Part shown: positions 1-64,000 of the stretch, one piece after another
Position numbering within the stretch: position 1 is the stretch's first letter
How the letters are laid out: the number at the start of each line of letters is the position of its first letter
NCBI GenBank assembly: GCA_963971425.1
Contig: OZ020518.1
Coordinates: forward strand, 3,794,263-3,858,262
Direction of reading: 5' to 3'
Source: Bryoerythrophyllum caledonicum
Taxonomy: Eukaryota; Streptophyta; Bryopsida; Pottiales; Pottiaceae
DNA: 64,000 nucleotides
The notes under the pieces: generated by a model
The model's input: only the letters and a program-made list of their open reading frames with translations
Told to the model about the DNA's origin: nothing
The model's database searches: none
Translations under genes and position numbers: made by a program

Positions 1-2290
1 ATATACCACCATTTGCAATTGCCTCAACGACACAATCTTGTAAGAAGTTACCAGCTAGCGACGAGCAGCGAGCAGAAAATTTCAAAAAACTAGAAAAAAA
101 TGGCAGTTTTTTTTTTAATTTGAAATTTTGGCACAACTATGAATTTTGGAGACAAATTTTGAAAAAGTTACTAAATGAAGAAAATACTCTGTAACCGTGG
201 ACACTTTTGTTTCCCTGTTTTTTTTTGGCCTACCTCTCTTCTCGTGCTTGGATTATAACCAATTTTAATTATTATTTTTTGAATCATCTATATTTGTAGG
301 GGGGCATATTTGGAATCTTAGAAGAGTTTATGATTTCCAAATGAGAGTGTTGCGCTAATATATTGCACTATATTGGTTTAGGGTCGGTCACATTTATTCT
401 TAATTAATATTGCTATTATTTGGCACAGTGGAAATCAAAGGGAATGACAAAGGTATTAAGAGGGTATTGCAGAGGTGTCAATCGGATATCACCATAGCAT
501 TACATGGGTATCACATGGGCATCACATGGGTATCACTCAGGTAAATCCCTGGAAATTTCTCAAAGAGACAAACGCTCTCTGTTTTGGATTAATTTTGTAA
601 AAAATTGACCATTGCGTATGGTAGTGCATGTGAAGTATGAAAATTTGTTGCTTATAAAAATATAAATACATATATTGTCTGAATTTGTGACTGTTAATCA
701 CATTCATGAAATCCAATATTGATTCAACATATATTTGGCAATGCTATCTATGAGCAATCTAGATTCATTCATATTTTCAAAACGTATGACTCCGTTGCCT
801 TTCTCACACATTGCCAACGATGTTGGCAAGCACTAGAATGCACATGACTTTGTTAAAGTTGTAGCTTGGAGGATGCATGATTAAGTCCTCCTAGAAGTCC
901 AACTTTCAAAGGTAACGTAAGATGTAATTCACATGCTTGCAATACATGAATTTCTCCTTCTTCTCCAACGTCTCCAATTGCATCTTCAAGAAATCAAGGC
1001 ATGAACACCCAAGGAGGCATGTGAAGGTGACGCAATAGGACTTGTTTTTCCCAATGACAAAGGTGATAACCCATCCCCATGTTGGGTACGATAGAGCATT
1101 GAGTTTGGAGACGTAACAGTTATTCATAAGAGCGACACTTGACCACTTGTTGCGTTGTTCAATCAAGGGAGGATCCATGGATTTCCGAATTGCATAGCAT
1201 GATAGCGGTGATGGAAGGTGTCGTAAGAAGTCGGGTTTGGAGTATCGGAGAAGTGCAAACGTAGAAGGGGCATGTCCATAGACACTTGAAACTTTCTTCG
1301 CGATGAAAGAGCTCCACGCTGCTGCAACTGAAAACGAGCTTGCTCAAATGCTAACACCTCCCTCACTGTTAGATTAGTGCCATACAACCTTGCGCCCGAG
1401 TCAAGAAGTTATGCAACTTTACGCCCGAGTGCCCGTGAGAGAGTGCGTCTATATATGAGAAACTCAAAGTGAGTGCTCGTAAGTTGAGGTGAGTGGGCGG
1501 CTGTGTGTAGAAGATGAATTCTATGTGAATGCTCGTGAGTGAGTTCCTGAGAGCGCTTGAGTGCTTGACCACGTGAATGTCACTCTATGCATGAGTGCAT
1601 GTTAGAGAGTCCGTGCTTCAATTCGGATATAGAGAGATGAATGCAGAGTGGTGCATGACGATTCTTCAGCTTCTAGTTCACTGTAGCCAGTTGTTTGGTT
1701 ATTTAGTAGAGTGGTTCACTGTAAATGCCCAATATTTGGTTGCATTTGATTCTAAGTTAGAGCTGAGTGTTGAATGGTGAGAGTTGAGTAACTTGCGTTG
1801 AGATACCATTGATGGGAGTTGTATGTTGAACTGAGAAACTACATACTGAGATTGGTAACTTGTGCTGCTTACACGAGTCTATAGCTCAGGTCTTAGAGTT
1901 CACTTCATCGGCGTGATTCTCATCAACCTTGGGCGGCTTTTGTAAGTGGTGGTCACTCAAACTTTTTGGAACAACTCTTACACCGGGATGGACATCGAAG
2001 CAAGACGTGCAGAGACTCTAAGCTTGGAGGTATTACACGCTAATCCTATGATAATCTATCACAAAGTCTTCTGTAGTTTCTGCGAAAGTCTTCAATGTGG
2101 GGTCTTCGTTACAGGGTCTCCTCCAGTTCTTGGGAGGCACATTATTAGAAGATAGAGAGGAGCCTCATCAAGGCAGCGACGTACCTATGTAGTTGTCTGT
2201 GTTTGGTCTTGATGACGGCCTCCATTGTCATGCAATGTCTTCTCCACTTGGTCTACTCTCTTCCTACTAGACTGTTGGATTTCTCAATTT
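1..2290. other. Intergenic, AT-rich, no gene recognised
   Basis: Only short open frames occur, on both strands, and none shows a domain or codon bias like the host genes. The stretch at 470-560 holds four closely spaced copies of a TATCAC/GCATCAC motif. Diverged copies of it recur near 7,200-7,300 and 11,095-11,150, so it is part of a dispersed repeat. Otherwise nothing is recognised. Confidence 0.6.
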
Positions 2291-2302
2291 AAAAAAATTT
2301 CA

Positions 2303-3086
2303 TGACACTTGAGACCTACCTTCAGATCCGAAGGTGGGTCTCAAAGGTCACAACTTTTTTTTAATTTTTATGTAAAAATTTAAGAGATTTTTTTTGAGGA
2401 AAAAAAATAGTGACCCGAGAGACCCACCTTTGGATGCAAGGATGGGTCTTAAAAGGTCACAGCTTTTTTTAGTTTAAAATAAATAAAGAATAATAATAAT
2501 AATTTTGAGAAAAAATTAAAAAAATAGTGACCCGGGAGACTAGGTTCGGATCCGAAGGTGGGTTTTAAAGGTCACAGTTTTTTTTTTAAATCAATTTATC
2601 TCACATGGCAGTCATCACTACAGCAAATTTGTGGTTATATTAAAAACGTTGTGACCCCTAAGACCCACTGTCGGATCTGAAGGTGGGTCTCCAAAGTCAC
2701 CAAATTTGAAAAAAATAAAATTAAAGATCCTACTAAACTGCTCCAGTTCAAGCGATGTTTGATGAATTTCCAAGTTCACTTCCTTGTATGCATGGGATGA
2801 TCTCTTGCAATGCACGTCTTTGTTTTCATGTAGGTCATATAGATCATGTAGACCTTGTTTTGGTCTAGTCTCCTCCAACTAGTGTGCGGGATTTGTGGTT
2901 ATTCAAAAAATATAGTGGCCCCTGAAGACCCCCTTCAAATCCAAAGATCATTCTGAGGGGTCACGTTTTTTTGTAAAATCACAAATCTGCTTAGTGATGA
3001 ATGTCATGTGAGGTAAATCAAATAATTAAAAAAACTGTGACTTTTGAGACCTACCTTCGGATCTGAAGGTGGATCTCTAAAGTCAC
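2303..3086. repeat. Array of six BamHI-centred palindromes
   Basis: Six copies of a roughly 50-bp imperfect hairpin lie at about 2303-2352, 2410-2460, 2527-2575, 2651-2700, 2914-2964 and 3035-3086. Each has an outer arm GTGACC/GGTCAC. The inner arm is GACCCACCTTCGGATC or a variant of it, meeting its own reverse complement at GGATCC. A seventh copy is at 5231-5280. The last copies belong to a larger duplication: 2,720-2,850 resembles 3,090-3,220, including the shared string GCATGGGATGATCTCTTGCA. No coding frame explains them. Confidence 0.85.
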
Positions 3087-3332
3087 AATTTTAAAAAGAA
3101 ATTGAGGATCCTACAAAGCTACTCTAGTTGAAGTCATGTTTGGTGAATTTCCAATTTCACTTTCATGCATGCATGGGATGATCTCTTGCAAGATCAAAGT
3201 AGGTCATGCCTATCATGGCGCTCATGTTGCACATGATAACCATGTTAACCAAAGGTCATTGATTGTTACGTCGGTCCAAATGCTAGTGTTTAGCTCATGG
3301 AAATTCATCAAACATGACTTGAACTTCAGGAA

Positions 3333-5170
3333 TGCTAGAATGTGAGCTGTGAGCAGTGAGCAGTGAGCACTGAGTGGTGAGCAGTGAGTAGTAAGCAATC
3401 TATTTTTTTCAGTTGGCCACCCTATAACCACAGATTTGGGGTGATTTACAAGAAATAATTTTACATTGAGACCTATTTTTGTGGTATGAAAAAAGATCAA
3501 AATGGGAGAAAGTTGGATTAAAAAATCCGAAAACAAACTATTTGGAGGATATTTGGATGAATGTAGATGATAGATTGCTCAGCTTATAGTTTTAAAAAAT
3601 ATAGCAACTTCTAAAATATTAGTAAAAAAAAGAAAAAAAAAGAAAAAAAAAAGAAAAAAAACCAGCCAAGGGGCTTCTCGGTACCGAGGAGTGCCCTGAG
3701 GGCGAAACCAAAAAAAAAACCCAAAAACCAGAAAACCAGCCAAAGGGTTCCTTGGTACCAAAGAGGGCCAGAAAGGCGAAACCAAAAAAAAAAACAGCAA
3801 AGGGGCTCCTCGGTACCGAAAAGTGCCTTGAGGGCGAAACCAAAAAAAAACACGGCCGAGGGCTCCTTGGTACTAAGGAGTGCCCTGAGGGCGAAACCAA
3901 GGAAAACCAAAAAAAAATACAAACTTGCAAAAAAATTAAAAATTAAAAATTATCGCCCATTAAGAAAAATTCTCTTTAAGGGGTTATTCAAATTGGCCAT
4001 TTGGCACTTCAAACTTCTCTGTATATTTGAACACAAAAATTCTTGTTTTCACTTCAATTTTACATAATTTTACAATTCTTGCTTCCACTACAATTAGAGT
4101 GAGGGGAAAAATGGCACCTTAGTACCAAAGTGCCCATTTGGCACTCCATTATTTTATGTAATTTTGAACACTAAAATTCTTGCTTCCACTATAATCTTCA
4201 TCGCAGTGGAGCATTAGGCCAACGCAAAGCGTGGGTGAATTGCAAACACTTGTATTATGTATACAGATTCTTGTGCAAGGCAAACCTGGAAGACGACAAG
4301 TAAATACATGCACCAAGTCTTAGTTTCAATGAAGTACAGCTCCTACTCCGCAATAGTAAATTTCTCTAAGTTTTTCTTGTTTTGGTCATAGTAGTTATGG
4401 CAAGTTATAATTGCCTCTTTTATAGTTTAACTTTGAAACTACACAAAACTTTGGAGGGCCAAAATGGCTCCTTGGTACTGAGGAACCCTTTTGGGCTTCA
4501 CAAAAAACTTGTGAAGTTCAACAATTTTCACTTGTAGAAATAGTAGAATTTGTTGAGGAAATTTTTTTTGATACATGTTTTATCTTTTGTTGGAAACCGG
4601 AATTTTTTTTTTTTAAATTAGACAATTTTTTTTTTAAAAAATGCGATTAGTAGGCTCTTTGGCACAGAAGAACCTCTTTTGACTACTTTAAAATCTTGTA
4701 GTTCAGAGATTCATCTTCACTCTTGAAAGGTATTTTTTTTTATGCGGCATGAATTATGAAGCACTGTAAACTAACATAATTTTTGTTTCCCATTAAATTT
4801 CATGTCGCTCATAGAGAATTTTTTGTAAAACTAGATGAGATTTTGAATGGATGCCCTAAACTTCATTCATCCATGAAATATATCATCCAAAATTATTCAT
4901 CCATTTAATGACAAGAAATAGTCAACTCCATATTAAAGTTTGGTTAGGTTTGTCCCTAAAATTCAACATTTATTTTCATGTGAAGCAATTTTATAGCCCA
5001 TTTGTAAGTGAAAAATCACAGAAGACATTTGAAAACCACGGTAATAGGTTGCAAAATTTTACTTTTTTTAGAAAATTCCAAATATCATTTGTAGAAAGTT
5101 CCTATAATTAGAATATTCATGTCCATTTTTATCCTCCCTGCTCACTGCTCACTGCTCACATTCTAGCGTC
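3333..5170. mobile_element. Inverted-repeat element with GAGCAGT tandem ends
   Basis: The left end (3,333-3,400) reads GCTAGAATGTGAGC followed by repeated AGTGAGC units. The right end (about 5,139-5,168) is its reverse complement, GCTCACTGCTCACATTCTAGC. The roughly 1.8-kb interior is AT-rich and holds the KpnI-centred minisatellite but no recognisable transposase. The inverted similarity extends past the ends into flanking sequence (TTGAACTTCAGGAAT against the complement of GTCGTTGACTTGAAC). The true boundaries and a target duplication are therefore not resolved. Confidence 0.55.
3655..3910. repeat. Four-copy minisatellite with KpnI-centred hairpin
   Basis: Four units of about 55-75 bp each contain a hairpin GGCTCCTCGGTACCGAGGAG or a variant, then GCCCTGAGGGCGAAACC and a run of A. 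Single diverged copies of the same hairpin follow at about 4,113, 4,466 and 4,655. The long open frames here, on both strands, are by-products of the poly-A/poly-T runs and are not genes. Confidence 0.8.
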
Positions 5171-5289
5171 GTTGACTTGAACAATTGAACTTGAGTAGTT
5201 TTGTAGGATCCTCAATTTTTTTCTTAAATCGTGACCCTTGAGACTCATCTTCGGATCCGAAAGTGGGTCTCAAGGGTCATGTTTGTTTT

Positions 5290-8200
5290 TCAAAATACAA
5301 AAAAATTGTTGCACTCGATGAAACACTTGATAGTTAAATCACTCTTGTATTGTGTAGGATTTGGGGAGTTTGGGAGTCTACTGCAACCATTTAGTTTGAA
5401 TCCGTGGGATGCAAGTGTTGTAGAAGCGATGGTAGTGCTTGCAACTCCTCCACATCTCCCTAGGGTAGCCAGACGAAGGTCTATCGCATGTTCGTTCCTA
5501 GACTTAGAGGTCGGCGCTAGTGGTTCTGATAGTAGTGATTGACCTTTGGACAAGGGTGAAGCTAATCGCTTCTCGGCGAAGGAATTGTGCTTTCTCAACT
5601 TTGGTTTGTTGTTTTGTCTTATCATCGGACTTTCAATTTGTTGACATCATTATCGTAGTTGTGTGAGACTCTTGCTTTAATTGTAAATGTCCCATTTTAT
5701 CTTGGTATGTCATTCCAATTGAATTACTAAATATAGGTTCTAGTTTAATCCAATGACCAATCCATTCATCAATCACCACATTGTTTTAATATACTTACAC
5801 ATTATTTATTGCCAGTGAATTCTAACAACTTAAAAATCATTTGGACAATTCATTCCATTTCTTAATCCTAAATTACTTTGACAATTTTGCACCAAAAACA
5901 CTTCAAAATTTCTTGTTTTAGTGCAAAGAATAAAGAATAAAACAAAAATTTGTGGGTCGTCCTTGAGCTTTAACACTTTGGATTATGCCAATATTAGTTG
6001 GAAGAGGAATATATTGCTAAATCTTTATAAGTCAAGTCGTTGAGGTAGGATTCGTAGTTGGATTCAAGATTAGGGACACGTTCTAGTAGAGCTGCGAGTG
6101 GAGTTGTGGTTGGTAGCCGTGTAGGCCGTCCACGAAGGTAATCGAGAGATTATTCCTCAGTTGGTATTTTTGCTCTACCTTGATCTCTTCCTTAGATAAT
6201 TGCTTTACTCTAGCTCTTGTTTAAAATCGTTTTTATACTTCAAATCCGTTGGGAATGTTAGATTTGGAGACCACAACGCCGCCACCTTTGTTCCTTGGAG
6301 ACTTCCACAAGTATATGGACAACTGCACTTTTCTTGTGGCAATGTGGAAGTCATACTTTTGTCCATTTGATGGGACCTGCATCAATCCACTTCGATTTGA
6401 TGCCCTTCTGCCATATATCTTCCAAGTAATGCAATTCGAAGTCACATCTAAGCAGATCCAACGACTCGTCAATAGCATTGTTGTTGGAGCATCTCTATGA
6501 CTGGCATTATGAAGGATGGAGACAGACTTTCCTAATGGAAACATCGCAAGAACCGATGAGGAACAACGTGGTCTGAAGGAGTATCCACTCTTTTACGGGT
6601 TTTTACGAAGTTGGCATCGGCTTAGCCAAAGTCACTGGATTCGCAATTGCAAACAAAGCGATGCCACACTCCTTGAACATGGGCTCAAAACCTTGACAAC
6701 TGAGCAACTAGACTCCTTGGATAAACTTGTCAAGAAGTTCCATAACCTCACAAAAATTTGACGGTGCAATGCTACTCCCAATCCGTGGCCTTCCAATGAC
6801 TTAGCATTGTGGTATTAAACACCGCTTGCATCTGAGTGGTGGAAGGATTGGGGCTACTGTAGACCAAGGAATTCAGGTATGGTTACACTTGTGCCACAAA
6901 ATCCAAACGAGCCTCGATACATCCTTGGAGTAGATGGAAATTGAGGGATTAAGATTGCGCGTGAGGCAATAAAGACTACCTTTGTTTAAAGAACCTCATG
7001 AGAGTAGCGTCTCAATGTTCTAGAATTTTTGCAGGAAAGGGATGCTAAAAGTAATAATGATGTCCTTACAACAATTTTTCATTTGATTGATTATGAATAT
7101 CCTTTTCAAATTCAAAACATCTCTCACATGTTTACATGCTTGGTACCATTCGCATCGGTCACATTCGGACACTTTGTCAAAATATTTAATTTTTCAGTTC
7201 AATGTCATTTGAACATCATGGATATCACCTAGGTATTACATGGATATCACCTTGGTATGAAGTGGATATGACCTAGGTATTGTACGGATATGATGGTAGC
7301 ATTACATAGGTACCTTCCATAAATCCCTTCCATATTCCCAAAATTTAAATACTCTCTACTGTCAATTAATTATGTATAAATCTGACCAACAACTAGGTCC
7401 AACATGTCAAATTATCCTAATCAAAATTCAGCAGCCTTAAATATCCATTTTGATTTTTTCAAGAATTGTTGATCCTAAACCATTAATAATTCAAACTTCA
7501 ATATGTCCAAGTATCATTTAATTATATGTTTTTACATGTTTTTTTTCACATGTGAAGATAGACTAAATATAATGCACGGCCATAGGCATTGCTTTCAATT
7601 TATTTTTTAAATGTGGAAAAAAATTGAAAAAATTCAATGCTTAACTCTTACCACTCCATGCTCACAAGATAGCATTCCTTGCGATTGCCTCTGTCACTAG
7701 CTCGGTGATCAATATTTCCGGTTGCAAATCAACAAAGTCTTCATGCTGGGATTTACATTAGGATGCAACGTGGTGAAGATCCTGTGGAATCAAGGGGACA
7801 TGTAACATGACGGCACCACACCTAGAGTAGAAGTATTTAACCATGAGGATCAACATCATCCAAGGCCGGGTCACCTTTCATCCATAGTAGATGAAATTTG
7901 TTGCAGGGAAGAAAGAGTCGAAGAGAGACTTACACAAAAGCGACCTCTACATCACCTACACTTTACCCTTGGGAGTGTGGGTGAGAGAAAATTGAACTTA
8001 GATGATGGCAGTGAGAGGTGGGGAGCGACAAAGCTCACTGCAACGCCAAGAGGAGGGAGATTAGGAGAACAACAATGAGTAGAGCGAGGCGACGTGAAGG
8101 TGTTGGAGCAAAGCGACAGCGGCTATGGCAGGAGCCGAGGGTTCAGCCATGGAGCGGTGAGGACGGAGCTAGCTCGGAGCAAGGAAGGCAACCTGCAGCA

Positions 8201-11200
8201 GATCAAGACAGTAGGAAGAGAGCTCAATAATTTGTAAGTTTTCACATGAGTATCTCCTTCTCCCTTGCTTTTTTCATGCTGACAAAGGAGTTATTGATGT
8301 CCTTCCTTGATGTGAATGTGTGCGCTCTGTCACGTAGACCATGGTGCTAGGCAGACCACCGTTTGACCTTGAGGTAGATGCAAAAGTAGCAAAGGAGTAC
8401 CAACGGTAACAAGTGGACAAGGACAAGGTCCATCCTGATTACGCAAGAGAGATTGAGGAGGTACATAGTTGTGTCGCGGAGCTCAAGAGTACTTGAACGC
8501 GTTTGACAAGACAAAATCCCTTCAATCTTGACATTTTTTTTGACGTCACAAATGACAATTTGTAATGTCAATGAGGACGGGGGCAATACCTCTAATTTAC
8601 CTTATGAGTGATTGTGGTCTCCAAATGTGTTCATTTTTACAAGCATGTTCTTTTAGGGTGAAATCGCACTACGCCTGTACGAATTTATGTCCTAGGCACA
8701 ATTCAGGGCCGGGTGCAAGTTTGGACTCAATTTTAGACTAGATTCTTTTATATTTTGGAGGAAAAATTAGTAGGTATAGCCCTACATCTTGCATATATTG
8801 AAGATTAAGAATCAAAATATTTATTGCATTAAAAAAAACCTTATAATGAATACAAATATAAAATGTTTGTACTGTCCCAGTGTAGAATTCACATGTTTGT
8901 ACTCATTATGTGAACTTATTGATAGAATTTTACGTTTTAAAGAGCTATATATGATCCTCTACTCTTTGGCTACTATATTCCACTACTTAAATATGTTAAT
9001 TGATAGCCAATTGACCAAAAATGTAATAAATGTGATTTTTTTGAAAAGTCCCAAAACATGAGTTTAAAGTTTTTTTTGTAAATTTGTTTTTGGAACTAGA
9101 TACAAGGACTATTGGTGCAGATGGGCTAACAATTGAATTTTGAAAAAAACAAATTCTTTCTCCTCATTTCTTGCATTGAAGATTGTACTCCCTATTTTGC
9201 CATAGTTTTTTTAAAATTCTCAATGTGTAAATTGTAATTGGATGTCAATAGGTACGACAAATCCACCATGTATATGATAGGAAAGATACCCATAAACCCG
9301 CTGGGAATTTGGAGACTCTAAATATTGTACAATTTGTACCTGTTGTACAATTTGTACAACGGCCAAGGGGTCGACCGTAGTGTGCGATCACCCTTTATTA
9401 GCCTATGTGGATGTTAGATGTTGTGTTCCCATGTAATGTATCATCCTTTAGAACTCTTGCATAAAGAGATTGAAGCATTGTGTGAGCCATCAACCCGCCA
9501 CATGTTGTGTCAAAGGTGACTCAAAAGTATCTCATTTTTTTTGTTTTTCATTCATTTTCAATACAAATATAAACAAGCGTACAAGTGGAAATTTGCTAAA
9601 CCCGCATACAAAGTGGTCTTCTAGAATGCAGTAGCTTATTCACAAACTAACGCTGTGAGGATGGCTATGTAATCGTGCAGGATGGAAGTGGCAAAGAAGC
9701 AGAGGCCATTCAAAAAAAGTGATGGAGCGGCAGTTTTAATGTCATTGATGTCAAGGTAGTCGGGTAGTGTTTCTTGTGATGTTTGAAACAACAACTACCG
9801 TTTTTGATTGCGTTACATGAGACAGACTTTGTATGTCATACTTGGAATCAATAGAACATGAGGATGTATAGGATGCTTTGTGTTGCTGGAGGCAACAAAC
9901 GCAGCAATAGTGTTGCACGGTTTACCACTGACCATGTTACCACAAATGTGAAAGCCACCAACGCACGTTGATGGCATGTTCATCTCACATAAGAGGTGGC
10001 AGTGTTGCACGTCTCTACTAACAACACATGTTCATTCCATGCTAAACATAACACCATATACAATAGCAATATTTGTAGTGCATGTTTAGAAAAACATTTG
10101 TATAAATAAAAAAAATGTGCAAGTGAACATGGACTCCGGCATGACAAATGTGAATGAGAGCATATTGCCGGACGGGTTGTTCATGTAGAACACGAGTCCT
10201 CAATGCTAGTCTTTGTGTTGTCCGAAACGCGCCTACGTTAAGATTGATCTGATGAAGAACACAAACACGTCAGAACAAATGTCAATTACAACATCCTTGC
10301 GTGGACAAAATATGCGTGAAAAATCATGACATTAGGTGACGTGGATTGTCCACGTTAGAAATTGGGGGGTCCAAGTCAACAAATTTTGAATTCTTCGTCA
10401 GTGCCCCGGTCAAAATGTGGTTGGATGGAAAAAGGTCATGTGTAGCGCTGCTCAAAGGAAAACATTGTCTATGTCGACATGAACACCCCTCCATGTGGAG
10501 CCCTATCCAAAGCTTTTCATACCCTTTGTTTTGGATGTTAGAAAGCTGACAACCCCAAATCATCCCTGTTAAAAAAAAATGGACTTTTCTGCTCGTCTAG
10601 GTAGATGTATTTTAAGAGACATTAACATTGGTAGTAGAGATGTAACGAGGTCCATCTCCAGACATGGCCTTGTACCATTATCCAATTTTTATTATAAATA
10701 TTTATTTGTCATGAATGCTACATTTCTGGACACCTTGCAAAGGGTCTTCATGATACATTCAAATGAGGTTCCTCCTCTCCTTCAACCTTATATCAATTCT
10801 CTTCTTGGTTTCCTAAGCATATGTGCATTTCTATAATTTTCTAGAGATACAAAATTCACATGAAGTTCAATTGTCATTTTCAAATTCCATCTTATCATAT
10901 TCCTATAGTCATTCTTCTCCATCCACATTGTACGAGGTCAAACCAAGCCAAGTCGAAGTCAAGTCAAACTCCTATCTCATTCCCAAGCCAAGTCAACCTA
11001 CTTCATGTGGTTTCGATTACCAGTGCCGTTCATAAAAGTAAGATTCGAAAACTTCTATCAAATATTTAACTTTTCTTCAAAGGGTGATTTCAGCATAATG
11101 GGTATCACCTTGGCATCATATGGGCATCACCTAGGCGAATCTCTTGAAAATTCAAAAAAATTGGACGTTCCCCTTTGTGAAATAATTACATACAAAAGTG

Positions 11201-11208
11201 ACCTGCAA
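5290..11208. other. Intergenic, AT-rich, no gene recognised
   Basis: Short open frames on both strands (for example 6,249-6,761 plus and 9,813-10,563 minus) show no domain I recognise and are broken by stops. They could be transposon remnants. Copies of the dispersed TATCACC-rich repeat lie at about 7,215-7,310 and 11,095-11,150. A direct repeat of TGTACAATTTGTAC lies near 9,330-9,360. No RNA gene was found. Confidence 0.5.
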
Positions 11209-11376
11209 GTAGGGTATAAGACCATAAAGTACGGAGTAGGGTATAAGACCATAAAGTACGGAGTAGGGTATAAGACCATAAAGTACGGAGTAGGGTATAA
11301 GACCATAAAGTACGGAGTAGGGTATAAGACCATAAAGTACAGAGTAGGGTATAAGACCATAAAGTACTTTATGGTC
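11209..11376. repeat. 27-bp minisatellite, six copies, closed by a palindrome
   Basis: Six almost identical 27-bp units start at 11209, 11236, 11263, 11290, 11317 and 11344. Each begins GTAGGGTATAAGACC and continues through ATAAAGTACGGA. The last unit runs into a perfect 22-bp palindrome at 11355-11376 (arms GACCATAAAGT/ACTTTATGGTC). Because 27 is a multiple of 3, open frames pass through the array on both strands and encode nine-residue repeats. I regard these as a consequence of the repeat, not as proteins. Confidence 0.92.
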
Positions 11377-12005
11377 ACCCAGTTTCACTTTCAAGAACAC
11401 TTCAATACTCATAAAAACTCTTGAGAAGAGAAGGATCCTTCGACTAAGGTACAGGCACCCATACCGGATAATGCCCCCATGACCGGTAAGTAGGCTTCTC
11501 CACTGCCGCGCATGGCTGACCAGAAAGAGATAATTTTATCCGTGAAGCGTGAGGTGCATGATCTCTTAGTGGAGGGGAGTTAGCCGAAACTGGTGCACCC
11601 AAATATGGAAATTGGTAATCTCGGTGACTGAAATAAACAACTTTTATTATCCGTAAAGGCCACCAAATTGTGCTAGATTAGGGTGATAATATATTTGGAT
11701 CTGATTTCTCATGGTAGTGGTTGGTGAGCTCCAAGTTAACCGGCTTTAGCATGAAGATTAGCGGTTACTGGTACGGCCAAAGCCGGAATTTCGGATCTCA
11801 TGACTGAAATTGGGAATAAGAGTGCTTGTTTCGGTGTCTTCTTGACTTCACCATTTGAATGAGCGTACCCAGCGAAGGATCGTCTTGCTGATCACTTTCG
11901 ATCTCAGAAGCGCATTCTCATGACTCTTCATTGACATGCACACCTTGACATTGTAGAATTAGAGTTTCGGTTTAGGCCTGAGAGATTTCAGATAGTCTGT
12001 GACTC

Positions 12006-13916
12006 ATGGCATTCAGTCCGCAACCTAGCAGCGAGGATCTCTTATTAGGAAGTGACCAAAATCCGCAATACAACAATGTCGTGCCTCATGATGAGACAAT
12101 GTGCTACGGTACTGATGAAGAGCATTCGAGCGGAGATGAACTTGTGGTGGGCGATCAAGAGCTGGATTATAGCCAACTTGAGCGGGTAATCGCCGGGCCA
12201 GAGAGGAGGAGTGGAGGCAGACTGCCGACGTCGAGGACCAGAGCGTCGCAGCCGACTAACTTCGGCAGTCATCGTGGAAGGATCCGATCAGTGAACGGCG
12301 TGCGGCTCTTCACCGCACCACCGGAGTGCACAACAACAGCCCAGAGATTCTCCGCAGCAGAGCAGCGGATTAGAGGGGCAGCGGTGCCTACTGCGCCTGC
12401 ATGCACTGTAGTGCTTGAGTCCACCGAAGACATAACTGCAGTCGGTTTGCAAGCACGGGCATCAGCCTTCCGCCCCGTCATGCAGGCCTCTTCGACGCAC
12501 ATTGCGCCCCCCGTAGCAGAGTCGCAGCCTCAGACCCGCAGACCTCGCATGCCACACAGAACAGGAAAATGGACAAACACTCACTTGCGGGATGCATTGG
12601 CTGCTGTAGACGGAGGTATGAGCATGAAGAAGGCTTTAGATTTGTATCACATACCTTACACATCTTTTCGTGAATGGTGTTATGGCATGAGGTGCAGTAG
12701 AAAGAGGGGGCCACCTGCAGTTTTGAGTGAAAGTGAAGAAAAACTACTTGTGGACTATTGTATACGCATGTGTGAGATGGGGCAAGGTCTAACACCTACT
12801 GCGCTCAAACTGAAAGTATATGACATAACAAAGGATAGAGTCACTCCATTCCGCGATGGCATTCCAGATGGTGGCTGGATGCGGTGGTGGCGGCATCGCC
12901 ACCCGGAGCTTACACTGCGTGTGTCTCAAGCTCTCGAAACAGCACGCGCACGGGGCCTATGTGCAGAGAACGTGGAAAGTTTTTACAAAAACTTGCAGAC
13001 TTTACTCACCTTGCATGAGTATAGTGCGGACAGGATTTGGAACTGCGACGAGTCCGGTGCGCAAGCTGGGAGGAGCGGTGGAGGAGTTGTCATCGCTCGA
13101 AAAGGCGCCCGCCATGTCCACTCACTCGTGCCTGACCAAAGAGAGTGGCTGAGTGTATTGGTTTGCATAAATGCAAGTGGAGTGAGTATCCCTTCTTTCT
13201 ATGTTTTTAAAGGCACACGGTTTAGACAAAATTACATTGAGAGATGTGAGCCCGGGGCGACGATGGCAATGCAACCTCGGGCTTGGATGACGACGTACCT
13301 CTTTAGTGCGTGGTTGTCACACTTTATTGAAAGTGTACATAGCATGGGGGGAATTTCAGTTGAGCGGAGGCACCTTATGATACTTGATGGACACAATTCG
13401 CATTGCACACTAGATGTCGTCCTCGAGGCCCGTGTTGCAGGCTTGGACATGCTCACGCTTCCCGCGCATACGTCTCACGCCCTACAACCACTAGATGTTA
13501 GTGTGTTTAAATCATTCAAGGAAAATTTCAGAAGTTACAGGGACTTCTGGACATCTCGAAATTTGTTGCAGCCTGCAACGAAGTCAACATTGGCTCACTG
13601 GGTTCATCTTGCTCTGCGAAAAGCATTGACAAAGGAGAATATATGCAGTGGATTTAGAGCGACAGGCATATATCCTCTAAACACTGCGGCAGTGAATTCA
13701 TACCTTGGTCCTGCGGATATCTTCGAAGCCTCCGAGGCTACAGCTGCCGCTCCTGACCTGCAGGTGGACGAAGAGCTTCCAGAACCTGCAGGCAATGACG
13801 ATCCGAATGTAAGGAAACTCATTAGAGTTGTGCGCAATCAATGTTATCATATTTCGTTTCCTGTACATGCGAATAATGAAGTAAGGCATGATCTCACCGT
13901 CACAGTTTTTGATTGA
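12006..13916 (+). CDS. Pogo-like (DDE_1) transposase, main ORF
   Basis: A 636-residue ORF of the pogo/Tigger/jerky branch of Tc1-mariner transposases, nuclear enzymes that cut and paste DNA at TA. After a low-complexity N-terminus comes a Psq-type helix-turn-helix at about residues 187-225 (GKWTNTHLRDALAAVDGG, then a GMSMKKAL helix). A second CENP-B-like HTH starts near 239. The DDE domain follows, with probable catalytic Asp in WNCDESG (about 348), in MILDGHNSH (about 461) and in QPLDVSVFKSFK (about 497). The ATG at 12006 is the first in frame. The ORF is intact through the catalytic core, but its last part (after EPAGNDDPN) leaves the family pattern, which resumes in another frame at 14,099. 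Terminal inverted repeats were not found, so mobility is uncertain. Confidence 0.88.
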   Translation: MAFSPQPSSEDLLLGSDQNPQYNNVVPHDETMCYGTDEEHSSGDELVVGDQELDYSQLERVIAGPERRSGGRLPTSRTRASQPTNFGSHRGRIRSVNGVRLFTAPPECTTTAQRFSAAEQRIRGAAVPTAPACTVVLESTEDITAVGLQARASAFRPVMQASSTHIAPPVAESQPQTRRPRMPHRTGKWTNTHLRDALAAVDGGMSMKKALDLYHIPYTSFREWCYGMRCSRKRGPPAVLSESEEKLLVDYCIRMCEMGQGLTPTALKLKVYDITKDRVTPFRDGIPDGGWMRWWRHRHPELTLRVSQALETARARGLCAENVESFYKNLQTLLTLHEYSADRIWNCDESGAQAGRSGGGVVIARKGARHVHSLVPDQREWLSVLVCINASGVSIPSFYVFKGTRFRQNYIERCEPGATMAMQPRAWMTTYLFSAWLSHFIESVHSMGGISVERRHLMILDGHNSHCTLDVVLEARVAGLDMLTLPAHTSHALQPLDVSVFKSFKENFRSYRDFWTSRNLLQPATKSTLAHWVHLALRKALTKENICSGFRATGIYPLNTAAVNSYLGPADIFEASEATAAAPDLQVDEELPEPAGNDDPNVRKLIRVVRNQCYHISFPVHANNEVRHDLTVTVFD

Positions 13917-14098
13917 ATACAAATCGGCATCTCTTCGAACGGACAGCACCTGAGTTTTCCTTCCGGACTTGATGAATTGCGGGTGGTTCGGTTGGAATCG
14001 ACTGCATCATGCTCCTGGGTAACACGCATGCTCTGCTTCGACTTGTAGCCTGAAATCTGGAAGTATAACACTCACTGGCTCTAACGCGCTTCTTCTGA

Positions 14099-14740
14099 AT
14101 GGTCCAGGTTGTTCACTGCGACCGCATATCTGTGCACACACCGAACGGTCAGAACGAGAGTGATGAGGGTTTGGAGAACAGAGTACTTGGCGAGGAGGCG
14201 CGGCTGGAGATGGAAGGCGAATTTGACGAGGTGCCCGACTCGAGCGCCTCCCATTACTTCGTCGCTCCAGACCCTGCAGACAGAGGAGAAGGAGCTCTCG
14301 AAATAGGCCCGGTTGATAACGCCGACGGCGAACCTCACTCCATTACCAGGTTTCTCACACTCCCGACCATTGCAGCCCGAGCGAGCTCGAAACGGAAAGA
14401 TCCCCTCCTGGACTTTACGACGTCCAAGATTCTGACGTCCGACGAGTATACAGCGGCAGTCCAGAGACTCAATGACGCGAAGGAGTTAGCAGCGCGAGAG
14501 AAGGAGAGGGTACGTACCGAAAAGGAGTCTACGCGACAACGAAAGGCTGCTGAGAAGGAGGCCCGCGCTGCTGCGGTAGCCGAAGCCCGAGGTCGTCGAC
14601 GTGAAGAGTGAGAGGAGGCAGCGCGCCTCAAGGCGCTGCGCGTAGCTGAGGCCGCAGCGGCGCGTGCTCAGAGAGCTGCCGAGAAGGCTAGGAGCAGAGT
14701 CACACGCCTCGGAGGCAGGGCAACTGAGATATCTTAGGGT
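14099..14740 (+). pseudogene. C-terminal part of the pogo-like transposase, frame-broken
   Basis: This looks like the tail of the preceding transposase. It has an acidic stretch, then ITRFLTLP, DPLLDFTTSKILTSDEY and a long Glu/Arg/Ala-rich coiled coil. Plant DDE_1 transposases commonly end in this way. It sits in a different frame from the main ORF and is cut by an in-frame TAG at 14,609-14,611, after which coiled-coil coding continues (EEAARLKALRVAEAAAAR). An intron between 13,810 (GTAAGG) and 14,107 (CAG) is suggestive, but its phases do not match. I therefore infer a frameshifted or incorrectly modelled exon. A separate small protein is less likely. Confidence 0.6.
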
Positions 14741-15632
14741 CGCCCAGACGATGGACAGGGAGGAGAGACGACAATCGCCGGGCAAGAGGCGCCAGGTCCT
14801 TCACATTTTTCTTTCAATGCTGCAGCAATTCACAACCCTTACTTCTCGTACGCTTCACCATCTCCGGGAATGCAAGCTCACCCATACTTCCTCCCTTTCG
14901 ATCAATTCGGCAACCCTGTGATATCTATGTCGCCAAACCCCCAACCTCAAAGTATTCGACAACCATTATCTGTAAACCTACAACACGCATCTCACATTTT
15001 CCTTCCGCAGGGAATGAGAAGCGACGGAGGGCGGGAAGAGCCCGCGGGAAGGAGCCGTTGACACCGTCGACGAACAAGTGGGAGACAAAGTTTGAGCCCC
15101 GAAAGAGGAGGACGTTGTGCCCGCTCTGGGGACTTCCGTTGCCTGCATGGGGAGCGCGGGGTGCGCAAGGAGGGAACCCCAGTGACGTCACCAGGCTCCG
15201 GCTGTGGCTAGGATTGGGGGCTTCAGAGTTTTCTTTGTGGTTTAGACTTGTCCGTTTTAGGTTCTGTCCATGCTTGATTTGCATGATGTTTGTCATGGTA
15301 TCTCAGAAATGGATTTTTCTTCACTGCTTTTATTCCTATCTGTAATGGGTGAAGCTATATGTTGGTTGTGTGTCTGGGCTACTTTTTCACTCAAAAATTT
15401 GTAGTAATTTCAGATTTACTTAAAAAAAAAAAAAAAAATTCTCATTCTTCATGAACCTTATTTCCCTACAAAGGAATAATAACTCCTCCTTCATAATCAC
15501 AGCCACTCCATGCTCAAATGCTTAAGTTATCCGTTATAGGTGTCTGTACCTTAAACCACTTTCGCTCTGTAACTTTATAAGGGCTGGAATAGCTTTACAC
15601 CCTTTGAGAGTACATTGCAATCTGCAGCTAGC
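14741..15632. other. 3' flank of the pogo-like element, with A17 run
   Basis: No gene is recognised. A run of 17 A residues at 15,422-15,438 follows about 0.7 kb of non-coding sequence downstream of the transposase. It could be a poly-A/T tract or the tail of a retrocopied transcript; no flanking direct repeat was identified to decide. Confidence 0.4.
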
Positions 15633-18630
15633 TTATGGCAAGAGCTTGGAGATAGCCTCTGACGTGATCACAAACCCTGCAGCGCCAATGAAAAATGCCA
15701 AGGTGACAGGCCCTCCGGGAACGATGGGTTTGGTAGATGGAGGCAGGCATGTGCCCGAATACCGCTCGGACCACGCCATAGCCGCAGGCAAGATCCCAAA
15801 CAGCACAAGCACTGCCAGCAGAACCAAAAACCAAAGCAGAATAAGGCACATCAGACCAACAACACCTGTCAGGTAGAGGACACTATTCAACATACTTGGA
15901 GTAAAGATCTCCACAAAACCAAAATATCTACATTTGGAACTTTGAGTGACAAGCTCAAATCCATTTTTTGGTCTTCTAGGACTTTCAATAAATGATGGAT
16001 GAAGGAAGGAGGGATTTCTAGCACTTGGAAACATTACTTTTTCTAAAAGAATCACCTGGCCTTTCGACATAGACTCTTATAAATCGAGAGAATTACGTGT
16101 ATCAGCTACTATGTACAAGTGTGAAGCGTTTGTATCGGTTATTATTCTCAGTGATTAATTGGAATTAAAGTTACAAAAGCAAAATTTTCTCACAACACGT
16201 CAATCTGTATTTTCACTTTGGTTGTCCTGTCAAACTGCTCATTGTAGAATTTACCTCCATATGTGCCTGCAAAATCCAAGGCTTGGTAGAAGATCTCCGG
16301 CGACGTCAGAGACAGGAAGAAGGGCGGAAGGAGTGTGAGAATGTATGGGAGGGGCGATCGGCGGTCTCCTCCAGGCAGTTTGAGTACTGAAACAAACAAA
16401 CAATAAAGCCAGTGAATGGTAGAAACTTCAAAAATGGCAGGAAATCAATCCTAAATTTGAAACTTGGGGCAGCAATGTTGGAAAGCTTACAGTCGCAGAG
16501 GAAGTCGGAGAGGCCAAACACGAAGCCAATGAACGAAGTGGCGACAGCTAAGAATGAGAAGACCTCCACAGTTGGCTGATAACACAAAGTATCAGGCAAA
16601 GTTGCGAAAGAAAATGATTTTAGTAAAATCTTCTGTATATTGAATGCTACGGTGATTCTTGCTTTTACGGTTGAGGAGCTCCAAGTCATCCAGGTTTGTT
16701 TGCATTCCTTTCCTTTCAAATATGAAGTATACATCACAAACAGGGAATATAGCTGTTTTGTGTTACGGAATAGTTCTTTTGACATCATGATGAATCTGGC
16801 GTGAAACTTACGCCAACAATGCCACTGGCAGACCGAAGTCTGAGCAACGGATCGGAAACTGCTTGCACAGCTCCGGAGGAGTCCACTAGGGACGACGAAG
16901 TGCCAAGTATGACTGCGTTCCAAATCAGAAACAGCACGAGTGGAATCCCGGTCCCCAACACCACAGCAGTCCTGTACTCACACAGCCAAAATGTTTCACT
17001 AAGAAATCTCAAAGCTGCAAAGAGTCACCAAACACATCCAAGTTGATAGAGCAATTGGTACCTGACTTTAGGCAGGTCTCCTTCTAAGCTCGTTGACACC
17101 ACAGGAACAACATTCTGCAGGCAAAGACAAGCATGAGATTCTGCAACAGAGGCACGTGAACTTGAGCAATGTCAATGACACATACCTGGTAAACGAAAGC
17201 TAAGGCGATGACTGGAATGCTATGTGGGACGGCTTCCCAGTTGGCCCGAAGCAGCGAGTTGAAGTCCAGCCCTGCTGACCCGACAGTCTGAAAGACCACC
17301 ACCAGAAATTAATCAACAAAGAGCTCAAAGATGACTCAACCAGAAAACCGATGTAGTGCGGGGTATATTACCACAAGGAGACCAAAGCTGCCGAGAATGC
17401 CGACCACCAGGCCTCCATTCACTACACCAATCACGCGCTGGCTGTGTCCAGATACATTGTTAGAACTGCCTTCGATGACAGGAAATCATCATAGATACCG
17501 GAAAGAATCGTACCTCCCAAAGTAGCATAATCCTCCGAGGCTGCCTGTGAAGAGAGCTGCACTGACCCACCTGCAGCATCGAAACGCATCCTTTCAGAAG
17601 CAGCAGCGTTGTGAATTCACAAGAGGTGGAAAATTAGAGGCCAGGACTCACAGTGGAGTGCCGACGGCGTTGGTGACGATATCCGAGGAGCGCGCAATGT
17701 ACGCCACGAGAAGCGCGTAGTGGATGAAGAGATACGCGCCGCTGTGAGCACACAATTTGTTAATCGGCTATCCTTGCGGAAAGAAGAAGATTCAGAATGG
17801 GTTCCGAGATGCTTGCACACCTTACCAGGCTACTCGCACTCCCCAGTCGCCAAGCGTACGCAGCGCCATCGAAACCTGCGTTAGGATGAGAAGTCGCGTT
17901 AGGAGCGTTCGACGCAAACTTACAATTGCGAATGTCAGGTGAGCTTACGAGAGAGACGCCGCCTGATCCGAGCTCGCACATGGTGTTGACATTGACCTCG
18001 GCGACGAGCAACCCTGATCCGACCTGCGCTGTTGCACACCAGCCAACTCGCCTCGTTATGCACCAGTCCGAGTGGAGACGAAGATCAAACTTGGAGCTGC
18101 CTGACAATCACGTACCATGTAAAGCCAGCATCCGATGCAGGCCACGGACGAGGCCAGAAATCCGGACTCCTGCGTCACGGACGGAATTGCCAGAATGCCA
18201 GCTCCGACGGTGGTGCCCGCAATCAGCAGCCCGCGCTCACAAGGCTCCCTGTGCAACGTCGATACGCATCAGTGGGAAACCCAACTTCTGATTAGGTCAT
18301 CAAGTCTAGGGTGGTGAGCCGCTTACCGGGCTCGTGTTTGAGCGACACTTCGTTCAAGTTGGAGAACATGCGCTCCACACGCCGCTCTTCAGGTTTCGTC
18401 ACGCCTCCTCGCGGCGGCATGTCGAATCGGCTGCTCAGCTCCTCCTCCTGCAGATCAGGCTGCTTGCTCCTCACAACGAAGAGACGCCCTCCTCTCCGGC
18501 CAGTCATGAATCTCATAGCTGTCACATCCGTGCTTCTGGCGACGCCCACGGCTCGGCCATGGCAACCCAACAACTGCGGGCCTGCCGTAGCGCAGGGCAA
18601 CGCTATGGCCATGGCCTGCATGCTCACCAA
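15633..18630 (-). CDS. Chloroplast-type tryptophan/tyrosine permease family protein
   Basis: A polytopic amino-acid transporter of the Trp/Tyr permease (HAAAP) family, probably in a plastid membrane. Thirteen exons can be placed on GT-AG sites: 18327-18630, 18116-18248, 17949-18023, 17826-17875, 17652-17741, 17514-17570, 17372-17441, 17186-17287, 17062-17114, 16812-16971, 16491-16575, 16255-16386 and 15633-15865. Exon 1 encodes a basic, Ser/Ala-rich leader with transit-peptide character. Family landmarks are AGTTVGAGILAIPSVTQESG, LLVAEVNVNTMCELGSGGVS, YALLVAYIARSSDIVTN, IPVIALAFVYQNVVPVV and PPFFLSLTSPEIFYQALDFAG. The last exon adds two hydrophobic helices and ends SEAISKLLP. Phases agree at every junction except exon 1/2. 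There the expected EPG-SLVSAG reading hits TGA, and LLIAGTT resumes one frame over. This is either a real frameshift, making it a pseudogene, or a sequence error. Substrate is inferred from family only. Confidence 0.88.
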
Positions 18631-19109
18631 TTACCCAAAACCGAATTCGTGCAGCGCTCTACTGTCCAAGGCGATTTGCATCAACTGCTTGGATGTTGCT
18701 TTGTAATTTCGGTTGCGAGCTGGAACTTAGCTTACTTGGCTAGAGGATGTTGAGTGAAAGCTTGTGAACGCATGTGAGGCTTGAATTCGTGCCACATGAG
18801 TGCAAAAGATACCGCGACGGTGAAAAGTGAAAGCCTGTTTGTTGGTTGATTCTGCATGATAGGAGGAGAAAAGTGATGAGAGCTGTATCGTAAGATTATA
18901 CGACATCGAGGCGACAGGAGCCGTTGTGGCGACTGGCTCGACGCCGTAACTTTCGATGGGCGTTGTTTCTCAGGTGGTTTTTTGCCAGTCTGAGGAGTCA
19001 AAGCTGGGTGTACATCACAACAAAATGCTGCAGAGGTCGGCACATACGAACCTTGTGATGAAGCTGGAGCCAGGATTTCTGTCGTCTCCGGCCTCTGACA
19101 CAAGGTGGT
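18631..19109. other. 5' flank of the permease gene
   Basis: Probable promoter and leader of the minus-strand permease gene. A 123-codon open frame on the minus strand (18,732-19,103) shows no recognisable domain and is probably fortuitous. No clear TATA box or other motif could be assigned. Confidence 0.4.
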
Positions 19110-20630
19110 GCTACACTAAAGATGGCATTTAGTGTAGTGGACACTGAATACAAACCCGTACACTACTACTCAACTTGACAATTAGTGTAGTGACAAAACT
19201 ATACATTAAATGTCAACTACTTCACTAAATGTCGATTCTAGTAAATAGTGGAACTGAGGTTTTTTTACAAGTGGACATTTAGTGTATGAAACATAGAAAA
19301 TGATTACTTGCACATTTCGAGCATCAAAGTAAAGAAAGTTACGAGTGCATTGGAAAAAAAAAAACAATATGCAAAAGAAAGATTGGAAATAGTATAATGT
19401 AGATATCGAACCAAAAAAAATCCCAAAAGTAGAAAAAAATAGAATGTGATTATGGAAGGAAATGAATTTGCAAATATAAGATTGGAAAAATAAGAAATTG
19501 GAATTCAAAGGAAAGTGAGAGAAGAAAGATATATTGGAAAATTAAAAAAACATAGATATAAAATAAACATTAAAAATAATAATTAAATAAACAAACATAC
19601 AATAAATGTTCATTAAGAATAATATTGGATACTAAAATAATAAATATTAAATAACGAAATTGGTAAAACCAAACATTAAATAATCATCGATCATGATAAA
19701 TGAATATATATAAAGATTAAATATTCACAAAACTTACAAATATCCAAAAGTATTATATTGTATTTTTTTAATAATTTCAATATTCATAAAAATCATGATA
19801 CACAATCTATATTCATTAAATGTTCACAAGTATTTATTAAATATCAATTATGTATTAATTGAATATTAACTAAATACTAAGTAATTATTTATCAAATATT
19901 TATTATATATCAACCGAATATCATTTAAATATTAATTAAATTTTTAGTGAATCTGAATCAAACATTAATTAAATATTCATCAAATATTCATTAAAATATT
20001 TAGTACATGAAATATTAATTTAATACCAATTGCATATTTATTAAATATTAAAAAAAATTCATAAATTGTCATGAAACATTCGTTAAATATTTTTTTAAAT
20101 ATTTATTGTATACTCATTGAATATTCATAAATTATCATTTACGTATTTAAATATTATTTACATACTAATGAAGTATTAAATAAGCATACATTACATATCA
20201 TTTAATTAACAAATATTCATTAATCATGTAATGAATATTAATTTTATAATAATTTAATTATTTTAATATTATTTTAATATTATTATTGCATTATTATAAT
20301 ATTATTATAATGTTATTTTAATATTATTTTAATATTATTTTGGAAATAGGATACCATTTTAATATGATTTGATTAGGGTACTATTTTAAGATTATTTTAG
20401 AAATAGGGTACTATTCCCATGTGGATAAGTAGTACTATTTTAATCTTTAAATATTATTTTAGTATCATTTTAATATTGTTTTAGAAATAGGGTACTAAGG
20501 TAGGTGGATGATTGGGGGTTATTTTAAATGACAATGGCGGATAACACTAATTGCCAACTTGTTCACGAATAGTGTACTAGGGTAATTACACTATTTGTAC
20601 CATTACACTAATTGCCATCTTTAGTGTAGC
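19110..20630. mobile_element. Non-autonomous AT-rich element with CACTA-type ends
   Basis: The left end is GCTACACTAAAGATGGCA and the right end TGCCATCTTTAGTGTAGC, a perfect inverted repeat of 18 bp. It extends imperfectly inward (ATTTAGTGTAG against CATTACACTAAT). Several ACACTAA/TTAGTGT motifs lie just inside both ends, as subterminal repeats do in CACTA elements. The roughly 1.5-kb interior is very AT-rich, dominated by ATTAAATATT-like units from 19,550 to 20,470, with no protein-coding capacity. A 3-bp target duplication could not be confirmed, because the sequence just outside CACTA (GCTA/TAGC) is itself inverted. Confidence 0.7.
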
Positions 20631-20646
20631 TGCCATGATCATACAT

Positions 20647-20700
20647 TTAACCCTTTAGCACCCATGAAGCCCGAAATGGGACTCCGGAGGTGCTAAAACT
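20647..20700. repeat. TTAA-flanked small hairpin
   Basis: After TTAA comes CCCTTTAGCACC, and about 30 bp later its near complement GGTGCTAAA. The CCCTTT next to TTAA resembles the ends of the piggyBac-like MITEs elsewhere in this window. The element is probably a remnant; a distal TTAA end was not identified. Confidence 0.35.
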
Positions 20701-21671
20701 CAATTTTCATGAAATCTATAAGGAACTAGGCTTCGAGATGCTGGATTCAGATTTGCGCAATCATTACACGAACACTCTCCAACAATCAGGTCATGATTTG
20801 GATTTACAAGAACTCTTGGAAAAGCTAGGAATACAACACAAAATACGTCAAATATTCTAAAATACAGTAAATGCAGTGAATACCATGCCACATACTATGT
20901 TGTATTTCACACACATGCACATTGAGTTTGGTCATAAATTTTTATTGAACTTTGTCTTTAAGACATTCTTCATTGTTTATGATTGTTGATCTCTCTCCTT
21001 CCATACAAAACTTCAGTGTTGATTCGAATAAGGTTGAAACAATTTTGAACACAATCAAGTAGAAAAAAGAAAAAAAATCACCAATAATTGTGTATAAATA
21101 TTTTCTTCACATATGATATGTCAATGCAAAGCTACCAACCTAGTGCACATGTGAACGGCTCTAATTCAAAGTAAAAAAATTCTTGCAAGAATCTATTGAT
21201 GGTTAAAGTAGTACACCCACCAAATTCTACAATTTTGACTACCAATATACAGTAACTTTAAACACTATTATCTATTCCCTAAAGCCTAGGGCACACTTAT
21301 CCCCTTGCTGGGATAGGGCCCACGAATAGAGCCAACCCGCCCCATCCTACCTCATCCCGCGGCCCAGCCTCCACGAGGAAAAGTATCCTGGGGCTCCAGC
21401 CCAAGCCCAGCCCCGCAGTAGGCAGCAACGTAGGAGGTTCCCCTCCCCATACCTGGCCTGCCCCTAATTTCCCTACCCGTACGCGCGCTCACAAGCCCCC
21501 TCCCAATATCCAATATCCGCCCAATCCCTTGTGCAAGATGCCCCTTCTAATACCCTCGTGGAATACCTCCGCATGGCCCATCCTAGCCCCCCTCGCATCG
21601 CGTTGATTCTCCTGGGCAACTCCTTAGTAGCGTATCTCGCTCCTATCGTCGTGGACTCGCCACCTGCTGCC
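20701..21671. other. Intergenic; possible outer part of the MULE left end
   Basis: 20,701-21,290 is AT-rich with no gene. From about 21,290 the composition changes abruptly to GC-rich, and this continues into the MULE left inverted repeat. The small minus-strand open frame that starts in the inverted repeat at 21,907 continues to 21,473. The true left terminus of the MULE may therefore lie near 21,290-21,470, with the matching right-hand part lost or displaced by the LTR element. Confidence 0.4.
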
Positions 21672-22662
21672 GTGGACTCTCCCCCTAGAGCCATGACGGG
21701 TGCATAGACAACAGAGAAACCTAGAAAGACAATACAGGCGGCCGTAGTTGCTGGAAATCGTAGGAGGTGAAGCATTTGCACGTGCTCATCATCCATCATC
21801 GTAGTTTGGGTAATACTTAACCTTCTCTTTTGTTTTTTCGCACCAAAATACAACATTTTGACACGTTTTTCAAATTTGAAATTAGGGTTTCTTGCATCAT
21901 TAGTCACTCAACATTGTGTGATTTTGTTGCAACAAGAATTGTAAGTGACTATTTTAGAGTTTAGGGTTTAGGGTGGGGTATTGCAATAGGAGAGGGTGTG
22001 ACATTTTTGGGTTCTTATGATGGTGATGGGTATTTTATGGGAGACGGTGAGGTGGTTTAAGTATGCTTCGTTGAGGTAAAAGTAGTGTGTGACATATTTT
22101 GAGTAAATACCATTGTGACGGGTATTTTATTGGGAGAGAGGGAGGTGGTTTAAGTATGCTTCATTGAGGTAGAAGTGGTGTGTCATATTTTGGATACTTA
22201 TCATGGTGACCGGTATTTCATTTTAGTTCAGTGACGTTTTTTCCATGTTTTCCACGCGGTGACGGGTATTGCATAGTTTGGTGTGTACATTGTTTTTTTA
22301 CTATGACGTGACGAATATTTTAGAGTAGACCAAGGACGTTTTTTCCATTCTTTGCATGGTAGTGACGGGTATTGCACATTTTTGAGTGTTTGGAAGTGAC
22401 TACTTTAATTATTATAGGTCGTGACGGGTATTCTAGAGTCAACTAGGGACGTTTTTTCCATTTTTTCTATGGTCATGACGGGTATTGCATATTCATGAGT
22501 GATATGGTGGTGACTACTTTAATTATTATAGGTCGTGACGGGTATTCTAGAGTCGACCACGGACGTTTTTTCCATTTTTTCTATGGTCGTGATGGGTATT
22601 GCATATTCATGAGTGATATGGTGGTGATTACTTTTGTTCTTTACAAATCGTGAGGTGTATTC
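21672..22662. repeat. MULE left terminal inverted repeat
   Basis: The outer part starts GTGGACTCTCCCCCTAGAGC. The inner part is a series of imperfect roughly 110-bp units carrying GTGACGGGTATT and GGACGTTTTTTCCAT. It has one more such unit (about 22,420-22,530) than the right-hand copy. It also contains a TTTAGGG-type doublet near 21,960. The motif series is a plausible transposase-binding region. Confidence 0.85.
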
Positions 22663-23059
22663 TTGACGGTACTTCTTCAACGATAGGAGGCCAGCCGCCT
22701 CATCGATCACCATCCCCGTGGTGCCTCCGCAGTGCCTTGGCGATTGCCCAAGTCCGGCTCGCAGCCCCCAATTCCTTCCCCGTTCCCTGATTCTCTGTAC
22801 CCGTCCCCAGGGTTGTCTATTGTGTTGTAACGGGGACAATTTCCGTCACAATGTTACGATGTCACGACACAATGACGGCATGACATTGTGACGGATCGTG
22901 ACTTTATTGTGACGGGGCCATTTTGGCGGCAGAAAACACAATTTTCACATTTACCGAGAGAGAGACACATTGGATTTAGAAAGGAATCTCCATGCCACAT
23001 GTGCAGACATGTCATCAATTGTGGTAAATTCATGTCGTAGTAATTTTCAGCATAGGTTG

Positions 23060-23335
23060 AAGGAGTGTCCGCGCCAATCCGCGCCTCATTTCGTTATCGA
23101 AGGCTGTCCGCGGCCATTCCATGCTCAGTCCGCGGCCATTCCGCGTTTAGTCTGCGGCCATTCCACACTCAGTCCGTGGCCATTCTACGCTCAGTCCGCG
23201 GCCATTCCGCGCTCAGTCCGCGGCCAGTTCGAACCAGTGTCGCTTGTAGTCCAAGGCTGTATGCGGGCTGTCCGGGGCTGTCCGCGGCTACGTCCGGTGC
23301 CAGTCCGCACCCAAACCGTGCCTGCTCCATTTGAA
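23060..23335. repeat. CAGTCCGCGG array 1 (left subterminal of the hAT)
   Basis: About ten imperfect units of roughly 20 bp, of the form CAGTCCGCGGCCATTCCGCG, between the left hAT end and the transposase. The orientation is CAGTCCGC on the plus strand. Open frames through it are repeat artefacts. Confidence 0.85.
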
Positions 23336-23494
23336 TTTCAGTATAAAATAGTGTCGTTCCAAGGCGATGGTGCTTAATCCTGCATAGTGGCTTTCAAGAC
23401 CTTGGATTCTTTGTACAAGAATACATTGCTCGAAATCCCACTGCTGAGGAGGGAATTGCTGACCCCTAGTTGGCTCTGAATCACGTGCGACGCC

Positions 23495-25846
23495 ATGCCG
23501 CGTCGGAATTGTGTATGGGATCTATGGTACGAAGACATGGGCAACGCTCCTTCAAGAGCAGCACGACAAGTGAAGTGTCTTATTTGTTCTCACTCCATGG
23601 TTTATAGAGCCGACAGGATGTTGTCGCACATGGGGTACCGTCATCCTAGTAATCTAGGTCGTGACGTCCAATTGTGTAGGATGGTGCCTCCACATATACG
23701 TGTGTTGTTTCAAGGTTGTGATGGGATTGTTCCTAATCGTCCTGATGCTGCCAACGATGGACCCTGTTCCCAACAACTTGTTGATGACGAGAATGGGATT
23801 GGAGTGGAACACTCATTGATACAATCCGTGGTGGACGACGTGGAGCAGATTTAGAACTCCCAAACAAGTCGTGGCGTGGAATCCGTACACTTAGATAGGG
23901 AACTTCGAGAGCTACGTCAAGCGACCTTGCCTGAGGGCTTCAATATTTCCAAAAGGCAACTCTTGGACAAGGCTTATTCTAGTGCTTTCTATAAAGCAAA
24001 CATTCCATTCAATATCATTAGGCACCCTGCGTTTGTAAAAGCGGTTCAAGAAACTGCACGCGCACGAATGCCCGCCTACCATCCATCGACCTATAATGCC
24101 ATACGTACGAAGTTGTTGACAAACAAAAAATTGATGTACAAACGGCTGTCAATGTAGCCATGGGTAATGCTATATCAAAGTATGGCGTTACAATATGTAG
24201 TGATGGCCGGGACAACGTTCAGAACCGACCTTTGCTAAATGTTGTTCAGTCATGCACAAAAGGGGATGTTTTCATAGGCACCATCGATACATCGGGAAAT
24301 TATAAAGACCACTTTCATGTTGCTTCTCAAATCCGACCGTTTCTGCAAATGGTTGGACATGCAAATGTTGTCCAAGTATGCACGGACAATGCTCCAGTCA
24401 TGGCGGCCGCATGTCGTGACATCATGCAAGAAATTCCACATCTCTATGTTTAAGGATGCGTTGTCCATTGCTTGGATCTTTTACTGGAAGATAGGGGCAA
24501 ATAAGCATAGGTACAAAGGATTGTTAAGAAGGCAAGGGTTGTTTGTTAATTCATCAAGAACCACCATGCTCCACAAGCAATATTTCGAAGGTTATCACCC
24601 GATCTTTATATTCGTTTGCCCAATGAGACACGGTTTGCAACAAACTTTCTCACGATACAACGCCTCCTCCAAGTTCGCTAGACATTGGAGCGAATGGTGG
24701 TTGGTGAAGAATGGCATGTTTTTCTAGGGGGATTGCAGACTCAAAATACAAGGGCACATGCAAAAGGCCTTTATGCACGACGCGTTATATGCTCGGATGG
24801 ATTTTGGGACGTTTGTGTGAATTTTGAGTACATGGTGTTGCCGGTGGTACGTGCTCTTCGTGTGTTTGACGGCAATGCTCTCGCTATGTGTCATGCATGG
24901 AAGGTCATGCATGAATTGGGGATCCATGTTCAAGGATTTCGCAATGCCCCGTTCTGCTTGGAACAAGATTTGGCAACAAGGGCATTAGATGCCTTTAACG
25001 CAAGGTGGAGGCTCATGATTACTGACCTTCATTGGAGGGGGGCTATATTCAATCTTTCTTCGATTGGATGGGCCTCGTTGGACGAGCACGAGCTTGCGAG
25101 ACCAATTTTGAATGGTGTTCTTCGGAACCTAGTTACGAGGGAGGATGATCTAGGTTTGGTCCTCAATCAGTACCAAGATTTCATTGAAAACAGAGGGACA
25201 TTTGCAGATTCCATGCAACCAAATGTCTTGAATGTACCGCCCCATGAATGGTGGGAGGAATTTAAATGTGCCACGTTTGGGCCCGGGTCCTTCAAAAAGA
25301 GCCAAGAAGGCTCCGGATTTGGAGCTAGATATTTATGGGGACCTTAATCTTTTGGCATATAGAGGATGGGAGGATTTATCGGAGCCATGGACTTGTCAAC
25401 AGGCGTATGAACACATTGATTTTGCTCACCTCGACCGATGGTATACTCCAGAAGTACACGAGGACCATTGTCGATTGAAGCAATTGACATATTCGAATAT
25501 TACCTCCATTGAGATAAAATAAAGGTTTTTAGAGGTTTTACGAGCCATCTCTCACGAAACACGTTATCGATCAAATAACATTCCGAGAAGAATTGGAGCA
25601 ATGATATACGCGGAATGTGAGTTGGGCAAGCAGGTTGAGTGGTCGACGCTTGATCAACCTTTGTACACTATTGGTAACCTTGGCGTGCATCTAGGCAAAG
25701 CACTTTCTTCAAAGCTACATGTGCTATCGATTCCTAGAAACCCCGTGCCGGAGTGGTTTATGCGCGACAATACTTTGATTGACCCACCTAATGAAGAGTT
25801 GCCAGCGGATCGAGCAAAACCAAAGCCACGTATTCGGAGGAGGTGA
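23495..25846 (+). pseudogene. hAT (BED finger + DUF659) transposase with novel C-terminal extension
   Basis: A decayed hAT transposase. The N-terminus has a BED-type finger (CLICSHS...LSHMGYRH). Next come ISKYGVTICSDGRDNVQNRP and VVQVCTDNAPVMAAACRD, the two DUF659-type Asp blocks, then GCVVHCLDLLLED. Later parts are FATNFLTIQRLLQ and the FNLSSIGWASLDEHE region. The frame changes near 24,115 and 25,280. In-frame stops occur at 23,852, 24,451 and several places to 24,685, so no full enzyme is encoded. After PPHEWWEEF, where a typical hAT would continue into its dimerisation block, this copy has a roughly 170-residue segment (LELDIYGDLNLLAYRGWED to EWFMRDNTLIDPPNEELP). That segment is homologous to the N-terminus of the RING protein downstream. 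Confidence 0.85.
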
Positions 25847-26463
25847 AGATGCCTCCTCGTCGCGCTCCAGATATGGAATGTAAATAGTGCGTACTAATTC
25901 GGCGTATGTGTTTCATGAGGCGGATATCAAATAGTTTAGGTGCCTAAAGTCGCAAAATCAATCAAATATTTAGTAGAAAAGAATGATGTTGTGTACATGT
26001 GTACAAATTTCTATATGATTTTGAAAAAACAAATATAGAGAACTTCCATCTACTGGAGGCACATTTTCCAACCCTCTCTACGTGTTCTTCAAAAAACCTT
26101 CTAAGTTCTTCTAGAGCACACAACCATGTAAAAAAGGAAATTTGATGTGCAAGTATTGTTTTAAAGGCTTACTTTCTTGTATTCATTATCGGCATTTTTT
26201 TGTTTTTGTTTTGTTTTTGATGTATTTATTCCCTTGAAGACTACACCGTTCCTTGAATATAGTGTTGAATATAGTGTAGACCTGACTATTTGAAATTTCC
26301 TACACTAATTGAAAATTTACATGCAATTGTTGACTGACACACACTTGCTTGAGAACAAATACCCAATTAGAACTTGGCATGCACATGTTTTTATGGAAAT
26401 TAGTGTGAGTGATCTACATCAATAATCCCTCTACACTATATTCAGTGTTTAGTATACTAGACT

Positions 26464-26772
26464 GGGCGCGCGGACTAGGGGTTAGTGGGCTAGGACTGGG
26501 CGATGGGTTGCGGACTGAGCGAGGACAGTTCGCGGACTGGGCGCAAACAGTCCGCGGACGGTTTAGACAAACTGGGAGCGGACGGGGATCGGACTGGGAG
26601 CGAACAGTCCGCGGACAGGACGTCGGCTGCCCGCGGACGGGATGCGGACTGCCCGCATATTGCCCGCAGACGGGACGCGAACTACCCGTGGACGGGACGC
26701 GGGCAGTCCGCGTCCCGTCCGCAGGCTGGATAGGGAATGTGCGCGGACGGGGCGCGGACGGGGTGCACATGT
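26464..26772. repeat. CAGTCCGCGG array 2, mainly inverted
   Basis: GC-rich array between the transposase and the RING gene. Most units read GCGGACTGGGCGCGG or GCGGACGGGACGCG, that is, the complement of the unit in arrays 1, 3 and 4. Some CAGTCCGCGGAC units occur in the other orientation. It is open on both strands because of its composition. Confidence 0.8.
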
Positions 26773-27205
26773 TATAGAAAGCGGAAGGGGTCTCGATGGC
26801 TTAACACTTTCTTTGTCCTAGAAAGCTTTGACGCACTTGCCTCCACGTTGACGGCGGTGTAAGGGGCTTCAAAGGGGGAAAGTGCTCCTTTGGAGGACCT
26901 TCATTTTCCCAAGGGGAGATGTTTGTCCTCAGAAGCATCTATTTTTTCACTATTTTAGGCGATGGTTATGCCAACGGTGGAGTTTCAGCAATCTACCCAA
27001 GCATGGCAACAATATTTTGAAATGCATGCTTCAATTTGTAGCCTAGGCAACATTATTTTGAAGTGCAGGTAGTCTTCAGATCTTTGGAATAGAGCAGTTG
27101 TTGTAGAATTTTTGTATGATAATAGATAATGTGGGAAAGTAAATAGATATTATTGTAAGTAACTTTTGTGATACGGAAATCTGTTGAAGACTTTAGAAGA
27201 ATTTC

Positions 27206-28972
27206 ATGATGGAAAGCGGAGGTGGCGTTCAAGGAGCACGGAGGATGATGGTGGACAAACGAGGCGAGGAGGATTTTACAGTGAAAAGGACAAAGAGGAA
27301 CCCAACAGATTTGGAGCTGGAGGTATACGCAAACCGTGATCTTCAAGCAAAGGAGGGTTGGGAATCAGACTTGCGTGAGCCATGGACAACCGACAATGCA
27401 TTGGAGTACATCAAGTTTGCGCATCTCAACAGATGGTGGCCTGCGGAGCTCCACCCTAAACATTGTGCAGCGAAAGCAGTCACGTACAGACAGATCAATG
27501 ACGTGCATGTGAAGTGGAGGTTCCTCGAAATCCTACGTGCCCTATCTAACTTGGAGAAATGGCCAAAAAATAATATTCCCATATCCATTGCAGCATTGAT
27601 GTATGCAGAATATCAATTAGGAAAGCAAGTGGATTGGTCAACGATTCATGATCCCTTTTCAAGTGGTCGGAGACTTGGACGCCATCTTTCAGCAAAGAAA
27701 CCTCGAGAGATTCCAAGAAACAATGCCCCTCAATGGTTTCTTGATAACCCTACCTTGTACGACGATCCAAATGATGAAGTGCCATTCAATCGAGAAATAA
27801 TTGTTTCACCGAGGAAGAATAGCAGACGAAAGCATAGAGAAAGGAAGGTTGAGGCCACACATTGCAAAGAATTGGACAAGCATGCCCCAAACCAAGTTGG
27901 GGAGGGGTCAAACCCACTTTCAGCAACTATGGAGATGGCCAATGCTATTCAAAACAAAGCCGCTGACACCCCAATGAAGTTTGATGAAGATAAGTATGGT
28001 GAGTTACAGGCACAATTGGAAGTGCTTAGTGTGGAAATAAAGAGGTTGCAACATGGACGAGACGATGATGTGGAAACGGTGTCAAAAGTACGTGCGCTAG
28101 AGACAGAGAAGAAGAACTTGCTTACTGAAGTGACCCATCTACGCAATCAAGTCAATCAAGTCAAAAATAGCAATGCAAAGTACATGATTGAAGTTACAGA
28201 CTTAAAGAGGGAGCTACAAGAAATCAAGGCACAACATGTAGCAGCGGAGATGACGCATGCAAATTTGCAGCAAGAGTTGGATGAATTAAAAGCATATCGG
28301 GAGAACGAGGAATCGGCCCGAAACAATCTAAAATTGTTGGTTTCAACAATAATCAATGAGCGCGAAGAGATGATGCTTACAACGGTATTTGCCGTGGCAC
28401 GGACACGGCAATACGAGGCGGAATTCCAGAGTATATGCGCTGAATGGACATCGGAGAAGAAGTTAAGGACCCTTTTGCTCACATCATGGCCTCGTGATGA
28501 AACCATGTATCCAATCGGCTGGGACAATAGTGATCCGTCGCTACTATTGAACAACAACAGTATTGATTGGAGGCTTGTGACAGAAGAGGATCACCGTTGG
28601 GACATTGGAGAAGTGCATGATCATCCAACTGAAATGATTGGAAAGCCATTGTCGCAAAGACCACATCCCATGACATCCGATGGATCATCATGTCCTATCT
28701 GTGATAATCCTTGGGGTCCTGAAGGGTGTTATATGATTGGATCGTGTGGCCATTCGTTCCATCCGTATTGTCTAATCAAGAGTATGATTTGTTCGCATAC
28801 TTGCAGTGTATGTAGGGCGCCATTACATCCACGTTTGTATCTTCAATTTGGCCTACGAGATATCATGCAAAGTCACTCGGTGTATCGTCAAGATGATTAT
28901 GACTTTGCACTTGAAGACTTCAATGGGAACCCTATTGAGTGGAGTTGGAGACATAATATATCCAAGGCATAA
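27206..28972 (+). CDS. Coiled-coil RING-H2 protein carried by the hAT element
   Basis: A 588-residue ORF in three parts. Residues about 30-200 are homologous to the C-terminal extension of the neighbouring hAT transposase (landmarks LELEVYANRDLQAKEGWES, FAHLNRWW, YAEYQLGKQVDWST, PRNNAPQWF). A basic linker and a long coiled coil follow, rich in Glu, Lys and Leu (about 250-400). A RING-H2 finger lies near residues 498-542: CPIC, then CGHSFHPYC, then CSVC, giving the C-x2-C, C-x-H-x2-H-x2-C and C-x2-C ligand pattern. RING proteins of this type are typically E3 ubiquitin ligases; activity here is inference. Conserved-looking coding continues in frame after the TAA at 28,970, so the original protein was probably longer. 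Neighbours are GC-rich arrays on both sides. Confidence 0.8.
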   Translation: MMESGGGVQGARRMMVDKRGEEDFTVKRTKRNPTDLELEVYANRDLQAKEGWESDLREPWTTDNALEYIKFAHLNRWWPAELHPKHCAAKAVTYRQINDVHVKWRFLEILRALSNLEKWPKNNIPISIAALMYAEYQLGKQVDWSTIHDPFSSGRRLGRHLSAKKPREIPRNNAPQWFLDNPTLYDDPNDEVPFNREIIVSPRKNSRRKHRERKVEATHCKELDKHAPNQVGEGSNPLSATMEMANAIQNKAADTPMKFDEDKYGELQAQLEVLSVEIKRLQHGRDDDVETVSKVRALETEKKNLLTEVTHLRNQVNQVKNSNAKYMIEVTDLKRELQEIKAQHVAAEMTHANLQQELDELKAYRENEESARNNLKLLVSTIINEREEMMLTTVFAVARTRQYEAEFQSICAEWTSEKKLRTLLLTSWPRDETMYPIGWDNSDPSLLLNNNSIDWRLVTEEDHRWDIGEVHDHPTEMIGKPLSQRPHPMTSDGSSCPICDNPWGPEGCYMIGSCGHSFHPYCLIKSMICSHTCSVCRAPLHPRLYLQFGLRDIMQSHSVYRQDDYDFALEDFNGNPIEWSWRHNISKA

Positions 28973-29447
28973 TTGTGGCATACCTTTCAAGGGGAAGAAT
29001 TGTTAGATGATCTGGACAAACTAGTACATGCAGCAAATGAGATGTATCCTAACAAACCGGCAGATTACGGCATGAAGATGTTTTTTTACCAGACCCTTGG
29101 GTGGCATTGGAATCGTCAAAGAAACGAATTGGTGCACGGCTTAGGACCGCCACCATATTACAACTCAAGAGGCAAGCGAGCGAGCTGTGGGGGATCTAGA
29201 ACTACGAAGGGCTTATTGTGATACAACACTAACTGCAACAACTGGAACGGAGGAATTGTACTGGGAAGAACGGTACCATCAAAAACGACTACTTGTGGCG
29301 GCGCTCGATGCCATTTTGGAAGACGTCGCCCCGGAGGTGAAGGAATGGCTTAATGGTGGGGAGATACCTCGATATCGGCAAGGCCATGGACGACATGGAT
29401 ATCAAACGCGGAGTAATGTTCGTACAAGAGATGCTGCAATAGCTTAG
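28973..29447 (+). pseudogene. 3' continuation of the RING protein gene, frame-broken
   Basis: Directly after the TAA, the same frame continues for about 70 codons of plausible coding (GEELLDDLDKLVHAANEMYP, FFYQTLGWHWNRQRNELVHG). From about 29,180 coding continues in another frame (DLELRRAYCDTTLTATTGTE, LDAILEDVAPEVKEWLNGGE) to a stop at 29,447. I infer one original C-terminus broken by a stop and a frameshift. An alternative is a short second gene. No domain was recognised. Confidence 0.5.
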
Positions 29448-29771
29448 AGCACCACATTAATTTGCAGAAGTAAAGGATTAAAAATTCAGTAAACTATGAC
29501 CAGGTCTAATTTCCCGATTAAATTAGTGTATCTAAAGCTCTCATGTTCTTTTCTTTGACATTATGAACATAGAATTCACAGTGAGTTGTACACAACAGGA
29601 TATTTTTTGCCCATTTTGAATGCATTTATATCGAGGTTCAAAGCAAATTTGGACAAAACTGTTCTCACATTGCCAAAACTTGTAGTTACACGGCGACCTT
29701 GTTGTCTCCCCCAACCCCACCCTTATAGCAATGGCAATTGCAAAGAGGAATTCAAAGGAGAAAAATGACGC

Positions 29772-29945
29772 CCATTCAGCGGACAGGCCGCGGGCAGTCC
29801 GCGGTCTGTGGGGGCTAGTCCGCGGGCAATCCGCTGCCAGTCCGCGGGCTCTTCCAACCTAATCCACGCACTGTCCGCGGCTAGTCCGCGCCTAGTACGC
29901 GACCAGTCCGCTCCCCGACCACGCTGTTCTCCAGGTTTCCAACCC
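29772..29945. repeat. CAGTCCGCGG array 3
   Basis: About eight units built on CAGTCCGCGGGC/CTAGTCCGCGG, plus orientation, between the RING gene and the kinase-like cassette. Confidence 0.8.
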
Positions 29946-30204
29946 TATCCGCAATGTTCCCGACCCCTTGCAGCCTACATAAAGGCGGCTAGGCCATTGA
30001 CGTCCTCACTTTTTTCCCTCCATTTCCTTGCCCAATAGGAACCCGAGACCTTGTTGCGCGAGCACCATTACACGGGTTTCGAGGGTATAAGAGTTGGGAG
30101 AGACAAATGCGGGGGGAACCCTTGTCATTTTTTTCCACACTCACTCACTTTCGCACTGCACTTTAAGTGACCGGTTTAAGTGACCGGTTAATTATTTTAC
30201 AGAA

Positions 30205-30945
30205 ATGGCCGATAGCAGGGTGCATTATCAAAATGCAGACATGCAACTCCACGAGGCTCATCAAGTGGAAATTCAATCAACCACTGCTGCAGCCGATCGT
30301 GTGAGTGGTGGTATGTTGGCGAGAGGACAAGGTAGTGGAAGTGGGCGAAGTGACAAGGGTCGGAGGCACGGCATGGAACAATTGCACCAAGAATTTCATG
30401 CACTTGGACGAAATAGTTCTCGTGGGTCGCAATCACATTCACGAGGCACAATAGGATCTCAAGGCGTTCTACGAGGATCAGTGCGGGGGACCACTGAAGC
30501 TGGGCGGTCACGAGGATCACAAAGTTTGAGCGGATTTCGGCACCCGGGAGCTCGTAGTTCAGGCGGATCAAGTGGTGAGCCCGCAGTAGGAGAGCCATCG
30601 TTGAGGGCCGTTCAACATGGTGCGGTACCATCTGCAACAAATTTCTTGGTTCCAAGCGAACCTTTAGTTGGAGCGAGACGAGGGTGGGGTAAACGCTCAG
30701 CTTTTTCTCAAGACTCAGAGCCCTACAAGAAAAGAGCAAGGACAAGCCATTTGGATGCAATGAGCAAGGAATTTATGTTCCGGGTTGTAGCAGATATATT
30801 ATTTTGGATGATAGAGAAAGGTCTATCTAGGTTGGAGAAACGGTACTTGTGTAACGGCGCTACAGGACTAGAAGCTATGGAGGCAAGATTGGTACTCATT
30901 ATCCAAAATATTGCCAATGAAGAAAAATTTGCCAGGATAAATTGA
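30205..30945 (+). CDS. Ser/Gly/Arg-rich protein, first part of the kinase cassette
   Basis: A 246-residue ORF with an ATG in good context (CAGAAATGG). The first 180 residues are low-complexity and rich in Ser, Gly and Arg (SRGSQSHSRG, GGSSGEPAVGEP). A basic KKRART motif that could act as a nuclear signal follows, then a more ordered end (FMFRVVADILFWMIEKGLSR). The stop TGA at 30,943 overlaps the frame in which the kinase-like coding begins. The two are probably parts of one gene separated by a frameshift or an unrecognised splice. No family recognised. Confidence 0.5.
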   Translation: MADSRVHYQNADMQLHEAHQVEIQSTTAAADRVSGGMLARGQGSGSGRSDKGRRHGMEQLHQEFHALGRNSSRGSQSHSRGTIGSQGVLRGSVRGTTEAGRSRGSQSLSGFRHPGARSSGGSSGEPAVGEPSLRAVQHGAVPSATNFLVPSEPLVGARRGWGKRSAFSQDSEPYKKRARTSHLDAMSKEFMFRVVADILFWMIEKGLSRLEKRYLCNGATGLEAMEARLVLIIQNIANEEKFARIN

Positions 30946-30956
30946 GACATTCAATG

Positions 30957-32156
30957 GACACATGGCCCATATTGTTTGCCAAACAAGCTGTTCACAATCC
31001 CTTGAAGACTATTTGGGATGTCTATTACAAGGAAGATGTAAGCAAACAAGCAATGGATGTGAAGTTATTGTTTGAGAGACTCAAAGAGGGGGTAGAAGCA
31101 ATCAAGCCAAAAGGGAGAACTAACCTCGCTATTCCTTGGATTGATCAAGATTTGGTTGCGCGGGTTGCGAGTAGAGGTCGCGAAGGTGTAGTGTGGCTTC
31201 CAATGCACGCAGAGGTGAAGGCGTTGGATACTAGAAATTATGAAGGAGGCTTTGGAGTTGTCCGTCGTGTGAGTATTGAGGGCGTAAGTTGCATTCCAGC
31301 ACACATGGACTTTGCGGGGAAAACAATGAAGGAGGGTAGTCGTGAAAAAAACCGGGAGACACGTTCAATTGAGGCGCTAGCGTGTCCAGTAGACCATGCA
31401 GGGGTTATCAAAATTCAGTACCTGGATAGAAGAATATACAAGTCGTATATTCTATGGTGGAACGGTGGCTCACTAGCATCCATTTGGAGGATCGGTTCAA
31501 AATATGACGAGGAACACGAAGATGATATTCTAAAAACAGCTGGAATCGACCTTGAGGCTTGTATGGAACTATGCGTGTATCGTAAAAATCGGGCCTATTT
31601 AGCATGGGCACTACTGTGCATCATGGATGTGATACATTTCCAACGCCTATTGCACAACGACTTGAGCCCCAACAATGTTATGCTTCATTTTCCGCCAGAG
31701 AAAAAAGATGTAGTATACATCGGGGTGTGTGATTGGGGAATGGCATCATAGGACGGTGAAGACAAGATGTCAAACTACGGCCGACCCTCTAGTACAGAGC
31801 TAGGTGCTTTCCGAGTTAAGTATTGTTATGCTGCCCCCGAGTTTTTTAATGTGTATAGGAAGCTCGGAACACCAACATCACCGAGGAGAATGGGATTAAA
31901 GCATAAGCACAACTATAGATCTGAGGCATATGCAGTGGAGTACTTGGCAAGGAGGATCTACAACCGCGATTGCTCTTCAAGCTTGTTCCAAAAGAACAAA
32001 GATCCGAGTTCATTGTCTAAGCGATTTGAGCAAGCCATGGACGAGTTGTTGAAACCCAATCCACTGGAGAGATCAACCGTCACGCATGTAATAAACTTGT
32101 TGAAAGGATTGCCCTACAACCTAGCTACACCATGGGATTTCTTCCGCAATGAGTAG
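30957..32156 (+). pseudogene. Protein-kinase-like gene carried by the hAT element, in-frame stop
   Basis: A eukaryotic-type protein kinase fold can be read in one frame. It has a Gly-rich loop YEGGFGVVRRV, a Lys in FAGKTMK, a helix-C-like Glu in NRETRSIEAL, a catalytic loop HNDLSPNNVML (His and Asp of HxD plus the Asn), DWG in place of DFG, and an APE-like CYAAPEFF. A C-lobe tail (LLKPNPLERSTVTHVINLL) follows. The HxDLSPxNV style resembles FunK1-like and similar atypical kinases more than ordinary plant receptor kinases; this is inference. A TAG at 31,749 lies between GMAS and DGEDKM, but the same frame resumes at once to 32,156. No ATG in strong context starts the kinase part itself; the first Met is in MDTWPILF at about 30,954. 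All key residues are present, so the ancestor was probably an active kinase. Confidence 0.72.
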
Positions 32157-32399
32157 TATTTAGTATATTGTGATTTCATAGTCCTTAGATATTGTAGGAT
32201 ATGTAGCATCTTCTCTATGTTGTGAAGTGTTGTCTAATTTATATTCGGTTATTTAAAAGAAAAAAATGCCTTTTTGGACTTCCCTGTAATTTTGAATGAA
32301 GAACAACTTTGTATAAATTGTTTTGATTTGGTCTTCCAATCCCGCCCTTTGTATCTTCAGAAAATAAAAATGGAATAACGAAATTCAAAAATATCCTAA

Positions 32400-33125
32400 C
32401 TACCTATCCGCGCTCCCCCACTCCCAATCCGCGTTGCATTGGCGCCTAGGCCGATGCAAGTCCGCGATCAGTCTGCAGCAATGTCCGCGATCAGTCCGCA
32501 GAAGTGTCCGCAGCCACTCCGCAGTGTATCCGTAGCCACTCCGCGGCACTGTCCGCGACCAGTCCGCAGCGAGTCCGTGGGTCCCCATCCAGTCCGCTGC
32601 GTATCCGCAGCCAGTCCACGGGTCCACATCCAGTCCGCTACGTATCCGCGATTAGTCCGCAGCAGCGTCCGCAGCCAGTTCGCGGGTCCCCATCCCGTCC
32701 GCTGCGTATCCAAACCAATCCGCGGGTCCACATCCAGTCCGCTACGTATCCGCGGTAGTGTCCGCGGCCAGTCCGCAGCCAGTCCGCGGGTTCCCGTCCA
32801 GTCCGCTGCGTATCCACAGCCAGTCCGCGGGTCCACATCCAGTCCGTGACTGATTGCAGCCAGTCCGCGATCAGTCCGCAGCAGCGGTTGCAGCCAGTCC
32901 GCGGGTACACATCCAGTCCGCTACGTATCCGCAGCCTGTCCGCAGGACCAAGTTCATTCCGCGACATATCCGCAGCCAGTCCGCGAGTCTGCACTCAGTC
33001 CGCGGGTCCATGATAATCCGTTGCGTATCCGCAGCCAGTCCGCAACAGTGTCCGCACGCAGTGCGCGCCATGTCCGCGGACGGTCATCGCATGTCCGCGT
33101 GCGGTCCGCTCCTAAACCGCTTCCT
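32400..33125. repeat. CAGTCCGCGG array 4 (right subterminal of the hAT)
   Basis: The largest array, about 0.7 kb, plus orientation. It has higher-order units of the form CAGTCCGCGGGTCCACATC followed by CAGTCCGCTACGTATCCGCAG. Variable AGCAGTGTCCGC spacers occur. It lies between the kinase cassette and the right hAT end. Several long overlapping open frames on both strands are artefacts. Confidence 0.88.
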
Positions 33126-33386
33126 CCAAAAAACCCCCCCATTTAATTGATTTTCACTCAAAGGTTAATACTACACAGCAAAAGTTAAAAGTGGTGAGAT
33201 ACACGTAGGATGTCACTGCCACATAAGACGGCCACGTCGATGCCGAGGTAGCATATGTACCATACATAGAGGTAAAGTTCATCTTAGACACTCTATTGTG
33301 TCGTGACGAGAGGGTCCATCACGACATGTCACGTCATGACGGCACGTCATTATCACAATGTCACGATAGACAACCCTGCCCGCCCC

Positions 33387-34390
33387 TCTTTACCTCGGGC
33401 ACCCGTTGCCTGCAAAAAACCTGCCCCATACCTAGGTTGCCCCACTACTTCTTTGTAGCGTCCTTCCTTGTAAATCCTCCCATTGCCCATCTCAATCAGT
33501 AGACATTTTTACCTTGTTCTCTCCCCTTCACATGTCATCTTTACATTGTGGCCCTATTAGTTTTTTATTTCCAGGACTATATTTACTGTATTAGGGTTTA
33601 AGGCATGTAGTTCCTCGTACACATTGCCAAAGAGCTCATCACTTGAGGTTATTTTTTTAAAAATTACGATTTGGATGGTCACAATTTAAATTTCTTCCTT
33701 GATTCATTAATTCTTTCAACCACTAATTATAATAGAGAAATTACATGTACATTCAACTTACACCTTCCATTAGATGTGATTTATTTCAATGGCAAAACTT
33801 TTATGTCAACATTGATGTCATGTACATGATGATGGATATAGTGACTCATTTGCAAATTTTTATTCATATATTTTATAACCGTGACGGGTATTGTGTTTGT
33901 GAAGTAGAACACTTCAGGGGCTTTTATTGAATTTTTTCTTAGTGATGGGTATTGCGTATGTACAACAATTTAAGCAAATGACGTTTTTCAAAATTCATTT
34001 TGCACAACGGATATTGAGCTTGGAATGTAAAGGGTTGCTAAGACATTATATGCATCTCTTTCTCCCGGTACAAGTATTTTTCTCCATATACCTCGTACCT
34101 CACTCCCAAAATCGCTTATTCTTATATTGAGTTCTACAATAAATTGTATTCATTTCTATTGCATTGAACTAAAAAATATTTGTATTGATATTTTTGAGCT
34201 CATTTCCTTACTAAAATTTTGAATATTTCATTTAATTGAGATTCTTCTATTTTAATTTTTTGTATATAGAGCAATATGCCAAAGTCACAAGATACTCTTA
34301 ACATCCAAAATCCTCCTCTGGGACTTTTTACATTCCTAAATATCACATGGAACCATAGCAGTAGGAAATGATGGGGTCATGCAAGTGCTA
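33387..34390. other. MULE interior right of the hAT insertion
   Basis: No gene recognised. CGTGACGGGTATTG (near 33,880) and GTGATGGGTATTGCGTATGT (near 33,942) are further copies of the motif that fills the MULE inverted repeats. This supports the view that the hAT landed inside the MULE. Confidence 0.5.
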
Positions 34391-34396
34391 TTGAGC

Positions 34397-36495
34397 ATGC
34401 ATACATTTCTCATGATATGGTGGAAGATTTCATGTACGGTCAGGCTTGTGAGAATGGCTCATCAGTTGGTTGGAATGTGAAAGAGGGAAAGAGAGGGGAA
34501 CAGAAAAGGAGGCCGTATATTTTGTCATTTGTTGAACATGTATGGTATGAATGTGCATACGGCCCGGAAAATCATAGGAATGATCCATGTTTTTCTAAAT
34601 CCCATAAACGATGATACATTGTCGAGTTATCGGTTAAGTAATTGCAATTATATCCGGATGTTGCTGAAGTTGGATATTCTCACATCGATAACATACGAGA
34701 CAATGGAACTCTAGCTCACGACCCTAGTGATCCGGAGTCTTTTGGGAGAAAAATCGTTCATTAACCTAGGATGAGTGCCGAAATGAAGGCCTGGATCAAA
34801 CGGAAACTAAGTGCAAGATTCACATTTTTCAAATATTTGAAGAACATCGGCGAAATTGAAATGATCGAGGAAAATCATGTGTACCTTATACCCGAGATGA
34901 CTTCATCAAGCTCAAAGACATTGCCTCCTTATAAGGACGTCAGAAGATGGAAATTTGGCGTAGAGATCCGTTGGACTTTGCTAGTGTATAGATGTAGACT
35001 TAGGCATGTCTTGAGAACGTGTTTATGTGGCATGAACCAGACGTTGTAACAAGCTTACCTTTCATTTTGGGTATCCAGACCAATTGGCAGAGGAAAATGA
35101 TGATGAAATTCGGGCATAGGAGAGCAATCTCTAAGGACACAACTCACGCTACAAAGATCTCTAACTACCTTCTCTCGTCTCTATTTTTGTTTGATGACTA
35201 GAATAACCAAATTCTTGTTGCTTGGGTGCTTTCAAGTTGATCCACGGAAGAGGATTTGACAATGTGCATTCCAAATTATCAAGAAGTGGAAGAACCATAT
35301 CCTTTTCAAGGTCCCAAATGTGGGAAACTTGCCAGATCTCGTATATAAAGTTTTCCACCATTTTTTGTACTTAAAGATTGAGTTTAAAGAAGAGGAATTG
35401 GATTTCTAGGAACGAGCAAAAAAAATTGGTGAAACTCTTTTCCAATACCTCTACGTGGATAAATTTCAAAAATACTTTGAAACACACTACAAACATCAAG
35501 GTATATGTATTCTTCTTGATCCTTTGTAGTTTTGCATTTTTTGTAATTCAATACTTTACTTAGATTTGGAAAGCCGACAAGAAAAATGATGTCAATATAT
35601 GTACTCAATGTGTTGTATTTATATTGTTCCAGGATTATATCTCATTAGTTACCGTCGGCATTATCATTCAAACTAAGATACTCAATCTATTACTGAAGGT
35701 TACCATGGAGCTCTTTAACGGTGGATGTTGGTCAATAATCGAGATAAGCGAGGGAGAAGGTTGGATTTCCTAGTATGGCGATTGACAAACCCCATTATTA
35801 ACCAGTACATGTATATGCAAGGGCAAAAGATAAATGGTTATATTTCAAATAAATTTGTCGAAGGAACTGTGGAGAAAGGAATTACACGAGCAAAGACAAT
35901 TCGTCTTGATGATATTCTACCGCCGAAGGAAGGAGATTTTCTATGGCAAGTAAAATCACAATTGATTGAACATCGTTGGTATGACATTTGCAAAGCATTC
36001 ACTTTGTATGCTTATTGCTCATGTGAATGGAGTATACTAGGAAATATGTGTAAGCATCAACTCGCCGTTTTCAAAGTCTCTAGTGATTTGTCATGGAAGG
36101 CTATGTTAGAATTCCTAGGAACTTACTGTGGTTCGATTCGAGGGGGACTCAAACCTATGTTCACTCACAATGTTCCAAGTGATCCTTTTGAAGCTGAGGA
36201 TAGTGAATACGTCAATGACAAAGATGTAGCGGAAGACAATGATGTAGCGAGAGACAATGATGTATTGAGGGATGACATTGTGCCAGGATTCAACATTCGT
36301 GATGTATTGAAAGATGTTCTATCAAATAAGAACATTAGCCGTAACGAAGCAAAGAGTACGCCAAAATCTGCTGAGCATATTGTACGTATGATTAGAATTT
36401 TGGTAGAAGAGGCAATATGTGAAGCTTCTAATGGTGGTGATGCTCTTCTTTACTACTTTTCTTTGATGATGTCTACCGTCACCCATGGTAGGTGA
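34397..36495 (+). pseudogene. MULE transposase with SWIM zinc finger, decayed
   Basis: Remnant of a Mutator-like transposase. In the region 35,040-35,220 a typical MULE block can be read (PFILGIQTNWQRKMMMKFGH, then KDTTHATK with a catalytic-type Asp, then SSLFLFDDWNNQILVAWV), interrupted by stops. The last open part (35,725-36,495) holds a SWIM finger, YAYCSCEWSILGNMCKHQLA, matching CxC...CxH, followed by an Asp-rich repeat tail (NDKDVAEDNDVARDNDV). SWIM fingers are usual at the C-terminus of MULE/FAR1-type proteins. Upstream pieces from 34,397 are too broken to assign with confidence. Confidence 0.75.
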
Positions 36496-37097
36496 TATAT
36501 GACAAATCCGTACTTTGCAAAATGACAACATTTCTCATCCTTAAGCATCTTTCACAATTGTTTCCACAAAAGATGGAAATTTGGTTGCAAGAAAGAAATA
36601 CTGGAAAGGAAAAATAGCGCAATTTCGGAAGAGAAGAAAAAACAATATCCTAATCGAATAGAAAATATATAATTTATACCTTGCTTTCATAGTGAGTATT
36701 TTGAAGCATTTACTTTTGAATCCATGGTTTTTTTCTTTATAAGTGCATCAAAGTAGTATGCATTGATAGTTATTTGAAAATTATGAGGGCATTTATTTAA
36801 TAAGCACCACGTGATTTGCAATATAAATTTGCAATTATATATGAAGTACTAGCATACACATTTTTTATACACTTTGAAGAATGTTTTTTCCTTATTGGGC
36901 ATGTGATAATTCTTCTTAAGAATTATATCTTATCCATTTGAAATCAATACTCAAACACTTAAATGAAAGATACAATAACCAATTAAACTCACTGATACTT
37001 TTGTCCAATAACACAAAAATGTATGCGAATGTGTGTTAAATAAAGAGTAAGAAACCATAGAATTCAAAATAGAACCAAAGACTTCACCGGAAATACA

Positions 37098-38096
37098 CTA
37101 ATTTTTGTCATTTTCGGTGTCAACTTCTCCTTCCTCTACTTCTTCTTCTTCCTCTTCATCCTCCTTATTGTTGAGATCTTCAGCATGTGTGCTCGCGTAG
37201 ACGGAACACAATGTCTCAACGCGCTCCATGAAAAGAATGTTCTTCAAGTGGAAGACATTCTTCTCCGCATCCACATAGCGTTCAATAAACACCTTCTTCC
37301 CGTCTTTGTAACTATAATTGAAAAAACATTGCGTTAGAAAAATAAATCAATATGAATGAAATTTTGAGTATGTGGAGTTGAACATTTGTAAGAGTACACC
37401 ACACATCATTATAGAAAAAACTACACTTACATGACTTCAATGGAACATTGGCGGTGCCATTCTATCAACTCTTTCACAGTCCAAACTCTCATCTGTAAAT
37501 TCTTTTTCCAATTTTTGTGCTTATCAAATACAACCTTCACATCTTTCAACCAAACAATATCCACCAGTTCAGCACTACGAGGACACTCCAACTTCATAAC
37601 AACCGTGGCAAAATCGAGATTGCGTGGAAGTGCATCAACCATCATCGCATCCAACTACCCAAGTTCTTTTTTCTTTGCCCCAAGATATGTGCAATACTTC
37701 TTCTTCATCAACGTGACAATCAATGGTTTGGACATTTTTTTTCCGGTGGCCTTGGTCTCCACATTTGTCCACAAAGCCTCTGCTGCCTTCGTCCACGCTT
37801 TAAGTTTTCTCCAAAACTTCTTCATTTGTCTCTTGAAAGGATTGGTCAGCATCTTCGCATTCATCCACCGGGAGTTAATACTGCGGAGTCTCGGTTTTGC
37901 CTTGGACGCACAACCAAGAGTCGAAACCGTCACTTCCATCCCATGGTGATCACGTAGGTGTTTACCTACGTGTCTCCAATGCTTCCAAGGTCCAAATGCA
38001 CAATTGTCTACCAAACAGTGACATGACTTAGCCGTGACAAGAATTTCCTTAAAGTCACAATTGAGAACGGCCAATGATAAGCCCGGAAGCACCATC
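37098..38096 (-). pseudogene. MULE-borne gene with Cys/His finger and acidic tail
   Basis: The gene has two coding blocks, 37431-38096 and 37098-37311. They are joined by an intron with a clean donor (CAT|GTAAGT) and acceptor (TTCAATTATAG|TT), whose phases fit (VI-YKDGKK). The first block starts at an ATG (38,096) just behind an acceptor-like TTTTCTCTAG, so an upstream exon is possible. Visible features are a possible Cys/His finger (CHCLVDNC, then HVGKHLRDHH), a basic middle and a strongly acidic end (EDEEEEEEVEEGEVDTEND). A TAG at 37,655-37,657 breaks the first block in frame. No family recognised. It lies convergent to the MULE transposase, so it may be a second MULE protein or captured cargo. 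Confidence 0.5.
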
Positions 38097-38267
38097 GCTA
38101 GAGAAAATACCAACAAATAAGTAAGAATACAATAAGAATCCATGAACCTTAACCTCATCAAAGTACAAAGTTCTAATAACATTATATACAAGAATAGAAG
38201 AAAGCAATTTAAGCTACCAATACCCATCACAAAACACAAAAACCTCTAATCTGTCACTATATCATAG

Positions 38268-39170
38268 AAGACATTGACAGAATGTATATCACAACTTGTA
38301 AAAAACAAAAGTAGTCACCACCATATCACTCATGAATATGCAATACCCGTCACGACCATAGAAAGAATGGAAAAAACGTCCCTAGTCGACTCTAGAATAC
38401 CCGTCACGACCTATAATAATAAAACTAGTCACTTCCAAACACTCAAAAATGTGCAATATCCGTCACTACCATGCAAAGAATGGAAAAAACGTCTCTGGTC
38501 TACTCTAAAATATCCGTCACGATATAGTAAAAAAACAAAGTATTCACCAATGTACACACCAAAGTATGCAATACCCATCATCGCGTGGAAAACATGGAAA
38601 AAGCATCACTGAACTAAAATGAAATACCCGTCACCATGATAAGTATCCAAAATATGACACACACCACTTCTACCTCAATGAAGCATACTTAAACCACCTC
38701 CCTCTCTCCCAATAAAATACCCGTCACAATGGTATTTACTCAAAATATGTCACACACTACTTTTACCTCAGCGAAGCATACTTAAACCACCTCACCGTCT
38801 CCCATAAAATACCCATCACCATCATAAGAACCCAAAAATGTCACACCCTCTCCTATTGCAATACCCTACCCTAAATCCTAAACTCTAAAATAGTCACTTA
38901 CAATTCTTGTTGCAACAAAATCACACAATGTTGAGTGACTAATGATGCAAGAAATCCTAATTTCAAATTTTAAAAACGTGTCAAAATGTTGTATTTTGGT
39001 GCGAAAAAACAAAAGAGAAGGTTAAGTATTACCCAAACGATGATGATGGATGATGAGCACGTGCAAATGCTTCACCTCCTACGATATCTAGCAGCTACAG
39101 GCGCCTGTATTGTCTTTCTAGGTTTCTCTGTTGTCTGTGCACCCGTCATGGCTCTAGGGGGAGAGTCCAC
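38268..39170. repeat. MULE right terminal inverted repeat
   Basis: Reverse complement of the left repeat, with AATACCCGTCAC units and ATGGAAAAAACGTC blocks. It ends CCCTAGAGCC-complement...GGGGAGAGTCCAC at 39,170, directly followed by the TGTTAA end of an LTR. One roughly 110-bp internal unit present on the left is missing here. Confidence 0.85.
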
Positions 39171-40054
39171 TGTTAAAGGGGGATTTCACCCAAAGATTAA
39201 GTGAAACATCTTCTCTACGCTCATTCAAACTGTAGTTCCAAGCCATAAGACACAAGTCAAGGATCTGACTTGTACTGAATCTAATCCTCCGATTCGACCT
39301 AGATCTGAATCTAAATCTGAATTCAGGGTTAGTTGGGACTTCATTTTTGTGGTTTTTCTTACGTTTAACGCACAGATCTAAAGTTTCCGCACTCAATTAC
39401 AACAAATCAGACCATACCCACAACAAATCCGGACTCGTTTCTAACTCTAACACACTAGATTTGATCAGGGTTTAGAAGATTAAGCTAGATCTATACCAGA
39501 TCTAGTGTACTTAGGCCAGATCTTCAATACCCACAACCGAATTGCATCCAAATACTCTTCTAGCAACAAGATCTACTCACACATTCACAACACTAACACA
39601 AATACACAAGAAGTAGTATCCAATTCATGCTTTACTTCCTCAAACCTTCACAAACCTCTTCCATACTCACTACAACTACAGATCCGCACACTAGCTTCAG
39701 ATCCTAACTCTCTAACCACACTTCTACAATCTAGTCTAACTCACCAAGAGCTCCACACACACACCAAGAGAGGAGAGGAAAAAAAGAAGAGCCACGAAGC
39801 CCAAGAGGGCGGCTCTCTACCCCCTCCAAACCCTAATCTGCCCTAATGGATGAAAGATGTCCGGACGGATGACATCCATGTCCGGACAGTTTCATCCAAA
39901 GTACAGACAGTTCATCCACTGTCCTTCAGGACAGTTTCATCCACTGTCATTCAGGACAGTTTCATCCACTAGTTTACGTTTTAACCATAACTACTTAGTA
40001 ACTTCAAAAAATTACTACCGGGATCCTATAATAAGCCTAAATCTCCGGTTAACA
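39171..40054 (-). repeat. Solitary 884-bp LTR, minus orientation
   Basis: On the minus strand the LTR starts TGTTAACCGGAG and ends CCCCCTTTAACA, with the TG...CA and inverted TGTTAA/TTAACA ends of an LTR. Immediately upstream on that strand is a polypurine tract, CAAAAGGGGGATAA (complement of 40,055-40,068), which marks this as the 3' LTR. About four units of the form GGACAGTTTCATCCACTGTC lie at 39,880-39,970. The outer end touches the MULE inverted repeat (last five bases TCCAC). Confidence 0.8.
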
Positions 40055-43000
40055 TTATCCCCCTTTTGAACAACATTTGCCCTCAGATGTTCATGTGGTG
40101 CTGGAGAGAAACATAACTCTAGACACAAAAATATTGGTTACTAACATCCAGAGTACGAAGTCACCTCTGAAGCTCTACTGGACATCTCTAGCCACTTGAA
40201 GGAAGAACAACCTTGCGGGAAAGATCTTCAGTGCTTGTCAAACCGACTCCAGGCTCCGAACTGGTCGCTGCTTAGAAATCATGTCCAGAACTGGATACCT
40301 TTGCCTTCAGCTTGATCGATTCGGGTTTTGGAATTGTTTTTGGGTCGAGTGTCTTCGTCAATTCAACCCTTGGAGGCGAAATAGGCATCTGGACTGGCCC
40401 TGGAAAAGTAACTGGAGGAGCCATCGGATAATGCTACTGATATTGCGGTGCATGCCCTCCCGTACTAGAACCCATACCATAATGTCCAGATACTCCACTA
40501 AACGGATAATGTCCCGGAGGTGGATAAGGATATGGACCTTCGTAGCCTCCTGCTCGAGCGTAATGCTCCACAGTAGCCATGTGGAACACGGGTGATCCTC
40601 TACCACCTTGGACATGTGGAGATCCTGAAAAAATCCCCGGTTGACCTTGAATGGGTCCAGAACTAGAACCACCTTGGAAAGGATAAGCTGCTCCCCAGAA
40701 CGGAGTAGTCTGAGGCTAAAAATCTGGAGTAGGGAGAGGAATCGTCCGGTCCCAAGGAAGGATCACCATCCTAGCAGTAGGTGCCTTGGACTGGGGAGTA
40801 GCCTGCCATCCAGTCTCAATGTCGGAGGCAAGTGCAGAAGTGTCTTGAACACTTCCAGATGTACCACTCTCTAGAGTTGGATTAGTCTCCTACTCTGGAA
40901 GGTCGTCCAATTCCTCATCGGAGTAGTAAACAAACTCTGGGTAAGCATCCACAATCTTGAGGAGATACTTGTTCAAACGATCCAGATCTGCCAGGTAAGC
41001 ACCCACCTCACTGAGTAGTTGTCGTCGTGAAGCAGCAAAGAGGGGCTTGGTTATCCCACGATTGGAGATCGTCTGACGCCCCTCTATTAACTCCAGTCGA
41101 CGAAGAAGTTGATGGTTATCAACCACCAACTTGTCAAAAGCCCGAAGTCGAGCACTCATCTGAGTCTCCAGTTCCACCCTCTTGACATGAGCTGCTGCAA
41201 TGATCACTGGGTCAAATCTGGACATCTCCAGTCACGAGGTATCCAACTCCTTTTCTTTAGCCACCAAGGCCTGAGAAGTGTTCTGTAGTTGAAGCTGGAG
41301 TGCCTGAATTGTTCCCTGGAGTTGAGCCTGATCCTTGAGTAGTTGAATTCGAGTTGGCTGCGTTCGTTCCAACTGGCCTTGGAGTTCCTGAGTTCTGGAC
41401 AGCGTCTTGGTACTGAGGTCCAGATACCGCAGTGCCTCTTGGAGTCCTGCTGCAACTTCTTGTGACTGCTGCTGGACCTGGGAAATCGTTTGTTCCAACT
41501 TTATAGTAGTTGGAGGAACCTCGGGGGGTTGGCTCATTGGCTGGGAGTCCTGAACGGAGGGTAACTCCTTGAGAACCGCCTTCTCTGGTACGGCCTGTGG
41601 TTGCTCGTGTGGAACCCCAGAAGTGCTCGGTCTGCATTGTGGTGGAGACTCTTAGTCCGTTTCCAGATGGGTCTAGACTAGCCTCCGCAACCTCTTCAGT
41701 ACTCTGGGTAATGGGCTGAAAAACTCTACTCCCATCGTGGTAGCTGCAGGTGAAAGTTGTCTTTGGCCGGAGGTGACTACACCTTGCTCTATCTATCGAA
41801 GCTCTGAAGAATCTAGTTCCTCTGCTGTACTAGCTGCAAGTGTCTGGGGGGTTCCTGCAGGTTGATCATGTCTGGTCTTCTTTCGGGTTTGGACGGGGCT
41901 CTGTGGGGGACTCCTCTTTCTAGATTGGTTCCTTATGGACCGTCTGCCCGGAGGTGTAGTCGTTGGAGGAGGTGGTCCTTCTGGAGATGGTGTGAGAAGA
42001 ATTGGATTTCCCACGGTCCGTCCTCGAGAGCCATCACTCTCATGCAAATCCAAGGGTGGGCTAGGTAAGGGGTTCTCGTGGCCAACCTAGACATCTGCAT
42101 CACTCTAATCCTCGTCATATGGAAACCAGCCCCTGAGTGAAGCATTGATCAAGTCTGCTCCTGGAATCTCAGACATCCCCCCGAGGTATATACTCGGGTT
42201 AACATCCGCCTCAGTCGCGAGATCACTAGTGGTGTCTAGTCGTGGTTACCCCCCTTAGATTCCACTGCAGTATACAGATGAGCCATGAAGTCATTACTGG
42301 TGTGTGAAGACCGTTTCTTCACACATAGTACCTCCACCAAGGCCTGGATGCGGGTCTGGTATAACTCTGAAAATCCTCCTATAAGGACACCATCGGTAGA
42401 AAAATGCTTGGGCGTGAGCTTGAAACGTTTCTGATACAGCCGGTGTGTATCCTTGGCGCTCCTGGAAACAATTAAAGTCTGAGTGCCTTCCAAATCCAAG
42501 GCCTCCTGAACTACCTGATAAGTAATGTTGACTGGGATGCCTCTGACCACTGCCCGCACTAGTAACTGTGGAGTTAGTACCTCGGGTCTCTCGTGGATGA
42601 ATCCCTCCACAAAATCCCGCACCAACTCCTCCCAAGGTGGAGATCATGTGTACTCATAGAACGCACCAAGTCCCACTGATCCAGCCCAAGCATCATCCTG
42701 AATATTCCGCCAATTCTTCCAGAATCGTAAAGGTAAAAACTGGAGGTTCAATCTGCAGTTTACCTGCCAAGGAATGTGCATCCGTCTAGGGACTCTGGCA
42801 TCCTACTGAGTGACTTTTTGCCGGACTGGAACTTGGTCTCCGGTGTTTGACACTCCAAGAATACTCCCCTCAGGTCCCATGCTCCTTGGTGCCAAGTTTT
42901 CCTGCAGCTCAACAAGGCTCGACATCCCTACAGTCCGAGGTATCTCTTCACGGGGTCCGGTTGGTAGCAAAAGTACCTAATGCTCTGGATCTTCTCCTGG

Positions 43001-44335
43001 AAGGACAGTTAGTTCGGGAGGTGCTCCTCTCCCCGGAGGAGTCATCAGGAATGTCGCAGACTTTGTAGGCTGAACTCGGTATGGCGTTGAACATCCTAGA
43101 TCACCCGCGAGTATGTCGAGGTTGGTCTCCAAGGGTATGGTTACTGGAATGGGATGTTCGGGTTCCAGAGGTCTAGACAGTGCTCTTGCCATCCTCCAGT
43201 CTTGTTTCTCCCCCAGGTCCCATACTCCCCAACTATTTACCAATCCAGATCCTCTTCCAGTAGATTCTAGTCTTAAAGCACATGCAGAAAGGCTAGACAA
43301 ATCTAGACTAGTTTCATGATGCCTAAAAACTCTAGAGTGACACTGTTCTAAAACTAAATTAGTTTTTGTTTTTATTTTGTTTCTTATTCTCACTCTCTTA
43401 TTACTATCTTCTAATTCTAGCAAGGCATTCAATACTGCAATGTTCGGCACCTTACTTGTAGTTCTCGGAGTTGTTGTCCCGTGCTCTCGCGGGTGGTGAT
43501 CGCTGCTGTTGGGCACCGCAAATGCTGCGGCGGCTCCGTTGTGGTTGTTGTTCCTAGCGGTGTAGTTCCCGCCTCCTCCAGCCGCGGTCCCTTCCTGCGG
43601 TAATGCCTGCTCGTCTAGGCGTGCCTCAGGGTTTGCTTCACAGCTAACTGCTTTGTTGACTTCCAAGGGTGGTGTCTGCGCACTGGGCTCCGTGTGGAAA
43701 TCCTCCGTGGGTTTGGTGGTTGATGTACAAGCTGGCTCCTTCCCGCTTGTCTTGTCGCAGTCGCCGTTTCTTTCTCCCCCGTCCTTTTCTGTAGCACGTT
43801 CTCCACACTTCGCCCGGCCTGTGGTGTTGTATTTGCCTATTACCTCCGCGCAACGACAACACCTCTCTTTTTGTGTTGGCAACGATGGTGCTCTTTTACC
43901 ACCTGTCTCTGTATCCCTGACTCCTGATGCGATCCTGTTCTGCAGCCCCGCGTTTCTTCGTGCCTGGTCGTCCTCGTCGTGCGTTCGGTCACGAATGTGT
44001 AGGTCGCGCGCCGTAGTGTTCGTGGTATTGCCCCGCGTGGACTTCTCACGCCCCGGGGTTATGCTCTGTTTTTGATTGTGATGGGCTCTTTCTCGCTCGC
44101 ACTGCTGGCTCTCTCTCCTGATCGTTGTACCTGCACTCCGGTTGTAGCCTGTTCCGATGGTGTCACCTGGAGTGTCGGTTGTTAAGTTCTTGCGCTCTCT
44201 GCTGGCCTGCCCTGTATCACCGGTTTTCTCGACTCGACTCGCTACTGCTATCGTCTTGTCGGCAGCTACCTCTTTTTCCTCTGCGTTAGAACAAATATTA
44301 CTAGAACAGGTATCAGATTGATATTCTAGATGCAA
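40055..44335 (-). mobile_element. Internal region of an LTR element without recognisable pol
   Basis: Read on the minus strand towards the LTR, the open pieces are as follows. A 452-residue, highly charged Thr/Arg/Lys/Glu-rich frame lies at 42,977-44,335. A compact 129-residue piece lies at 42,236-42,625 (VRDFVEGFIHERPEVLTPQL). A Pro/Arg-rich piece lies at 41,793-42,053. A Gln-rich coiled coil lies at 41,232-41,537 and another helical piece at 40,890-41,225. A Gly/Tyr/Pro-rich tail runs to about 40,390. The 42,053, 41,537 and 41,225 pieces share one frame interrupted by stops. No reverse transcriptase, integrase or protease motif and no 5' LTR were seen. It is a truncated or non-autonomous retroelement. 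The proteins may be gag-like, but I do not recognise them. Confidence 0.55.
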
Positions 44336-44800
44336 GCTGAGAAAGATAGAACATATGGAACTAGGTCATGAACGCGACTTTTTGTGATTTTGGCATTGTG
44401 TATATAATTATTTATATTGGCACTAATTTTCATGTTGCCAATTGTGTTCTGTCTCATTGATCAGCTTTTAGAATTTGTTTGCGATATCAGAATTTTTGAT
44501 GGAAATAGAATGTCTAGTTTTAGTATCTGACATTATAAATTTATACTTGAGTCAAGATCTAAACTTTAACAAAGATTTGGTCATCATCCACCAGTTAGTG
44601 GATTAGATATGATGGTTCAAGTACTCATATTTCTAATAGTGAAAATTATAGAATTTTGAGGGTCTACTATTTTTCCAATCTTTAGAGTCTTATTAGAAAT
44701 TTCATGTTTTTGCATGATTTATAAGGCTTTTTCAACTTCTCGCTATTTGATTGCATACGTGAAGTTATTCCAAAAGTTAGATGATGCCTCTAATGCCCTT
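44336..44800 (+). repeat. Diverged copy of the 3' flank of the 294-aa gene
   Basis: From GAACGCGACTTTTTGTGATTT onward this matches 49,769-50,420 in order, with shared blocks at ATTATTTATA, CATGTTGCC, TTGTGTTCT, CATTGATCA, GCATGATTTAT and TTTTCAACTTCT. The coding part of the ancestral duplicate is missing, because the LTR element begins exactly where the similarity ends. Confidence 0.65.
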
Positions 44801-46129
44801 GCAACTTGCAAATGGTTGCCTCCAATGCTTGTCATCATATCACAAGGTTATAAAGTGTTGTTGTGTATATTTGGAATTTGTTTTCCTATCATAGATGAAT
44901 ATTAGGGGACACTTTTACTAACCAGATTCCAAAAATGGCGCTAAATGACAACTACTAAATACCAAAACATGTCAACATGGTGACCTTTTCAAGTTTTTGT
45001 GATGACAATGAACAAGTTGTTTACAAGGCCCATTTACAATCTTTGGCACACCTAAAGTCACCTTAATAGAGGCCATTTGCGATTTATTTTTGAAAATTAT
45101 ATTTCACTTCCGATACCCCAGGAGGCTACCACAATGGCAGCCTAGAATATAGAAATGTCAATATGTGCAACTTAAGGTGCCTTTGCATTGGCAAATCGTA
45201 GGGAAAGTTATGGACTCCACAAATTTAAATTTAAATAGAAACAAGATTCAATGTAACATTTGCCTAAAAGAAAGTGATATTTTTAGAAGAAAGAAAAAGG
45301 TTGTGCACAATTATTATTGAGTGGATAAGGATTTTTAATTGAATCAAAAATATATAAGAAAAATGATAGGTATATGAAAAGGGAAAAAACTTGATTGGAA
45401 GAGGATATGATCAATAAAGGATATGATGGGATTAAGTGGACACTAAAGGGTTAATAAGATACACAATCCACATCTAGACTATTTAATAATTTCATATTAG
45501 GGATATTCAAAGCACTACAGAGAATACCAATTACAAAAGTTGGATGGCCTGGTCACATGGCTTAGTAGTGTAGAGGGAAATGACTGTATTGGCTTTGAAA
45601 ACTACTATAGTCATAGAATCTTGTCATGCAACCTTTGAAGAATTTTCATCCCTATTTTCATCCACCAATTACCAGATATAGCAAGATCAGTTGGCAGCGC
45701 AGAGATTTTATTTTGTTTGTTATTAAATTAAAAAAATAATCCTCACGTAAGTTGGATTGATTCAACAGTTTCAGGTTATAAAGGAAATGCACATTATACA
45801 ATTATTTTGCACATGGGTGCATTTTGCAAGTTTCTATGTGTATAATATACAATGGCTAGCATAAATATCCGGACAGCGAAGCTCTACCAAAACTCCATGG
45901 ATTGTGGCCTAATGATGGGATTGGTGAGAGATTTTTCCAGCCAACATTATTAGCATTCCACATGGCATCTAATTAAATTTGGTTCCTTGAAAGTTTGTCA
46001 TTTGTAGAGATTACACATGCAAAGACCATGAGAGGTGTGTACAACCCAATATGCACACAAGTTGTGCACATCATTATCTTCTCAATGCAAGTGCACTTGT
46101 AAACCTTTTTGTTTTGGAAAAAATTATAA
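44801..46129. other. Intergenic, AT-rich, no gene recognised
   Basis: No coding potential recognised. GGACACTAAAGGGTTAA near 45,440 resembles the end of a TTAA-flanked MITE, but no partner end could be paired with it. Confidence 0.4.
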
Positions 46130-47205
46130 ATTTTAGAGAGGGCTTAAGTGATTTGTTATGGCTCCTAGAAGGTTTGAAAATCAGTATGAGGCAGTTCTTG
46201 AGATGTATGAGCAAGACAACTCATATGACAAGATTTCAACAATTTTGTGCATTCCTCAAGTCACTTGTTCTGACATCTAAGTGCAAAGGTCTCGTGAGAA
46301 AGGAAGTCTAAAAGATAAAACTTCACCCAATAGACCTAGAATTTTTAATGAACAATGTGACTAGACATAGTGAAGAGATTAAATGATTGAAATACCAATA
46401 CAATGACAGTTGTAGGAAAAGCATTATGATTTGAGGGCATGCAATTGAATGATGATACGATTAGAAAGAGTCTTTGGAGGTAAGGGTTGAGAGCATGTGT
46501 AAAGATCAAGAAGCCACTTTTGACAAAGAAACATTGAGTATGTCGTTTGCAGTGGACAAAGAAGTGTAAGCATATAAATTGGAAGTTCTAAGCTCATGTT
46601 ATTTTTATTAATGAGTCCAAGTTCAATCTTTTTTTATCGGATCAAAATTGTTAATATTGTTGAAGAGAGAGTGGAGAACGTTTTTTAGATCACCATGTGC
46701 AATCTACAGTCAAATATGGGAAGAAAGCATAATGGTTGAGGTTGTATGAGTTGGGAAGGAGTTGGCAAGTTTCATTTGACTAAAGGAAAGATGATAAATA
46801 TGTGTATTGCAACATTTTAGAGACGGAACTTATGGTTACTATACAAATGCAAGGTCTGGAAGGGGATCAAGTTATTTTCCAACATGACAACGATCCAAAG
46901 CATATTGCATATCACATTATAGATTGGTTGTTTGCTCAAAAATTTCACCTTAATGGGCACCTTCTACAATCACATGACCTCAATCTAATAAAACATCTCT
47001 AGAATGAAGTAGATTGCCATTCAAGAAGGTCCAAGAGAAAACTCACTTGTAGAAGTGACTTATGGAAGAAGATCCAAGAAATTTGGTACAATACAGAGGT
47101 TGGTGTTGTTAGGAAGTTGCTATGTTTTATGTCTCAAAGAGCTCTTGATGTCTACCAAACAAGAGTTGCCAACTACCTATACGCAGTGGTTGTGCTTAAG
47201 AGTTA
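46130..47205 (+). pseudogene. Tc1-like transposase, decayed
   Basis: A Tc1/mariner transposase can be followed through several frames. The HTH region is near 46,150-46,260. KKPLLTKKH lies near 46,510, and then INESKFNLF, where the first catalytic Asp of the usual SDESKF block is changed to Asn. MYCNILETELM, VIFQHDNDPKH (second Asp), SHDLNLIKHL and NEVD (third acidic position) follow, ending near SQRALDVYQTRV. Frameshifts and stops are frequent, so it is dead. Terminal inverted repeats were not identified. Tc1-like elements are unusual in seed plants, which fits a non-seed lineage. Confidence 0.78.
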
Positions 47206-47811
47206 AATCATTGAGTTGTAAAGGTAATCTTTATAAAAAATTAGTCTTGCTTTCTGTAGCTAATATACAACGAAAGTTAATTTTTGCATAAAGAATCGTA
47301 CATGCTTATTGCACATTTGAGTTATTATGTGTTTTTCTAGTTCATATTTTCATTGAAAACTTTGTGCTTTATGCTTGTTCCAACTATTTACTCTAGTGGT
47401 TGTGTTCTTTCTATTTTAAGAGAGTTTATGCAGTTTTTGTAGCTACTTTTCAGAAGAAGCTTCTCATGTACAACTATTTCTCCTAGCCACTGCATATTGT
47501 GGTTGATTTTGGGGTCAAGAGTGTTTATTGGATGTTTCATTCTCAAGGGGCCATGATGATGAACTGAGAGTCCAAGTGGGTCAGCTCATCAAAAGCTTGA
47601 CCACTCGGCGAGACTTAGGAAAACAACGGCAGGCATACTCAGTAACGAATATTTACGTAGACGAGCTGCGACGGCAACTTAGCCACTGGAGCCGCACAGT
47701 GTTCCATTTTCTAAGATTCCAGCTACGATCTCATGCAACCACATTTCCCTAAGTTAATGTTTCTGAAATACTAGTATACTAGTGCCGAATACTCACTCTA
47801 CGCGGCTTTAA
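47206..47811. other. Intergenic, no gene recognised
   Basis: No coding or RNA gene recognised. A perfect short palindrome ACTAGTATACTAGT lies at about 47,770, shortly before the MITE. Confidence 0.4.
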
Positions 47812-48095
47812 CCCTTTACCGAAGAGGCCTTGCACGGGGCCCTGGAAATTTTTTACGATTCAATAGACGCTGCACTACAGCATCCACACGAAGAGTACAT
47901 TTAACTGTTCACTTTTTTCAGGTATCATTATAGGTCGTTATCGCAACCGATTGGAGATCCGGAAGATGCATTAGACGGAGGAGAGCAAAGCTCGCAACCC
48001 CTCATGCTAGTGCAAATCAATCCAACGGTTCAATCGGACATGGCTCCCAAAATCTGGTCTCATCGACCACATTCAGTCCCTTCGTCGTGAAAGGG
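47812..48095. mobile_element. piggyBac-like MITE, 284 bp
   Basis: The element is flanked on both sides by TTAA (47808-47811 and 48096-48099). It starts CCCTTTACCGAAG and ends CTTCGTCGTGAAAGGG, so the termini are CCCTTT...AAAGGG with a further GAAG/CTTC match inside. TTAA duplication plus CCC-type ends is the signature of piggyBac-related elements. It has no coding capacity. Confidence 0.7.
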
Positions 48096-48099
48096 TTAA

Positions 48100-48883
48100 G
48101 ACATCCTGAATGCTATCACGCGCTCTTGAGGGAATATTCTAGGCGACTATCGGTATACCCACACGTCCTTTGTTATATTTTATTGTTTGAATTTAGAACC
48201 GGAAGTACCTTCTAACGTAAGCATACTATCCTTGTTCGAGACATATGGTCATCTTTTATAAATGATCGTCACCAAAAGGCCCTAGTCGAATAAGAGAACC
48301 AGTGTTCTTCTGTCTTTTCCTTAAATTTCTACTTGTGAACGTATCTGCCGGCAGACTTTGCCGGCAGACTTGTTTGCAAGTAAAATTCGCGTTTCTGAGG
48401 ACCCATGCACCCACAACTGCAGTTTCTGCAGTTGCTCTATTTCCTGTAGTTCCTGTCACTGTTCCTTTTTAAATTCGGAACTTTTTTAGACTTAGGATCC
48501 TTTTGATCCTACGTTTCTAGTTAAAAGAGTGCAACGGACCCACCTTGCACCACGTGAACCCGGACACTCAACTTGGCATCATGCACAGTACTGTGACCGT
48601 AACACTCTTACAACTTTCGTATTTACCAACATCAAGGACACAACTCTCACATTCTTCAATCCCAGAGCTACTCTGCTGAGTCTCACCGCAGCATTCGCGT
48701 ACTAGACTAGTATGTTATTGTAGCCAGTTTCACTTCCACAGCTTGAATACAACGATAGACCTCTGCTAGCTGCTCCTGTCTTTACTTACTATTGATCACT
48801 GTTGTCGGTAGATCATTTCATACCTAATACACAACCTGAATCAAGTCTGAGTCTCCTGAGTTCAGATCAATCGAGTCTAGTTT
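48100..48883. other. 5' flank of the 294-aa gene
   Basis: No other gene recognised. Presumed promoter and leader of the gene at 48,884. A local direct repeat of GCCGGCAGACTT lies at about 48,346-48,370, and paired CTGCAGTT repeats lie just after. Confidence 0.35.
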
Positions 48884-49768
48884 TTGGCCATGGATCATGA
48901 GGCAGTACATGCGGATTATGTTTACCGACAATATCCATTTGTTGCGCCGGACCCATTGACTATAATCGCATTTAGTGTCCAACTCTTGCAGCTTTTTGTG
49001 ACGATCATCGCAAAGCTGACGAGCCATCTGAAGAGGTGCAAGAAGGCTCAGTGCCACGACCTGCAGGAGCTCCTGGAGTCCATGAGGCCGGACGTCACCA
49101 TCTCAGCGGAAGCGGTAGAGAGCTGCAAGCGTCTCGGGATCACGACAACACCGCAGGAGTCGTGGCTGGACCGCTTGAGAATAGAGCTCCTGCAGATGGA
49201 AAACCTGATCGGCAAGTGCGCTTCGAGCGGCTTGTTCGATAGACTCCGTGGAGCTGGACTGTCGCAGAAGATCAGTGCGAAGTTGGAGATCCTCAAGAGG
49301 CTCGCCAACGACCTGCCGCACATGCATGGCGTTCTGACGAACTTGCGGATGACGGCAGAGGTGCATGGGGCGGCGGTCGGAACCAGGTGCATGCCATCGT
49401 TCGGAGACCAGAGGAATCCTGAGTTCGTGCAGGCTGATAGAATTCGTTACGAGACGCGATCATGTAACTCGTTTCGCCGCATGCCTTCGTTTGAATACTA
49501 CAGGAATCATGACGCCGAGTTTGTGTCTGATAGATGTGGTTTCGAGTCTAGGCCTAATTACTGGCCACCTCGCATCACGCCATCGTGTGGAGATTACAGG
49601 AATCATGATGCCGAGTTGGTTTGTGTGGACGGCGTGTATTTTCCGAAGGCGCGGTGCGAGTTGATCTTCCTAGAGCAGCCCATAGCTTTCAGGTCGTATG
49701 CGTCGTTCGGGAGGGTTCCGGTGATGAACCCTTACTACATGAAGCACATAGAATCTGAGTATCACTAG
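48884..49768 (+). CDS. 294-aa protein with RPW8/HeLo-like helical region and C-terminal repeats
   Basis: An intact single-exon ORF with GC-rich third positions like the host genes. Residues about 20-45 are hydrophobic (PLTIIAFSVQLLQLFVTIIA). A helical stretch follows, whose pattern ELLQMENLIGKC...LFDRLRGAGLSQKISAKLEIL resembles the CC-R/RPW8 and HeLo four-helix bundles of plant and fungal cell-death proteins. This is inference from pattern only. The C-terminal half carries three imperfect repeats of about 35 residues built on MPSF(x)3RNHDAEFV (near residues 166, 203 and 240) and a partial fourth. The start is the first ATG after an in-frame stop region, with MDHEAVHADYVY following. A diverged copy of its 3' flank lies at 44,336. 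It could instead be a lineage-specific protein of another kind. Confidence 0.6.
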   Translation: MAMDHEAVHADYVYRQYPFVAPDPLTIIAFSVQLLQLFVTIIAKLTSHLKRCKKAQCHDLQELLESMRPDVTISAEAVESCKRLGITTTPQESWLDRLRIELLQMENLIGKCASSGLFDRLRGAGLSQKISAKLEILKRLANDLPHMHGVLTNLRMTAEVHGAAVGTRCMPSFGDQRNPEFVQADRIRYETRSCNSFRRMPSFEYYRNHDAEFVSDRCGFESRPNYWPPRITPSCGDYRNHDAELVCVDGVYFPKARCELIFLEQPIAFRSYASFGRVPVMNPYYMKHIESEYH

Positions 49769-52590
49769 GACAGAATGAACGCGATATTTTCTGATTTAGA
49801 ACGTTTTGTGGTGACGTCTTGGCAAATTCCTGTACATTATTTATAGTGGCAGTGATCTTCACGTTGCCTAGATTTGTGTTCTCTTTCATTGATCAATTCA
49901 GTTTTTTTTCTCTGCTGCATTTGCGTACTTAGAACAGAAATGATTTCAGAACTTGTTTGAAATTTTCCACGTAGAAATTAGTAAATTTACATAGATTTAC
50001 CAGCCACCTTTTAGTGCCTAGACCATGTTCTTGCGATATCATAATTTTTGCTGGTTTTTATCTTTGAGTTGATCGTATTGGAAATTGAATATCTCATTTT
50101 AGTATGTAACGTTATAATGATTAAACTTTAGTGAAGACCTAAACTAAGAGGAAAATTTGCACAACATCCATAGACTATGGTGATTCAAGTTATTGTATAC
50201 AAAATTATGGATTTTGGATGGTGTATTACTTTACCAATCTTTTAAATCTTGTTAGAAGTTTCATATTTTAAATGGAAGAGGTATTGATGTGCACTAGGAT
50301 GATAGCTTCACATTGATATAGAAAATGCAAAGCCAACAATTATGCATGATTTATGATGCTTTTCAACTTCTATCTAGTAATTGATTGCACATATAAAAAT
50401 GCTTGAAAAGATTAAAGACTATGCTAAGTCCACAAGTGGAGAAAAATTCAATAGTGACAAGGTTGTATTAAATTACTATAGATGTGCATCTTTGGAAAAT
50501 GAGACACAAATGAATTACATCTATACTTCTATTACTTTCATTCATTATTCACATCTATTACTTTCATTCATTTCTTTCATCCAAGTGTTCCATCATGTTC
50601 TCCTTCCAATAGTCAAGGCAATTCATGGGCTTTCATCTGTGTTTGCTGGTGGTATATATGGACACATCCTCAGATCGTTGAAAACTTCAAAAACTACAAG
50701 GTGTAGGAGCTAGTTCATGCCATTATGGACTGAAAATCAGACCTGAAATTTGAACAGGAAAATCACATCCTAATCAACGTTGCACGTGCACAAGCCTTCC
50801 ACCTACACTAAATCGAGGTTCACTATTTAAACACGAAAAGCAACAAGTTAGAGCCATGATTTGTCTTGCTATGAGTTATTTAGCCCACCCCTTTTTCGGA
50901 GCATTTGTTTCATGTCATATGGCACAACATTTCAAGCAAGTTTTATTAGCCAACCAAACTGCATCTGTCGCTATGTGGAAAGCCACAGGAATGCACTTGA
51001 AACATGGTATGATTATGTGCCGTGAAGCGCCTAACACATGACTAAAAGGTATTAAAAAATTCTGCACTACAAGCAGTTGTGATCCCAGTCAATCTACCCT
51101 ACCATTACACGCAAAAAACCGGCTCCTGCCATGGATGTGACATTCACATGAATTTACCCAACTTACATGATTTACCATAGGGCCCACTAAATCCCAATCA
51201 TAGAATATTTTTAAAATGTTTTTAGTTTGTAAGGTTGGCATTGCTTCCACCACTGTTGGTTCCAAGCTTAGCTCACGTGCAATTTCAAATAAAACCCACT
51301 ACAGTGCTCCAAGCAACCTGAACCACCCTCTTGACTCCTAATCATTCCACAAACTAAAATCAAACTGGACACAATTTTATGTCAGTAGCATCTTCAGAAA
51401 TTGTAACACCTTGACATGTTCTCCCAAACTAAGCCTCCCAAGAAACAGTTCAATAAAAAATTCATAAACAAAACACAAAAGTAAATTAAATCATTAACAT
51501 AGAGTAACTCAAGCCCACCCACCCAATGAATTAAGCATTTGTTGGCAATAGTGCAACTAAAATTCCTGATATCAACTTGGGCGAACCTTGTATCTATCTG
51601 AACTAAGGTAAGCCCCCCATAACCAACAAAAACCCATAGCCAACGCCTACAAAATTGTGGTATATCCAACTCTCTTCCATCCCATTACCACCAACTCAGC
51701 TCCAAATGGAGGTTTGCTATTAGTCAAGACCCTTACTTTTGGTCGTTAATTATGGGGTACCTACTGCTAGCCACCCTCTAAACATGGCAGCACAGTTTGA
51801 AAATTCATAACTAATTCCGTTTTCATCGAAAAAATATGAAATCACTTGGGTTGTAATTGCAATTCTATTGGATACCACTGGAAAATAGTAGTATAATTAT
51901 CTCCTCTCTCCATACATGCACATTCCTTAACTTGTTGGTTTTAGCCTTTAGGGAGGCTTACCTTATTATTTTTCCAAAGGAAATGAAAGGAACCTCATCT
52001 CTCTTTAACCCCTAAAGGCCCAACAGCCCCCAAGGAGACTCCTACACTCTTCGGAGGGGACTCTTGGGTCTTTAGGGGTAAAAAAGTTGAAACTTGATTA
52101 TAAATTAGAAAAGTGGAAAGTATGAAAAGTTGGGTTTCTTCTTGAAAAGTAAAAGTGAAGCATGACAAATTTTTGTTGGCGCCGTCGCTGGGTAGACACA
52201 TGACACCTGTCCCAACTCAGCAGCTCAAGTGCAATGTAATTAACTGACTCACTGTGAGTCATTCGCCACTGAAAGCCACTCACACTGACTCAATAGTGAC
52301 ATGGAGCTGGTCAATGAAAAGTAAAGCATAAGTTTGCACCCCCGAAAAAGTAAAAAGTAAAAAACCAAACATTTCCTTCACAGATCTGATCGACTCGTAA
52401 GTGCGTCATAGAGTTCAATTAGAAACTGATTGGATGGCGCAAGAAGTGAAAGCATCGATCATGGAGTTCAATAAATTGATTGGATGGTTGTACTTCGTAG
52501 CAGTGACAGCTTTGAAGAGGTTGTGGTTTTGGAAGGTGAAGGTGAAGGGACTGTGTGTTTGTGTGTTTGGAGCTTGCGTTTTTGCGAGCG
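49769..52590. other. Intergenic, AT-rich; 5' leader of AGT1 at its end
   Basis: 49,769-50,420 is the 3' flank shared with 44,336-44,800. Between 50,420 and 52,000 nothing is recognised apart from short open frames. A small hairpin element lies at 52,009-52,078. Just before AGT1, a block TTCAAT...TTGATTGGATGG occurs twice (52,414 and 52,466). Confidence 0.4.
52009..52078. repeat. 70-bp TTAA-flanked hairpin
   Basis: CCCCTAAAGGCCCAA at the left end and TTGGGTCTTTAGGGG at the right end form an inverted repeat of about 15 bp. TTAA precedes it, and TAAA follows. It is a minimal relative of the TTAA-type MITEs, or an independent hairpin. Confidence 0.5.
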
Positions 52591-54677
52591 ATGGAGTATT
52601 TTCCCGCGCCCGGGAGGAACCACTTGTTCGTGCCGGGGCCGACGAACATCCCGGAGGCCGTCCTGCAGGCTATGAACCGCAACAATGAGGATCACCGCTC
52701 GCCTGCGTTTCCTCACCTCTCCAAGTCCGTAATCGAGGACGTCAAGCAGCTCTTTCGCACGGAAACCGCAACCTCCTTCATCTTCCCGTCCTCAGGTAAG
52801 TGAGCGTGCGATTGAATCAGTGAAGTTTCTAGATTCCTCGCATTTTCTTGATTTGTGAGAAGTTTCATGGATACTTTCTGTTTTTGTCTGTGCCAGGTCT
52901 AGAACTGTGTGAAATCTGTGCTTTCAGAGGAGTATGGAACTAGTTTTGTGATTTACTCGGCCTTGTGATGCGCAGTCTGTAGGTTTTCTTGTTTCTTGAT
53001 TTGGTTTCTGGACATTGCTGAAAGAAACTGGCTGAGTTTTCTTGAAGAATGTACACTTCTGCAATCGTTCTCGGGTCTAGAACGACAATGCATCATAGTC
53101 TACGGAATTAGTTTTATGATTTTTCCGGTCTTTGTAGCGTCAACAGGTTTTCCTGTTTCTTGCTTCTTTTTTTTCTCTGGTCATTGTTGGATGAGTTTTG
53201 CTCAGGGGAAGATTGTTCCTGAGAGCTGGTTTCATGGTGCAGGTACAGGAGCGTGGGAGAGTGCGCTGACGAACACGCTCTCACCAGGCGACAAGATCAT
53301 TGCGCCGTGCCTTGGACAGTTCGCCGTGATCTGGATCAACCTTATGAGGCGCCTCAACTTCGAGGTGGACGTGATTGAGTGCGAGTGGGGCGAGGGCGTC
53401 GACCTCGAGGTCCTCAAGCGGAAACTCCAGGCCGACCGCTCGCACGCCGTGAAAGCCGTGTGCGTGGTGCACAACGAGACTTCCACGGGCGTCACCAGCA
53501 ACCTCGGCCACGTTCGCCAAGCAATCGGTAGGGACACAATCCATGAGAGCTTGCAATGTGTGCTGATGCTGATTCTCAGTGCTTGCAAGTATGTGTGCAG
53601 ATTCGTACCAGAGCTTGTAACTGTGTGTGTAGACGTTTATCAGAGCTTGCAATCATGTGTGCAGATCTTTACCAGAGCTTGCAATTGTGTTGGCAGATGA
53701 GGCAGAGCACCCGGCGCTGTTTCTGGTGGACGGAGTGTCGTCCGTGGGAGCCATGGATTTCCGGATGGACGAGTGGAGAGTGGACGTCGCGCTCACCGGC
53801 TCGCAGAAGGCGCTATCACTTCCGACCGGGCTCGGCATTGTGTGTGCCAGTCCGAAAGCGCTCGAGGCGTCGAAGGGCGCCAGATCCACGCGCGGATACT
53901 TCGATTGGAGTGAGTATTTAGCGTCCTACAAGGCCGGGACGTACTGGCCTTACACGCCTTCGGTGCAGATGCTCTATGGATTGCGCGCGTCGCTTGACCT
54001 CATTCTGAAAGTGGAAGGACTCGACAACGTCATCGCCAGACATCTCCGCCTTGCGGAGGCAACCAGGTGGGGTGCGAATCTCAGTGTATGGAGGTTAAAA
54101 TGTTGCAGGTTTTCTCCTTCTGACTTTGGCTATTGGCACATGTCTCTGTACGTGGAGGTTTAGGGCCTGATTCTGGCTTTGGATTTGCTGCAGGGGAGCA
54201 GTGAGGGCATGGGGGCTCAAAGTGAGCGCAAAGAAGCCGGAGTGGGACAGCGCCGTGGTGACGGGAGTGGTCGTGCCGCCATGGCTGGACAGCAAGGAGG
54301 TGATCAAGATTGCATGGAAAAAGTATAATCTTAGCCTGGGTGTCGGCCTTGGCAAAGTTGCTGGAAAGCTCTTCCGCATCGGACACCTTGGATATGTGAA
54401 TGAGGTTTCAATCCGAGAATCTTCTCAACATACCCTACATAGATTCTATAATCATGTGGAATGTTCCCATTTCGTTCAGTTATTGCTGTTTTTTAAGATT
54501 CTGTCTGTGGATTCATCTTCGGAGGGGTTTCCTGTGCAGCTGCAACTGCTTGGCGCTCTGGCAGGCGTGGAGCTCTCGTTGAAGGACGTAGGATATCCTG
54601 TAGTGCTGGGGAGTGGTGTAGCCGCAGCCCAGGCATGTCTTTCAAAGCAGACCCCTCTTATTGCATCCCGACTTTGA
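52591..54677 (+). CDS. AGT1: Serine:glyoxylate aminotransferase, peroxisomal
   Basis: A PLP enzyme of photorespiration that transfers the amino group of serine to glyoxylate, giving hydroxypyruvate and glycine in the peroxisome. Five exons on GT-AG sites: 52591-52795, 53243-53527, 53697-54066, 54194-54404 and 54540-54677. They total 1,209 bases, 402 residues, the usual length for this enzyme. The start MEYFPAPGRNHLFVPGPTNI is the family N-terminus. The PLP lysine is in GSQKALSLPTGLG (residue 201). Other family blocks are VVHNETSTGV, LFLVDGVSSVGAMDFRMDEW and GYPVVLGSGVAAAQ. It ends SRL, a peroxisomal targeting signal type 1. All phases fit. Introns 2-4 run partly open, and intron 2 contains a minisatellite. 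Its 3' end faces that of APH1, about 620 bp away. Confidence 0.97.
53540..53696 (+). repeat. Minisatellite inside AGT1 intron 2
   Basis: About five imperfect copies of a roughly 32-34-bp unit containing GAGCTTGCAATCATGTGTGCAG. The last copy supplies the true acceptor (GTGTTGGCAG|ATGAGG). Earlier copies end in GTGTGCAG and so resemble acceptors. Open frames through this intron are not coding. Confidence 0.75.
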
Positions 54678-55300
54678 GTGGTCAATTGGAAGATCAACCC
54701 CCCTGGAAAATCAACGGGAAATGTAAGCTTGAAGGGTTTGTAAGCCGCAACAGCGCTGGATTTCAAGGAATCCGGAGCGCTGCCCTTCACTTCATTTCTG
54801 TAATCGTTGTACAGAACAATTTGCACAGAACTAGGATCGTATTCATAAGTTATATAGCGGCACTTACAGTGCATAGCTCTCAGAATGACAATTTTTATAG
54901 GGCATTGACATGCAAAAGGTAAAAACATCCCACACGGGTAGTCAAATAGACATTGATCGACTGCTGTGCATTGATCAGCAGATGCGCACAATCTTGAAAT
55001 CAAAATCTTTGCGAACTGGAAGAAACGTTTCTTTCATGTTCACAACTTATCTTCTCTTGTACTCTATCAATATGATGAAATCTCTCACGAGAAATGAGAT
55101 ACAATCGCTCACGTGAAAAGGCATGTCATTGTTCATCTAGCCCCCCAGTACTAATTTAGTCGGAAAGTTGACACCGAGAACTCATGCAACTACAATTACC
55201 TCCCTTATCTTCAAGAGTACGTCCTTCAAAAGGTATCGTTGAGCAATTGGACCTGAGAGAGGCAACTGTGAAATGTATGTACAAGATGACAGGGAGGAGG
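54678..55300. other. Shared 3' intergenic of AGT1 and APH1
   Basis: About 620 bp between two convergent stop codons. It must hold both 3' UTRs. No other gene and no repeat recognised. Confidence 0.6.
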
Positions 55301-57548
55301 TCACAATCGTCTCCTTTGTAAATCACCGGGGTTCAAACAATTGGAGCCCACGTTGTCCCACACAACCTTTCCACAGTATCCCATTGTCACCGCTGCACAG
55401 AGAGAGACTAATGGAACACCGACCGTGCATCCATTCGGGAGCAAATTCACCAGGGTCTGCACATTAACAAAACAAGATGTAAAAACACAAATTTATCCAC
55501 AAGCTGAGATGACCATACTCAGCTTGTTTGTGAAATTACCCAAAGTTTCAATAAGATACCTCCCAGCTTTCCTCACTCATCATAGTTATTAGGTCAATAG
55601 AAGAGCTTGGTGATCTCTAAACTTAAATCAAACTAGTTTTAGCCGTCTCGGAGAGTGAAGGAAGAGTTTGCATGAAATCAACCCGGATGAATATTAGCTG
55701 CCTGTCTGTCCTATAAGCTGATTTTAGACAAATTAGGAAATACTCAGAGGTGATTAATAATTAAAGCAGAGGAAGCATCTTGTTCTAATTGTGCATGACT
55801 TTACAAATAGCTCTAGGGTTTTTTTTTTAAAAAGGATTCGAAGAAACTGTACCAAGAGAGCTGCGCCAAGATGCATAACAGGCACAAATATTTGCTGAAA
55901 ACGCTCGTCATTTGTGTAGGCATTGAAGGTGATGACCATTGAGAAGGTGTGGATGAGAAAGAACGCCAAAGTAGTCAAGGCTGCACATTCCAATAGTTCA
56001 AAGCGTGATTGACAACATTTCGGACCCATGGTCTATGAAAATAAAGAGAAGTTCACAACCCAATCATATGGATACCTGTGACAAGGAAAAAGGGCATCTG
56101 CTTGCAGTTTTCAGTGTAGTATGTAGCTGAGCCAAAGGCAGGTACAATCACGCTCAACCCGAAGAAGACAGTATGAGCTGCTCCGTGTCCAACTCCACTG
56201 GCTGTTGTGAGCAAACAAAACACGTTCAGCTACCCAAAGTAACCATTGCCACCAAGTGAATCCACCAAAAATATAAGAGTTAAACAATGCCCGAATTCTG
56301 TGAACCGACAGAGCATGAAAGAAAATGTACCCAGAGCAATCTCAAGTCTGTCGATGTAATTAAGGTGGGGCTTCCGCACCTTGTTGGCCAACACATTCAA
56401 ACTGCTCTCTAGTTTCCTGCACATGCAATATTAGTCAGTATCCGAATATGCAAGCAATAATGTGTTTGTTAAAAACCAGCCAGGATCCTCATCCCAAATG
56501 AGCTCCAAGACACTCCATAATCAATGTGCGGCATTTTTTGACATGTCCTCCGCATTAGGCAACAGCTTTAGCATATCAAATACAACCTAAAAAGCCAAAG
56601 CTATAGATCTAGGTCCCCAAAAAATCAAGTGATCCTATTGGCGAAGTCTACGATAAATAATCTGAGTAGTCAAAAAACAAATAAAAATATCCTCGATAGA
56701 AGAATTTTCATCAATTCGATCAGCTTTGCAAAGCGTGACCGATACTTACAAGTAATAATGCCAGAACTGAACCCTGACAACTTCTTGGAGAGCAACAGCA
56801 GTGAACACAATCGGCAGGAATAGCCACGAGGCTCCCGGAAGAAACGCCCTCCACACGATCGAGGCAGCAATGAGGCTCACCAGCCACACCAGAGCACTGC
56901 AACGTGACATCCATTCATCATACACATGAAAATAATGCATGTAAAAGAAATATCTAAGCTCTTATAAATCGGATCGGGTTTGCATATAAACTCGGGAGTT
57001 TGTCAAAGAAACTCGGTGACTCTTGGGAAATGCCAATTTCAAAACCCTAAACCTACAGAACCCCTTCACACAACCATTCCATACCCCATTCGGAGCCACA
57101 ATCACCTCACAAGTAATTCATCTAGCAAATTCTATCCATTCAACCCGAAAACTCTCAAACCCTACGTAATCTCAAATCCAAATTCAAGAAGTTTCAAATT
57201 CAAACTCTGTAATACTCAAGTTCTCAAACCCAAGGATCCAAAGCACGGGTTGCAAAAACTCATCCAATCCGAGCTCAAATCCTCAAATCCAAGAATCCTC
57301 AAACCCTAGCAATTCTCACGCCCTGGAATGCTCCAATTCCAAACCCTACAATCATCCTCACTGACAACGAATAGTCCTTAAACCCCGGCGATAACCAGCA
57401 CCGATCAAACCCCAACACAGAGCCGGAACGAGTACCTGGCGAGCACGACGAGGATGAGAAAAGGTTTCACCACAATGGCGGAGAAGAACACAGTGAGCGC
57501 CGGGCCGAGGGCGATCAGGAAGTACCCCGACCCCGCCACAAACCCCAT
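55301..57548 (-). CDS. APH1: Gamma-secretase subunit APH-1
   Basis: A seven-pass membrane scaffold of the gamma-secretase complex, which with presenilin, nicastrin and PEN-2 cleaves transmembrane segments. Six exons: 57436-57548, 56750-56896, 56331-56416, 56076-56201, 55853-55980 and 55301-55456. They sum to 756 bases, 251 residues, with all phases consistent. Family landmarks are the N-terminus GYFLIALGPALTVFF, WLVSLIAASIVWR, FTAVALQEVVRVQFWHYY, GVGHGAAHTVFFGLS (the GxxxG-containing helix, here GVGHG), LIHTFSMVITFNAY with a conserved His, and PVMHLGAALLV with another. The last exon encodes a final hydrophobic helix and a short basic tail ending LQRRRL. Intron 1 (56,897-57,435) is the longest. 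The start is the first Met of the family pattern, in GC-rich sequence. Confidence 0.95.
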
Positions 57549-58096
57549 GATTCCTCCTCGCGTCAGGGAATTGCCGCTTCGATCCGTTCAGGGGCGACAC
57601 TGGACGAGACCGTGCGGCAATTAGAGCGGCGGCGCGCGACGGAGGTGGCGGTATCGGTCAGCTGCGCCATAAAAGCGCGGGGAGCGCGCCGTTCCGAAGC
57701 ATGGGCGGGGTTGTGAGGAGCCTGGCGATGGCGATGGCGATGGTGCTCGCAGTGAAGTTGCCACTGCGATTGTGTGCATCAGCTTTGTGTCGGAATGCAC
57801 GCGGTTATAGGTATGTTAGTTCAACCGCGGGGATGGAGTGGGGCCTACGACCGTGGAACGCCAACCACTGTGTGCGCGGTTATAGGGGAGTGTGACAGCG
57901 GGAATGGGTTGGGGGTTCATAACCGTGGCTGTGGTTTTAGGGATATTTACAACCAGGGCTTTTTTTTTTTGGCGACAAACTAATAGAATTGCGTTTGTGT
58001 CCAATTTGGAGTTGCTCAAACTATGGAGGGATGCTCTCGCAATGGTGCGTTAGAGATTGTGTCGCTAAAAATAGAAGACATGTTTATAACCCTTAG
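57549..58096. other. GC-rich 5' flank of APH1
   Basis: Probable promoter of APH1 on the minus strand. On the plus strand, an ATG at 57,701 opens a short frame (MGGVVRSLAMAMAMVLAV) running to a possible donor GTATGT near 57,808. It might be the first exon of a divergent transcript, but no continuation is recognisable. Loose GGTTATAGG/AACCGTGG repeats follow. Confidence 0.4.
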
Positions 58097-58322
58097 CCCT
58101 TATACGTCAGTTGGGAACCGTATGTATAGGGACGTATTTTACTTTGAAGGATATCAAAAAAGTACTAAAGTCTAGCAAGACTTACGCCTTTGGATTGAAA
58201 ATTCTTCAACTAACATCTTTCATGTGGAGGTCATTTCAATATCTCAACCTTGTCATGTTCAAATACGACATTACAAATATAGAATATTGTGGCCACCAGG
58301 AGCACCTTCTGACATTTGAGGG
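58097..58322. mobile_element. TTAA-type MITE, copy A (inverted)
   Basis: Starts CCCTTATACGTCAG after TTAG and ends CTGACATTTGAGGG before TTAA (58323-58326). It is the reverse complement of copies B and C (shared blocks GGTGGCCAC, GATATTGAAATGACCTCC, GTAAGTCTTGCTAGA). It has no coding capacity. Confidence 0.75.
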
Positions 58323-58326
58323 TTAA

Positions 58327-58546
58327 CTTCAGAAGGTGCCGCTGGTGGCCACAATATTACACACGTGTAATGTTGTATTTGCACATGATAAAGTTGAGAT
58401 ATTGAAATGACCTCCAAATTAAAAATGTTAGATGAAGAATTCTCAATCCGAATGTGTAAGTCTTGCTAGATTTTTGTACGGTTTTGGTATTCTACAGAGT
58501 ATAAAATACGTTCATGTATATACGGTTCATGACTGATGTTTAAGGG
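58327..58546. mobile_element. TTAA-type MITE, copy B
   Basis: Begins directly after the TTAA that ends copy A and runs in the opposite orientation. A and B therefore form a long imperfect inverted repeat with arms of about 220 bp around one TTAA. The distal end is ATGTTTAAGGG followed by TCAA. Confidence 0.75.
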
Positions 58547-58622
58547 TCAAAGCGAGGCTCTCGTTGAACTGTTGATTTTGTTGATTTTTTTAATGGAGTT
58601 AGTCAAAATGTGTATCCATTAA

Positions 58623-58849
58623 CTCTTAAACATCAAAAGGTGCCACTGGTGGCCACAGTATTCTACACGTATGGTGTCGTATATGAACATGATGAGGTTT
58701 AGATATGGAAATGACGTCCAAATGAAATATCATTAGTTGAAGAATTTTCAATCCGAAGATGTAAGTTTTGCCAAACTTCAATACATTTATTGTATTCTAG
58801 AGAGTAAAACACGTGCGAGTATATACGGTTCTTGATTGACGTTTAAGGG
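58623..58849. mobile_element. TTAA-type MITE, copy C
   Basis: A 227-bp copy flanked by TTAA on both sides (58619-58622, 58850-58853). It starts CTCTTAAACATCAA and ends TTGACGTTTAAGGG. This is the best-preserved copy and defines the family: about 14-bp inverted ends and a TTAA target, as in piggyBac-related MITEs. Confidence 0.8.
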
Positions 58850-58853
58850 TTAA

Positions 58854-59812
58854 TCAAATCCGCATATTTTTTCTATCAAATATAGATAACAAATAGTTCG
58901 CAACACTTTGAATATTGCTTGTGCTTTCATGGGAACACCAAATATGGATGTGTAAGTGAGGTGGTTTTGGATTTGCTTTCTTCCTTTATAATTTTCATTT
59001 ACACTACAAATGGTAACTAATGTGACAAATTCCACTTATTAAGTACACTAATAATTGTAAACAAATAAGTGAATGAATCCCTTGGGACATTACTCTTGCA
59101 ATTATCCCCTACATCTACTAAAGCTTCCAATATATCAAGATTCTCATAGTAGGAGCATTTCTAGATTTTCAAATGATTTTGTAATTAAATTATTTACATA
59201 TCACAAATAATTTAATTACAAGTTCTTTCAATTCATCCAACCACCTAAGAACTTTAAAACCCATACCCTACTTCCATAGCCAAATTACATTACATGCTAT
59301 AGAAATTAGTATAGCTAAGCTAAACTCATTAGAGTCTGCCTCTTCATCTCGCCAATGCGGGACACATTATTCATGCTTAGGCAAATGAGAGAGGCGCAAG
59401 CGGAATTGACTTGCGCCAAATTTTGATTTATTTTGCTCGTACGTACCTTCTTCACCTATCCATCATTCTAAGCATGCAAACCAATTGCCGGCAATCGTAA
59501 CGAAAGTTGTTTGTGTCTTTCGTTGGTTTCAATGCAGAGCAGAGGGACAACATAATTGAGAACAATATCGAATATCTACCTCAATCTTTGACTTTGAGGT
59601 GTTCAAGGCAATGCATATTATGGTATCTACTTCTTTTTAAAAAAACAATATAGGTTTAGTTGATCTAAAAAATGGTTTTTAAGCCAGTAGGTGGTAAATT
59701 TGTAGTACTTTTAATTTGGTTCACTGGACGGCAAAGCTATCCATAGTCTTGCTACATTAAGTGTTAACATCACTGTGTTGGTTACATTGGCTAATCCCAC
59801 TCATCCCTTTAA
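58854..59812. other. Intergenic, AT-rich, no gene recognised
   Basis: No coding or RNA gene recognised. An inverted pair around AATTAAATTATTT lies near 59,190-59,220, consistent with another small hairpin. Confidence 0.4.
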
Positions 59813-60108
59813 TCCTTTAAGGCCGATCGACCACATATGGGTTGATTCTGGTCAAAAACCTTTATAGAAAGCGCTACATGCCACCTCAAAGGAAAAATTG
59901 ACCACAACTTAGAGGTGGAGAAAGATGGCCATCGTTTGAGACTATCGCCACCGCAATTGGTGCAAGCATTGACGAGCTACAGTGATTTCCGTGAAACAAC
60001 TTCGTAGATTTTTGTTCTAAAATGTAACCATTGCGTAAATGCCATCATGCATGATCTAGAACACTCGTAGATCCTCACAGGCCAAAAAAGCTCATTGGCC
60101 TTTAAGGG
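59813..60108. mobile_element. Second TTAA-type MITE family, copy D
   Basis: A 296-bp element with TTAA on both sides (59809-59812, 60109-60112). Its ends are TCCTTTAAGGCC and GGCCTTTAAGGG. It contains an internal block AATTGGTGCAAGCATTG...CATGATCTAGAAC that recurs in the adjacent copy. Confidence 0.7.
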
Positions 60109-60112
60109 TTAA

Positions 60113-60390
60113 GGAAGAGCAATCATTTTTGGTTCGTTTCCGCAAGATGATCTTGATAGCAAATGCTATAGGCCACTTCTATGAATGACTCAACTATGAT
60201 AAAGAGGTGGAAGAAGATGGGCATTTGTAGATACCAACGCCACAAAAATTGGTGCAAGCATTGGCCTGCTACAATGATTTCATTGAAGTGGGATTGCAAT
60301 GAAATGTACCCTCTCCGTAGATGTTGTCTTACATGATCTAGAACCCTTGTAGATTCTCGCAGGCTATTAAAGCTCATTGACCTTAAAGGA
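60113..60390. mobile_element. Second TTAA-type MITE family, copy E
   Basis: Directly adjacent to copy D in the same orientation and clearly homologous over its right two-thirds (AATTGGTGCAAGCATTGGCC, ACATGATCTAGAACCCTTGT, AGCTCATTGACCTT). The left end is diverged or truncated, and the right flank is TTGA instead of TTAA. Confidence 0.6.
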
Positions 60391-61493
60391 TTGAGAAAGG
60401 AGTTGTGCTAATTAGATGACCCAATTGAAAATCATGAAAACTAATCATGAATCAAATTATTTTCAATGGCTAAAATAATAAGGATTGGCCATATGAACAA
60501 ATTTATGGAAATTTGCTTAAGGCTATGTTTTTACACAATGTGAACATGTCCATTTAAATGAAAAATATTAACACAATCACATAATAAAAAGTATCCATTG
60601 ATAGAATTTGTAAAAATATTCACCTTGTATACAAGATAAAGTTGAATTTACATCAATTGATACATCTTGCACTAAATACCATAATCAATGTACTTTGAAT
60701 TATTGTAGGTCGGTAACAATTAAAGTTATGACGCTGGAATCAAAGCAAAAATTGTAATGAAATTTTATAAGTTTAGAGACAAGAAAATTTCAAAACATAT
60801 TTCTTCTTGAATTGAAGACCATCAAGGTATTCCACTAAGACCTCAGTATACAAAACATTTCCACATCAGTAAGTATTCATAAAAGGAACAAGTTTAATTA
60901 AAACCCATCAAATATCCATAACAATAATTATGGATTGTATCCAAGTCCTTGACCAAAGTAAAAAAGAGAGGAAACAACAAGAGGCGCACTAGAAACAATG
61001 AATTATAGATTCGATTGTATCATCCCTACTCCTTGTAATGAATTTCAACCAAAAATGACATACAATGGAGATAAAAGACAATGGTGAAGCCATGTAGCAA
61101 GTACTTAACTGAAATTTAACTCGGAGATATTGGATGGCAAATCCAAGGACTTGAATACGGAAAGAAACAAAGCATGATAGAGTTTCATGCTCACCCTTCT
61201 CTTCTATACTTGTGAAATGCAAGAATAGTAATGGCAATCTATTCTTGTTTACTATAATAAATTGAGAAGAGGTAAAAGGCTAGACTTTCACTTCAATCTC
61301 CTTTTCTCGACAGAATTTTCAAACGAAGAAAGAGAACAGAGAGAGGGTGAAATTTGCATACAGAAAGAAATAAAGCATGATAGAATTTCACCCTTTTCTT
61401 CTATACTTGTGAAAATGCAAGAATAGTAATGGCAATCTATTTCTGTTCACAGTTCTAAACGCTATGACCAACGCAAATCTGTCTAGAAAACTA
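60391..61493. other. 3' flank of the DEAD-box helicase gene, with a direct duplication
   Basis: AT-rich with no other gene. A block of about 88 bp at 61,157-61,245 (AAGCATGATAGAGTTTCATG to CAATCTATTCTTGTT) recurs at 61,364-61,450 in the same orientation. It lies just downstream of the helicase stop codon, so one copy may be in the 3' UTR. Confidence 0.5.
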
Positions 61494-64000
61494 TCATGGA
61501 GTGGTGGCAAGTTCAGGCTTGAATCTCTTGCCTGGATTTTGCATTGAGGGCTGGCTTGGCCCGGCTGCAGGCTTGGAGTACTTGACAATTTTGCCGTCCA
61601 CAAGCTCCTGGCGCGTGATGGAGACGTCCAGCTGCCGCTCGAACTTGCTCAGCACGAACTCCTCCCTCGCCTCGCACACCGAGATCACGGTGCCCTTGCG
61701 GCCCAGGCGACCGGTGCGCCCGCCGCGGTGCGCGTAGTGCGACCCGTCCGTGGGCAGCTCCAGGTTCACCACCAGGTCGCAGCTCGGGATGTCCAGGCCG
61801 CGCGCGCCCACCTCACTCGTCACCAGAACGCGCAGTTTCCCGTTCCGGAACGCGCTCAGGATGTTGGACCGCTCCATCTTGTTCAGCTCCCCGTGAAGCG
61901 AGCCTATCAGAAAGCAAACACCGCAGCTTAGAATCAAGAAAAAACAACACAATCACCTTCCCAATGGCCAGTAGTGTATGACGATATGACGACGTCAAGT
62001 TTGATCAGCCAGCAGGTGATTGATGGGTGCAGGGTTTAGGATTACAAAACAACGCATAGAGTCATGTTCCAACTCAAAACCACCTTAAGTACACTTGCCA
62101 GGACTGGATAAGTAAACGACATAAAAAAGGACGATCCAACAGCCAGCAGTTAGTTGATGAGGGGTTTAAGAGGGTGGAGTGGTAGTACCTGCAGCCAGGC
62201 CTCGGGCTTCCAGCTTGAACTCCACGTCCTTCAACCGCCGCGTATGGTTCAGAAACACGATCACCGACCGGGCCTCCAGCGCGTGGATGCTCTTCCTCAG
62301 AATGTCCACGTGATGCCGCACGGGCGCCACCACGTAGAAGTGCTCCAGATTGGGGGGCATGCTCTCTCTGGCGCCTTGCAAGTCCGGGGAAGGACCGGAC
62401 AACTCCTTGGTGACCGGGTCGATGGAGTTACCAGAAGGCTCAGGTCTGTAATCTTCCACGTGAATGATCGATTGGGCGCGCACCAGGAGCGGGCGGTGGC
62501 CCCAGATGGCGGCCGCTCTCAGCACCGCGGCGGGCATGGTCGCAGACACCAACACCGTCTGCCGCTCCAGCCTCCTGCTCACAAAACATGGGCAACGAAG
62601 TTAATAGGTGCAAGAAGCAGATGCACACGAATCATCACACAAGAGTGGATTCAGCAGAACCATGTATAAAACACTCGCCATCTGAAGTGATGGCATGGCC
62701 AAAATCCTACAGTGGAGAGAAAATTGTCGTACCTCTTTGCTGGTGAACTCGCTGCAGGTTTCATCGTTTCTGAGGTCGCGGAATCGGCTTCTTCAGGCTC
62801 TGGAAAGGCAATCACTGGGGCGCTGCGGCGTTGGCCCACATGCTCGAGGATTCTGCGCATGTCGCTGCGGAACTTGATGGAGAGCAGCTGGTCCGCTTCG
62901 TCCAGCACCAGGAAGCGGCACCCGTGCGTGTGCAGCTTGCCCGCCTTGCTGATTTCGGAGATTCTCCCGGGCGTGCCAACCACGATGCAGGGCTTGTTCC
63001 TCTTGAGCGCCTCCTCCTGGCGGCTCTGGTTGGCACCGCCGATCAGCTGCTGCACCACCTTCCGGTAGTCGGGCCCCAGAATGCGCTCCGCCTCGCGCAC
63101 GATCTGCATCGCCAGCTCCCGGGACGGCACCACGATCACGGCTTCCACACCGCCCTTGGTCATGCTCGTGGCCTCTTCACTCAGAGGCCCCACTCGGGAG
63201 AGCACGGGAAGCAAATACGCGAGCGTTTTGCCTGAACCTGTGTAGGACTGAAGCGCCGCATCGTGGCCGTCGAGAATGGTAGGAATGGCTGCGACCTGTT
63301 TGCATTCATGAAGGTACGTCAAAAGCCCATAAGAATTAGAAGATCAGCGATCCAAACTGAGAGTGTAGGATGCGGAAAGCTTGAACCCTGCACAGAATGC
63401 TCCATTTCGGAGTTTATGCAACCATGTTCCCAGATCAGGACAATGCACCAACACAAGCACATCAAAGTGCAATCATCAACGCAACACTTCTGAGAAAAAA
63501 GGACATCAATGGCCTTTCAGAATTGAGAGAGCAGTATGCGTAAACCTTAAACCCTACACAGAATACTCAATTTTGCAGTTCATCTAGACCACGCCTGCAT
63601 GCTCCCAGAGAAGAAACGTTGACACCTCCAGATATTTCTAGTCAAACACATACCCCGCTCATTCTCATATGCAAGGTTATTACAAACCATCAACGACCAT
63701 CATCAAAAACCTCCCCAAAACCCTCCAAACACAAAAAACTATGAAAGACCTCCCAAGAAACACGTGAATATCTTGGACCATCAATCATCTTGCACTTGAG
63801 ACTTGATTACAAAGACGATGCACAAACCAGACGAGAAATTGAAGACATACCTGCACGTCGGTGGGAAGTTCCAGGCGCTCCTGCTTCAAGCGCTGCAGCA
63901 CGCGCCGCGAGAGATTGAGCGCCGAGAATTCCTTTTCCGCGAACGGGAACGAGCGCAGGTCCGCCGGAGGAGCGCCGCGCACTGCCGCCTTCACCTTCAC
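61494..64000 (-). CDS. RH58: DEAD-box ATP-dependent RNA helicase, RH58-like, 5' end outside the window
   Basis: An ATP-driven RNA-remodelling helicase; plant RH58 homologues are predicted to be chloroplastic. Four exons are visible: 63851->64000, 62733-63295, 62189-62574 and 61494-61903, with all phases consistent. Motifs in order are: the Q-motif region LELPTDVQVAAIPTIL; motif I SYTGSGKT; VVPSRELAMQ; TPGR; motif II VLDEADQLLS; motif III VSATMP; VIVFLNHTRR; SLHGELNKMER; motif V TSEVGARGLDIP; and motif VI HRGGRTGR. It ends in a basic, Pro/Ser-rich tail (GKRFKPELATTP). Coding is strongly G/C-rich at third positions. The transit peptide and start lie beyond base 64,000. RH58 is assigned from overall pattern; another organellar DEAD-box paralogue is possible. 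Confidence 0.9.

Follow-up and report, generated by a model that had tools for sequence, protein, structure and literature searches.

The element in the window

The window, the whole 64,000-nucleotide stretch of Bryoerythrophyllum caledonicum DNA analysed here, carries a hAT transposon at positions 22808-33378. Its terminal inverted repeats (TIRs), CAGGGTTGTCTATTGTG on the left (22808-22824, forward strand) and CAGGGTTGTCTATCGTG on the right (33362-33378, reverse strand, ending the element at 33378), are identical at 16 of 17 bases. The octamers that flank them, CCCGTCCC (22800-22807) and CCCGCCCC (33379-33386), are the two copies of the target-site duplication (TSD) and agree at 7 of 8 positions. 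The short TIRs, the 8-bp TSD and a transposase remnant place the element in the hAT superfamily, and the original prediction of a hAT element with a RING protein and a kinase is borne out.

The left subterminal array (23067-23308, forward strand), built of 11-bp units with 7 exact GTCCGC, lies upstream of the transposase remnant (23480-25256, forward strand). The remnant is broken by stops or frame changes and lacks its 3' part; its only domain match is DUF659 at 24097-24450 (Pfam, E=1.2e-19), the C-terminal part having been lost by deletion. The deletion junction is a 3-bp overlap (25254-25256), at which about 10.7 kb of the relative D19 is missing. The deletion has joined to the transposase a truncated duplicate of a RING gene, RING-a' (25254-25843, forward strand), which comprises the N-terminal part without the RING domain and has one in-frame stop. 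This stretch was at one point taken for a transposase tail sharing a domain with RING-b, a reading that was rejected when the relatives showed it to be the start of the truncated RING-a duplicate.

The array upstream of RING-b (26470-26759, reverse strand) has 14 exact GTCCGC, 10 on the reverse and 4 on the forward strand. The RING-b gene itself (27206-29444, forward strand) encodes an N-terminal domain, a coiled coil and a RING-H2 domain, and is broken by a stop at 28970-28972 and a frame change further on. A third array (29779-29911, forward strand, 7 exact GTCCGC) precedes the protein-kinase gene (30205-32153, forward strand), whose frame shifts near 30940 and meets a stop at 31749-31751. 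The right subterminal array (32460-33109, forward strand) is the richest, with 30 exact GTCCGC. The RING (E=1.7e-4) and protein-kinase (E=5.8e-5) matches are both under the Pfam gathering scores; with the DUF659 match they agree with the predicted transposase relic, coiled-coil RING-H2 gene and kinase gene.

The window copy is an internally deleted, 10.6-kb member of a larger family, with all three genes broken, and is presumably non-autonomous for that reason. The original prediction had taken the 10.6-kb unit for the whole element and had counted a single RING gene. Both points have to be revised: relatives in subfamily B are about 19 kb long, those in subfamily A are estimated at 21-23 kb, and the family has two RING genes, RING-a and RING-b.

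The family across the genome

The 13-mer end CAGGGTTGTCTAT occurs 392 times (183 + 209) in the window's own 437-Mb genome; a reversed-pattern control occurs 1 + 0 times in the same genome. Convergent pairs of ends less than 30 kb apart were chosen by eye among 100 of the 392 sites; 16 of the 17 chosen pairs were read (C2:21924568-21926165 was left out) and the window was added. Across these 17 pairs the TSD matches at 8/8 positions in 11, at 7/8 in 4 (window included), at 6/8 in one and at 0/8 in one, the last being a foldback copy.

In the large relatives the transposase, RING-a, RING-b and kinase genes follow one another in one order, with RING-b inverted in subfamily B. All four genes occur together between TIRs in two copies, B9 (TSD 8/8) and D43 (TSD 7/8), both about 19 kb long. 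In D43 the transposase (1085 aa) and kinase (647 aa) frames are open and both RING genes contain frame changes; in B9 every one of the four genes has stops or frame changes. None of the copies read combines intact ends with four open frames.

After extra pieces of places already listed were set aside, 12 among the 73 RING-b rows and 2 among the 64 RING-a rows, the census gave 145 clusters. One gene kind is present in 85 of them and at least two in 60, of which 13 have three and 5 have four. The common order is found in 56 of the 60 multi-gene clusters, so that the predicted further copies with the window's gene order do exist. The genes lie together far more often than chance predicts: 35 of 61 RING-b places have a kinase no more than 12 kb away (0.25 expected under even placement), and 25 of 42 transposase places have RING-b and/or kinase no more than 30 kb away (0.79 expected). 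The other 17 transposase places have neither inside that distance. Smaller elements with the kinase, 3.7 and 7.3 kb long, are also found. At C7:5227425-5262006 two gene sets stand side by side, and one subfamily A copy has a plastid-like insert with a Ycf1 match close by. Many copies in this genome are broken and many frames are open.

Elsewhere, a transposase relative (75% identical) and a kinase relative (72% identical) are both listed with 15,563 bp as the longest contig and so probably belong to one contig of another dataset. Such relatives in other datasets suggest an old lineage that several eukaryotes share, the linkage of transposase and kinase there resting on this one equal contig figure.

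Encoded proteins

The transposase of an intact relative matches both DUF659 (E=2e-34) and Dimer_Tnp_hAT (E=8.7e-12) in Pfam. At its N-terminus no BED-type zinc finger is matched by Pfam at E<=0.1; inspection by eye shows a Cys/His pattern.

The RING domains of intact relatives score 25.8 and 26.3 bits, under the Pfam gathering score of 27.3. Each of 10 homologues has Cys or His at all eight zinc-ligand positions; seven are invariant, and the eighth is His in five and Cys in five. The top PDB match of the RING profile is RNF38 (E=5.4e-5). The E2-binding face of RING domains usually bears a tryptophan, which seems to be absent from the family proteins. RING-a and RING-b are two paralogous coiled-coil RING proteins and putative ubiquitin ligases; both paralogues are retained in subfamilies A and B.

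The kinase of an intact relative just passes the gathering score (32.5 against 31.7 bits). Among 34 of 37 aligned homologues (P0040, P0044 and P0047 were left out), the key residues are nearly conserved: Lys in 34, Glu in 30, the HRD Asp of the catalytic loop in 31, Asn in 33 and the DFG Asp in 30. Less often kept are the third Gly of the glycine loop, in 29, the DFG Gly, in 27, and the APE Glu, in 26. By these residues the protein is a eukaryotic-like protein kinase. A giant-virus or prokaryote source of the kinase was also considered and set aside, as profile searches of viral contigs (51 stretches) and of the prokaryote collection (9 stretches) gave no relative that was confirmed.

Selection on the genes

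Comparison of subfamilies A and B, with one main pair per gene, gives dN/dS of 0.30 for the transposase, 0.26 for RING-a, 0.26 for RING-b and 0.24 for the kinase, with upper 95% bounds below 0.36 for all four; the ratios are rough because dS between the subfamilies is 0.6-1.3. The accessory genes are thus under constraint as strong as that on the transposase. The transposase tail is in part close to neutral, with dN/dS of 0.94 in one segment.

Within subfamilies, three close pairs have dN/dS of 0.52-0.87, and among five stop-free RING-b copies the ratio exceeds 1 in 6 of 10 pairs (dS 0.004-0.015). This RING-b comparison drew on 16 equal-length copies of 30 loci, the others being L019, which had no assigned stretch, and 13 of other lengths. 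Weak or no constraint in such recent pairs is expected after insertion and lends no support to present constraint.

The postulated cargo-bearing large hAT lineage is upheld by the two four-gene copies of about 19 kb, the common gene order and the low dN/dS of the extra genes. We are highly confident that this is a hAT family with a transposase and three selected accessory proteins, and that the window copy is a deleted member of it. The results suggest that the transposon family brings its own protein-modifying machinery, which is kept by natural selection.

Short-motif arrays and a proposed mechanism

Arrays of an 11-bp unit with a TCCGC core precede the genes and also stand at both subterminal ends. 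Their sites number 17-40 per kb in these places and 0-4 per kb in coding sequence and the counted spacers. The motif differs by subfamily, being AGTCCGCGG-like in A and CATCCGC-like in B, and TATA-like words lie close to several arrays.

The chances appear evenly balanced that the arrays are binding sites of an element-encoded protein, most likely the N-terminal domain of the transposase; such binding would make the transposase and accessory genes respond together. A little less probably, the RING proteins would serve as ubiquitin ligases, with the kinase phosphorylating element or host proteins, and together they would tune transposase activity or host silencing in the element's favour. Within this step, anti-silencing and control of transposase or repair are alternatives, and the role might be somewhat like that of VANC in VANDAL elements. 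Tentatively, the lineage may have its own post-translational control module: a kinase and a pair of ubiquitin ligases that shared promoter and subterminal arrays would couple to the transposase, and that would defend the transposase or defeat host silencing.

DNA transposons commonly capture genes, and the accessory genes could be host gene pieces that were captured once in an ancestor and are carried without use to the element. The many broken copies and the small kinase-bearing elements would fit this, but it is made improbable by a set and order of genes common to two subfamilies at dS 0.6-1.3, by accessory constraint no weaker than that on the transposase, by the clustering of the gene kinds and by the retention of both RING paralogues in A and B. 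Hardly more probable is a benefit to the host, such as genes of fungal Starships may confer; selection on the accessory genes and the relatives in other datasets agree with it, whereas the many broken copies and the arrays common to the transposase gene fit an element-centred role better. That two elements, one inside the other, or a virus remnant were taken for one hAT is very improbable: the adjoining gene sets on C7 and the plastid-like insert could be read in this way, but two separate copies have all four genes enclosed by matching TIRs, with duplications of 8/8 and 7/8, and the kinase has no confirmed relative in the viral contigs or prokaryote collection.

A more serious possibility, though still a minority one, is the same element with another mechanism, in which host transcription factors bind the arrays, or the arrays are passive repeats, and the RING proteins and kinase serve cell-cycle or repair control, not anti-silencing. 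The TATA-like words are consistent with this; the arrays at both subterminal ends, where hAT transposases bind according to two reports (PMC8097297, PMC10368747), argue for binding by the element's own protein. If the control-module reading is true, a hAT lineage has two RING proteins and a kinase maintained by selection for its own use, and such elements can carry regulatory enzymes. It would also be a second, unrelated case beside VANDAL where non-coding short-motif arrays may tie element genes to the element's own proteins. With so many open frames in a single genome, the question can be tested.

Comparison with known systems

The hAT transposons are the textbook one-gene cut-and-paste elements. 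The family shares with Ac, Hermes and Tol2 the CAGGG-type TIR, the 8-bp TSD and the DUF659 and hAT C-terminal dimerisation domains, and differs in its size of 19-23 kb, its three accessory genes and arrays that also stand upstream of internal genes. Among the open-access papers listed by searches on hAT elements, giant transposons and cargo, none described a hAT that carries RING and kinase genes. Subterminal repeats are also described for Hermes (PMC10368747).

The fungal Starships are likewise large DNA elements with cargo, but are moved by a tyrosine recombinase with DUF3435 (PMC12506042), a domain absent from the Pfam matches of the window and its relatives. The 14-kb fungal ToxhAT, formerly described as a cargo-bearing hAT, was dropped as a precedent: the same paper reclassifies it as probably a non-autonomous member of Tc1/mariner flanked by TA duplications (PMC12506042).

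According to PMC8097297, hAT N-terminal DNA-binding domains often favour CGG or CGC, and four hAT-encoded domains match subterminal regions of their own elements. The arrays here, with CCGCGG/TCCGC, resemble the sequences favoured by the hAT-derived CGG-binding proteins. Those are mostly domesticated host proteins; array binding here is predicted.

VANDAL elements are Mutator-like, and VANC bears DUF1985. Pfam matches no DUF1985 in the family proteins and gives hAT domains, RING-type and coiled-coil families and a kinase, in place of a Mutator-like transposase with VANC. The transposase superfamilies thus differ, and VANC binds DNA, whereas the family here has RING proteins and a kinase. The likeness lies in the layout: according to PMC5735166, the Arabidopsis VANDAL is a plant DNA transposon that has several genes and, in its non-coding parts, short motifs densely repeated in tandem, and its array motif differs between families as it does here between subfamilies.

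Ends and genes of the window copy

The hAT element at 22808-33378 of the window has ends that are identical at 16 of 17 bases, in agreement with the original prediction. The window's own genome (437 Mb) contains 392 exact copies of a 13-mer of the element end, against one of the reversed control, so that the end is not a chance match. The octamers flanking the window copy, its 8-bp target-site duplication (TSD), are identical at 7 of 8 bases. Among 17 convergent end pairs, chosen by eye from 100 of the 392 sites, the TSD is 8/8 in 11, 7/8 in four and 6/8 in one; it is absent from one, a foldback copy. The foldback element at locus L069 (C2:9236470-9237430) has two left-type ends and flanking octamers that are mutually reverse-complementary.

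The three genes predicted inside the element are present: a broken transposase with a DUF659 domain (Pfam, E=1.2e-19), a RING protein with a coiled coil, and a kinase. In this copy the last two fall short of the Pfam gathering thresholds; among intact relatives, the kinase is above its threshold and the RING protein narrowly below. At 25254-25256 the transposase runs straight into RING-a', a truncated duplicate of the RING-a gene, skipping about 10.7 kb of the relative D19, and this missing length puts the reconstructed parent at 21.3 kb. The window also contains an open pogo/Tigger-like DDE_1 transposase of 636 aa with HTH_psq (12006-13916), and a frame of 256 aa with a SWIM zinc finger (35725-36495; E=2e-4), possibly part of a transposase.

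Full-size relatives

Two subfamily B copies, B9 (C1:9077722-9096901; 19.2 kb, TSD 8/8) and D43 (C1:43248000-43267068; 19.1 kb, TSD 7/8), have the gene order transposase, RING-a, RING-b (inverted), kinase. D43 has open frames for the transposase (1085 aa) and the kinase (647 aa), and frame changes in both RING genes. All four genes of B9 carry stops or frame changes, and its kinase match covers residues 1-461 of 647. The subfamily A copies A54 and A21 have RING-a', RING-b and the kinase, all on the same strand, preceded in A54 by the transposase and RING-a; no left end of either was found in the DNA examined around them. RING-a' (window 25254-25843; L050:3656-4129) is an N-terminal-only duplicate with its own array upstream. 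Its frame, open over 214 aa and without a RING domain in A54 and A21, is 158 aa in D19, and it is a possible regulator. Beside A21, L046:525-1145 is a plastid-like Ycf1 fragment (E=3.6e-45), either nuclear plastid DNA or an assembly join.

D19 (C2:19309653-19328849; TSD 8/8) has an open RING-a and is without RING-b and half of the kinase; in their place are exactly 200 consecutive N, which probably mark a gap in the assembly, although masked sequence would also read as N. With the missing 3.7 kb its full length would be about 23 kb. E50 (C1:50906257-50917104; TSD 8/8) has the transposase and RING-a, then a similar N run. At C7:5227425-5262006 a gene set of subfamily A adjoins one of subfamily B.

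Census

All census counts are scored matches in the same genome and are lower bounds. The transposase is found at at least 42 places (3011 candidates scored), RING-a at at least 62 (64 rows; 3292 candidates), RING-b at at least 61 (73 rows; 3423 candidates) and the kinase at at least 68 (2401 candidates), 20 of them without internal stops and 16 of these full length. Of the 61 RING-b places, 35 have a kinase no more than 12 kb away, where even placement predicts 0.25; the kinase is downstream on the same strand in 26, divergent in eight and otherwise arranged in one. For 25 of the 42 transposases (0.79 expected), RING-b, the kinase or both are no more than 30 kb away; nine have both, and in 24 of the 25 they are downstream. 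With a clustering distance of 13 kb the matches fall into 145 clusters, 85 of a single kind and 60 with at least two gene kinds, including 13 with three and five with four. The order transposase, RING-a, RING-b, kinase fits 56 of these 60, missing parts allowed; like B9 and D43, they bear out the predicted multi-gene hAT lineage. Two elements bounded by terminal inverted repeats have an open full-length kinase frame: one of 3.7 kb (C2:23182426-23186115; TSD 7/8), too small for another full-length gene, and one of 7.3 kb (C1:12095172-12102517; TSD 8/8).

Selection and age

The dN/dS comparison proposed with the original prediction, made by NG86 on the main A-B pair for each gene, finds the RING and kinase genes constrained. 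The values, which are rough because dS is 0.6-1.3, are 0.258 (0.202-0.325) for RING-a, 0.262 (0.210-0.328) for RING-b, 0.235 (0.184-0.305) for the kinase and 0.296 (0.243-0.359) for the transposase. Another kinase pair gives 0.286 over 421 codons; the kinase catalytic windows range over 0.05-0.12, and the transposase tail has one window at 0.94. Close pairs within subfamilies give 0.65 for RING-a, 0.52 for RING-b and 0.87 for the kinase. Among 16 equal-length RING-b copies of A the median is 0.49, with 109 of 120 pairs below 1; the five stop-free copies exceed 1 in 6 of 10 pairs, at very low dS. The low values between subfamilies and higher values within them argue for genes that are under selection between transpositions and without it afterwards. 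With dS of 0.002 in the most similar copies, movement is probably recent. The RING-a and RING-b sequences fall into two distinct, supported clades with A and B members in both, and the RING duplication is therefore older than the A-B split.

Homologous proteins

Other datasets contain 52 homologues of the transposase (best identity 75%), 10 of the RING protein (81%) and 37 of the kinase (72%), the last two from about 8000 scored candidates each sharing most words. The top transposase and kinase matches are each assigned a contig of 15,563 bp and thus presumably share one contig. RING ligands are kept in all 10 homologues, and the residue following the final RING Cys, which we take to be the linchpin position, is His in five, Arg in four and Lys in one; the best PDB match of the RING profile is RNF38 (E=5.4e-5). 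A divergent RING clade (P0006-P0010) has one ligand His replaced by Cys. Among 34 kinase homologues the Lys is kept in 34, the aC Glu in 30, the HRD Asp in 31, the loop Asn in 33 and the DFG Asp in 30; less conserved are the third loop Gly (29), the DFG Gly (27) and the APE Glu (26). The kinase profile matches PDB entries only weakly and over short stretches, which marks a divergent kinase family. One kinase relative, P0040, is listed in the MAG of a lichen fungus (Gyalolechia) and may derive from algal or other DNA binned with it.

Arrays and comparison with known systems

The arrays consist of 11-bp units with a TCCGC core, AGTCCGCGGC-like in A and CCATCCGC-like in B. In A54 (counted without a left end) and D43, both the regions upstream of genes and the element ends have 17-40 sites/kb, against 0-4 sites/kb in coding sequence and counted spacers. 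D19 has a left-end array of the same pattern, and in D43 one array is common to the divergent RING-b and kinase. Of 62 GTCCGC sites in the window, 58 are inside the element (whole-window shuffles: mean 12.7, maximum 25). Most simply, the transposase would bind the arrays, for movement at the ends and for regulation upstream of genes. Hermes transposase is described as binding subterminal repeats via BED domains (PMC10368747), and CGG or CGC as a frequent preference of hAT-derived DNA-binding domains (PMC8097297). Alternatively, the binder may be an accessory protein that lifts silencing, as in VANDAL, where such a protein is described as binding arrays of this kind (PMC5735166).

Term searches find no "hAT" in the text searched of a giant-transposon review (PMC6431247), and no "hAT", "kinase", "RING" or "giant" in that of a 2026 plant gene-capture review (PMC13317346). 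In the passages covered, an analysis of plant hATs with 276 sequences (PMC6027215) contains neither "kinase" nor "captured", and it records no hAT for moss (Physcomitrella). ToxhAT, a fungal element once described as a cargo-bearing hAT, is given as reclassified (PMC12506042). The present family is classed with hAT, as a new form.
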